NCBI RefSeq assembly: GCF_945873775.1
Contig: NZ_CAMCEC010000021.1
Location: forward strand, 1-40,838
Length of the DNA: 40,838 nt
Source: an uncultured Treponema sp.
Lineage (GTDB): Bacteria > Spirochaetota > Spirochaetia > Treponematales > Treponemataceae
Reading direction: 5' to 3'
Shown: positions 1-40,838 of the stretch, one piece after another
Numbering within the stretch: the first letter of the stretch is position 1
How the letters are laid out: every line of letters begins with the position of its first letter
Notes under the pieces: generated by a model
Told to the model about the DNA's origin: nothing
The model's input: the letters and a program-made list of their open reading frames with translations, nothing else
Database searches by the model: none
Made by a program: the position numbers and the translations under genes

Positions 1-519
1 AGCGATATGATTATAGAAAAATCCGTTCAGCTTTTGAGCTATGCGGAAGATGGTGCGCCGAATCTTTCTGTTACAACTCCGCAGGAAGTTCTTTTGGCTC
101 AAGGCGGATGCATGGCTTCTTTGGGAGCCGCTTCAAGTTCTTTTGGAGCTGCAAATCTTCTTTCGCTTGCAATAAATTCAAGATATAAAATTTCCCGCTC
201 GCTGATTTCTGCAATTTTGCTTCCGTATATTATTGAAGATGCGGCTTCATTTAAGGCTGAAAAACTTGCGGTTCTTTCACGGCTTTTGAATGCTTCCCGC
301 CCGGAAGATTCTGTTTCTTCAGCAGTTGCTTCTCTTGCGGACTATGTAAGGCAGAAAATTGCGAAGATAAATATTCCGGCACGTTTAAAAGACCTTTCGC
401 TTTCTATAGAGCAGCTTTCTGTTGCGGCGGAAGATGCTGGCGAGCTTGAGCTTATAAACAGCCTTCAGCGAAGCATGACAACTGATGATTTGTTTGAAAT
501 CATAAAGAAGGCTTACTGA
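1..519 (+). CDS. Iron-containing alcohol dehydrogenase-like protein, C-terminal part (cut by window edge)
   Basis: The reading frame is open from the first base, so the visible 172 residues are only the C-terminal part and the ATG at position 7 is probably internal. The helical pattern, with a conserved small-residue stretch followed by AILLP, fits the all-helical C-terminal domain of group III iron-dependent alcohol dehydrogenases. Aligned from memory with E. coli FucO, the segment encoded at about 139-225 matches without gaps. However, the two metal-ligand histidines (FucO H263 and H277) are replaced, by Leu and Arg. The family assignment is therefore fair, but catalysis with the usual Fe/Zn site is doubtful. 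The stop overlaps the next start (TGATG), so it is translationally coupled to the RNA methyltransferase gene. Confidence 0.6.
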   Translation, partial: SDMIIEKSVQLLSYAEDGAPNLSVTTPQEVLLAQGGCMASLGAASSSFGAANLLSLAINSRYKISRSLISAILLPYIIEDAASFKAEKLAVLSRLLNASRPEDSVSSAVASLADYVRQKIAKINIPARLKDLSLSIEQLSVAAEDAGELELINSLQRSMTTDDLFEIIKKAY

Positions 520-1331
520 TGATAAATCCTGGAAAACTTTTTCAGCTTGAACCGGGACAAAAAAGGCGCAAGCTGGCTCTTACTTTTGGCGAGCTTGAAC
601 GCGACATTGCCGGCATTGCGGAACATGGAACTGAATATAATTTTCCGGGAATGACACGTGCCGAATACACAAAAACCGTTGCGCAGATTGTGTTGGATGA
701 CCCAAAGCTTCCACAAAGCGCAGCAGAAGAACTAAAAAAACTTATTGAAGCAGAAGTTTTTGATGAGCGAAGAGTTTGCAATTTTGCCCGGAATTCCTTG
801 CTGGCCATAATAGGAACTTTTCCAGCGGAATGGGATTTAGTTATTGCGCCGCATTCCAGTGAAAATCTTTGTGTTCAAAGCAGAAAGTTTTTCAAAGGTG
901 TGAGTGTTTATGCAGAAGACATCCGCTCTCCGTTTAACATTGGCTCTATTTTTAGAACTGCGGAAGCGATGGGCTGCGAAAGTGTTTTTATTTCCCCGAA
1001 CTGCACAGATCCAAATCAGCCTCGTGCGTTAAGAAGCGGAATGGGCTGCATAGAAACTTTGGGTTACAAAAGATGTTCACTAGAAGAACTTCCGAAGGAT
1101 AAGCCTGTATTTGTTTTGGAAACAGGCGGAACTCCCATAACTGAATTTTCTTTTCCAAAAGAAGGAATTGTAATAATCGGCTCAGAAGAGCTTGGTGTAA
1201 GCCCAGAAGCATTAAAAAGAGCTGACTACGGAAGAGTTTCAATTCCGATGACAGGATTAAAAGCGTCTTTAAATGTTGGCGTTGCTTTTGGAATTCTTAT
1301 GCAGGCTTGGGTTCAATCTCTTTCAGTCTGA
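519..1331 (+). CDS. TrmH/SpoU family RNA 2'-O-methyltransferase
   Basis: A 270-residue protein with a roughly 125-residue N-terminal part of no clear family, followed by a SPOUT methyltransferase domain. All three SpoU motifs are present: NIGSIFRTAEAMG (motif 1), GSEELGVSPEAL (motif 2) and SIPMTGLKASLNVGVAFG (motif 3), which together form the knotted AdoMet site. Family members methylate ribose 2'-OH of tRNA or rRNA; the exact target cannot be read from the sequence. The start codon overlaps the preceding stop as TGATG. An alternative RNA target, for example tRNA position 18 or 34 or 23S rRNA, cannot be separated without a tree. Confidence 0.85.
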   Translation: MINPGKLFQLEPGQKRRKLALTFGELERDIAGIAEHGTEYNFPGMTRAEYTKTVAQIVLDDPKLPQSAAEELKKLIEAEVFDERRVCNFARNSLLAIIGTFPAEWDLVIAPHSSENLCVQSRKFFKGVSVYAEDIRSPFNIGSIFRTAEAMGCESVFISPNCTDPNQPRALRSGMGCIETLGYKRCSLEELPKDKPVFVLETGGTPITEFSFPKEGIVIIGSEELGVSPEALKRADYGRVSIPMTGLKASLNVGVAFGILMQAWVQSLSV

Positions 1332-1337
1332 AATTCA

Positions 1338-1366
1338 TTGAAAACAATTCAGATTTACATTAAAAT
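1338..1366 (+). promoter_or_regulatory. Predicted sigma70 promoter for the GT4 gene
   Basis: TTGAAA at 1338-1343 and TAAAAT at 1361-1366 are separated by 17 bases and lie directly after the methyltransferase stop. The likely start of transcription near 1373 leaves a short leader carrying AGGA ahead of the ATG at 1388. Confidence 0.5.
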
Positions 1367-1387
1367 TCATTCATAGGAAAACGAAAA

Positions 1388-2497
1388 ATGAAAGTTGCAA
1401 TTGTACATGACTGGCTTGTAAATTATGGCGGCGCTGAAACTTGGGTTGAATATATGCTTCGTCTTTATCCAGATGCTGATATTTACACTCTTGTGTACAA
1501 CAAAAAAAAGATGGGCAGTCATTTTGCCAATAATAAAATCTACACTTCTTATATACAAAAACTTCCTTTTGCTTCTCGAATTTATACAAAGCTTTTAAAA
1601 TTCATGCCGAATGCGTTTGAGGCTTTTGATTTTTCAGGATATGACTTGGTTCTTTGCTCTTCATCTTGCTGCGCAAAAGGTGTAATTACGCCGCCTTCTG
1701 TTCCTCATGTTGCATATATTCATTCCCCGATGCGCTATGCCTGGGATTTGTTTTTTGACTACAGAAAGAGAAGCGGAAAACTGACACGCTTTTTTATGAA
1801 CCGCTGGATTCCTGCTTTGCGGCAGTGGGATTTTATTTCAAGCCAGAGAATTGATGCTGTTGTAGCGAATTCAAACTATATTGCCCGGCGTATAAAAAAA
1901 TTCTGGAACTTGGACGCTAAAGTTGTTTATTGTCCTATAAATACTGAACGTTTTTTCCCTGCTGATGTTGAGCCGGAAGATTTTTATGTTGCATTTTCGC
2001 GCCTTGTGCCTTACAAGCGTATTGATTTGGCTGTGAGCGCGTGTAAAAAACTTGGACGCAAACTTGTTGTTATCGGTGCTGGCTCTGAAATGGAGAATCT
2101 AAAGAAACTTGCAGGAAACGACAAGAATATTCTTTTTGCAGGAAGAGCAGAAGATTCAGAAGTCCGTTCATATCTTCAGCGTTGCCGAGCTCTTATTTTT
2201 TGTGCGGAAGAAGATTTGGGGCTTACTCCTTTGGAAGCTCAGGCTTGCGGTCGTCCTGTGATTGCATTTGGAAAAGGTGGAGCTTTGGAAACTGTTGTTG
2301 ACGGAAAGACAGGCATCTTTTTTGACAAGCAGGAAACAGACAGCGTTGCTGATTCAATTCTTGAATTTGAACAGCTTGATTCAAAAGGCACTTTCAAGAA
2401 AGAAAAAATTATAAGCCATGCGCGCCAGTTCAGCATAGAAAAATCGCTGGAGCAGTTCCAAAAAATCATCAAGGAAACACAGGAAAAGTTAAAATGA
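1388..2497 (+). CDS. GT4-family glycosyltransferase
   Basis: A 369-residue GT-B retaining glycosyltransferase acting in the cytoplasm. The N-terminal Rossmann half begins MKVAIVHDWLVNYGGAE, typical of GT4 enzymes with a glycine-rich acceptor loop. The C-terminal half (from about residue 195) carries the sugar-nucleotide site with the EX7E-type motif EEDLGLTPLEAQACG. The pattern HVAYIHSPMRYAWD resembles WbaZ/mannosyltransferase-like enzymes of O-antigen or exopolysaccharide synthesis. Donor and acceptor are not predictable here. Its stop overlaps the start of the next gene (ATGA), suggesting coupled expression with the downstream membrane protein and a shared role in envelope glycan or glycolipid assembly. 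That role is an inference. Confidence 0.85.
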   Translation: MKVAIVHDWLVNYGGAETWVEYMLRLYPDADIYTLVYNKKKMGSHFANNKIYTSYIQKLPFASRIYTKLLKFMPNAFEAFDFSGYDLVLCSSSCCAKGVITPPSVPHVAYIHSPMRYAWDLFFDYRKRSGKLTRFFMNRWIPALRQWDFISSQRIDAVVANSNYIARRIKKFWNLDAKVVYCPINTERFFPADVEPEDFYVAFSRLVPYKRIDLAVSACKKLGRKLVVIGAGSEMENLKKLAGNDKNILFAGRAEDSEVRSYLQRCRALIFCAEEDLGLTPLEAQACGRPVIAFGKGGALETVVDGKTGIFFDKQETDSVADSILEFEQLDSKGTFKKEKIISHARQFSIEKSLEQFQKIIKETQEKLK

Positions 2498-3537
2498 CAA
2501 ACCAGACTTTGGCAGACTTGCTTGTTCTTGCTCTGCTTTTTATAGGAAACGCCAGATTTGTTTTTGTGAACCATTCCAGAAAAGATTCGCTGTCGATTGC
2601 GCCTTTTGCGGGGCTTTTTATTGCGGTTGTAAATATTTTTGTTTTTACGCTTTCTGTTGAAAATTTTTTTATTTTTGCGCTTGCATTTTTGTCTGCCGTT
2701 TGGAATGTCCGCTCTGTTTTGAGGATGTTCTCTGATGTTATTTTGGATCAGTATGAATTAAAACTTATTTTGATTTGCTCGCTGAACGCTCTTTTTGCCG
2801 CGCTGATGATTTTTGCAGTTATCTATTTCCGCCCGATGAATCCTAAAAAAAATCGCTTGCCTGTAAAACAAAAAACTGTTTTGTATTCAGGAAGTTTTCA
2901 AGAAGGATTTTCTGAGCTGAAAAAGCCTTTCACAATTCCTTCTGCAAAGCTTTATAATTTTGAGCCGGAAACAGAAAGTCCCGCAGGAAGAAAAATTGTT
3001 TTGTTTGCGCCGCCAGAAACAGCAGATTCTGAAATTTACACATCATTTTTTTACAAGCTTGCGTATAACGGATTTTCTGTTTATTCTTTGGATTTTTATA
3101 AAGAAATTGATCTGGCCTCAAAAAAGGGTACAGATTTAAAATGGATAAGGCGATTTTTGGCAATAAAGCAAAAGATTTTTAACCCTGATAAATATGAACA
3201 GATTCAAAAAAAATCAGATTCTACAAGCGAAAAATTTTGGATTCTGCTTTCGTTGTGCAACCCTACAAAAAAGGATACAGTTTTCTTGGTTACAGATGAA
3301 GATTTGTCTGGTTCAATGCAGTATGTAAGCCAGAAAAGCTTTGTAAAGATATTTGGCAGTTTTGATTTGGCTTATATAGATGACTATACCACAAAAGGCT
3401 TTGGTCCTGTTGAAAATACGGAGCCAGTTTTGGGTGCAGTTCTTGGGGTACAGCCAGACAGAAGCGGTTATATGTCAAATCATTTGGGTACAGTTCTGAC
3501 AGATTTTATCAATACTCAGATGATAAGCGGATACTAA
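2494..3537 (+). CDS. Uncharacterised membrane protein with alpha/beta soluble domain
   Basis: Not recognised. The 347-residue protein starts with about four hydrophobic segments (residues 6-23, 31-49, 54-70 and 92-111). A soluble domain of about 230 residues follows. It contains a stretch (KIVLFAPPETADSEIYTSFF and onward) that looks like the start of an alpha/beta-hydrolase-like fold, but no GxSxG nucleophile elbow is evident. It overlaps the glycosyltransferase by 4 bases, so it probably serves the same envelope pathway. Its last 29 bases overlap the convergent phosphodiesterase gene. Confidence 0.7.
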   Translation: MTNQTLADLLVLALLFIGNARFVFVNHSRKDSLSIAPFAGLFIAVVNIFVFTLSVENFFIFALAFLSAVWNVRSVLRMFSDVILDQYELKLILICSLNALFAALMIFAVIYFRPMNPKKNRLPVKQKTVLYSGSFQEGFSELKKPFTIPSAKLYNFEPETESPAGRKIVLFAPPETADSEIYTSFFYKLAYNGFSVYSLDFYKEIDLASKKGTDLKWIRRFLAIKQKIFNPDKYEQIQKKSDSTSEKFWILLSLCNPTKKDTVFLVTDEDLSGSMQYVSQKSFVKIFGSFDLAYIDDYTTKGFGPVENTEPVLGAVLGVQPDRSGYMSNHLGTVLTDFINTQMISGY

Positions 3538-4066
3538 GTTTTTCCTCATCGCTTTCTAGGTCTTTCCAGCAGAATCTGTCCCCATCAAAAATTATATAGC
3601 TGTGCCACGAATTTTCTTTTGGCAGAGAAACTGACCCTGTGTTTAGGTACAGATAGTTTTCATGCTTAACAATTTTTGGAACATGGAAATGTCCGCAGAG
3701 CAAAACACTTTTATTTGGCATTTTTAAAGGATTTGTTTCATTAAAAATATGTCCATGAGTTGCAAAGACAAGTCTGCTTCCAACATCTAGGATTGCATAT
3801 TCCGCCATAATCGGAAAGTTTAAAACCATTTGGTCTACTTCGGAATCGCAGTTTCCTTTTACACAAGTGATTTTTTCTGAAACTTCATTTAAAAGCTCTG
3901 TTACAATTTTTGGATTGTATTCTTTGGGTAAGTCGTTTCGTGGACCGTGATAAAGAATGTCGCCTAAAAGCAAAAGTCTGTCTGCCTTTTCCGCAGTGAA
4001 TCTTTCAAGAAGTTTTTTGCAATAAAAAGATGAGCCATGTATGTCAGAAGCAATCAACCATTTCAT
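3509..4066 (-). CDS. YfcE-type metallophosphoesterase
   Basis: A 185-residue calcineurin-like phosphoesterase, the usual length for the YfcE/MJ0936 family. The dinuclear metal motifs are all present in order: DIHG (residues 8-11), GDILYHGPRN, KGNCD, THGH and CGHFHVPK. Family members hydrolyse phosphodiesters in the cytoplasm; the natural substrate is generally unknown. The ATG at 4064-4066 has no Shine-Dalgarno sequence. Instead a -10 box ends 6 bases before it, so the transcript is predicted to be leaderless. The gene is divergent from lspA, with the two promoters back to back. Confidence 0.88.
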   Translation of the reverse strand: MKWLIASDIHGSSFYCKKLLERFTAEKADRLLLLGDILYHGPRNDLPKEYNPKIVTELLNEVSEKITCVKGNCDSEVDQMVLNFPIMAEYAILDVGSRLVFATHGHIFNETNPLKMPNKSVLLCGHFHVPKIVKHENYLYLNTGSVSLPKENSWHSYIIFDGDRFCWKDLESDEEKLSIRLSSEY

Positions 4067-4072
4067 GCTAAA

Positions 4073-4101
4073 ATAATAGAGAAAATGAGAAGCCAGTTCA
4101 A
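4073..4101 (-). promoter_or_regulatory. Leaderless-type promoter of the YfcE-like gene
   Basis: Read on the minus strand: TTGAAC (4096-4101), 17-base spacer, TATTAT (4073-4078), then 6 bases (4067-4072) to the ATG. Transcription would start at or within a base or two of the start codon. Confidence 0.65.
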
Positions 4102-4116
4102 GTGCATTTTGAATTG

Positions 4117-4146
4117 TTGTAAAGCCTGGCGTTTTTGTACTATAAT
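4117..4146 (+). promoter_or_regulatory. Leaderless-type promoter of lspA
   Basis: TTGTAA (4117-4122), 18-base spacer and a consensus TATAAT (4141-4146), then 6 bases to the ATG at 4153. The -10 box lies inside any longer reading frame starting at the TTG of 4135, which argues that the ATG is the true start. Confidence 0.65.
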
Positions 4147-4152
4147 TATTTT

Positions 4153-4698
4153 ATGAATCAGAACACAAAAAATAAACTTTTGCCGCTTACACTTTCTTTT
4201 GCGGTGATTCTTCTTGATCAGATTACAAAATGCCTTGTTGTGAAATTTATTCCGCGCCTTACAGTTTTTGCCGATGACGCCGTAATTGAAATTTTTGGAA
4301 AATATCTGCGCTTAATCCACGTGCGCAACAATGCTATTGCGTTCAGCATGGGATCGGGGCTTTCTGATGGTCTTAGGGGAATTCTTTTTGCCTTGCTGCC
4401 GCTTTTTGTGATTATTGCAGTTTACGTGATTTATTTTAGAAACAATGAATTTACAAAGCTTCAGCGGTGGGCTATCTGCGGAATTCTTGGCGGCGGAATT
4501 GGAAATTTAATTGACCGTTTTTTCCGGCCGGAAGGAGTCGTTGATTTTATTGACTGCTATTTTTTTGGACTTTTCGGAATGGAACGCTGGCCGACATTCA
4601 ATGTTGCGGACTCTGCGGTTGTTGTCTGCGGAATTATTTTTGTAATAACATTTGCGCTTCAGGTAAAATCTGACAGCAAAAACAATAAAAAGGAATAA
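4153..4698 (+). CDS. lspA: Lipoprotein signal peptidase II
   Basis: A 181-residue inner-membrane aspartyl protease that removes signal peptides from diacylglyceryl-modified prolipoproteins. Four hydrophobic segments are visible. The catalytic aspartates sit in GNLIDRF and FNVADSAVV, and the family motif RNNAIAFS is present. I chose the ATG at 4153 rather than an in-frame TTG at 4135. The six extra codons would run through the consensus -10 box, and the ATG begins the usual LspA N-terminus. It is followed after 3 bases by a small membrane-protein gene. The exported lipoproteins in this window (the fumarate-reductase-like protein and the sugar-binding protein) are expected substrates. Confidence 0.93.
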   Translation: MNQNTKNKLLPLTLSFAVILLDQITKCLVVKFIPRLTVFADDAVIEIFGKYLRLIHVRNNAIAFSMGSGLSDGLRGILFALLPLFVIIAVYVIYFRNNEFTKLQRWAICGILGGGIGNLIDRFFRPEGVVDFIDCYFFGLFGMERWPTFNVADSAVVVCGIIFVITFALQVKSDSKNNKKE

Positions 4699-4701
4699 AT
4701 T

Positions 4702-5070
4702 ATGAACAAAAAAGTTTTTTATCTTCTATATATATTGATTTCAAGCATTGTAAACATTCTTTTTACAGCTCTGATAATAGGCTCGCTTTTTGGAATTTGC
4801 TTTGTCTTTTTGAAGTTTGTTTTCCATGCTGCAAATTTTGAAGTTTATGGCAACGCGCTGTTTGGAAGTTTTACAATAGGGCTTGTCCTAAGTTTTTTTC
4901 TTTATTCAAAAATCACGACAAAAATTGTAAAAAAATATTCGCTTGATGAAAAATTCGGCGGTTCACCTAAAAAAACAAGAGATTCTTCTGAAAATACAGT
5001 TGCCGCAAAGAAAACAGTTCTTCCAGATTCTGTAAAAGAAGAGGAAGAAGATGAAAAATGGCGTGAATAG
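4702..5070 (+). CDS. Small two-TM membrane protein downstream of lspA
   Basis: Not recognised as a characterised family. The 122-residue protein has two long hydrophobic segments (about residues 5-37 and 46-68), then a charged C-terminal tail ending EEEEDEKWRE. It lies 3 bases after lspA and is surely co-transcribed. A role linked to lipoprotein processing is only suggested by position. It ends 4 bases before the convergent pyrKD gene. Confidence 0.7.
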   Translation: MNKKVFYLLYILISSIVNILFTALIIGSLFGICFVFLKFVFHAANFEVYGNALFGSFTIGLVLSFFLYSKITTKIVKKYSLDEKFGGSPKKTRDSSENTVAAKKTVLPDSVKEEEEDEKWRE

Positions 5071-5074
5071 AATT

Positions 5075-6850
5075 TTATACTTGTGCTATTCCGCGGAAAT
5101 CGTCAATTTTCTTGTATCCGTGGGATTGCATAAATTTTTTCAGGCCTTCGATGATTTCTATCATTGTCTTTGGATTTGAAAAAGTTGCTGTTCCAACCTG
5201 AATTGCACTAGCTCCAGCCATTATAAATTCTACTGCGTCCTGCCATTTTGAAATTCCGCCCAAACCGATTACAGGAATTTGCTGTTCTTTCGGAAGCGAG
5301 TTCACTGCTTTTACAACATCATAGACCATGCGGAGCGCAATTGGCTTTACAGCAGGTCCACAAAGTCCGGCTTTTATATTGTCGAATACAGGACGGCCGC
5401 TTTCAATGTCTATTGAAACTGCTTGAATTGTATTAATCAGGCTTAATGCGTTTGCTCCGGCTTTTATGCAGGCAAGGGCCACAGAAACCAAGTCCGGTGC
5501 GTTAGGGGACAGTTTTACAATCAAAGGCTTTGATGTAGCTTTTCTAACTGCGCTGACACAAGTGAATGCGGCTTCTGGATTTATTCCCCAAGCCATTCCG
5601 CCTGCCTTTACATTTGGGCAGCTTATATTCAGTTCGATTGCTGGAACTGGAGTTTTGTCCAAAAGCTCTGCGCCTTTTACGTAGGAATCTAGGTCGTGTC
5701 CTGCAAGGTTCGCAATTGAAACTGTGTCTAGTTTTAGCATTTCCGGCAGCTCGTTTTGAATAAAGTGCGGAACTCCAGGATTTTCAAGACCAATTGAATT
5801 TATGTCCCCAGATGAAACTTCGATAACACGTTCACCGGAATTTCCAGCTTTTGGATCTAAAGTAAGACCTTTTGAGCTTATTCCTCCTAGCTTGGAAACA
5901 TCAAAAAATCCACGGTAATTTTGTCCAAAACCGAATGTTCCGCTTGCTGCGATCACTGGGTTTTTAAATTTTATTCCTGCAATTTCAACAGATAAATCTG
6001 GCTCTATGTTTTGCGGCAATGGATTTCTTTTTGCAAATGACGGTTTTTCAAATTCTAGGATTTCAGCGTCAAAAATAGGGCCGTCTTTGCATACCCTGCG
6101 GTTTCCTTCTTTTGTGCGTATTGTGCATCCAAGGCAAGCACCGGCACCGCAAAGCATCTTTTTTTCTATGCTCAAAAAACATTTTACGCCTGCTTCTTTT
6201 GCAATTTTTTGTATATAGGCTAACATTGGTGTGGGGCCACAAGCGTATACTGCACTGTACCCTTCATTTTTTATGGTGTCAGATGTCAAGGCGGCTGTTA
6301 CCATTCCATGTATTCCAACAGAACCGTCATCAGTTGTTATTATGAGTTTTTCTGGTTCTATGTTTTCTAAGCCATAAGAGCCGCTTTTAAAGCTTGCGTA
6401 GAAGTCGTAGCTTTTTGGTGGAAGCGATGAAGCGAAATTTGCAACTGGAGCAACTCCGATTCCGCCGCCGCAAATGCAAAGTTTGCCTTCTGTTTTTTCA
6501 AAACTGTTACCTAAGGGGCCAGATAGTTCAACTAAATCATTTTTTAAAAGGTGGCAAAGCTCAACTGTACCTTCTCCTTTTTGCAAAATTAAAAACTGCA
6601 CCCTTAAATTGGTGTCGGATTTTCGTTCGACATGATAAACACTTATTGGGCGGCCAAACTGAACATTGCTTCTTGAGCTTTTTACAAGATAAAATTGGCC
6701 TGGCAAAGGCGAAATTTGAGTTTTCCGTTCAAGCTCAAGTTCTGTTTCTAAAAGAAATACATTGCTGTGAATTTCCTTGCATTCTATAACTTTTGCATTT
6801 CCTGAAAAAAGAATTCCGTTTCCGTCTTTGTCAATCTCTGGCTTATCCAT
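5075..6850 (-). CDS. pyrKD: Fused dihydroorotate dehydrogenase: PyrK electron-transfer subunit + PyrDB catalytic subunit
   Basis: One 591-residue chain joins two proteins that are normally separate in class 1B dihydroorotate dehydrogenase. Residues about 15-270 are PyrK-like: an FAD/NAD-binding ferredoxin-reductase fold with CGGGIGVAP and a [2Fe-2S] site with cysteines in MLCGAGACLGCTI and RRVCKDG. Residues about 285-590 are PyrDB: FMN barrel with catalytic cysteine in LNISCPNVKAGG and the phosphate site GLGGISKWQDA. The enzyme oxidises dihydroorotate to orotate and passes electrons to NAD+. AAGGAA precedes the ATG. It follows pyrF by 49 bases on the same strand, forming a pyrimidine pair. 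I see no stop or frameshift in the linker, so the fusion looks genuine. Confidence 0.9.
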   Translation of the reverse strand: MDKPEIDKDGNGILFSGNAKVIECKEIHSNVFLLETELELERKTQISPLPGQFYLVKSSRSNVQFGRPISVYHVERKSDTNLRVQFLILQKGEGTVELCHLLKNDLVELSGPLGNSFEKTEGKLCICGGGIGVAPVANFASSLPPKSYDFYASFKSGSYGLENIEPEKLIITTDDGSVGIHGMVTAALTSDTIKNEGYSAVYACGPTPMLAYIQKIAKEAGVKCFLSIEKKMLCGAGACLGCTIRTKEGNRRVCKDGPIFDAEILEFEKPSFAKRNPLPQNIEPDLSVEIAGIKFKNPVIAASGTFGFGQNYRGFFDVSKLGGISSKGLTLDPKAGNSGERVIEVSSGDINSIGLENPGVPHFIQNELPEMLKLDTVSIANLAGHDLDSYVKGAELLDKTPVPAIELNISCPNVKAGGMAWGINPEAAFTCVSAVRKATSKPLIVKLSPNAPDLVSVALACIKAGANALSLINTIQAVSIDIESGRPVFDNIKAGLCGPAVKPIALRMVYDVVKAVNSLPKEQQIPVIGLGGISKWQDAVEFIMAGASAIQVGTATFSNPKTMIEIIEGLKKFMQSHGYKKIDDFRGIAQV

Positions 6851-6899
6851 AAAAAGTTCCTTGTTTTATTGCTGACCGTTAGTTTGTGTGTTTTTGATT

Positions 6900-7808
6900 T
6901 TAACGAATGTTAGTTAATTCATTTTTTGAGGCTATGGCAGCTTTTGCAGCGGCTTCTACTATGTCATCAAATGAAAGAAGTTTTCCGTCTTGCTGTTTTT
7001 TTATGCAATCAGAATCTTTTTTCCAAGCGCATAGAATTCCGCGAGAAGAATTTACTGTTCCGCCTGCGTTTTTTAACAAAGCTGCGCAAATGCTTGCAGC
7101 TCCTCCTTGCGCACCGTATCCTGGAATTAAAAAGAAAATGTCTTTATAAGTTTGCCTAAGATAGTTTGCGTCGCTTTCTTCTGTGCATCCTACAACTGCT
7201 CCAACTGGGCTGCATGTTTGTTCTGGAAATATTGCTTTCATTTGGCTGCTGATCCGTTCCAGTTCTTTTCCAACTTCGTCCAGCACGCGTCCGCCTGATT
7301 TTAGTTCCTTTTGCTCAATGTCTGTCATTCCTGGATTGCTTGTTCTAAGCAGGACAAAAATTCCTTTCCCTTTGGAAGCGCAGAATTCTGTAAATGGCTT
7401 TAATGTGTCGAATCCCATGTAAGGATTTATTGTGATTATGTCTGATTCAAAATCGCCTGAAAAATGAGCTTTTGCATACGCGCTTGCTGTGGCTGCAATG
7501 TCGCCTCTTTTTATGTCTGAAATGCAGATTAGCCCGGAATCTTTTACTGTCTTTAAAGTTTCGGAGTAAACTTTAAGTCCTTCAATTCCCATTGCCTCGT
7601 AGTAAGCAATCTGGACTTTAAAGCAGCATGCGCTTTTGTCTTGTGTAATTCTTTTTATTAAAAGCTTATTGTATTCAAGAACAGCTTGCGCCGGAGAAAA
7701 CTGTTCAAGTAAATTCTGCGGAATGTAAGAAGGATCTGTGTCTAGCCCAACGCAAAGAGGTCCGTTTTTTGAGGCTAGCTCTTGTAAAATTTGCATATTG
7801 TGTTTCAT
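6900..7808 (-). CDS. pyrF: Orotidine 5'-phosphate decarboxylase, long (type 2) form
   Basis: A 302-residue TIM-barrel enzyme making UMP from OMP, the last step of de novo pyrimidine synthesis. The catalytic DxKxxD array is visible in ISDIKRGDIAATASAYA. Further signature parts are LCVGLDTDPSYIP near the N-terminus and IPGYGAQGG near the phosphate site. The length and the GYGAQGG ending fit the longer PyrF subfamily found in actinobacteria and spirochaetes rather than the roughly 230-residue E. coli type. The start has no Shine-Dalgarno sequence and lies 6 bases after a consensus TATAAT, so the message is predicted to be leaderless. pyrKD follows on the same strand. Confidence 0.92.
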   Translation of the reverse strand: MKHNMQILQELASKNGPLCVGLDTDPSYIPQNLLEQFSPAQAVLEYNKLLIKRITQDKSACCFKVQIAYYEAMGIEGLKVYSETLKTVKDSGLICISDIKRGDIAATASAYAKAHFSGDFESDIITINPYMGFDTLKPFTEFCASKGKGIFVLLRTSNPGMTDIEQKELKSGGRVLDEVGKELERISSQMKAIFPEQTCSPVGAVVGCTEESDANYLRQTYKDIFFLIPGYGAQGGAASICAALLKNAGGTVNSSRGILCAWKKDSDCIKKQQDGKLLSFDDIVEAAAKAAIASKNELTNIR

Positions 7809-7814
7809 GCGCTG

Positions 7815-7844
7815 ATTATACCATGAGCTAGTTTTAAAAGTCTA
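7815..7844 (-). promoter_or_regulatory. Leaderless-type promoter of pyrF
   Basis: On the minus strand a consensus TATAAT (7815-7820) ends 6 bases before the pyrF ATG. A weaker -35 (TAGACT, 7839-7844) lies 18 bases upstream. Confidence 0.55.
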
Positions 7845-7866
7845 TTGCTGTGTAAAACTGAAAAGA

Positions 7867-7890
7867 AATTCCCCAGTCAAGCTGGGGAAT
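7867..7890 (+). repeat. Intergenic palindrome, 9-5-9 family
   Basis: A perfect 9-bp stem (7868-7876 with 7882-7890) encloses the loop TCAAG. The usual GACA flank is absent here. A second, shorter palindromic remnant around ATTATCCG/ATAATG follows at about 7911-7927. Both lie between pyrF and the PFL gene. Confidence 0.75.
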
Positions 7891-7973
7891 TACAAAGTAT
7901 GCAAGTATAGACATTATCCGATAATGGCAAAAGTGAGATGCATTATCTGGCTCAATGCAATGCCTATATATTT

Positions 7974-9335
7974 TTAGTTTCTGAAGCTATGGATTGGAGC
8001 CGGGATTCTTCCGCCGCGGTTTATAAAGTCTGCGCAACCGAATTTATTTACATCGATTACAGGGCAGCCTCCAAGAAGTCCTCCGAACTCAACCCATTCA
8101 CCGGCTTTTTTTCCTGGAGCTGGAATAAGACGCACGGCAGTTGTCTTGTTGTTTACCATTCCAATCGCCATTTCATCCGCCATGATTCCGCTGATTGTTG
8201 TTGCCGGTGTGTCGCCTGGGATTGCAATCATGTCAAGTCCGACAGAGCAAACACAAGTCATCGCTTCGAGTTTTTCAAGAGTAATTGAATGTTGCTTTAC
8301 GGCGTTAATCATGCCTTCGTCTTCGCTTACAGGAATAAATGCGCCGCTTAATCCGCCTACGTTTGTTGAAGCCATTACACCGCCTTTTTTTACCATGTCG
8401 GTAAGCATTGCGAGTGCTGCTGTTGTTCCTGGCGCGCCTGCTCCTTCAAGTCCGATTTCTTCAAGAATGCGGGCAACGCTGTCTCCAACTTCCGGCGTAG
8501 GTGCAAGTGAAAGGTCTAGGATTCCAAAGTTTACTCCAAGACGTTTTGCGGCTTCTGTTCCGACCATTTGTCCCATGCGTGTAATCTTGAACGCCATTTT
8601 TTTAATTCCGTCTGCAAGCTCATTGATCGGGCGGCCTTTATATTCACGGGCAGCTGCAAGAATAACTCCTGGTCCTGAAACTCCAACGTTTATTACAGCG
8701 TCTCCTTCTCCTGGTCCATGGAATGCTCCTGCCATAAACGGATTGTCTTCCGGCGCATTTGTAAAGACTACAAGTTTTGCGCAGCCGTTGATTTCGCAGT
8801 TGCGGGAAACTTCGGCAGTTTTCTTTATAGTTTCTCCCATGAGCTTTACGGCATCCATGTTGATTCCGTTTTTTGTTGTTCCCACGTTTATGCTTGAGCA
8901 GACGAAATTTGTTGTTGCAAGGGCTTCTGGAATTGAGTCAATTAAAATTCTGTCTGCTGGAGTAATTCCTTTTTGAACAAGCGCGCTGAATCCGCCAATG
9001 AAATTTACACCGAGCTCTTTTGCGCATTTGTCGAGAGTGCGGCAGTATTCAACGTAGGATTTTTCTCCGCTTGCTCCTGCAACCAATGCGATTGGAGTTA
9101 CAGAAATTCTTTTGTTAATAATTGGAACTCCGTATTCTTTTTCTATGTCCTGGCCTACACGAACAAGTTTTCCAGCGTAGCGCATTATTTTATCATAGAT
9201 TTTTTGATTTGCTTTTTTTGCGTCTGAATCTGCGCAGTCTAAAAGCGATATTCCCATTGTTATGCACCTTACATCAAGCTTTTGGCGCATGAACATATTT
9301 ACTGTTTCTTCGATTTCTACAGGTGAAAAAATCAT
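7974..9335 (-). CDS. PFL family protein (UPF0210/DUF711)
   Basis: A 453-residue protein of the typical UPF0210 length. It is recognisable by [13 protein letters not shown] near residue 80, [10 protein letters not shown], the glycine-rich [12 protein letters not shown] region, [14 protein letters not shown] and the C-terminal [11 protein letters not shown]. The family is related in fold to glycyl-radical enzymes such as pyruvate formate-lyase, but its biochemical function is not established. In many bacteria it is paired with a small ACT-domain gene; none is adjacent here. A GAGGG ribosome site precedes the ATG. It is flanked on both sides by repeat-bearing spacers and appears monocistronic. 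Confidence 0.88.
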
Positions 9336-9432
9336 AAATCCCTCAAAGTTCTAAAATGAATTTTATTTTACTTTATTGCGTGGATTGTTGCAATTGATAG
9401 GGTAAAAAGCGGATTTTTGTTTTTAATAAAAG

Positions 9433-9460
9433 GATTCCCTTGTCAAGCAAGGGAATGACA
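9433..9460 (+). repeat. Intergenic palindrome, 9-5-9 family, copy 1 of a cluster
   Basis: G + stem 9434-9442 / loop TCAAG / stem 9448-9456 + GACA. The nine stem pairs are all Watson-Crick. Confidence 0.85.
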
Positions 9461-9494
9461 GTTAAAGTTGTGCAATTACGGTTGCAATAAGAAG

Positions 9495-9522
9495 TGTCAT
9501 TTTCGGGCTTGACCCGAAAATC
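9495..9522 (-). repeat. Intergenic palindrome, 9-5-9 family, copy 2 (inverted)
   Basis: TGTC + stem 9499-9507 / loop CTTGA / stem 9513-9521 + C, the reverse orientation of copy 1. The inner stem is ATTTTCGGG with its exact complement. Confidence 0.85.
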
Positions 9523-9529
9523 TATTTTA

Positions 9530-9557
9530 GATTCTCGTATCAAGTACGGGAATGACA
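9530..9557 (+). repeat. Intergenic palindrome, 9-5-9 family, copy 3
   Basis: G + stem 9531-9539 / loop TCAAG / stem 9545-9553 + GACA. One position pairs only as a wobble. Confidence 0.8.
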
Positions 9558-9577
9558 GTTAAGAATGCACCATTATT

Positions 9578-9605
9578 TGTCATTATCCGGCTAGACCGGA
9601 TAATC
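9578..9605 (-). repeat. Intergenic palindrome, 9-5-9 family, copy 4 (inverted)
   Basis: TGTC + stem 9582-9590 / loop CTAGA / stem 9596-9604 + C. It ends 8 bases before the stop of the fumarate-reductase-like gene, so it may lie in that gene's 3' transcript. Confidence 0.85.
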
Positions 9606-9612
9606 TTATATT

Positions 9613-11346
9613 TTATTTTTTTATTTCTTCAAGCGCGGTGTCGGCGGCGATTTTTCCGTAGATGCAAATGTCTGCTACTGCGTTTCCTCCAAGTCGGTTT
9701 GCGCCGTGGATTCCGCCTGTAACTTCGCCAGCCGCATAAAGTCCAGGCACAGGATTTTTATCTGCGTTTAAAACTTGCGCCTTTGTGTTTATTGTTATTC
9801 CGCCCATTGTGTGGTGGACTGCAGGACCTACTTCAACAGCGTAGAACGGAGCTTTTGTAAGTGGTCGCGGCATTTCTGAAGACTTTCTGCCAAATGGGTC
9901 GTTTCCTGATTTTTGAATCTGCACATAATCTGCCATTGTTTTTTCAAATTCATCGCTAGGAATTTCAAGTTTTTCCGCAAGTTCTTTTGCAGTTTCGCCT
10001 TGGGTAATAAGTCCGTTTTTTATATAAGTTTCAATTGCCTTGAGGGATTCGCGCACATCCTGGTCAAATACAAGAAATGCTGTTTTTCCTTTTTGCTCAA
10101 GAATTGCCTTTGACATTACATCGCGTGTCGCCATTTCTGTGCAGAATCTTTTTCCATCGCGGTTTACAAGAATTGCTCCGTTTCCGCGGACAGCTTCTGT
10201 AATCATTGTGCCGTTTCCTGGAACAACAGTTGGATGAGTTTGTATTTCTTCCATCTGAGTAAGACCTGCGTTGAATTTTTTTATCCAGCCGAATGCGTCT
10301 CCAGTTGCGCCCTTGTGGTTTGTAGTTCCAAATCCTTCTAGTTCAGGCTTGTATGAAACGACCATCTGCGGATTTGCTCCGAATCCTCCGGTTGCAATTA
10401 TTACGGCTTTTGCGCTGATTGTATATTCGCTGCTTCCTGCTGAAACTTTTACGCCAGCTGCTCTTCCGTCTTTTTCTGTTATGTCGAGAACTTTGTTTGA
10501 ATAGCGGATTTCTGCTCCAGCGTTCAATGCTGCCTTTTCAAGCGCGGGAATCAGGTTTGAGCCAACTGCGGCTCCTCCTTGCGGGCGGTGAGTGCGCTTG
10601 TTTGTGGAACCTGCCATTTTTCCAACATCAGTCAAGTCTGCGCCAATTGAAATAAGCCAGTCCACGGTTTCTGCGGATTTTTCAGTCATGTTGCGCACAA
10701 GTTCTGGATTGTTTTTGTAATGTCCGCCTTTCATTGTGTCTTCAAAAAACTGCTCGTTTGTGTCTTGAATTCCAAGCTTTTTTTGAATTGAAGTTTCACT
10801 CGCATTGAGTCCGCCTGTCGCAGAAATTGTGTTTCCGCCAGCGTTTCCCATTTTTTCAAGGACGATTACTTTTGCGCCTTTGCTTGCGGCTTCTGTTGCT
10901 GCAGAAAGTCCTGCTCCGCCCGCTCCGATTATAACAATGTCGCAGGAAGTATCTTTGTATTCTGTCTGTTCTGATTTTTTTCCGCGGGCTGAATTTATTG
11001 CGTTTCCCAATGCCGCTAAAGTTGCCTTGGAAGTTATTGTTGCGCCAGAAACTGTGTCGATTCCGGCAGTTTTTCCTGTTGAAGCGAATTTTTCAAGAAT
11101 TGATTTTATTGCAGGTTTTGCAAAATCTGTTTCTTCTTCTTTTAGAATTTCTGTGGAAGTGATTTTGCCGTCTTTTACAGAAAATGCGATTTCAATTGCG
11201 CCGTTTCTTCCGTCTGCTTTGCCAGAAAATGTTCCGTCCGGCAGTGGTTTTGGCTTTGAACAAGCTGACATTACAGCTATTGAAATTCCTGACGCAACTA
11301 TAAAAACTGCCGCTGCCAGTGAATTCCGTAGATTCTTGTGATTCAT
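9613..11346 (-). CDS. Exported flavin fumarate reductase-like lipoprotein (FMN-binding + FAD domains)
   Basis: A 577-residue flavoprotein. The N-terminus is a lipoprotein signal ending in lipobox VMSAC (Cys 29). Residues about 40-120 form an FMN-binding domain with DTVSGATITS, the site where ApbE links FMN to Thr. From residue about 135 is a flavocytochrome-c-type FAD domain (VIIGAGGAGLSAA). Catalytic landmarks of Shewanella Fcc3 fumarate reductase are kept: TEAVRGNGAILVNRDGKRF with EMATRD, VHHTMGGI and GGIHGANRLGGNA. It should reduce fumarate or a similar unsaturated acid outside the inner membrane, using flavin instead of haem as electron entry. Urocanate or acrylate-type substrates remain possible. 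GGAGG precedes the ATG. Confidence 0.85.
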   Translation of the reverse strand: MNHKNLRNSLAAAVFIVASGISIAVMSACSKPKPLPDGTFSGKADGRNGAIEIAFSVKDGKITSTEILKEEETDFAKPAIKSILEKFASTGKTAGIDTVSGATITSKATLAALGNAINSARGKKSEQTEYKDTSCDIVIIGAGGAGLSAATEAASKGAKVIVLEKMGNAGGNTISATGGLNASETSIQKKLGIQDTNEQFFEDTMKGGHYKNNPELVRNMTEKSAETVDWLISIGADLTDVGKMAGSTNKRTHRPQGGAAVGSNLIPALEKAALNAGAEIRYSNKVLDITEKDGRAAGVKVSAGSSEYTISAKAVIIATGGFGANPQMVVSYKPELEGFGTTNHKGATGDAFGWIKKFNAGLTQMEEIQTHPTVVPGNGTMITEAVRGNGAILVNRDGKRFCTEMATRDVMSKAILEQKGKTAFLVFDQDVRESLKAIETYIKNGLITQGETAKELAEKLEIPSDEFEKTMADYVQIQKSGNDPFGRKSSEMPRPLTKAPFYAVEVGPAVHHTMGGITINTKAQVLNADKNPVPGLYAAGEVTGGIHGANRLGGNAVADICIYGKIAADTALEEIKK

Positions 11347-11419
11347 ATATTCCTCCGAAAAATTTATTGCCGGTAAAAATATACATTAAAAACACAAGTT
11401 AGCATAGACTAATTGTTGC

Positions 11420-12220
11420 TTAAAATTCTTCGTCTTCAAGCTGGACGCAGTTTGGATTGTTGCGGCACCAGTTTTCTGAATATGAAGTTTTTTTGCAGAA
11501 AATTTTTACAGAAGTTCCGAATGCGCTGTTTTCAATAAAATCCACTGATTCAGGAATTATTACTTTTGTGTTGCTTCCGCAGTTTACAAAAGATTCTTCG
11601 CCGATGCTTATAACGCCTTCCCGAAGCTTTATAGATTCCATGTCTGTTCCAAAAAATGCTCTTCTTCCGATTCCCTTTATTCCTTCAGGAGTTACGACAT
11701 TTTTTTTGCTTCCGCTGTAAAACAAAAGCATGCTGTTGAATGTGTTGAGCATCATTCCGTCTTCGTACTTGTAGTTTTTGTTTATTGGAAGATATTTTTC
11801 ACTGTTTGGAAATGCTGATTTTGCGCATGAAATCAAGTTGTCTGGAAGAACAAGATTTTTTATTCCAGTGCAGTTTGCGAATGCCTTTTCATTTATGGAA
11901 GTAATGTTTTCGTGCAGAACAATTGACTGAAGCCCTGTGCAGTCTTCAAAAGTTCCTTCTTCAATTGTTGTGATGTTTGAAGGAATATCTACGGATTCAA
12001 GGGATGCGCAGTTGTAGAATGCACGCTTTCCGATTGCCATTAAATTTGCAGGAAGCTCAACCGACTTTAAATTCACACAGTCGGCAAATGCGTTTTCCCC
12101 GATTACAAGGACGCTTTCTGGAATTTTTATAGAAGAAACCATGCGGTGGTTGTGAAAAGTTGTTCCTGTTATTTCTGTTGTTCCCTCTGGAATTTCAACA
12201 TCGATTAAAGGCAAATCCAT
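11420..12220 (-). CDS. BspA-type leucine-rich-repeat protein (LRR_5)
   Basis: A 266-residue protein made of about eight to nine 23-residue repeats with the pattern IGENAFADCxxLKSVxLPxNL, typical of BspA/TpLRR (LRR_5) repeats abundant in treponemes and other gut or oral anaerobes. Such repeats bind proteins or surfaces. No signal peptide or lipobox is seen: it begins MDLPLIDVEIPEG. It is therefore either cytoplasmic or exported by another route. A short acidic tail follows the repeats. GGAG lies 6 bases before the ATG and the region further upstream is very AT-rich, shared with the divergent pseudouridine synthase promoter. Confidence 0.85.
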   Translation of the reverse strand: MDLPLIDVEIPEGTTEITGTTFHNHRMVSSIKIPESVLVIGENAFADCVNLKSVELPANLMAIGKRAFYNCASLESVDIPSNITTIEEGTFEDCTGLQSIVLHENITSINEKAFANCTGIKNLVLPDNLISCAKSAFPNSEKYLPINKNYKYEDGMMLNTFNSMLLFYSGSKKNVVTPEGIKGIGRRAFFGTDMESIKLREGVISIGEESFVNCGSNTKVIIPESVDFIENSAFGTSVKIFCKKTSYSENWCRNNPNCVQLEDEEF

Positions 12221-12306
12221 TTTTAGCTCCGATATATAATTAATTATATTATATTATCATTCTTGGCTTTTGATGTCTAATGTTTTTTCGGATTTGTGCG
12301 CAACGT

Positions 12307-12335
12307 TTGAACTTTATTCAGATTATTTATATAGT
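12307..12335 (+). promoter_or_regulatory. Leaderless-type promoter of the RluA-like gene
   Basis: TTGAAC (12307-12312), 17-base spacer, TATAGT (12330-12335), then 6 bases to the ATG at 12342. This places the promoter inside a longer open frame and redefines the start of the gene. Confidence 0.65.
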
Positions 12336-12341
12336 AGAGAC

Positions 12342-13259
12342 ATGAAAGAAACTTTGCATTTTGTAAAAGCCAGCACAAGATACAAGAGAGAGCATAAAAG
12401 CGACTATGGAAAGGAACGCATAGAAATTCTGTATGAAGACAAGGATCTTGTTGTTATAAACAAAGCATCTGGGCTTCTTTCTGTTCCGTATCCGGGAAGC
12501 AAATCTCGCACAGCAATTGAGCTTTTGGAAAAAATCATGCGTAAAAAAGGAACTTTTTCTGAAAGCCACCGACCCTTTGTTGTGCATCGTTTGGACAGAG
12601 ACACAAGCGGAGTTATGATGTTTGCCTTGAATGAAAGGGTACAGAAAAAAATAATGTCCAGCTGGAAAACTATGGTTACAGATAGGCTTTACCGTGCTGT
12701 TGCAGAAAACCCTAGAAGAAATCATACTGAACTGCCGGATTCTGGCCTCATAGATGAGCCGCTTGCAAAAAATGCGTGCCACCAAGGTTATGTTCCAAAA
12801 AAACTTGATGACAAGGCAGAAACTTGTGAAGCGCGCACAAATTTCCGTGTTGTATTGCGGGGCAGAACTCATACACTTTTTGAGCTGTCTTTGGATACAG
12901 GCAAGAAAAACCAGATAAGGGCGCATTTGGCTTCAAAGCATTATCCGCTTGCCGGAGATGAAAATTATAGGGCCAGAACTGACCCCTTCCACAGGCTTGC
13001 GCTTCATGCAAGGACTTTGGCATTTATTCATCCTGTTACTGGGGAAAAAATGAACTTTGAAATTCCAGAGCCAGAAGAATGGGAGCAGTATGTTCAAAAA
13101 GGAGATTTGCATCCAGAAATTCCAGTTTGGGCTAACGAACGTAAGGAGCGGATTCAACATAATGCGCAAGTTGAAAATATGAAAACTCCCGACCATTCGT
13201 TACGTCGGCAAGCTAGAAAAATGGATTTTATTGCACGCGGAAAATCAGGAATAAAATAA
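12342..13259 (+). CDS. RluA-family rRNA/tRNA pseudouridine synthase
   Basis: A 305-residue pseudouridine synthase with the catalytic motif HRLDRDTSGVM (the Asp after the second Arg is the nucleophile). It also has the conserved IDEPLAKN-like block and the KKNQIRAHL and HALHAR-type region near the C-terminal end of the fold. No N-terminal S4 domain is present, as in RluA or RluC-lacking-S4 relatives. A basic tail of about 40 residues follows the catalytic domain. The frame is open from a TTG at 12270, but a well-formed promoter ends 6 bases before the ATG at 12342, so I place the start there. The exact uridine target is unknown. It is followed by an AT-rich hairpin. Confidence 0.85.
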   Translation: MKETLHFVKASTRYKREHKSDYGKERIEILYEDKDLVVINKASGLLSVPYPGSKSRTAIELLEKIMRKKGTFSESHRPFVVHRLDRDTSGVMMFALNERVQKKIMSSWKTMVTDRLYRAVAENPRRNHTELPDSGLIDEPLAKNACHQGYVPKKLDDKAETCEARTNFRVVLRGRTHTLFELSLDTGKKNQIRAHLASKHYPLAGDENYRARTDPFHRLALHARTLAFIHPVTGEKMNFEIPEPEEWEQYVQKGDLHPEIPVWANERKERIQHNAQVENMKTPDHSLRRQARKMDFIARGKSGIK

Positions 13260-13280
13260 AACTAACGATAGTTTTTTATT
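13258..13280 (+). terminator. AT-rich hairpin after the RluA-like gene
   Basis: AAAACTA (13258-13264), loop ACGA, TAGTTTT (13269-13275), running into further T residues. It overlaps the stop codon. The stem is weak in GC, so termination is only plausible. Confidence 0.4.
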
Positions 13281-13331
13281 ATCACACTGATTTATTAGAA
13301 AAAACTATAGCTGGCTATAAAGAAAATCTTC

Positions 13332-13360
13332 TTGTAGCACAACTTGAATTTCACTATTAT
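13332..13360 (+). promoter_or_regulatory. Leaderless-type promoter of metNI
   Basis: TTGTAG (13332-13337), 17-base spacer, TATTAT (13355-13360), 6 bases to the metN ATG. A short inverted repeat TATAGC-TG-GCTATA lies just upstream at 13306-13319 and could be a regulator site; no S-box riboswitch is possible in so short a leader. Confidence 0.6.
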
Positions 13361-13366
13361 TTTATT

Positions 13367-14386
13367 ATGCAGATTAAACTTAACAATTTGAAAAAAACAT
13401 ATTCAGGTCCAAACGGAAAAATTGCCGCTGTAAATGGAATTTCACTGGATATTCCTGAAAATACAATTTTTGGAATAATCGGAAAAAGCGGCGCTGGAAA
13501 AAGCAGCCTTGTTCGTTTGATAAGCCTTCTTGAAAAGCCAGACGAAGGTGAAATTTTTTATAACAATGACAGAGTTGACAACCTTGGCAAGCGTGAGCTT
13601 ATTTTGCGCCGCAGAAAGATTGGTATGATTTTTCAAAATTTTAATCTGTTCAGCTCAAGAACCGCTGAAAAAAATATCGCTTATCCTCTTGAAATTTGCG
13701 GAACTCCAAAGGAAGTCATAAATCCGCGTGTTCAGGAAATGCTTAAGCTTGTCGGACTTGAAGACAGAGCTGCTTCTCCGATAAGCACACTTTCCGGCGG
13801 ACAAAAGCAGAGAATTGCAATTGCCCGTGCGCTTGCAACTCAGCCGGATATTCTTTTTTGCGATGAAGCCACGAGCGCGCTTGATCCGCAGACAACAACT
13901 TCAATTTTGAATTTAATCCGCGACATTCAGAAGAAAATGAATTTGACAGTTGTAATGATTACCCATCAGATGGAAGTTGTGCGCGATGCCTGTGAGCAGG
14001 TTGCTGTTGTTGATTCTGGAAAAATTGTGGAGCAGGGAAGCGTAAAGGAAATTTTCAGCTGTCCTAAATCAGAAGTTACAAAAGAATTTATGAGAGGAAT
14101 TGCTTCAAATTCCAAAGATGAAATTGTGCGCTGGTCTGATGAAGGCGGGCAGTTTGAACTTCATTTTGTCGGAGAAAAAACTGGAGAGCCTGTTCTAAGC
14201 CGCATGGCAAAGCAGTTCGATGTGGAATTTAATATCAGGGCAGGCGGAATTCAGCGTATAAAAAACGAAGACATTGGAGCTATGTTTGTTGATTTTTCCG
14301 GCAAAAAAACTGAAATAGAAAAGGCTCTTGATTTTCTGAGGGAGCAAGGCATTATTGTTGAAGACGTTTCTGGAGGAAAAAAATGA
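13367..14386 (+). CDS. metN: Methionine ABC importer ATP-binding protein with NIL domain
   Basis: A 339-residue ATPase. Residues 1-240 are the ABC domain with Walker A GKSGAGKSS, Q-loop IFQNFNLF, signature LSGGQKQR, Walker B ILFCDEATSALD and H-loop ITHQ. Residues about 260-337 form the NIL (ACT-like) domain that in E. coli MetN binds methionine and shuts the transporter off. This supports the methionine assignment over other amino acids. The start has no Shine-Dalgarno sequence and sits 6 bases after a -10 box. metI overlaps its end by 4 bases. No substrate-binding metQ follows. Confidence 0.92.
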   Translation: MQIKLNNLKKTYSGPNGKIAAVNGISLDIPENTIFGIIGKSGAGKSSLVRLISLLEKPDEGEIFYNNDRVDNLGKRELILRRRKIGMIFQNFNLFSSRTAEKNIAYPLEICGTPKEVINPRVQEMLKLVGLEDRAASPISTLSGGQKQRIAIARALATQPDILFCDEATSALDPQTTTSILNLIRDIQKKMNLTVVMITHQMEVVRDACEQVAVVDSGKIVEQGSVKEIFSCPKSEVTKEFMRGIASNSKDEIVRWSDEGGQFELHFVGEKTGEPVLSRMAKQFDVEFNIRAGGIQRIKNEDIGAMFVDFSGKKTEIEKALDFLREQGIIVEDVSGGKK

Positions 14387-15036
14387 GTCAGATTTTTGTT
14401 TTAGTTGGCCAGTCATCTTTGCAGACTTTGGAAATGGTTTTCTTTTCCACATTGTTTTCTCTTGTGCTTGGTTTTCCTGTTGGCGTTTTGCTTTACATTA
14501 CAAATCCGACTGGAATTTCTTCGCGTCCTGTTTTGAATCAGATTTTAAGCCGGATTGTAAATGTCCTGCGTTCATTTCCGTTTATCATTTTGATGATTGT
14601 GCTTTTTCCGCTTTCACGTCTTATGCTGGGAACAAGCATTGGAACAGAAGCTACAATTATTCCGCTTAGCATTGCTGCGGCTCCTTTTGTTGCCCGTGTA
14701 ATTGAAACTGCTTTAAGCGAAGTTGATTCGGGAATGATTCAGGCTGCAAGAGCGATGGGCTCAACAAACTGGCAGATTATTTACAAAGTTGTTATTCCAG
14801 AAGCTTTTCCGTCTGTGATTTCAGGAATAACGCTTACAATTATAAATTTGATTGGATATTCTGCGATGGCTGGAACAATTGGCGGCGGCGGACTTGGAGA
14901 CTTGGCGATTCGATACGGATACCAAAGATTCCGCACTGATGTAATGATTGCGGCAGTTGTTGTTATTCTTGTGCTTGTTGAGCTGATTCAGTTTGTAGGA
15001 ACTGTTCTTGTAAATAAAATGCTTAGCAAACGCTAG
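14383..15036 (+). CDS. metI: Methionine ABC importer permease
   Basis: A 217-residue permease with about five membrane segments. It carries the EAA loop in the form EVDSGMIQAARAMGSTNWQ followed by KVVIPEAFPS, the contact with MetN. Length and the ending GGGGLGDLAIRYGYQRF are typical of MetI. It overlaps metN by 4 bases (ATGA). It ends convergently against the DUF763 gene with a 4-base overlap. The binding protein MetQ must come from another locus, which is an inference from its absence here. Confidence 0.92.
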   Translation: MSQIFVLVGQSSLQTLEMVFFSTLFSLVLGFPVGVLLYITNPTGISSRPVLNQILSRIVNVLRSFPFIILMIVLFPLSRLMLGTSIGTEATIIPLSIAAAPFVARVIETALSEVDSGMIQAARAMGSTNWQIIYKVVIPEAFPSVISGITLTIINLIGYSAMAGTIGGGGLGDLAIRYGYQRFRTDVMIAAVVVILVLVELIQFVGTVLVNKMLSKR

Positions 15037-16277
15037 ACTGTTTTTCCGCCCCAGCGAATAGAATTCTGCCTTTCATAGCTGATTGCTTTGTCAAAGTCAG
15101 CTTTTGGATCGCAGTTTTTTTCTATTTGAAGAGCAGCTGCATGAAGCCTGTTTATGCATTGGCTTTTGTCATTGTAGCCGAGCTTTGATTTTTCTATTGC
15201 GTCTCCAAGAACTCTTATACTTTCATCGTAAATTCTAATCGGAACAGGAAACGGATGTCCGTCTTTTCCGCCGTGAGCAAAACTGAATCTTGCCGGATCT
15301 TTGAATCTGCTTGGAGTTCCGTTTATAACTTCGCTGATTAAAGTTAAAGACTGCAATGTTCTAGGACCAAGCCCCGGAGTTAAAAGGAGGTTTTCAAAAT
15401 TTTCTGCAGGACTTTCATAGGCGGTTGCAAGAACTGCTCCAAGGCGTTTTAAATCTACATCTTTTTCTGTTACATTGTGATGAGCGGGAAGTGTTATGTT
15501 TCTTTCATTTTGAATTTGGATTTCAGTTTCGTCTTCAAAAAGTTCCTGCTGAATTTTTTGCGGCAGTCCGAATTTTTGCACGGATTTTATTTCAGCGATT
15601 ATTTTTTCAGGTTTTTCTTTTGAAAGTTCCAGAATTGAATTTCTTGTGGTGGCTGCGGAAGAATCTGTGAGATTTAAAATCAGGCCTTTGTTTTCTCCTG
15701 TGATTCCTGAATGCGGTTCTTCAACAAATGAATTTAAATTTTGCGAGCACCAATGGTAGCGGCGCGCTGTTTTGGCTTGAGTGTTCATGCCTTGCTGAAC
15801 GATTGCCCAGTCGCCTTGGTCGCTTAAAATAAAATTGTGCTGATAAAGCTGAAATCCGTCTTGAACTGCGGCTCCGTCTACTTTTGCTGAAAGGCGGCTT
15901 GCGTTTATAAGAGAAGTTCCGTCCAAGCCTGTCGCTTCGCTTAAATATAAAAGTTCTTGTGGAGTTCTGCGCGAATATTTTCCTCTTCCGCCGCAAATGC
16001 AAAGTCCGAATTCTCTTGCCCGTGGATTTATTCCGCGCTTTAAAGCATACATTACGCTCGTAGTTATTCCAGAAGAATGCCAGTCCATTCCAAGAACTGC
16101 CCCGAATGACTGAAACCACAAAGGATCGCTTAGCCTGCGCAAAACTTCTTTTTTTCCGTATTGAATTAAAAGCGATTCTACAATCAGAGTTCCAAGATCC
16201 CGCATTCTGTCTGCAAGCCATTTGGGAACTGTTCCAACATGAAGCGGCAAGTCTGCGTGTCCTGTGCGTTTTATCAT
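15033..16277 (-). CDS. DUF763 family protein
   Basis: A 414-residue protein recognised as DUF763 by its N-terminal block RTGHADLPLHVGTVPKWL, then FGAVLGMDWHSSGITTSV, CGGRGKYSRRTP and SDQGDWAIVQQGMN. Towards residue 305 the sequence LLTPGLGPRTLQSLTLIS looks like a helix-hairpin-helix DNA-binding turn, followed by FSFAHGGKDGHPFPVP. The family occurs in archaea and scattered bacteria and has no firmly established role; the helix-hairpin-helix-like part hints at nucleic-acid binding, which is an inference. It is the third gene of a tight minus-strand operon, 1 base after rsmE. Confidence 0.82.
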   Translation of the reverse strand: MIKRTGHADLPLHVGTVPKWLADRMRDLGTLIVESLLIQYGKKEVLRRLSDPLWFQSFGAVLGMDWHSSGITTSVMYALKRGINPRAREFGLCICGGRGKYSRRTPQELLYLSEATGLDGTSLINASRLSAKVDGAAVQDGFQLYQHNFILSDQGDWAIVQQGMNTQAKTARRYHWCSQNLNSFVEEPHSGITGENKGLILNLTDSSAATTRNSILELSKEKPEKIIAEIKSVQKFGLPQKIQQELFEDETEIQIQNERNITLPAHHNVTEKDVDLKRLGAVLATAYESPAENFENLLLTPGLGPRTLQSLTLISEVINGTPSRFKDPARFSFAHGGKDGHPFPVPIRIYDESIRVLGDAIEKSKLGYNDKSQCINRLHAAALQIEKNCDPKADFDKAISYERQNSIRWGGKTV

Positions 16278-16278
16278 T

Positions 16279-17043
16279 TTAGTCCAAGACTCCCATGGAA
16301 TCCAAGATAAGTGAAGTCGCGACTGTTGACGCTGTTTCTGTCCGCAGAATTCTTTTTCCCATGCTTAAAAGCTCAAATCCATTTTGCTTAAAAAGCTGGC
16401 GTTCAGAATTTGTCCAGCCACGCTCGCTTCCGATTGCGGCTACTGCTTTTTGAGTTTTTTCTTTCAATGCGCAGGAAAGATTTCGGGATGGATCAATATT
16501 GTCAAGCGCAAAAAGTTTTCCTTCAAGGTTTATTTGCTCAAGGCAGTTTTTTAATGTTTGGTGAATAAAAAGTTTTGGAACTTGTGTAGAGCCTGCCTGA
16601 ATGCTTCCGTCCAAAAGAAATTTTTCTGCCTCGCCTTTTGTTGCAAGGTCTGATTTTAAATACGATTTTTCACCAAGCTCTGTTCCTGTAAGGTGAACTT
16701 CCTGCACGCCCAAAGATGCCATGTCGCGCAAAAGCCGTTTGAGCTGAATCGGCCGGGGAAATCCAATAATCATTTTCAGCGGATAAAGTTTTTTTCCATC
16801 GGATTCTGGTGTAAAGTCAAAATAAATTTTTCCGCCTTTAAATGTTTTTTTTCCGTCAGAAGATTTTTTTTCTTCGACTTCAATTTTTTTTATGACGGCA
16901 GTTCCGGCTTGTCCTCCGATAATTCCTGCTGAAAAACTTTCGCCTTCTTTTTTATGAAGGATTTTCAAAATGTGCTGGGCGCGCTCGTCTTGAATGTCAA
17001 GCGGATTTAAAATTTCTTCCGGGGAAAAAAGACAAATGTTCAT
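16279..17043 (-). CDS. rsmE: 16S rRNA m3U1498 methyltransferase
   Basis: A 254-residue SPOUT methyltransferase for U1498 of 16S rRNA. The N-terminal PUA-like part is followed by the knotted domain with IGFPRPIQLKRLLRDMASLGV and the AdoMet loop IGSERGWTNSERQLF, then LGKRILRTETA in the form MGKRILRTETAS, the hallmark of RsmE. It starts one base after the symporter stop and ends one base before the DUF763 start, so all three are almost certainly on one mRNA. Confidence 0.92.
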   Translation of the reverse strand: MNICLFSPEEILNPLDIQDERAQHILKILHKKEGESFSAGIIGGQAGTAVIKKIEVEEKKSSDGKKTFKGGKIYFDFTPESDGKKLYPLKMIIGFPRPIQLKRLLRDMASLGVQEVHLTGTELGEKSYLKSDLATKGEAEKFLLDGSIQAGSTQVPKLFIHQTLKNCLEQINLEGKLFALDNIDPSRNLSCALKEKTQKAVAAIGSERGWTNSERQLFKQNGFELLSMGKRILRTETASTVATSLILDSMGVLD

Positions 17044-17044
17044 T

Positions 17045-18274
17045 TTAAATGAATTTTCTAAGCTCCTGATGATGAATCATTTTTGTTTTTACAGCAATTA
17101 TATAGCTTCCGAACATTGCAGTAAGTGAATCGATTCCGGCTGCATAGGCGCAAATAACGGGAACTGCATTTTTCAAAAGAAGATAGCCTGATTCAAATCC
17201 GCGTCCGTACAAAATGCACATTGAAGTGATTGCGGCAAACGGTCCGCCTAAAGGAATTTCTGCCAAGGCAAATGAAAGCAAGAACGAAACTCCTGCAATC
17301 CACAAAACGTCCAGCACTGGAATTCCGAGGCTAGAGTAAGAGCGCAAAATCAGAACAAAGCCCGCCGCCTGAACTAAAGCTGCTCCTCCGCGTCCAAAAA
17401 TAGAAAAAAGCGGAAACGAAAATGCATTGATTCTTCTTTTTATTCCAAGGCTTTCTTTTCCGTGCCGAAGATTCAATGCAAGCGCAAGGTTTGTGTCTCC
17501 GCTGAAAAACGCGACTAAAAAAGGACAAATGGAAGCGTACAAAACTCTATACGGATGCATTTCGTGGCAGAGAAATCTTAATATTAGCGGATAGATAATA
17601 AAGGCTACTATGAGCAAATCCGCAGTGAGCATTATTATAAGTCCGTTGTAAACTCCGCTGCTTATTGCTGAAATAAAATCTATTGTCCAGCGACACATTA
17701 CGGCAATCATTCCGACTGCGAAAATTTCAATGAAAAAACTCAAGACAATGTAAAATACTTTGCTGAGCGAATCAAAAAGTCCGACCGCTGCTTTTGAAGC
17801 GTTTTTATCACTGGCGGCTCCAGCTCCTGCAAGTCCTGCAAAAATAAAGCAAGGCAAAAGGTACGCTCCGTCCATTAAGGATTCAAATCCGGAGAAAGGA
17901 AAAAGTTTTGTTATCAAAGTCTGCCATGCGAATGAAGAAGCTTCTGAAGCTTTTTCAGTTGTGATTGGAATGCGCGGAAGTTTTATTGCAAGCGCGGAAA
18001 CAAGTCCTAAAAGCATAAGCGCAAACGATGATGAAAATATTACGCCGAATGTCCAGGCAGATGCTTTTGTTAAAAGCTTTTCATCCCGAAGCTTAAAAAA
18101 TGAAATTGAAACAGAAAAAAACAAAACTGGAAGCAGCGCGTATCTTCCGAAGCGGACTGCAATTTCCACAATAAAATCAAGAGCCGCTTGTCCTTGAACA
18201 GTTGAAGGTGAAAAAACAAGGGCGGAAATTAAACCGATTGCAATGCCAATTAAATATTTAAGCCAAATTCTCAT
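17045..18274 (-). CDS. Divergent SDF-family (dicarboxylate/amino acid:cation) symporter
   Basis: A 409-residue membrane transporter with eight or more hydrophobic segments. It resembles the GltP/DctA (SDF) family in length and in the order of segments, including LGIKRRINAFSFPL, which matches the region after the first hairpin. Key substrate and sodium motifs are altered: the serine-rich SSAATLP hairpin reads SGDTNLALAL, the NMDGT motif reads FGRGGAA, and the terminal NVxGD motif is missing. It is probably a distinct subfamily with unknown substrate and perhaps unusual coupling. Its promoter ends 8 bases before the ATG, and rsmE and DUF763 follow on the same strand. Confidence 0.7.
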   Translation of the reverse strand: MRIWLKYLIGIAIGLISALVFSPSTVQGQAALDFIVEIAVRFGRYALLPVLFFSVSISFFKLRDEKLLTKASAWTFGVIFSSSFALMLLGLVSALAIKLPRIPITTEKASEASSFAWQTLITKLFPFSGFESLMDGAYLLPCFIFAGLAGAGAASDKNASKAAVGLFDSLSKVFYIVLSFFIEIFAVGMIAVMCRWTIDFISAISSGVYNGLIIMLTADLLIVAFIIYPLILRFLCHEMHPYRVLYASICPFLVAFFSGDTNLALALNLRHGKESLGIKRRINAFSFPLFSIFGRGGAALVQAAGFVLILRSYSSLGIPVLDVLWIAGVSFLLSFALAEIPLGGPFAAITSMCILYGRGFESGYLLLKNAVPVICAYAAGIDSLTAMFGSYIIAVKTKMIHHQELRKFI

Positions 18275-18282
18275 AGCAACGG

Positions 18283-18311
18283 ATTATAGCAAGGCTAAGG
18301 GAAAAATACAA
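18283..18311 (-). promoter_or_regulatory. Near-leaderless promoter of the symporter-rsmE-DUF763 operon
   Basis: On the minus strand TTGTAT (18306-18311), 17-base spacer, consensus TATAAT (18283-18288), then 8 bases to the ATG. The leader would be 0-2 bases long. Confidence 0.6.
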
Positions 18312-18331
18312 TTAAGCAAAATTTCCGTGGA

Positions 18332-19135
18332 CTATTGAAGCAGCATCTGGTCGTTTTGAAGCGAATGTTTTTTTATGGCGCGGAACTTTTCGATTATTGA
18401 ATCCATTGTAAGCTTTTGTTTTTCTTCTTTTCCTATGTCCATTATAATTTCGCCTGAATCCATCATCAAAAGCCGTGAGCCGTAGTCAAGCGCGTGCTGC
18501 ATATTGTGAGTTACCATCATAACTGTAAGATTGTATTCCTTTGCAAATTTCCGTGTAAGTTCCATTACAATCGCAGCGTTTGAAGGATCAAGAGCCGCCG
18601 TGTGCTCGTCAAGCAAAAGAAGCGAAGGCTTTGACATTACAGCCATAAGAAGTGTTAAAGCCTGTCTTTGTCCGCCTGAAAAAAGCTCAACATTGTCGCT
18701 AAGCCGGTTTTCAAGTCCCATGTTCAGCTTGGAAAGCTCTTCCTTGAAAAAACTGCGTGTTTTATTGTTCAGGCTGATTTTAAGTCCTTTGAATCCTTTT
18801 TTTGATGCAATGACCATGTTGTCTTCAAGCGACATTTTTCCGGCTGTTCCTAAAAGCGGATTCTGGAAAATTCGTCCGATATACTTTGCGCGTTTATATT
18901 CTTTGTCTTTTGTTATGTCCTTTATTCCGTTTTCTGTTTCAAGAAAAATCGCGCCTTCAGTTGGAGAATATGTTCCGGAAATAACATTGTACAAAGTTGA
19001 TTTTCCTGCTCCGTTGCTTCCGATTACAGTTATAAAGTCGCCTTTATTAATTGAAAGATTTATGTTTTTAAGCGCGGTGTTTTCGTCTGGAGTATTTTTG
19101 TTAAATGTAATTCCAATGTTTTTTAGCTCAATCAT
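18332..19135 (-). CDS. TrpXYZ-like ABC importer, ATP-binding protein
   Basis: A 267-residue ABC ATPase: Walker A GSNGAGKST, Q-loop region IGRIFQNPLLG, signature LFSGGQRQALTL, Walker B LLLLDEHTAALD and H-loop VTHN. The form of the signature and the HTAALD Walker B are characteristic of ATPases paired with PF04392-type binding proteins, for which tryptophan/tyrosine (TrpXYZ) uptake has been proposed in streptococci. It overlaps the permease gene by 4 bases and is last in the three-gene operon. Confidence 0.85.
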   Translation of the reverse strand: MIELKNIGITFNKNTPDENTALKNINLSINKGDFITVIGSNGAGKSTLYNVISGTYSPTEGAIFLETENGIKDITKDKEYKRAKYIGRIFQNPLLGTAGKMSLEDNMVIASKKGFKGLKISLNNKTRSFFKEELSKLNMGLENRLSDNVELFSGGQRQALTLLMAVMSKPSLLLLDEHTAALDPSNAAIVMELTRKFAKEYNLTVMMVTHNMQHALDYGSRLLMMDSGEIIMDIGKEEKQKLTMDSIIEKFRAIKKHSLQNDQMLLQ

Positions 19136-20049
19136 TTTGAAGCTCCGTTTTTGAACGATTTGAATTTTTCTTTTAAGTTTGTGCGGGAAATAATGAGGCA
19201 GATTATGATTAGAATTCCTGTTGCAAGCTTTAAGTCATTTGGCGTTATGTGGATTTTGTATCCATAGCTACGGGCAAGCATCATGAGCGCTCTGTAAATA
19301 AAAGAGCCTGCGATTACGCGGAATGTCTGCACTGAAATTTTATTTGAGCGGATTGCAAATTCTCCGAGCATTAAAGAAGCGAGTCCTGAAACTACAATTC
19401 CAGTTCCCATTCCAACGTCAGCAAAGCCATTGTACATTGCCGCAAAAGCTCCTGCCAATGCCGCAAGTCCGTTTCCGAAGCAAATTCCGATTCCTCTTAA
19501 AATGCTTGGATTTATTCCCTGCGAAACTATAAGCTGCGGATTCGCTCCGAGCGCGCCCATTGTAAGCCCAAGGTCAGTATGATAAAAAAGATCAAGCAGA
19601 GCCTTTAGTGCTAAAACAAAAATAATCAGAAAAACAACGATTCCCCATTGCGGATCAACTGAAGGAAAATATTCGTACATTGAATCAGAAATTTTTGAAA
19701 ACAATGTTGGAATCTTTAGGAAAGAAACATTCGCCTTGTTTGACATAATTCTAAGATTCACGGAATAAAGCATTGTCATTGTAAGAATTCCTGCGAGCAA
19801 ATCTGGAATCTTGAGTTTTGTGTAAATCGCGCTTGTTACAAGACCTGCAATGAGTCCTGCGCAAAATGAAATGAAAATCGCCGCCGCCGGATTTATGCCT
19901 TTTAAAAGACAAGATGCAAGAACACAAGCTCCCAAAGGAAAAGAGCCGTCAACTGTCATGTCGCAGAAATTCAGGATTCTGAATGTTGAAAAAACACCCA
20001 GAACCATTATTCCGTAAATCAGACCTTCAATTATTATTGATGAAATCAT
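19132..20049 (-). CDS. TrpXYZ-like ABC importer, permease
   Basis: A 305-residue permease of the BPD_transp_2 (branched-chain-type) family with about eight membrane segments. It carries FCDMTVDGSFPLGA near residue 30, a hallmark of permeases linked to PF04392 binding proteins. LGANPQLIVSQGINPSILRGIGI matches the cytoplasmic coupling loop region. It lies 8 bases after the binding-protein gene and overlaps the ATPase gene by 4 bases. Confidence 0.87.
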   Translation of the reverse strand: MISSIIIEGLIYGIMVLGVFSTFRILNFCDMTVDGSFPLGACVLASCLLKGINPAAAIFISFCAGLIAGLVTSAIYTKLKIPDLLAGILTMTMLYSVNLRIMSNKANVSFLKIPTLFSKISDSMYEYFPSVDPQWGIVVFLIIFVLALKALLDLFYHTDLGLTMGALGANPQLIVSQGINPSILRGIGICFGNGLAALAGAFAAMYNGFADVGMGTGIVVSGLASLMLGEFAIRSNKISVQTFRVIAGSFIYRALMMLARSYGYKIHITPNDLKLATGILIIICLIISRTNLKEKFKSFKNGASK

Positions 20050-20057
20050 AAGTCGCT

Positions 20058-21032
20058 TTATTTTTCTGAAAGTTTTCTGTTTTGATATATGAAGTTTGCT
20101 GAATCAATATATTTTTTGTCTATTGAAATTCCGCAGTTTTTCGCTGAATCCAAATCAATCAGAAAATCTGAATCTGAAGGATCTGTCATAAATTTTACAG
20201 GAAGGCTTGCAGGCTTTGCCCCGTTAAGAATTTTTACAACCATTTCTCCTGTTGCGCGGCCTGCTTTGTAATAATTGAATCCGCTTGCCATAAAAATTCC
20301 GCCTTCTTTTGCCGCTGTAACGTCTCCCGAAAAAATCGGCTTTTTTGCTTTTCCAAAAACATTCACGAGGCTTGCAATTGCGCTGAAAACCGTGTTGTCC
20401 GTGGAAAGATAAATTCCATCCACTCTGTTTACAATTGCTTCTGCGGCTTGCTTTACTTCATCGGATTTTGTGATACTTTGAGTTACAAGTTTTATTCCTG
20501 CTTCTTTGCATCCTTTTTCTACGAGTGAAAGTGCGCTTGCTGAATTGTCTTCGTTGCTTGTGTAAATATATCCGAGAGTTTTTATTCCGGCGACTTCCTT
20601 AAAAAGCTTTATGTGCTGTTCTGTCGGAATCGCATCGCTCATTCCTGTTACATTGCGCTGTCCGTGCTCTACTGTTGAAACAAGCCCGGCTCCAACAGGA
20701 TCTGTAACTGTTCCAAAGACAACTGGAGTATTTTTTATTGATGTGGCAAGCGCGACTGCTACTGGAGTTGCTATTCCAACTGCGACATTTACTTTTTCCG
20801 CTTTAAACTGATTTGCAATTTGTGCTGCTGTTCCAACATCTCCATTTGCATTTTGCAAGTCGTAATCCGCATCAATTCCAGCGTCCTTTATTGCGTCAAC
20901 TACGCCGCGCTCAATGTCGTCCAATGCAACGTGCTGAACAATTTTTGCAATTCCTATTTTAACTTTTTTTGCTGGCTTGGCATAAACTGAAAATGCAGAA
21001 AAAAGAGCTGCGATAAAAATAAGTTTCTTCAT
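20058..21032 (-). CDS. TrpX-like ABC importer, substrate-binding protein
   Basis: A 324-residue periplasmic binding protein (PF04392 type) with a signal peptide of about 18 residues ending VYA; no lipobox cysteine is present, so it should be free in the periplasm. Family features include IVQHVALDDIERGV, ATPVAVALATSIKNTPVVFGTVTDPVGAGLV and GVYLSTDNTV-like IYLSTDNTVFSAI. Related proteins bind aromatic amino acids; the ligand here is inferred only from that. TAGGAG lies upstream of the ATG. A possible promoter, TTTACA-17-TAACAT, lies about 70 bases upstream. No T-box or riboswitch was recognised in the 200-base leader region. Confidence 0.85.
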   Translation of the reverse strand: MKKLIFIAALFSAFSVYAKPAKKVKIGIAKIVQHVALDDIERGVVDAIKDAGIDADYDLQNANGDVGTAAQIANQFKAEKVNVAVGIATPVAVALATSIKNTPVVFGTVTDPVGAGLVSTVEHGQRNVTGMSDAIPTEQHIKLFKEVAGIKTLGYIYTSNEDNSASALSLVEKGCKEAGIKLVTQSITKSDEVKQAAEAIVNRVDGIYLSTDNTVFSAIASLVNVFGKAKKPIFSGDVTAAKEGGIFMASGFNYYKAGRATGEMVVKILNGAKPASLPVKFMTDPSDSDFLIDLDSAKNCGISIDKKYIDSANFIYQNRKLSEK

Positions 21033-21130
21033 ATTTTTTCTCCTAATATAAGAATGAATTTTGCTTTTGTAAAATTTTCAATGCTTATATGTTACTGTTA
21101 AAAGAAACATTTGTAAAGAGTTTTTTGCAA

Positions 21131-21169
21131 AAAAAAACTGTCCATTAAAGATAAAACTTTGCTGGACAG
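21131..21169 (-). terminator. Rho-independent terminator of putP
   Basis: On the minus strand CTGTCCA pairs with TGGACAG (21163-21169 with 21138-21144), with an inner AAAG/CTTT pairing, followed by seven or more U residues (21131-21137). It lies between putP and the promoter region of the TrpX-like gene, ending the putP transcript. Confidence 0.75.
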
Positions 21170-21179
21170 CTTCTATTAA

Positions 21180-21207
21180 GATTGCCCGGTCATGCCGGAC
21201 AATGACA
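21180..21207 (+). repeat. Intergenic palindrome, 9-5-9 family
   Basis: G + stem 21181-21189 / loop TCATG / stem 21195-21203 + GACA, with one non-Watson-Crick pair. A right-half remnant (GATAATGACA) follows at about 21222-21231. Confidence 0.8.
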
Positions 21208-21244
21208 TAAAACTTTAAGCCTGATAATGACAATAAGTCATAAT

Positions 21245-22762
21245 TTATTTTTTACTTAATGATTTGTACTTGTCGAATTCTGCAAGCATTTCGGCATCTT
21301 TGTTTTTGTCAAAAAGACTTACAACTACAGAAACCAAAAGACAGATTATAAAGCCAGGAAGAATTTCGTAAATGCTGAAAATTCCGCCGGACATATTATG
21401 CCACAGAACAACAGTGATTCCGCCTGCAATAAGTCCTGCAATTGCGCCTTTGTTTGTCATTCCGCGCCAGAACAACGCAAGCAGAACGAGCGGTCCGAAT
21501 GTTGCGCCGAATCCAGCCCAGGCATAGCTTACAAGTCCGAATATTGAGCTTTCAGGATTTAACGAGAGGAAAAATGCAACTGCCGCAATTGCAAAAACCG
21601 TTATGCGTCCTACATTTAAAACTGATTTTTCATCCGCATCTTTTTTTACAATTCCCTTGAAGAAATCCCGGCTTACTGCGCTTGCTGCTGAAAGAAGCTG
21701 GCTGTCTGCCGTGCTCATTGATGCCGCAAGAATCGCGCAAAGGAAAATTCCCGCTATAAATGCCGGATACATTTTAAGCATTGTTTCGCTGAAAACTGTT
21801 TCGGCTGCTGCTCCAGAAAGAAGCTTTGGCAGAAGATATGCGGTTCCGAGTGTTCCGATTAAAAAAGTTCCGATGTACGAAATAACCATCCAGACTGTTC
21901 CGATTCTGCGTGCTTTAGTAAGCTCCTCTTCTGAGCGGATTCCCATAAAGCGCACAATGATGTGAGGCATTCCAAAATATCCAAGTCCCCAGGCAAGAGC
22001 TGAAACAATTGAGCTTGCGCTGTAGTTTTTGTTTGCCGTGAATTTTGCAAGCATTTCCGCGCCGAATTCTCCATTCATGGCTTTTTCGCTGAATTCCGCT
22101 GCCTTTGCAAACGCTTCCGCAGGTCCGCCGAGCGCAAAAATTGCAACCAAAGAAGAAACGACAAACGCCACAAAAATCAAAAGTCCCTGAATAAAATCTG
22201 TTGTGCAGACCGCAAAATATCCGCCCATAATTGTATATGAAAGAATAACAACAAGTCCGATTACAAGTCCTGCATGGTAAGGAAGATTGAATACAGAATT
22301 GAAAAGCTTGGCGCAGGCTACAAATCCCGAAGCTGTATAAATAGTAAAGAAAAGAACTATGAAAATAACGGAAATAAGTGAAAGAAGATGAGTCTTGTCT
22401 TTAAAGCGGTTTGTAAAAAATTCTGGAATTGTTATGGAATCTCCAAATGCTATTGTGCAGCGGCGAAGCGGTTTTGCAACAAAAAGCCAGTTCAAGTAAG
22501 TTCCTGCAATAAGTCCAATCGCTGTCCAGAAAGTTTCCTTGATTCCTCCAAGATAGCAAAGTCCAGGAAGTCCCATCAAAAGCCACGCTGAAGAGTCAGA
22601 AGCTTCCGCGCTTAATGCTGTAACCCAAGGTCCGAGTTTTCTTCCGCCTAGAAAAAAATCAGAAGAATTGTTGTTTTTCTTTGCATTCCTAAGTCCGATG
22701 TAAACCATAAAGCCAAGGTACAATGCAAAGGCTATGATTTTTGCAATCATTTGTGATGTCAT
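21245..22762 (-). CDS. putP: Sodium/proline symporter
   Basis: A 505-residue sodium:solute symporter, close to E. coli PutP in length, with about 13 membrane segments. Typical features are SDFFLGGRKLGPWVTALSAEASDSSAWL in the first part, GYFAVCTTDFIQG and ILAASMSTADSQLLSA-type TM8 with the sodium-site serine and threonine. It is expected to import proline using sodium. I place the start at the ATG ending at 22762 because GGAG lies 6 bases upstream; a longer frame from a TTG at 22789 has no such support. It is monocistronic, with a strong terminator after it. Confidence 0.92.
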   Translation of the reverse strand: MTSQMIAKIIAFALYLGFMVYIGLRNAKKNNNSSDFFLGGRKLGPWVTALSAEASDSSAWLLMGLPGLCYLGGIKETFWTAIGLIAGTYLNWLFVAKPLRRCTIAFGDSITIPEFFTNRFKDKTHLLSLISVIFIVLFFTIYTASGFVACAKLFNSVFNLPYHAGLVIGLVVILSYTIMGGYFAVCTTDFIQGLLIFVAFVVSSLVAIFALGGPAEAFAKAAEFSEKAMNGEFGAEMLAKFTANKNYSASSIVSALAWGLGYFGMPHIIVRFMGIRSEEELTKARRIGTVWMVISYIGTFLIGTLGTAYLLPKLLSGAAAETVFSETMLKMYPAFIAGIFLCAILAASMSTADSQLLSAASAVSRDFFKGIVKKDADEKSVLNVGRITVFAIAAVAFFLSLNPESSIFGLVSYAWAGFGATFGPLVLLALFWRGMTNKGAIAGLIAGGITVVLWHNMSGGIFSIYEILPGFIICLLVSVVVSLFDKNKDAEMLAEFDKYKSLSKK

Positions 22763-22881
22763 AAGTGCTCCAATGTTAAATATATGCAATTTTAGTGCAT
22801 AAATATGATGTTTTCAACAGGAAGATTTGCCGGAGTTGCCACGGTTTTATGCTGAAATATTGTTAAAAACGACTTCTTAAC

Positions 22882-22909
22882 TGTCATTCCCGTGCTTGAC
22901 ACGGGAATC
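22882..22909 (-). repeat. Intergenic palindrome, 9-5-9 family (inverted)
   Basis: TGTC + stem 22886-22894 / loop CTTGA / stem 22900-22908 + C, all nine pairs perfect. It belongs to the 429-base spacer 22763-23191, which otherwise holds a second copy, two operator-like sites and the sugar-operon promoter. Confidence 0.85.
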
Positions 22910-22924
22910 TTTTACATTATATTA

Positions 22925-22952
22925 GATTATCCGGTCGAGCTGGATAATGACG
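22925..22952 (+). repeat. Intergenic palindrome, 9-5-9 family
   Basis: G + stem 22926-22934 / loop TCGAG / stem 22940-22948 + GACG, one wobble pair. It faces the previous copy tail to tail, 15 bases apart. Confidence 0.8.
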
Positions 22953-23011
22953 TTAAATTATAAAACTTGATATTTGGGCTAATTTGTTTGTTGAAAAATG
23001 CGACAAATTCT

Positions 23012-23025
23012 AAGAACGTTTCCAC
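23012..23025 (+). promoter_or_regulatory. Possible upstream auxiliary operator
   Basis: AAGAACGTTTCCAC shares AACGTTTCCA with the main operator but has a damaged left half. Its centre is about 117 bases upstream of the main operator centre, near 11 helical turns, a spacing compatible with DNA looping by a LacI-type tetramer. Confidence 0.4.
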
Positions 23026-23092
23026 AAAAATATAATGAAATCTTCTAAAAAATAAAACAAAATTCATTCAAATAAAACTTTTGAAAAAAAAA

Positions 23093-23120
23093 TTGACAAT
23101 ATTTTTATAATGTGTATACT
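23093..23120 (+). promoter_or_regulatory. Promoter of the sugar-uptake operon
   Basis: Consensus TTGACA (23093-23098), 16-base spacer and TATACT (23115-23120). Transcription should begin near 23127, next to the operator. Confidence 0.7.
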
Positions 23121-23127
23121 GAAACTA

Positions 23128-23141
23128 TGGAAACGTTTCCA
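23128..23141 (+). promoter_or_regulatory. LacI-family operator
   Basis: TGGAAACGTTTCCA is a perfect 14-base palindrome with the central CG typical of LacI/GalR-family sites. It lies just after the -10 box, where a bound repressor would block transcription. The obvious ligand-responsive repressor is encoded in the same operon at 26448-27485. Confidence 0.75.
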
Positions 23142-23191
23142 CGTTCCATGCTATGTATTTTATTGTTTTGGATTTTTTTTTAGGAGGAAAA

Positions 23192-24523
23192 ATGAAAAAA
23201 TTTGTTAAAGTTGCAGCTGCCGTTGCTATGGCGGCATCTTCTGCTTTTATGCTTGCTTCATGCGGCGGAAAAAAACAGCTCACAGTTCGCTATTTGAACT
23301 TCAAGCCGGAAGTTGCAGGTGTTTATCAGGAACTTGCAGATGAGTATGAGAAAGAAACTGGCGTAAAAGTTGTTGTTGAAACAGCGGCAAACAATTCCTA
23401 TGAACAGACTCTTATGTCAAAAATGTCAACAAAAGAAGCTCCAACTCTTTTCCAGATTAACGGACCACGCGGATATGCAAACTGGAAATCATATTGCGCA
23501 GATCTTTCAAACACAGAAATCTACAAGCATCTTTCTGACAAGTCTTTGGCTGTAACTTCTGGAAAAGGAGTTTACGGTGTTCCTTATGTTGTAGAAGGCT
23601 ACGGAATCATTTACAACAAGGCTCTCACAGACAAATATTTTGCTCTTTCAAACAAGGCAGTTCCATATTCAAGCATGGAAGAAGTAAACAACTTTGCAAA
23701 GCTCAAGGCTGTTGCTGATGATATGCAGAAGAACGCAAAAGTTCTTGGAATCGATGGTGTTTTCGCTTCTACATCATTGAAAGCCGGCGAAGACTGGAGA
23801 TGGCAGACTCACCTTGCAAACCTTCCAGTTTACTATGAATTCAAGAACAACAAAATTGACCTTGCTTCTGACGCAACAAAGAAAATCAAGTTCCAGTACG
23901 GAAAAGAATTCCAGAACATTCTTGACCTTTATTTGAACGATTCAACTGTTGACCGCAAGGCTGTTGGAACAAAAACAGTTACAGATTCTATGTCTGAATT
24001 TGCTCTTGAAAAATGTGTAATGGTTCAGAACGGAAACTGGGCTTGGGGACAGGTTGCTGGTGTTTCGGGAAACAAAGTTCTTCCAGAAAATGTAAAATAT
24101 CTTCCAATCTACACAGGAGTTGAAGGCGAAGAATCACAGGGCTTGTGCATTGGAACAGAAAACTTCTATTGTATCAACGCAAAAGCTTCAGCAGAAGAGC
24201 AGAAAGCTACAGCAGACTTCGTATACTGGCTCTATTCAAGCGACTTTGGAAAGAACTATGTAACAAACAAGCTTGGATTCATTGCTCCGTTTGACACATT
24301 CTCTGACAGCGAACGTCCAACAGATCCTCTTGCAGTTGAAATCAGCAACTGGATGAGCAAGCCTGGAATTACTTCTGTTGCATGGAACTTCACATTGTTC
24401 CCTTCACAGACATTCAAAGACAACTTCGGAGCTTCTTTGCTTAGATATGCACAGGGTTCAAAGAGCTGGGACGATGTTGCAGCTGATGTTGTTTCTACAT
24501 GGGAAAAAGAATCTAATATGTAG
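23192..24523 (+). CDS. Sugar ABC importer, substrate-binding lipoprotein (family 1)
   Basis: A 443-residue extracellular solute-binding protein of the MalE/family 1 type. The signal peptide ends in lipobox LASC (Cys 26), so the protein is lipid-anchored. Features include YELADEYEKETGVKV-like ELADEYEKETGVKV, VYGVPYVVEGYGIIYNK and MVQNGNWAWGQV. The start at 23192 is set by a strong AGGAGG 5 bases upstream; an ATG at 23153 in the same frame would add an unlikely hydrophobic prefix. With malQ in the same operon, a malto-oligosaccharide ligand is the best guess, but not proven. Two hairpins separate it from the permease genes. Confidence 0.87.
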   Translation: MKKFVKVAAAVAMAASSAFMLASCGGKKQLTVRYLNFKPEVAGVYQELADEYEKETGVKVVVETAANNSYEQTLMSKMSTKEAPTLFQINGPRGYANWKSYCADLSNTEIYKHLSDKSLAVTSGKGVYGVPYVVEGYGIIYNKALTDKYFALSNKAVPYSSMEEVNNFAKLKAVADDMQKNAKVLGIDGVFASTSLKAGEDWRWQTHLANLPVYYEFKNNKIDLASDATKKIKFQYGKEFQNILDLYLNDSTVDRKAVGTKTVTDSMSEFALEKCVMVQNGNWAWGQVAGVSGNKVLPENVKYLPIYTGVEGEESQGLCIGTENFYCINAKASAEEQKATADFVYWLYSSDFGKNYVTNKLGFIAPFDTFSDSERPTDPLAVEISNWMSKPGITSVAWNFTLFPSQTFKDNFGASLLRYAQGSKSWDDVAADVVSTWEKESNM

Positions 24524-24529
24524 AATTTT

Positions 24530-24554
24530 CGCGGAGTCTGAAAAAGATTCCGCG
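24530..24554 (+). other. Intercistronic hairpin 1 after the binding-protein gene
   Basis: CGCGGA-g-TCT (24530-24539) pairs with AGA-t-TCCGCG (24545-24554) around a short A-rich loop. Only a weak U-run follows, so it is more likely an mRNA-stabilising or partial termination element than a full terminator. Confidence 0.6.
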
Positions 24555-24592
24555 TGTCTTTCACAGTCCTTCATTAGTTAAAAATATATCTG

Positions 24593-24636
24593 TTCCTGCG
24601 GTGGGGCTTATCATGCAATTGGTTTTGCCGCAGGAA
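24593..24636 (+). other. Intercistronic hairpin 2 before the permease genes
   Basis: TTCCTGCGG (24593-24601) pairs perfectly with CCGCAGGAA (24628-24636) around a 26-base loop. No U-tract follows. Its position just before the permease leader suggests control of mRNA stability or of the ratio between binding protein and permeases. Confidence 0.6.
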
Positions 24637-24663
24637 TGCCTTTCAATTCTTCAGAGGTGAAAA

Positions 24664-25512
24664 ATGAAAAAACCATTGGCGGGGTATTTCCCTATATTTC
24701 TTTTGCCTACTTTGCTGGCATTTGCAATGTTTTTCGTGATTCCTTTTTTAATGGGAATCGGACTTTCTTTCACGGACTTTCCTACTGTTACAGATGCTAC
24801 TTGGGTTGGCTTTGCGAACTATATCAAGGCTTTTACCGCGGACAATGAATTTATTCACGCTCTGGGTTTTACTTCATTATTCACTGTTGTTTCAATTGTA
24901 ACTGTAAATGTTTTTGCATTCAGCCTTGCGGTTCTTCTTACAAGGGAACTTAAAGGAGTTTCGATTTTCCGCTCGATTTTCTTTATGCCGAACTTAATTG
25001 GCGGAATCGTTTTGGGATATATTTGGAATCTTCTTATAAACGGCGTTCTTTCGCACTTTGGAATGGACATAACTTTTAAGACGCAGTTTGGTTTTTGGGG
25101 ACTTGTAATCCTTACAAACTGGCAGCTCATCGGATATATGATGGTAATTTACATTGCCGGACTTCAGAATATTCCGAATGATCTGATTGAGGCGGCTCAG
25201 ATTGACGGAGCTTCTTCAATGACTGTCCTTTTCAAGATAAAAATTCCAATGGTAATGCCTTCAATTACAATTTGTACTTTCCTTACGCTTACAAACACAT
25301 TCAAGATGTTTGACCAGAACTTGGCATTGACAGCCGGCGCTCCAGAAAAAACAACTGAGATGCTTGCTTTGAACATATATAACGCTTTCTACGGACGCAA
25401 TATGCACTGGCACGGAGTTGGACAGGCTAAGGCTGTTGTTTTCTTCATTATAGTTGCGGCTATTGCATTTATTCAGCTTAAGCTTACAAACCAGAAGGAG
25501 GTTGAACAATGA
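24664..25512 (+). CDS. Sugar ABC importer permease, MalF-like
   Basis: A 282-residue inner-membrane permease with six predicted membrane segments. The EAA loop reads EAAQIDGASSMTVLFKIKIPMVMP, and FNANLIGGIVLGYIW-like FMPNLIGGIVLGYIWN precedes it, as in MalF/UgpA-type CUT1 permeases. The ATG follows a GAGGTG ribosome site. It overlaps the next permease gene by 4 bases. No ATPase gene lies in this operon. Confidence 0.9.
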   Translation: MKKPLAGYFPIFLLPTLLAFAMFFVIPFLMGIGLSFTDFPTVTDATWVGFANYIKAFTADNEFIHALGFTSLFTVVSIVTVNVFAFSLAVLLTRELKGVSIFRSIFFMPNLIGGIVLGYIWNLLINGVLSHFGMDITFKTQFGFWGLVILTNWQLIGYMMVIYIAGLQNIPNDLIEAAQIDGASSMTVLFKIKIPMVMPSITICTFLTLTNTFKMFDQNLALTAGAPEKTTEMLALNIYNAFYGRNMHWHGVGQAKAVVFFIIVAAIAFIQLKLTNQKEVEQ

Positions 25513-26354
25513 CACTTTCAAAGCAGAAGACCTGCAGCAACACAATAGCTTTTGTTTTTCTTTGCTTGCTTTCGGCTATATTTTTAATTCCGATTTTGCT
25601 TGTTTTGCTCAATTCCTTTAAGTCTCGCCTTTATATTTCAAGTTCGCCGTTTGCAATGCCGAACTCAGAGACTTTCGTTGGTTTTGAAAATTACCTGAAC
25701 GGACTTTCGTCTTCGGGATTCTTTATTTCGTTTATCCGCTCTGTGTGGGTTTCAATTGCTTCGGTTCTTGTGATTATTGTCTGCACATCAATGGCTTCCT
25801 GGTTCATTGTCCGTGTAAAAAACAAATTTACAAAGGCAATTTATTTCCTGTTTGCATTCAGCATGATTGTTCCGTTCCAGATGGTTATGTACACAATGAC
25901 TTTCATTGTAAACAGAATCAGCTTTGACAATGTTTTTGGAATTGTCTTTGTTTACCTTGGATTCGGAGCCGGACTTTCTGTGTTTATGTTTACGGGATTT
26001 GTAAAGGCTGTTCCGCTTGAAATTGAAGAAGCTGCTGAAATTGACGGCTGCAATCCGCTTCAGACTTTCTTCCTTGTTGTTTTCCCGATTCTAAAGCCTA
26101 CTATTATTACGGTTTCAATCTTGAATTCGATGTGGGTTTGGAACGACTATTTGCTTCCTTATCTTATTTTGGGAACTGACCACAAAACTGTTCCTGTTGC
26201 AATTCAGATTGCAATGCAGGGAGCTTACGGCGCAACTGATTACGGCGGATTCATGGCGATGCTTGTTCTTGCGATTATTCCGATTGTAATTTTCTACATT
26301 GCTTCGCAGAAATACATTATAAAAGGCGTAATTTCCGGGGCGGTAAAAGGCTAA
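25509..26354 (+). CDS. Sugar ABC importer permease, MalG-like
   Basis: A 281-residue permease with six membrane segments and the EAA loop EEAAEIDGCNPLQTFFLVV followed by FPILKPT. The ending KYIIKGVISGAVKG is the usual MalG-type C-terminus. AGGAGG lies within the end of the preceding gene, directly before the ATG, and the two genes overlap by 4 bases. Together with its partner it forms the membrane channel of a CUT1 sugar importer. Confidence 0.9.
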   Translation: MTLSKQKTCSNTIAFVFLCLLSAIFLIPILLVLLNSFKSRLYISSSPFAMPNSETFVGFENYLNGLSSSGFFISFIRSVWVSIASVLVIIVCTSMASWFIVRVKNKFTKAIYFLFAFSMIVPFQMVMYTMTFIVNRISFDNVFGIVFVYLGFGAGLSVFMFTGFVKAVPLEIEEAAEIDGCNPLQTFFLVVFPILKPTIITVSILNSMWVWNDYLLPYLILGTDHKTVPVAIQIAMQGAYGATDYGGFMAMLVLAIIPIVIFYIASQKYIIKGVISGAVKG

Positions 26355-26372
26355 GGACACATTCAGGCTTGA

Positions 26373-26392
26373 GGGCGGATTTCCGCTCTTTT
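26373..26392 (+). other. Hairpin with short U-run between permease and regulator genes
   Basis: GGGCGG (26373-26378), loop ATTT, CCGCTC (26383-26388), one wobble pair, then four U residues. It may reduce read-through into the lacI-type gene; a weak attenuator is the best reading. Confidence 0.45.
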
Positions 26393-26447
26393 GCCGTATT
26401 GCTTTTAAGGTAAAAACAGCTTATTTAAAAATGCAGGAAGGTTTTAT

Positions 26448-27485
26448 ATGACAATCAAGGATATTGCTAGAGAGTGTGGCTGCGCCGTTGGAACTGTTTC
26501 GCGTGTTTTAAATAATCAGGCTTACGTAAGCGATGAAATGCGCAAGAAAGTTCTGGAAGTTGTAGCCAAGCATGACTTTGTTCTTAATAAAAACGCAAAG
26601 GAACTTAAATCCCGCGGAAGCAAGACAATTGTGATTATTGTAAAAGGAACAAACAATATGCTTTTTTACAATATTCTTGAGCTTATGCAAAAGCGGATTG
26701 AAAAACTTCCATACAATGCAAGCGTTGTTATTCTTGATGAATATGACAACGAGATTGTCGGTGAATACAGCAATGAAGCCCAGTGCGCCTTGAATATCTA
26801 CTACGAAAAAAAACCGCTCGGCTTTGTCTTTTTGGGCGGAAATCCAGAACGATTCAGCGAGGACTTTAAAAAAATAAAAGTGCCTTGCATTCTTATTACT
26901 ACCAAGCCAAAAAAAGAAGGCTTTGAAAATCTTTCAAGTGTAAGCACTGATGAATTTCAGGCTTCGCTTTATGTTGCCCGCTATTTTGTAAAGCACGGAC
27001 ACACAAAAATCGGGGTGATTGGCGGCGACTTTGAAAGTTCTGAAACTTCTAAAAACCGCTACGACGGATTTATTGAAGGCCTTGAGCTTGCAGGACTTGA
27101 TTTTGATTTTGAAAAATCTTACGTTACAACCCGCTACAGTTTTGAAGGCGGAGCTTCCGCGGCGGAAGAGCTTATAAAAAAATTTCCTGACTTGACTGCA
27201 ATTTTCTGTATGTCTGATGTTATGGCGATTGGAGCGTGCCGTAAACTTAAGCAGATGGGCTATTCAATTCCAGAAGATATTTCTATAATCGGATTCGACG
27301 GACTTTCCATTGCGGATTTTTATTGTCCTAGAATTACAACTGTAAAGCAGTCAAATGAGGATCTGGCTATACAAGGACTTAAAACTTTTATAGACTGCGT
27401 TGAAAAAAAAGCTCCGGCAGTTCATAAGATTATTCCGTTTGAATTTGTCGAAGGCGAAACTGTGAAATCAATTGTAAATAAATAA
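26448..27485 (+). CDS. LacI-family transcriptional regulator
   Basis: A 345-residue repressor. Residues 1-60 hold the LacI helix-turn-helix (MTIKDIARECGCAVGTVSRVLNN) and a hinge helix (NAKELKSRG) whose Leu is the lever that opens the central CG of the operator. The rest is a periplasmic-binding-like effector domain, with FCMSDVMAIGACR and PEDISIIGFDGLSIADF typical of the family. It lies between the permeases and malQ. The perfect palindrome at 23128-23141 is the likely binding site, giving sugar-induced control of its own operon. Confidence 0.9.
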   Translation: MTIKDIARECGCAVGTVSRVLNNQAYVSDEMRKKVLEVVAKHDFVLNKNAKELKSRGSKTIVIIVKGTNNMLFYNILELMQKRIEKLPYNASVVILDEYDNEIVGEYSNEAQCALNIYYEKKPLGFVFLGGNPERFSEDFKKIKVPCILITTKPKKEGFENLSSVSTDEFQASLYVARYFVKHGHTKIGVIGGDFESSETSKNRYDGFIEGLELAGLDFDFEKSYVTTRYSFEGGASAAEELIKKFPDLTAIFCMSDVMAIGACRKLKQMGYSIPEDISIIGFDGLSIADFYCPRITTVKQSNEDLAIQGLKTFIDCVEKKAPAVHKIIPFEFVEGETVKSIVNK

Positions 27486-27508
27486 ATTTAATATTTACGA
27501 GGAAATAT

Positions 27509-28993
27509 ATGTTGAACAAACGTGCTTGCGGTGTGCTGATGCACATTTCATCTTTACCTGGAAAAACAGGAATTGGAACAATGGGCAAAAACGCCTATGA
27601 GTTTGTTGATTATCTGAAAAGCGCAGACCAAAAGTACTGGCAGATTCTTCCGGTTTGCCCTACAAGCTATGGAGATTCGCCTTACCAGAGCTTTTCTACT
27701 TTTGCCGGAAATCCTTATTTTATTGATTTTGACTTTTTGGCGGAGCAGGGATTTTTGCAGAAATCCGACTACGAAAATGTAAACTGGGGCGGCAACGAGC
27801 GTTATGTGGACTACGGAACACTTTATATTGAACGCCATAAAGTTTTTTCAATAATCCAGAAAAATTTCAACAAAAACATTCCATCTGACTTTGATTCTTT
27901 CTGTGCTGAAAATGCGTTTTGGCTTGAAGACTATTCGCTTTTTATGGCGATAAAAGATGCGCACGGTGGAATCGCGTTTGACTTTTGGGAAGAAGACATT
28001 CGCTGCAGAAAGCCAGATGCCCTTGATGCTTGGAAAAAGAAATCTGCGGAACGTATGCAGTACTACAAAATGCTTCAGTATTTCTTCTTTAAGCAGTGGT
28101 ACGCCCTTAAAAAATATGCGAATGAAAAAGGAATTCAAATTATAGGCGATATTCCGATTTATGTTGCGGCAGACAGTTCAGATGTTTGGTCAAATCCAAG
28201 CCAGTTTATGCTTGACGAAAATTACAAGCCAATTGAAGTTGCCGGCTGCCCTCCAGATGGTTTTTCTGCGGACGGTCAGCTTTGGGGAAATCCTGTATAC
28301 AACTGGGAATACATGAAGCAGACTGATTACGCCTGGTGGAAAAAACGCCTTGAAAAAAGCATGGCGATTTACGATGTTATAAGAATTGACCATTTCCGCG
28401 GATTTGATTCTTTCTATTGTATTCCTTATGGCTCTACAAATGCGAAAGTTGGCGTTTGGCGTCAGGGACCGGGAATGGATTTGTTCAATTCTCTTAAAAA
28501 GCAGTTTGGCGAAATGCCTGTTATTGCGGAAGACCTTGGATTTCTTACAGACAGCGTAAAGCAGCTTTTAAAGGATTCAGGATTCCCTGGAATGAAAGTT
28601 CTTCAGTTTGCATTTGATTCACGTGAGACAAGCGACTACATTCCTTACCGCTACACACAGAATTGCGTTGTTTACACAGGAACTCATGACAACGACACAA
28701 TTCTTGGCTGGACAGAAACTGCCGCGAAAAAAGACGTAGAAAATGCAAAAGAATATCTTCGTGTAAAAGAAAACCGCGATGTTGTAAAAGAAATGATGAT
28801 TGCCGCAATGTCAAGCGTTGCAAATACTTGCATTCTTACTATGCAGGATTTGATTGGACTTGGCAAAGAAGCCCGCATGAATATTCCGTCAACAGTCGGA
28901 AACAACTGGAAATGGCGCGCAACAAAAGAGCAGTTTTCAGAAGATTCCAAGAATTTCCTTGCGCACTTTACGCATCTTTACGGAAGAGCTTAA
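27509..28993 (+). CDS. malQ: 4-alpha-glucanotransferase (GH77)
   Basis: A 494-residue amylomaltase of the short GH77 form without the N-terminal extension of E. coli MalQ. Start motif RACGVLMHISSLPGKTGIG is typical. The catalytic nucleophile Asp is in IRIDHFRGF, the acid/base Glu in VIAEDLGF, and the transition-state Asp in TGTHDNDT. It moves alpha-1,4-glucan segments between malto-oligosaccharides in the cytoplasm, releasing glucose. It is the last gene of the sugar operon, 23 bases after the regulator with a GAGGA ribosome site, and supports a malto-oligosaccharide substrate for the importer. Confidence 0.93.
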   Translation: MLNKRACGVLMHISSLPGKTGIGTMGKNAYEFVDYLKSADQKYWQILPVCPTSYGDSPYQSFSTFAGNPYFIDFDFLAEQGFLQKSDYENVNWGGNERYVDYGTLYIERHKVFSIIQKNFNKNIPSDFDSFCAENAFWLEDYSLFMAIKDAHGGIAFDFWEEDIRCRKPDALDAWKKKSAERMQYYKMLQYFFFKQWYALKKYANEKGIQIIGDIPIYVAADSSDVWSNPSQFMLDENYKPIEVAGCPPDGFSADGQLWGNPVYNWEYMKQTDYAWWKKRLEKSMAIYDVIRIDHFRGFDSFYCIPYGSTNAKVGVWRQGPGMDLFNSLKKQFGEMPVIAEDLGFLTDSVKQLLKDSGFPGMKVLQFAFDSRETSDYIPYRYTQNCVVYTGTHDNDTILGWTETAAKKDVENAKEYLRVKENRDVVKEMMIAAMSSVANTCILTMQDLIGLGKEARMNIPSTVGNNWKWRATKEQFSEDSKNFLAHFTHLYGRA

Positions 28994-29015
28994 TTTTTAA
29001 AGCGCAACTGAATAT

Positions 29016-29061
29016 TCCCCGTGCAGAATTTAAATTTTTGTTTTGCGCGGGGATTTTTTTT
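29016..29061 (+). terminator. Rho-independent terminator of the sugar operon
   Basis: TCCCCGTGC (29016-29024) pairs with GCGCGGGGA (29045-29053), one wobble pair, followed by eight T residues (29054-29061). Strong and well placed, 22 bases after the malQ stop. Confidence 0.85.
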
Positions 29062-29082
29062 GCAAAGTTGAGTTTTACAACA

Positions 29083-29110
29083 GATTGCCGTGTCAAGCAC
29101 GGCAATGACA
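29083..29110 (+). repeat. Intergenic palindrome, 9-5-9 family
   Basis: G + stem 29084-29092 / loop TCAAG / stem 29098-29106 + GACA, all pairs perfect. A right-half remnant (GGAATGACAGTTA) follows at about 29125-29137. It lies between the operon terminator and the cellulase promoter. Confidence 0.85.
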
Positions 29111-29290
29111 ACCTTGTTAACATTGGAATGACAGTTAGGCAGCTATTTAGAAATTTGTTTTAATATCAAGATTTTATCAAGCATTTATATAAATTTTGTT
29201 AAATTTATATTTCAGACCTTTCTAATTTGCAAAAAGCGGATTATAATCTATTCCGAGTGTCAAATCAGCTTATATTTCATAGGAGCTTTT

Positions 29291-31450
29291 ATGAAAAAAC
29301 TGATTTTTTCTCTTTTGGTGGCATCGGCTTTGCTTGTTTCGTTTGCTTTTGGAAAATCCGCAAAAAACGAAGAGCCGGAAGAATCTGAGCCAACTTCAAA
29401 TCTTATAAAAAACGGAGATTTCAGCAAAGGAAAAAAATTCTGGGATATGTTCCTTTCAAATGGAAGCGCGGATCAGCTTGTAACTGAAAACGGCGAAATG
29501 GAAATCCGCATAAAAAATCCCGGACCTTATGAATATGCAATTCAGCCGTATTTTGACGGATTTTCTTTGTACAAGGGCGGCGTTTACAAATATTCTTTTG
29601 ACGTTCATTCTTCTATAGAAAGAACTTTTGAATGGCGGCTTCAGGTGAACGGAAGAGATTACCACGCTTATGTTGGCGGCTGGGATTCTGTGGGAAAAGA
29701 AACCAAGCACATTGAATCTACATTTACAATGCGTGAGCCTACAGATTTTTCTCCGCGGCTTGTTTTGAATGTTGGAATGGGAAAAGGTTGCCCGAAAGAC
29801 ATGAAGGGACATTCAATTTTCTTTGATAACTTTGATCTTGAGCTTGTTGACGCTTCTGGAATTACTGAAATTGTTACTTCAACAACGACTTCAAATGTCA
29901 ATTTGAACCAGCTGGGGTATTTGCCTTCCGCAAAGAAAACTGCTGTTGTCCGTTCAAAGAAAAGAGCGAAAATTTCTGGAACTTTTGATGTTATAGACAC
30001 AAAAACTGAAGCTGTTGTTTTTTCCGGTAAGCTGAAAAATGCAAAATTTAATGAAGCTTCTGGCGAGCAGACTGCAATTGCGGATTTTTCAAAACTTTCC
30101 GCGGAAGGAACTTACAAAATCAAGGCTGGAAAATACGGCGAGTCATTCGAGTTTAAAATTGCAAACAATATTTACGATGGAATTTTAAAAAGCGCAATAA
30201 GATTTTTTTATCTGCAAAGATGCGGAACAAAAGTTCAGGATGCGGATTTTGGTCACCCGGAATGCCACACAACGCGCGCAGTTGTTTACGGCAATGTTGA
30301 AACTTCTTACGATGTGAACGGCGGCTGGCACGATGCCGGCGACTACGGACGCTATGTTGTTCCTGCCGCAAAGGCTGCCTGCGACCTGATGCTTGCCTAT
30401 GAGCACAACAAAAATGCGTTTGCTTCTGAAAATATTCTTGATGAAATAAAATACGAGCTTGACTGGATGCTTAAAATGCAAATTCCAGAAACCGGGGCTG
30501 TGTTCCATAAAGTTTCTTGCAGAGAATTTCCTGGAGAAGTTATGCCGCAGGACGAAAAAGACAGACTCGTTTTGTGTCCTGTTTCAACTGCCGCTACTGC
30601 TGATTTTGCCGCTGCAATGGCAATGGCTTCAAGAATTTTCAAAGAATATGAGGAAAGCGCAAAATATTCCGATGCCGCAAAAAAGGCATGGGGCTATCTT
30701 GAAAAAACTCCTTTTGACGGAAAAGGTTTTACAAATCCGATTTTGTTTACAACCGGAGCTTACAATGATTCGCAGGATGCTGATGAAAGATTTTGGGCGC
30801 TTGCAGAGCTTTATAAAACTTTTGGGGACGAAAAATATCTTGAGCTTTTAAAAGTTTATGATCCGTTTGAAATCGGACAGGATCTTGGTTGGCAGCAGGT
30901 TGGGCTTTACGGACTTTTTGAATATCTTTCAAGTGATGCTCCAAAAGATTCATTTTATCAAAAAGTACAAAAGGCGTTTCTTTCAAAGACTAATGAAAAA
31001 CTCAAGAATGTTGCCGCGGATTCTTACGATGTTTCACTTTCAATGTATGAATATGTCTGGGGAAGTAATATGGGAGTCGCAAACAACGGAATGCTTTTCT
31101 TGCTGGCGGACAGAATTTCTCCAAACAAAAAATACAAAGAAGCTGCAAAATGCCAGATTGACTATTTGCTTGGAAAAAATACAACTTCGTACTGTTTTGT
31201 AACTGGATTTGGAACACTTTCTCCGATTCTTCCGCACCACAGACCTTCGCAAGTTGCCAAAAAGCCTATGCCGGGAATGCTTGTAGGCGGCCCTGACTCA
31301 AAGCTTGAAGATCCTTTTGCGCGTGCAAATCTTTCTGACGCTCCTTATGCTGCCTGCTACATAGACAGTGTTCAAAGTTATTCATGCAACGAAGTTACAA
31401 TTTACTGGAATTCGCCGCTTGTTTATTTGATTTCAGGCTGCATGGAATAA
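29291..31450 (+). CDS. Secreted GH9 endoglucanase with N-terminal CBM4/9-like module
   Basis: A 719-residue exported glycoside hydrolase. A signal peptide of about 21 residues (ending FAFG) lacks a lipobox. Residues about 36-187 form a CBM4/9-like module (SNLIKNGDFSKGKKFW through IFFDNFDLELVD). Residues about 203-290 are the Ig-like CelD_N domain (VNLNQLGYLP). Residues about 295-715 are the GH9 barrel. The catalytic base Asp is in WHDAGDYGRY (about 345-352), the conserved HHRP lies near 656, and the acid Glu is in CNEVTIYWNSP (about 700). It should cleave beta-1,4-glucans such as cellulose or mixed-linkage glucan. AGGAG precedes the ATG; a TATAAT lies at 29242-29247 but no good -35, suggesting an activator. 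Confidence 0.92.
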   Translation: MKKLIFSLLVASALLVSFAFGKSAKNEEPEESEPTSNLIKNGDFSKGKKFWDMFLSNGSADQLVTENGEMEIRIKNPGPYEYAIQPYFDGFSLYKGGVYKYSFDVHSSIERTFEWRLQVNGRDYHAYVGGWDSVGKETKHIESTFTMREPTDFSPRLVLNVGMGKGCPKDMKGHSIFFDNFDLELVDASGITEIVTSTTTSNVNLNQLGYLPSAKKTAVVRSKKRAKISGTFDVIDTKTEAVVFSGKLKNAKFNEASGEQTAIADFSKLSAEGTYKIKAGKYGESFEFKIANNIYDGILKSAIRFFYLQRCGTKVQDADFGHPECHTTRAVVYGNVETSYDVNGGWHDAGDYGRYVVPAAKAACDLMLAYEHNKNAFASENILDEIKYELDWMLKMQIPETGAVFHKVSCREFPGEVMPQDEKDRLVLCPVSTAATADFAAAMAMASRIFKEYEESAKYSDAAKKAWGYLEKTPFDGKGFTNPILFTTGAYNDSQDADERFWALAELYKTFGDEKYLELLKVYDPFEIGQDLGWQQVGLYGLFEYLSSDAPKDSFYQKVQKAFLSKTNEKLKNVAADSYDVSLSMYEYVWGSNMGVANNGMLFLLADRISPNKKYKEAAKCQIDYLLGKNTTSYCFVTGFGTLSPILPHHRPSQVAKKPMPGMLVGGPDSKLEDPFARANLSDAPYAACYIDSVQSYSCNEVTIYWNSPLVYLISGCME

Positions 31451-31461
31451 AAGAGCTTAAA

Positions 31462-31490
31462 AAACTGTCGTGTAAAAAGTACGGCAGTTT
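31462..31490 (+). other. Hairpin between the GH9 gene and the HD-GYP gene
   Basis: AAACTGTCGT (31462-31471) pairs with ACGGCAGTTT (31481-31490), one wobble, around a 9-base loop. The following T-run is too short for a confident terminator, so read-through from the cellulase gene into the HD-GYP gene is likely. Confidence 0.5.
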
Positions 31491-31510
31491 ATCATGGAAA
31501 AGATGCTGCT

Positions 31511-32836
31511 ATGAAAAAGTTCTTAAAGAAAATTTATATAGTTCTTCTCGCAGTTTCGTTTGTGGCTGTAACAGTCGGATTTTTTATATTCGCCACAACA
31601 AAGGAATTTATTACCGAAAATGATATTTCTCCAGATGTTCAGTTTTCAATAGGAAAACGTCAGCTAAAAGGCGATGTCTGGACAACTTATGTTCCTTACA
31701 TTGCTTCTATTCATCCGGGAAAAGGAAATCTTACAGGCAGAATTTACACTGGAGTTGTAAAAAATCTTAACAAGCGCGCAATAAAAGACTGGAGCGTGGA
31801 AATAAACATAACGCAGCCTTGCTATCTGAACAATGCCTGGAACGGATTTGTTGAAATTTACAAAAGCCGGGCTGAAAAAAATCCGTCTCAGCCTTTAATA
31901 GACTTAAAAAAAGCGAAGGAATCTGACTTTTCAATTAGGACAATAAAAAATCTGAACAACATTCTTATTCCGCTTGATCCTGGAAGCAGAATTGTTTTTT
32001 ATCCAAGCATAGAAAAATATATTCCGGGCAGAGTGCAGGATGTGAACAGCATTTCCATGGGCTTTGTTTTCTACACAGAAGATACAGACAGCTTAATGAA
32101 ATTCAAATCTTGGAAAGTAAATTACAAGTTTGAAAATGATTTATTTTACCGTCCGTTTTTCTATGCCTTTTTGCTTTTTTACATAATGTGGCTTTGTCTT
32201 GTGATTTCAAGAATCAGGCTTCATTCGATAAGGCTTGCAAAAGAAAGGGAGCGCGAGCACGACAGGCTTACTCTTGAGCAGGTAATAAAAGCGTTTACAA
32301 AATTTATCGATGCCAAGGACATTTACACAGGCGGACACTCTGAACGCGTTGCAAAATACTCGTATATGCTTGCAAAGGAAATGGGCAAGTCCAGCGATGA
32401 ATGTCTTAATGCCTATTATTGCGGACTTTTCCATGACTGCGGAAAAATCGCTATTCCTGACGAAATTATAAGAAAGCCTGAAAAGCTTACTGATGATGAA
32501 TACAAGCTTATGCAAAGCCACACAACAACAGGCTACAATCTTCTAAAGGAACTTACATTGATTCCAGACGCTTGCCTTGCCGCCCTTTATCACCACGAGC
32601 GCATTGATGGCACAGGATACCCTAAAGGCCTTAAAGGAAATGAAATTCCTGAAATTGTGCGCATTATTTCTGTTGCTGATGTTTTTGACTGCATGAGCCA
32701 AGACCGCTGCTATATAAAGGCTTTTCCGCTGGAAAAAATTATAGAGGACTTTAAGATGAACAGCGGCAAGCAGTTTGACCCTGATGTTGTAAAAGCGTTC
32801 CTGAGCCTTGCAGAAAAAGGCGCGTTCAAGGTTTAA
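31511..32836 (+). CDS. Membrane HD-GYP phosphodiesterase with extracytoplasmic CBM2-like sensor domain
   Basis: A 441-residue protein. TM1 spans residues about 7-29; an outer domain covers about 37-200; TM2 spans about 216-240; a short charged linker leads to an HD-GYP domain (about 255-438). The domain keeps HDCGKI (about 307), HHERIDGTGYPKGL (about 361) and DVFDCMSQDR, so c-di-GMP hydrolysis is expected. The outer domain resembles a type 2 cellulose-binding module: VKNLNKRAIKDWSVEINI followed by NNAWNGFVEIY and IPLDPGSRIVF matches the order and the spaced tryptophans of CBM2a from Cellulomonas Cex, recalled from memory. It lies 60 bases after the GH9 cellulase gene. A role as glucan-contact sensor lowering c-di-GMP is an inference. 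Confidence 0.8.
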   Translation: MKKFLKKIYIVLLAVSFVAVTVGFFIFATTKEFITENDISPDVQFSIGKRQLKGDVWTTYVPYIASIHPGKGNLTGRIYTGVVKNLNKRAIKDWSVEINITQPCYLNNAWNGFVEIYKSRAEKNPSQPLIDLKKAKESDFSIRTIKNLNNILIPLDPGSRIVFYPSIEKYIPGRVQDVNSISMGFVFYTEDTDSLMKFKSWKVNYKFENDLFYRPFFYAFLLFYIMWLCLVISRIRLHSIRLAKEREREHDRLTLEQVIKAFTKFIDAKDIYTGGHSERVAKYSYMLAKEMGKSSDECLNAYYCGLFHDCGKIAIPDEIIRKPEKLTDDEYKLMQSHTTTGYNLLKELTLIPDACLAALYHHERIDGTGYPKGLKGNEIPEIVRIISVADVFDCMSQDRCYIKAFPLEKIIEDFKMNSGKQFDPDVVKAFLSLAEKGAFKV

Positions 32837-32962
32837 ATTTGTCCGGCTTGCTGCTTAAAAAGGTTGTTGTAAAAAAAATTGTGAAACATTAAAATATTTT
32901 CTTGTAAATTTTTCGCAAATAAAATCAACGCGGATTCATGCCGCGGCAAAAAGGAATATCTT

Positions 32963-34795
32963 ATGAAAAATTCTAAGAGAACTGTAACTTGCGGCGAGCT
33001 TACAAAGGCTGACGTCGGCAAGAAAGTTGTATTGAACGGCTGGGTTAGCCGCACACGCGACTTGGGCGGACTTGTTTTTATCCGCTTGCGCGACCGCTAT
33101 GGAATCACACAGGTGATGGTCGGCGACAATGCTTCGGACGAAGTTAAGAAAACCGCCGCTTCCTTAAAGTCAGAATATTGTATCGCTGTTGAGGGCGTTG
33201 TTGCAGCCCGCGCGGAAAAAGACGTGAACAAGGAAATGGCGACTGGCGAAATCGAAGTTGAAGCAATCGACATCGAGATTTTCACAACTTCGCAGGAGCT
33301 TCCATTTTCTATTGAGGAAGTTCGCCAGAAAGACGGAACAGTTGTTCTTCCAAACGAGGATTTGCGTCTAAAATACCGCTATCTTGATTTGCGCCGCGAG
33401 CCTATGCAGCACAACATCATCTTGCGTTCGGCGGTAACTTTTGCAACACGCGAATTTTTGACTTCAAAAGGATTTTTGGAAATTGAAACTCCTACATTCA
33501 TAAAGTCCACTCCGGAAGGCGCGCGCGACTATTTGGTTCCGAGCCGTGTTCACCCGGGAAAATTCTATTCTTTACCGCAGTCGCCTCAGCTTTACAAGCA
33601 GCTTCTTATGGTCTCTGGATTCGACAAGTATTTCCAGATTGCACGCTGCTACCGCGATGAGGATGCTCGTGGAGACCGCCAGCCGGAATTCACCCAGATT
33701 GATATGGAAATGAGCTTTACAAACCGTGAGGAAGTTCTTGATACAACAGAAGAGCTTATGCGCCACATCTTCAAAAAGACGCTGAACTACGAGCTTCCGG
33801 TTCATTTTGACAGAATCAGCTGGGACGACGCATTTGACCTTTACGGAAGCGACAAGCCGGATCTGCGTTTTGACATGAAGATGCAGGACGCGGCGTTTAT
33901 GGCGGATTTGAGCGACTTTAACGCATTCAAGGCTGGAGCCGCAAACGCAGACAAGAACATTGAGCGACACAAGAGAAGCGGACTTAAAGCCCTTGTTGTG
34001 AAGAACGCTGCGGACAAATATTCAAGAAAGCACATCGAAGCTCTTGAAGCAGTCGCAAAAATCAACCACGCGAAAGGCCTTGCATGGTTGAAAATTGACG
34101 CGGAAGGAAAATTTGAAGGCGGAATCTCAAAGTTCTTTGCCGGAAAAGAAGCTGAAATTTGCTCAAAGCTCGGTGCAGAAAAGAACGACCTTCTTCTGTT
34201 CGTAAGCGATGAAAAATGGCAGACAGCGTGCGTTGCGCTCGGTGCTGTCCGAAAGCAGCTCGGAAAAGACTTGAATCTTTATAATCCGAAAGATGAATTC
34301 CACTTCGCATGGATTATCGACTTCCCATACTTTGCATGGAACGAGGAAGAAAACAAGTGGGAAACAGAACACCACATGTTCACTCTTCCGCAGAAAAAAT
34401 ACTGGGATACTTTGGAAAGCGACCCGGGAGCAGTAAAAGGCGACCTTTACGACCTTGTCTTGAACGGATACGAGCTTGCTTCTGGCTCAATGCGTATCAA
34501 CGACCCGGCTCTGCAGGAGCGCATTTTTGAAATCGTGGGCTACAGCCGCGAGCGCGCAGAAAAAGCATTCGGCTTTTTGGTACAGGCATTCAAGTTCGGC
34601 GCGCCGCCGCACGGAGGAATCGCTCCGGGACTCGACCGCCTTATCATGCTGATGTGCCATGAGGAAAGCATACACGAAGTAATCGCTTTCCCGAAGAACA
34701 ACTTGGCAGCCAGCCCTATGGACGAATGTCCGAGCGCGGTTGACGAGCAGCAGCTGAAAGACTTGCATATCAACTGTTACGATGTCGAAAAATAA
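32963..34795 (+). CDS. aspS: Aspartyl-tRNA synthetase
   Basis: A 610-residue class II synthetase of the bacterial type. The N-terminal OB anticodon domain (LNGWVSRTRDLGGLVFIRLRD), class II motif 2 (FQIARCYRDEDARGDRQPEFTQID), an inserted GAD domain (about 285-430) and motif 3 (GAPPHGGIAPGLDRLIM) are all present. It charges tRNA-Asp, possibly also tRNA-Asn if a GatCAB pathway exists. Codon choice is visibly more GC-rich than in neighbours, as expected for a highly expressed gene. AAGGA precedes the ATG. The leader contains a small hairpin, CGCGG/CCGCG at 32929-32945. A terminator follows 22 bases after the stop. Confidence 0.96.
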   Translation: MKNSKRTVTCGELTKADVGKKVVLNGWVSRTRDLGGLVFIRLRDRYGITQVMVGDNASDEVKKTAASLKSEYCIAVEGVVAARAEKDVNKEMATGEIEVEAIDIEIFTTSQELPFSIEEVRQKDGTVVLPNEDLRLKYRYLDLRREPMQHNIILRSAVTFATREFLTSKGFLEIETPTFIKSTPEGARDYLVPSRVHPGKFYSLPQSPQLYKQLLMVSGFDKYFQIARCYRDEDARGDRQPEFTQIDMEMSFTNREEVLDTTEELMRHIFKKTLNYELPVHFDRISWDDAFDLYGSDKPDLRFDMKMQDAAFMADLSDFNAFKAGAANADKNIERHKRSGLKALVVKNAADKYSRKHIEALEAVAKINHAKGLAWLKIDAEGKFEGGISKFFAGKEAEICSKLGAEKNDLLLFVSDEKWQTACVALGAVRKQLGKDLNLYNPKDEFHFAWIIDFPYFAWNEEENKWETEHHMFTLPQKKYWDTLESDPGAVKGDLYDLVLNGYELASGSMRINDPALQERIFEIVGYSRERAEKAFGFLVQAFKFGAPPHGGIAPGLDRLIMLMCHEESIHEVIAFPKNNLAASPMDECPSAVDEQQLKDLHINCYDVEK

Positions 34796-34811
34796 AAAAA
34801 TTAACTAAAAA

Positions 34812-35279
34812 CTACAAGGCGGCTTTCGGGTCGCCTGTTTTATTTGATTCTAAATAATCATTGAAAGCTTTTTTTATAATGTTCCAAAAATCTTTCATTT
34901 CTAAAAATAAATGCGAGCATTTTTCCCATTTTACTGTATAACCATAAGTATGACGATAAAAATGACGGAATCCCATATATTCTGTAAGTCGTAACCTTAG
35001 TTTTTGCTGTAGAAAATTAGGTTGGGCAAACATAAAATCAATTAATGCTCTATGCCATTGCGGAGATGTTTTGAAATCAAAATTCAATGATTTTGCAATA
35101 AGAACAAAAATATTTTCGATTCCATTATAAAAAGATTGAAGAATGCCGCCGATTGCAGTTATTTCAATAAAATCAGGTTCTTTATTTTTGCATAACGAAA
35201 TTAGCACATCTGATTTATCTACAAGAATATCAATTTCTGAAATTTCGTAATTTATTTTAAGTATTACAGATTTATCCAA
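34812..35279 (-). CDS. hepT: HepT-like toxin (HEPN ribonuclease)
   Basis: A 155-residue helical HEPN-type protein. The active-site motif R-x4-H-x-Y is present as RHFYRHTY (residues about 109-116), as in HepT toxins that act as RNases. In characterised HepT/MntA systems the partner MntA adds AMP to the Tyr of this motif, silencing the toxin. The start is a TTG overlapping the end of mntA by 8 bases. AGGAG lies about 12 bases upstream, a rather long spacing. The last codons lie inside the aspS terminator. The protein is longer than the shortest HepT forms but of a familiar size. Confidence 0.8.
   Translation of the reverse strand: MDKSVILKINYEISEIDILVDKSDVLISLCKNKEPDFIEITAIGGILQSFYNGIENIFVLIAKSLNFDFKTSPQWHRALIDFMFAQPNFLQQKLRLRLTEYMGFRHFYRHTYGYTVKWEKCSHLFLEMKDFWNIIKKAFNDYLESNKTGDPKAAL
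34817..34845 (+). terminator. Rho-independent terminator of aspS
   Basis: AGGCGGC (34817-34823), loop TTTCGG, GTCGCCT (34830-34836), then GTTTTATTT. The same bases encode the last residues of the convergent HepT-like protein. Confidence 0.75.
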
Positions 35280-35547
35280 TTCTTTTTAATTCTCCTAGAT
35301 TTTGAAGAAGTGCAAAAAATTGCGGCTTTTCATCAAAGTCAATTAAATCAACATTTTTTCCAGTAGCATCTTCAAGTTTTGAATGGAGTGCAAAAAATTT
35401 ATGTGGAGGCAAACCTTTTATTCCAATATCTATGTCAGAATTTTCATTTGCTTCACCTGTAATATGAGAGCCAAAAAGATAGCTTTCGCTGCAACCTTCA
35501 TTAATAAGTAAAGTTGATATTTCGGATGTCATTTTTTCTGAAAGCAA
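35272..35547 (-). CDS. mntA: MntA-like nucleotidyltransferase antitoxin
   Basis: A 91-residue minimal nucleotidyltransferase. The signature GSHITGEANENSDIDIGI (residues about 26-43) fits GS-x10-DxD, the ATP/metal site needed for AMPylation of HepT, and VDLIDF supplies the third acidic residue. The start is a TTG at 35545-35547, chosen because AGGAGG lies 7 bases upstream; the next ATG in frame is 22 bases from that site. The gene precedes hepT, the usual antitoxin-first order. Such pairs occur in mobile or accessory DNA and can act in plasmid maintenance or defence. Confidence 0.83.
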   Translation of the reverse strand: MLSEKMTSEISTLLINEGCSESYLFGSHITGEANENSDIDIGIKGLPPHKFFALHSKLEDATGKNVDLIDFDEKPQFFALLQNLGELKRIG

Positions 35548-35568
35548 AACAAGCCTCCTGCAATTAAA

Positions 35569-35597
35569 AATATAAGTGAGTTTATGTAAAAAAGCAA
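35569..35597 (-). promoter_or_regulatory. Promoter of the mntA-hepT pair
   Basis: On the minus strand TTGCTT (35592-35597), 17-base spacer, TATATT (35569-35574), with AGGAGG and the TTG start shortly after. No clear operator repeat was seen. Confidence 0.5.
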
Positions 35598-35741
35598 TGA
35601 TTTTAAGAAGAGTTTTTCATTCCTTCTAATTTTTACCTTTCAAATTTTGCATTTTACGTTCATGTTTTTGCAAGTTGCTTAAAATCATCTTTTCTATTTT
35701 TTTGCTAGCCTGTAAAGTTTTGCTTAAAAGTGGAGGCAATA

Positions 35742-36377
35742 ATGATTTTAGAAGCTGTGCTTTTGGGGCTTTCAACAGGAACTTACTGCGCAATGTACTG
35801 CGGTCCTGTGCTGATTCCTTTTTTATGCGGAACAGAAAGAATTTCTTGTAGGCGGAATGCTGGATTGCTTTGGCTATTTTTGGCTTCAAGGCTTGCAATG
35901 TATTTTTTCCTTGGATTTATTTTTAGCATGATGGGAATTCTTGCAAGTGAATTTTTTGATCCGTATTTTGCAAGACGGCTTTCTGTGTATGCCTACATTT
36001 TCTGTGGAACTGCGCTTCTTTTAAATTCATTTGGCGCAAAGTTTCCGTGGAAAAAAAATGGGTGCAAATGCGTTTCTTTAAAAATAGCCGGCAATGATTT
36101 TTTGACTGCGGTTTTTGCGGGGCTTGCAGTGGGACTTCATATTTGCGCTCCTTTGTGGGCTGCCATTGCGAGGTCTGTATTTTTTGCAAACAGGCTGAAG
36201 GGAATTTTTTATCTTGTTTTCTTTTACATTGGAACGCTTCCGTTTTTTCTTCCGCTCCTTGGAATTCCGCTTGTTCAAAAAATATTTCCTGTGATGAAAA
36301 GAATTTCACGGATTGCGCAGTTTTTAATCGGTTTTTATTTCCTTATTTTTGAAGGCTTAATAAAGCTGTTTTTTTAA
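35742..36377 (+). CDS. SafE/UreH-like membrane protein with TM cysteine motif
   Basis: A 211-residue membrane protein with six predicted segments. The first segment contains GTYCAMYCGPVL, a variant of the CxGMCGP motif of the sulfite-exporter TauE/SafE and UreH/DsbD-like group. Related proteins are found beside CcoG polyferredoxins in cbb3 oxidase assembly clusters and beside metal ATPases, where thiol or metal transfer is suspected. The start at 35742 is set by TGGAGG 5 bases upstream. It is the first gene of a five-gene same-strand cluster and lies 20 bases before the polyferredoxin gene. Metal or reductant transport is a guess. Confidence 0.65.
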   Translation: MILEAVLLGLSTGTYCAMYCGPVLIPFLCGTERISCRRNAGLLWLFLASRLAMYFFLGFIFSMMGILASEFFDPYFARRLSVYAYIFCGTALLLNSFGAKFPWKKNGCKCVSLKIAGNDFLTAVFAGLAVGLHICAPLWAAIARSVFFANRLKGIFYLVFFYIGTLPFFLPLLGIPLVQKIFPVMKRISRIAQFLIGFYFLIFEGLIKLFF

Positions 36378-36397
36378 TTTTTTTAATAGAGGAAAAA

Positions 36398-37561
36398 ATG
36401 ATTGTTTCAGTTGTTCTTTGTGGCTTGATGTCGATTGTCATTTTATTTTTTGTCGTGGCAAATAACGGATTTTCGGCTGTGTCTATTTTTTATGGTTTGT
36501 TCCTTATGTTTATTTACGGCGGAATGACTTTTTCAGAAAACAAAAAGAAAGGAAGCGGAACCATATACCGCAGAATTTTTTTGACAACTTATGCTGTGTT
36601 TTTTTGCATTGGATTTATTGCAAATCTTTTTGCAGAAAGGGGAAGCATGGCAATTACCAACGAGGCTCTTGCAACTTGCGAGCTTCCGTTTTGTCATATT
36701 GTAATTCCTCAGGGACTTTTGTCTTATCTTGCAACGCAGACTGTAATTTTTCCTGCAAGAGTTTCTGGGCATTTTGCTTCAATTGCAAGTATGCTTGCAA
36801 TCTGGCTTGTGTTTACTCTTGTTCTTGGCCGCGGCTGGTGTGCCTGGGTTTGTTTTTACGGCGGCTGGGATGAAGGTTTTTCGCACATTGCAAAAAAAAG
36901 GCGGCTTAATCTTTTGGCGCATAACAAGGAAATCCGCGACTTTCAGTTTGGATTTTTGTTCTTTTTGGTTCTTGCCTGTTTTGGAACTATGTCGGCTCTT
37001 TATTGCGACTGGTTCTGCCCGTATAAAATTGTGACGGAATTTTTTCCTATGACGACAATTCCTGGACTTATTGCGGGAATTATTTTTATAGGGCTTTTCT
37101 TGGGGCTTGTGGTTGTGCTTCCGATTTTGACTAAGCGCAGAACACAGTGCAGTATGCTTTGTCCGTTTGGCGCATTTGCTTCTTTGACCGACAAACTAAG
37201 TCCGTTCAAAATGCGCATTGACACTGAAAAATGCAAAGGCTGCATGAAATGTGCGCAGGCTTGTCTGTTTGGAGCGATTGATGTTGCAACAATTCAGCAG
37301 AAAAAAGGCTCGCCGGAAATTACTTGTGCAAAATGCGGAGAGTGCATTGCGGTTTGTCCTGAAAAGGCGATTTCTTATCAGTTTAGATTTAACAAAGGAT
37401 GCTGCGCACCTGAACCAAAATCCAGACTTGCAAAAGGAATTCAAAAATTCTTTGCGCCAGAAAATTTGTTCAGGTTTGCAGCTTTTACATTCGGAGCAAT
37501 TATGTCTTCGGCTTTTGCAATTGATTCAATCAAAGTGATTTTGAATTTCTTTGTGCATTAA
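36398..37561 (+). CDS. NapH/CcoG-like membrane polyferredoxin
   Basis: A 387-residue protein with about six membrane segments and two [4Fe-4S] ferredoxin motifs in the C-terminal part: CKGCMKCAQACLFGAID (about residue 278) and CAKCGECIAVCPEKAI (about 309). The membrane part has the NapH-type cysteine pairs GRGWCAWVC, CDWFCPYK and CSMLCPFGAF. Relatives pass electrons from the quinone pool or cytoplasm to exported acceptors, or reduce Cu(II) in the case of CcoG. No nitrate or nitrous oxide reductase lies nearby. The neighbours suggest a new electron-transfer or metal-handling set. Confidence 0.82.
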   Translation: MIVSVVLCGLMSIVILFFVVANNGFSAVSIFYGLFLMFIYGGMTFSENKKKGSGTIYRRIFLTTYAVFFCIGFIANLFAERGSMAITNEALATCELPFCHIVIPQGLLSYLATQTVIFPARVSGHFASIASMLAIWLVFTLVLGRGWCAWVCFYGGWDEGFSHIAKKRRLNLLAHNKEIRDFQFGFLFFLVLACFGTMSALYCDWFCPYKIVTEFFPMTTIPGLIAGIIFIGLFLGLVVVLPILTKRRTQCSMLCPFGAFASLTDKLSPFKMRIDTEKCKGCMKCAQACLFGAIDVATIQQKKGSPEITCAKCGECIAVCPEKAISYQFRFNKGCCAPEPKSRLAKGIQKFFAPENLFRFAAFTFGAIMSSAFAIDSIKVILNFFVH

Positions 37562-37586
37562 ACATCAACTTATTAAGGAGATTTAA

Positions 37587-38999
37587 ATGAAAAAAATTAT
37601 TTATTACTTTATGGTTTTTCTGTGCGGCTTTACTTGTCTTGCCGGTGTTTCGCTGTTTTTTATAAATGAAGATTCTGTGCAAAATTTTATGGTGAAATCG
37701 CTGAAGCTAAAAAATTCTCCTTGGCTTAACGGCGGAAAAATTGCTTCGGATTTCTTTGACGAATCTTGTGATGACAACGGAAGCGGAAAATTAAATTATC
37801 CAGATTATGAGCAGTTTGAAAAAGGTTCTCTGGACTTGATTCGCTACACCGTGCATAAACCTGTTTACGAAGCAGTCTGGCAGCAGAACCCGGAATACTG
37901 GCAGCTTGACCTTGAGTTTAAATGCGGAATTCCTGATGTGCGAAACATTATGGTTTACATTGGCGCGGAAAATATAAACGGCGGTTCAACAGAGCCTTTG
38001 TTTGCGGATTCGGAAAATGTAAAGTTTGATATTTTTCATCCGTGGAATTTTGCAGTTTGGGTAAACAAGAAAAATGGAACTGTTTATAATTCAAGCCGGA
38101 CTTTAATTTGCGAAACCGAAAATTATTTTAAAAATAACGGAAAAGAAATTTTTGTGAGAATTCCGCTTGCAAAAAAAGAACTTCAGAAATTCTACACTTC
38201 AAAAGTTACGTGGCACTATGTTGTTGCTGGAGGATTTTCTGAATGGGACAAAGGTGGATTTTTGCCTTCAGATTCAGATGAAAAAATTTACGATTTGCTC
38301 GACGGATATTCTGCGCAAGTTTCTCAGAGCCAGCAGCTTTCTTCGCGCACTCTTTTTCCAGTTGAAGTAAAAATGAAAAATGAATCTTCGTTGCAGAATT
38401 CAGATTTTGAAAATGCAGTCAAAGAACGTTACAATGAATTTCAAAAGCAAAAAATAATTCCGCTTGATGAAACAAAAGATACGCCTGTTTTATTTTCAGA
38501 AAAACTTGAATATGCAGTTTGCGTTTTTGAGCAGGGAGAATATAAAAAGGCCGAAAAACTTTTTTCAGAGCTTGTAGCCGAGCAGGAAAATTCTGCGCTT
38601 GCAAATGCGTATTATGGTTCGTGCCTTGCAATCCGTGGAGGAAATTCAAATGTGTTTGCGGCAATGAAACTTGTAAAGCAGTCGTTTGTGTATTTGGACA
38701 AAGCTGTTTCTCTTTGCGCCGGAACTGCTGATGAAATGGAAGTTCTTTTGAACCGCGCCAATGTTGCTTCTTCAGTTCCAGAAAGCGTGTTTAAAAAATC
38801 CGCAGTAGCTGGAGCAGACTTTGAGCGCATTGCAGAGCTTTATAAATCTTGTGCAGAATTTGACGAAGTTTCCGATGAAAAGAAAACAACGCTTGCATAT
38901 TATTACGTTTGCGCAGCGGAAAATTTCAGGAAAGCAGGACGCGAAACAGATGCCAAGCGAAATGCCTGGTACGCAGAAAAAATTTTTCAAAAGCAGTAG
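37587..38999 (+). CDS. Exported DOMON-like (glucodextranase C-type) protein with TPR-like tail
   Basis: A 470-residue protein with a signal peptide or N-terminal anchor (residues about 4-26). Residues about 55-215 resemble the C-terminal DOMON-like module of glucodextranase: DDNGSGKLNYPDYEQFEKGS then DLIRYTV, a VYIGAENINGGST-like segment and HYVVAGGFSEWDKGGF. DOMON modules bind haem or sugars. Residues about 300-465 are helical with TPR-like pairs, e.g. YAVCVFEQGEYKKAEKLFSE. No known enzyme motif is seen. It lies 25 bases after the polyferredoxin gene with AAGGAG upstream, so it could be the exported partner of that electron carrier. The haem or sugar ligand is unproven. Confidence 0.6.
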   Translation: MKKIIYYFMVFLCGFTCLAGVSLFFINEDSVQNFMVKSLKLKNSPWLNGGKIASDFFDESCDDNGSGKLNYPDYEQFEKGSLDLIRYTVHKPVYEAVWQQNPEYWQLDLEFKCGIPDVRNIMVYIGAENINGGSTEPLFADSENVKFDIFHPWNFAVWVNKKNGTVYNSSRTLICETENYFKNNGKEIFVRIPLAKKELQKFYTSKVTWHYVVAGGFSEWDKGGFLPSDSDEKIYDLLDGYSAQVSQSQQLSSRTLFPVEVKMKNESSLQNSDFENAVKERYNEFQKQKIIPLDETKDTPVLFSEKLEYAVCVFEQGEYKKAEKLFSELVAEQENSALANAYYGSCLAIRGGNSNVFAAMKLVKQSFVYLDKAVSLCAGTADEMEVLLNRANVASSVPESVFKKSAVAGADFERIAELYKSCAEFDEVSDEKKTTLAYYYVCAAENFRKAGRETDAKRNAWYAEKIFQKQ

Positions 39000-39009
39000 A
39001 ATATAGAAA

Positions 39010-39447
39010 ATGAAAATTACAATTTTAGACAAGGATTCAGGAAGCGAAGACGAAATAATTGTAAAGTGCTCAAACCTTAGTCCCGATATAATCCGGCTTT
39101 TGAATTCTTTTAAAAGCGGAAAAGACAAACTTGCGGTTTTTAAAGATTCGCAGATTGTCGTCATTGAGCCAAAGGAAATTTTTTATTTTGAATCCGTGGA
39201 CAACAATGTTTTTGCATACACAAAAGAAAATGTCTACGAGTCAAAGAGCAAGCTTTATCAGCTGGAGGAAGAGCTTCTTTCCAAGGATTTTATCAGAGTG
39301 AACAAAGCTGTGGTTTTGAACATAAATAAAATCGCCAAACTTGTTCCTGCGTTCGGCGGAAGATTTGAAGCTGTCTTAAAAAACGGCTACAAAGTTATAA
39401 TTTCAAGAATGTATGTTCCATTGCTAAAAGAAAAGCTTGGAATGTAA
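39010..39447 (+). CDS. Stand-alone LytTR-domain DNA-binding regulator
   Basis: A 145-residue protein whose residues about 45-143 form a LytTR domain (VIEPKEIFYFESVDNNVFAYT, then FIRVNKAVVLNINKI). The N-terminal 40 residues are not a receiver domain, so it is not a classical response regulator. Such proteins paired with a small membrane protein are known as LytTR regulatory systems, e.g. HdrRM and BrsRM in streptococci, where the membrane partner restrains the regulator. Here the partner would be the DUF3021 protein 13 bases downstream. It lies 10 bases after the DOMON/TPR gene. Confidence 0.88.
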   Translation: MKITILDKDSGSEDEIIVKCSNLSPDIIRLLNSFKSGKDKLAVFKDSQIVVIEPKEIFYFESVDNNVFAYTKENVYESKSKLYQLEEELLSKDFIRVNKAVVLNINKIAKLVPAFGGRFEAVLKNGYKVIISRMYVPLLKEKLGM

Positions 39448-39460
39448 ACGGAGGCTAAAA

Positions 39461-39886
39461 ATGAATTCAGTTGCAAGAATCGTAAGCATGTTTTGTGTTA
39501 TTTCAACAGGAATTTTTCTCTGTTCTGGAATTTACTGCTATGTTTGCTGGGGCGCGGATATTGAGCTGCATTTGTCCTACATTTTTGGAGTTTTTCTGAT
39601 TGCTTTTATTTCTTCTATTTTATACATTCCGTTTTTGAAAGAAGATGAATTTTCGAAAGGAAAACTTATTGCTCTGCGGATTTTATATTTTTTGATTATA
39701 AATTTTTTAGTTCTGGCTGTCGGCTATAAACTTGATTGGTTCAGATTTGGAAACATTAAAATGCTCGTTGGAATGGAACTGACTTTTATTGTGGTTTTCT
39801 TTATTGTGATGCTTGTTGAATACTTAAAAGGTCTGCAGGAAGCAAAAAAAATGAACCTGCAGATTGCAAACCGCCAAAAGGAATAG
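39461..39886 (+). CDS. DUF3021-like four-TM membrane protein
   Basis: A 141-residue protein with four hydrophobic segments (about residues 5-28, 38-60, 73-92 and 103-125) and a short charged tail, the layout of DUF3021 proteins that accompany LytTR regulators. CGGAGG 6 bases upstream fixes the start at 39461; a longer frame from a TTG at 39437 overlaps the LytTR gene and lacks such a site. The probable role is to hold or signal to the LytTR protein. Confidence 0.75.
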   Translation: MNSVARIVSMFCVISTGIFLCSGIYCYVCWGADIELHLSYIFGVFLIAFISSILYIPFLKEDEFSKGKLIALRILYFLIINFLVLAVGYKLDWFRFGNIKMLVGMELTFIVVFFIVMLVEYLKGLQEAKKMNLQIANRQKE

Positions 39887-39902
39887 ATGGGGTTTTAATA
39901 TT

Positions 39903-40238
39903 TTACTTGCTGCTGTTTAAATTTTTCTTTATGCATTCATGCACGGCAGTTTCAATAGAATCCTTTAGAGATTCTTCAAGATCGTAATAGAAAACTTTTT
40001 TATTTATAGCTGAAACAGGCTCTTCTTTTTCTGTTTCAAACAAAGCTGTGTATGGAATCGATAGAGATTTTGCAAGAAGCTCTATTGTTTCCATGCTCGC
40101 GCCTCTTTTTCCATGTTCAATGTTTGCTAAAAAGGTCTGAGAAACGTCTATTCTTTCTGCAAGCTCCTCTTGTGTCAGTTTTAAAAGCTTCCTGTATTTC
40201 TGCACATTTTTTCCAAACACACTTTTTATTTCCTGCAT
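39903..40238 (-). CDS. XRE-family helix-turn-helix regulator
   Basis: A 111-residue protein. Residues about 9-68 are a Cro/C1-type HTH (KLTQEELAERIDVSQTFLANIEHGKRGAS then LLAKSLSIP). A short C-terminal part (about 75-108) may serve dimerisation. No Shine-Dalgarno sequence precedes its ATG. The upstream region is shared with the divergent 2-TM protein gene, the usual setting for autorepression and control of the neighbour. Confidence 0.87.
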   Translation of the reverse strand: MQEIKSVFGKNVQKYRKLLKLTQEELAERIDVSQTFLANIEHGKRGASMETIELLAKSLSIPYTALFETEKEEPVSAINKKVFYYDLEESLKDSIETAVHECIKKNLNSSK

Positions 40239-40269
40239 ATAATATCAAAATATTACTCAAAGAAATAAT

Positions 40270-40298
40270 TTGACAGTATCTTTAGGATATAATAAAAT
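40270..40298 (+). promoter_or_regulatory. Promoter of the 2-TM protein gene
   Basis: Consensus TTGACA (40270-40275), 17-base spacer, TAAAAT (40293-40298). It lies within about 30-60 bases of the XRE gene start, where the XRE protein could bind. Confidence 0.6.
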
Positions 40299-40388
40299 AT
40301 ATCTTACAGAAATAATAGAAATTCCCAACTCAGATAAGCAGTGGCTTGTAAAATACAACAGGCATAAAGAAAGAGGGAAAGAAAAGAG

Positions 40389-40811
40389 ATGAAAAATAAA
40401 ATCAATGTAGAAGAAATGATTATTCAGCAAATTAATCAGAATTTGGAAATTAAAGACCGCATTGAATCTAAGGCTGTTGGATATTTGGCTGTAATTACTT
40501 TGATATTAACAATGCTTGGACAATTTATGGAATATATAAAATCAGCACAAATATGCATTTTATTTAAAAATACAAGCATCAGTTTTTGCGCCTTGTTGTT
40601 TTTATATGGAACAGGTTTGTTGATTTTTTGTATTAGCATTATTTTTCCTAAACGTGTTTCTTATTTCAATATTGATGAATTGGTAGAATTTCGAAAGAAA
40701 AATCCAGATGGAAATGACGATGAACTTATAGAAAATGCAAGACGTTTTACAAATGAAAATAGAGATATTGTTAATAATATTTCAAAAGGCTCTGTCACAA
40801 CAAATGGTTGA
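40389..40811 (+). CDS. Small two-TM protein, possibly effector-like
   Basis: Not firmly recognised. The 140-residue protein has a short amphipathic N-terminus ending in RIESKAVGYL, two hydrophobic segments (about residues 30-50 and 60-85) and a polar C-terminal tail. This layout, including the KA just before the first segment, resembles the 2-TM effector group (SMODS-associated or Pycsar-type) found in phage-defence loci. No cyclase or sensor gene is visible before the window ends, so the assignment is weak. The gene has its own promoter and is divergent from the XRE regulator. Confidence 0.45.
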   Translation: MKNKINVEEMIIQQINQNLEIKDRIESKAVGYLAVITLILTMLGQFMEYIKSAQICILFKNTSISFCALLFLYGTGLLIFCISIIFPKRVSYFNIDELVEFRKKNPDGNDDELIENARRFTNENRDIVNNISKGSVTTNG

Positions 40812-40836
40812 TTTTTGACGAGAAATAGCGTATAAT
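40808..40836 (+). promoter_or_regulatory. Promoter for a gene beyond the window edge
   Basis: TTGATT (40808-40813), 17-base spacer, consensus TATAAT (40831-40836). It begins at the stop of the 2-TM gene and ends 2 bases before the window end. Confidence 0.55.
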
Positions 40837-40838
40837 AA

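What the first reader, a model, noticed from the sequence alone, without database searches (positions are those of the whole stretch)
29291..32836. Cellulase gene beside an HD-GYP protein with a CBM2-like outer domain
The outer domain of the c-di-GMP phosphodiesterase shows the CBM2 order VKN...DW...AWN...PLxPGS and appears built to contact crystalline or soluble beta-glucan outside the cell. The neighbour upstream is a secreted GH9 enzyme with only a weak hairpin between. Together they suggest a contact sensor that turns glucan binding into lower c-di-GMP, e.g. switching from attachment to swimming or the reverse, coupled to local cellulose breakdown. I know of no described system of this kind in spirochaetes.
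Basis: partly seen in the sequence, partly recalled or inferred. Interest (0 to 1): 0.75.

Follow-up and report, generated by a model that had tools for sequence, protein, structure and literature searches.

The report
Cellulose-binding-fold sensor on a c-di-GMP enzyme
In a Treponema-like spirochaete, a cellulase-family gene lies directly before the gene for a membrane protein whose outer part is predicted to fold like a cellulose-binding module and whose inner part likely destroys a bacterial signal molecule, so the cell would read plant-glucan fragments; relatives of the same outer part sit on three kinds of signalling protein in two bacterial phyla.

The parts
29291..31450 (+). GH9 enzyme, 719 aa: signal-like N-terminus (by eye), CBM_4_9 36-162, CelD_N 199-283, GH9 295-713
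31451..31510 (+). 60-base gap between the two genes; 11-bp hairpin at 31462-31490, without a long T run
31511..32836 (+). HD-GYP membrane protein, 441 aa
31538..31588 (+). transmembrane helix 1 (residues 10-26), placed by hydropathy on the near-identical 441-aa copy L037
31589..32155 (+). outer (predicted periplasmic) CBM2-like domain, residues 27-215
31679..31681 (+). W57, matches CBM2 W17 through the L065 alignment; W in 110 of 111 rows (one gap)
31790..31792 (+). W94, matches W38 of C. fimi CBM2 (core Trp, recalled); 111 of 111 rows
31838..31840 (+). W110, matches CBM2 W54; 110 of 111 rows
32156..32206 (+). transmembrane helix 2 (residues 216-232), placed on L037
32297..32788 (+). HD-GYP domain (HD_5 match, residues 263-426); motifs start at HSERV 276, HDCGK 308, HTTTG 337, YHHER 360, DGTGYP 366, ADVFD 389

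Best explanation
The protein at 31511-32836 is likely a one-piece membrane receptor: its outer domain is predicted to be a CBM2-like fold that would bind soluble beta-glucan chains in the periplasm, and its inner HD-GYP domain would then change the rate at which it destroys c-di-GMP. The GH9 enzyme encoded just before it would supply or trim those chains, so that glucan breakdown near the cell would be reported to the c-di-GMP network (5 GGDEF and 3 PilZ matches in the same genome). Shown by calls: gene order, domain content, predicted fold, tryptophan conservation, different outputs behind the same outer domain, and the pair in four genomes. Inferred: periplasmic location, ligand class, substrate, and coupling to GH9. 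The sign is unknown; my guess is that ligand binding raises phosphodiesterase activity and favours swimming.
Confidence: 0.45

Rival explanations
1. The CBM2 fold has been re-used for another periplasmic ligand: peptidoglycan strands, chitin-type oligosaccharides, or a partner protein such as an outer-membrane protein or lipoprotein. Sensing would then be of envelope state, not of food.
Against: The GH9 pair in four genomes; near-invariant platform Trps 1 and 2; relatives with a taxon name are Treponema, Pseudobutyrivibrio or Lachnospiraceae, groups that I recall as gut fibre users.
Confidence: 0.3
2. One reading: the domain touches insoluble cellulose outside the cell and works as a contact sensor.
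For: CBM2a modules bind crystalline cellulose (PMC2914790, PMC5935602, passages); in Pseudobutyrivibrio, Gram-positive (recalled), the same domain would face outside.
Against: Omp85 in the genome and a domain held between two TM helices place it under an outer membrane; only two of three platform Trps.
Confidence: 0.08
3. The GH9/HD-GYP neighbourhood is incidental: two unrelated genes share a place between malQ and aspS.
For: The four pairs are one orthologous locus; G162 has GH9 without HD-GYP there; no genome-level association; no glycosidase match in 22 other scanned upstream genes; a hairpin separates the genes in the window.
Against: The pair is kept, inverted as a block and overlapping, in G031, where GH9 is 62% and HD-GYP 42% identical to the window's.
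Confidence: 0.3

Closest known systems
RsgI anti-sigma factors of Clostridium thermocellum (CBM3 or PA14 outer domains; PMC4711584, passages read)
   Same: A membrane protein with an outer carbohydrate-binding module and an inner signalling part; polysaccharide binding reported for several
   Different: Inner part binds a sigma factor; CBM3 not CBM2; sits on the outer cell surface
CBM2 modules of cellulases, xylanases and chitinases (3ndy, 6qfs/1exg, 1xbd, 8ose)
   Same: Beta-sandwich fold, conserved N and W order, two of three platform Trps
   Different: 189 residues instead of about 105, with inserts; part of a membrane receptor, not an enzyme appendage; third Trp missing
HD-GYP phosphodiesterases (4mcw; 5z7c, a 3'3'-cGAMP enzyme)
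   Same: HD-GYP catalytic domain and motifs
   Different: Input domain; substrate of the window protein untested
Known or predicted sugar inputs to c-di-GMP enzymes (EIIA-Glc/PdeS; 7TMR-DISMED2; review PMC8846402, passages read)
   Same: Link carbohydrate to c-di-GMP
   Different: No CBM2-type input appears in the passages read

Membership tests
CBM2 | CBM2 beta-sandwich fold | tested here: met
CBM2 | Pfam CBM_2 score over the curated cut-off | tested here: not met
   Window protein 11.7 bits against 24; 1 of 8 scanned relatives passes (L065, 36.3 bits). Hence 'CBM2-like', not filed as a member
CBM2 | Three surface Trps (W17, W54, W72 of C. fimi Cex) | tested here: not met
   W57 and W110 match the first two; no Trp between 110 and 201 in the window. 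A CBM2 with only the first two is described in PMC5935602 (passage). Surface exposure not computed
CBM2 | Binds cellulose, xylan or chitin | not testable with these tools
   Needs a binding assay
HD-GYP phosphodiesterase | HD and GYP motifs | tested here: met
   HD_5 E 8e-34; HD, HH and DGTGYP motifs align with 4mcw and 5z7c; their role as metal ligands is recalled
HD-GYP phosphodiesterase | Hydrolyses c-di-GMP | not testable with these tools
   Best solved hit is a 3'3'-cGAMP enzyme
GH9 | GH9 catalytic domain with its motifs | tested here: met
   E 1.2e-96; HDAGD 347, CNEVTIYW 699
RsgI anti-sigma factor | Inner anti-sigma domain | tested here: not met
   Inner part is HD-GYP

The most novel reading that the evidence does not exclude
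A receptor family that crosses phyla: one CBM2-derived domain, no longer tied to an enzyme, serves as the input for c-di-GMP phosphodiesterases, class III nucleotide cyclases and histidine kinases in Treponema and Lachnospiraceae, and tells the cell directly that plant-wall glucan is being cut.
Probability: 0.4. Interest if true: 0.8.

Novelty: new variant of a known kind. Interest (0 to 1): 0.62.

Why it matters
How gut bacteria turn the presence of plant fibre into a choice between swimming and staying is poorly known (my judgement). A cellulose-binding fold wired to c-di-GMP, cyclic-nucleotide and phospho-relay outputs gives a testable receptor family in two phyla, with two tryptophans whose change should abolish sensing.

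Tried and rejected
Genome-level association of the domain with GH9 across 196 genomes: none (35 both, 81 domain only, 31 GH9 only, 49 neither; Fisher p 0.22). For 20 genomes that I picked by hand as having strong matches of the long domain: 4 with GH9, 16 without, p 0.22. This rejects a general GH9 partnership.

Neighbour survey: of 29 relative loci (L037-L065) the script placed the sensor ORF in 27; L046 and L056 were not placed. Upstream gene GH9 in 3 of 27 (L039 by Pfam; L037 and L038 97% identical to the window's). In 22 of 27 the upstream gene was scanned with Pfam and gave no glycosidase match; 8 of these 22 gave no Pfam match at all, so an unknown enzyme is not excluded. L049 was judged by likeness to L042 and L043; L064 was not scanned. 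Neighbours of the cyclase-type loci (L066-L072) were not surveyed.

An earlier thought, that G031 keeps the pair with different flanks, was wrong: one search shows the same malQ and aspS on both sides, with the GH9/HD-GYP block inverted. I lowered the best explanation from 0.5 to 0.45 and raised the 'incidental' rival from 0.25 to 0.3 for this.

Pfam for the outer domain of the window: sub-threshold. NCBIfam gave only HD-type hits for the HD-GYP protein. Foldseek puts Bd1399 first by E-value (TM about 0.2) and lists many hydroxylase and seed-storage folds with low TM. In the VIA list, between the CBM2/chitin-binding rows and the clathrin adaptors (6.8 and below) stand a GH20 enzyme (7.8) and further CBM2 or chitin-binding rows; CBM3 rows reach 6.0.

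Rows dropped before the count of 111: L037 (near-copy of the window), L046, L055, L069 and P0004 (truncated). The 111 include the window and near-copies. Only part of the matches were aligned (its list of places is itself cut). In the tree 'PASHD' is my shorthand for the long HD-GYP form; no PAS was found by Pfam in L050. P0071 is a fragment that got the label HD by default. P0070 is called a kinase by likeness to P0072, which alone bears a HATPase match.

Recalled, from no call: that W94 is buried in CBM2, the catalytic and metal roles of the GH9 and HD-GYP motifs, that Treponema have two membranes, that Pseudobutyrivibrio is Gram-positive. The match W57 to W17 and the loss of W72 were partly read by hand. 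Surface exposure of the Trps was not computed.

Papers were seen as search listings or as passages; none was read whole. Several listings were cut (15 of 499; 10 of 93; 15 of 48), so absence in print is weakly tested. The Saccharophagus genome paper mentions CBM2 proteins with domains of unknown function in a supplement that I did not see.

Full report
What is there. The window holds two same-strand genes, 60 bases apart: GH9 at 29291-31450 and an HD-GYP protein at 31511-32836. GH9 has CBM_4_9, an Ig-like CelD_N domain and the GH9 domain. Upstream lie a solute-binding protein and a LacI-type regulator, two permease-like ORFs (by eye) and malQ (GH77, E 8.6e-184); downstream is an aspartyl-tRNA-synthetase-type gene (class II D/K/N domain). 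Named relatives of the sensor come from a MAG labelled Spirochaetales (L125, 99% identical) and from 'Treponema sp.' (P0003, 62%).

Tryptophans. In C. fimi CBM2a, W17, W54 and W72 form the cellulose-binding strip (PMC5935602, passages). Through L065 aligned to 3ndy and 1exg and the family alignments, window W57 matches W17 and W110 matches W54. The W72 place is Phe in L065, and the window has no Trp between 110 and 201. W57, W94 and W110 are kept in 110, 111 and 110 of 111 rows, and in 37, 38 and 37 of 38 rows under 60% identity. PMC5935602 describes a CBM2 that also has only the first two.

The GH9 partner. GH9 is in 66 of 196 genus genomes. It lies directly upstream of the sensor in G000, G084, G145 and G031. 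All four are one locus, between malQ and aspS. In G031 the GH9/HD-GYP block is inverted as a unit; GH9 is 62% and the HD-GYP protein 42% identical to the window's, and the two genes overlap (as ATGA if the second ATG is the start). Against a fixed partnership: G162 has the same locus with GH9 in the G031 orientation and no HD-GYP gene, and no match to the domain; around GH9 of G121, G185, G098 and G182 I saw no sensor ORF (by eye); 22 other upstream neighbours of relatives gave no glycosidase match; and genome-level co-occurrence is absent. So the link to GH9 is a feature of one ancestral locus, while carbohydrate sensing in general is inferred from fold and Trps.

Where it sits. The genome has an Omp85 match, and Treponema are known to have two membranes (recalled). 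A domain tethered between two inner-membrane helices is therefore expected in the periplasm. It could meet soluble chains that pass the outer membrane, not crystalline cellulose. The genome has families that can use such chains: GH94 twice and GH5 four times. In Lachnospiraceae (Gram-positive, recalled) the same domain would face the outside. There the sensor gene follows a PAS-GGDEF-EAL gene (L126; scanned, the L127 one by eye) and precedes a propeller-type hybrid kinase (L127); a PAS-GGDEF-EAL gene also precedes a Treponema relative (L053).

How it likely works. Soluble beta-glucan chains, possibly products of the GH9 enzyme, would bind the two-Trp face of the CBM2-like domain; the signal would pass the second helix to the HD-GYP domain and change hydrolysis of c-di-GMP. 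HD-GYP motifs are present, and 5 GGDEF and 3 PilZ matches point to a c-di-GMP network. Not shown: ligand, binding, substrate (the best-scoring solved relative is a 3'3'-cGAMP enzyme), sign, and co-transcription. The hairpin between the genes in the window (71-base stretch -16.1 kcal/mol, z -3.2) could weaken read-through.

Comparison. CBM-based sensing is known in C. thermocellum RsgI anti-sigma factors (PMC4711584, passages). A review of c-di-GMP sensing mentions sugar inputs through EIIA-Glc and a predicted carbohydrate role of 7TMR-DISMED2, with no CBM2-type input in the passages read. Ten open-licence searches listed no paper on a CBM2-type sensor fused to HD-GYP, cyclase or kinase, as far as the listed titles and abstract starts show; several lists were cut. 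I rate it a new variant of a known kind.

Noticed in passing
window 31462-31490: An 11-bp hairpin between GH9 and HD-GYP; a similar shape is predicted in G145, while G084 has a longer gap with a strong predicted fold.
   Followed up: partly
window 23153-28993: Sugar ABC transporter, LacI-type regulator and malQ upstream of GH9; the same set flanks GH9 in G162, where GH9 is inverted.
   Followed up: yes
L042, L043, L049 (gene upstream of the sensor): A conserved, barrel-looking protein (60-67% identical among the three) precedes the sensor: a possible periplasmic partner.
   Followed up: no
L045, L058, L059 (gene upstream of the sensor): A conserved, hydrophobic N-terminal protein (44-56% identical) without Pfam match ends 10 bases or fewer before the sensor gene.
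   Followed up: no
L126 6095-7849, L127 9229-14019, L053: Sensor genes next to a PAS-GGDEF-EAL gene (Pseudobutyrivibrio L126, Treponema L053) and a propeller-type hybrid kinase (L127).
   Followed up: partly
G400 (L136-L138): Five matches to the domain, in four ORFs, in one genome of another genus of the family; two of the ORFs lie close together on one contig.
   Followed up: partly
window 37587-38999: Protein with a Glucodextran_C match and a TPR match; a DsbD_2-type membrane protein lies at 35730-36377.
   Followed up: no
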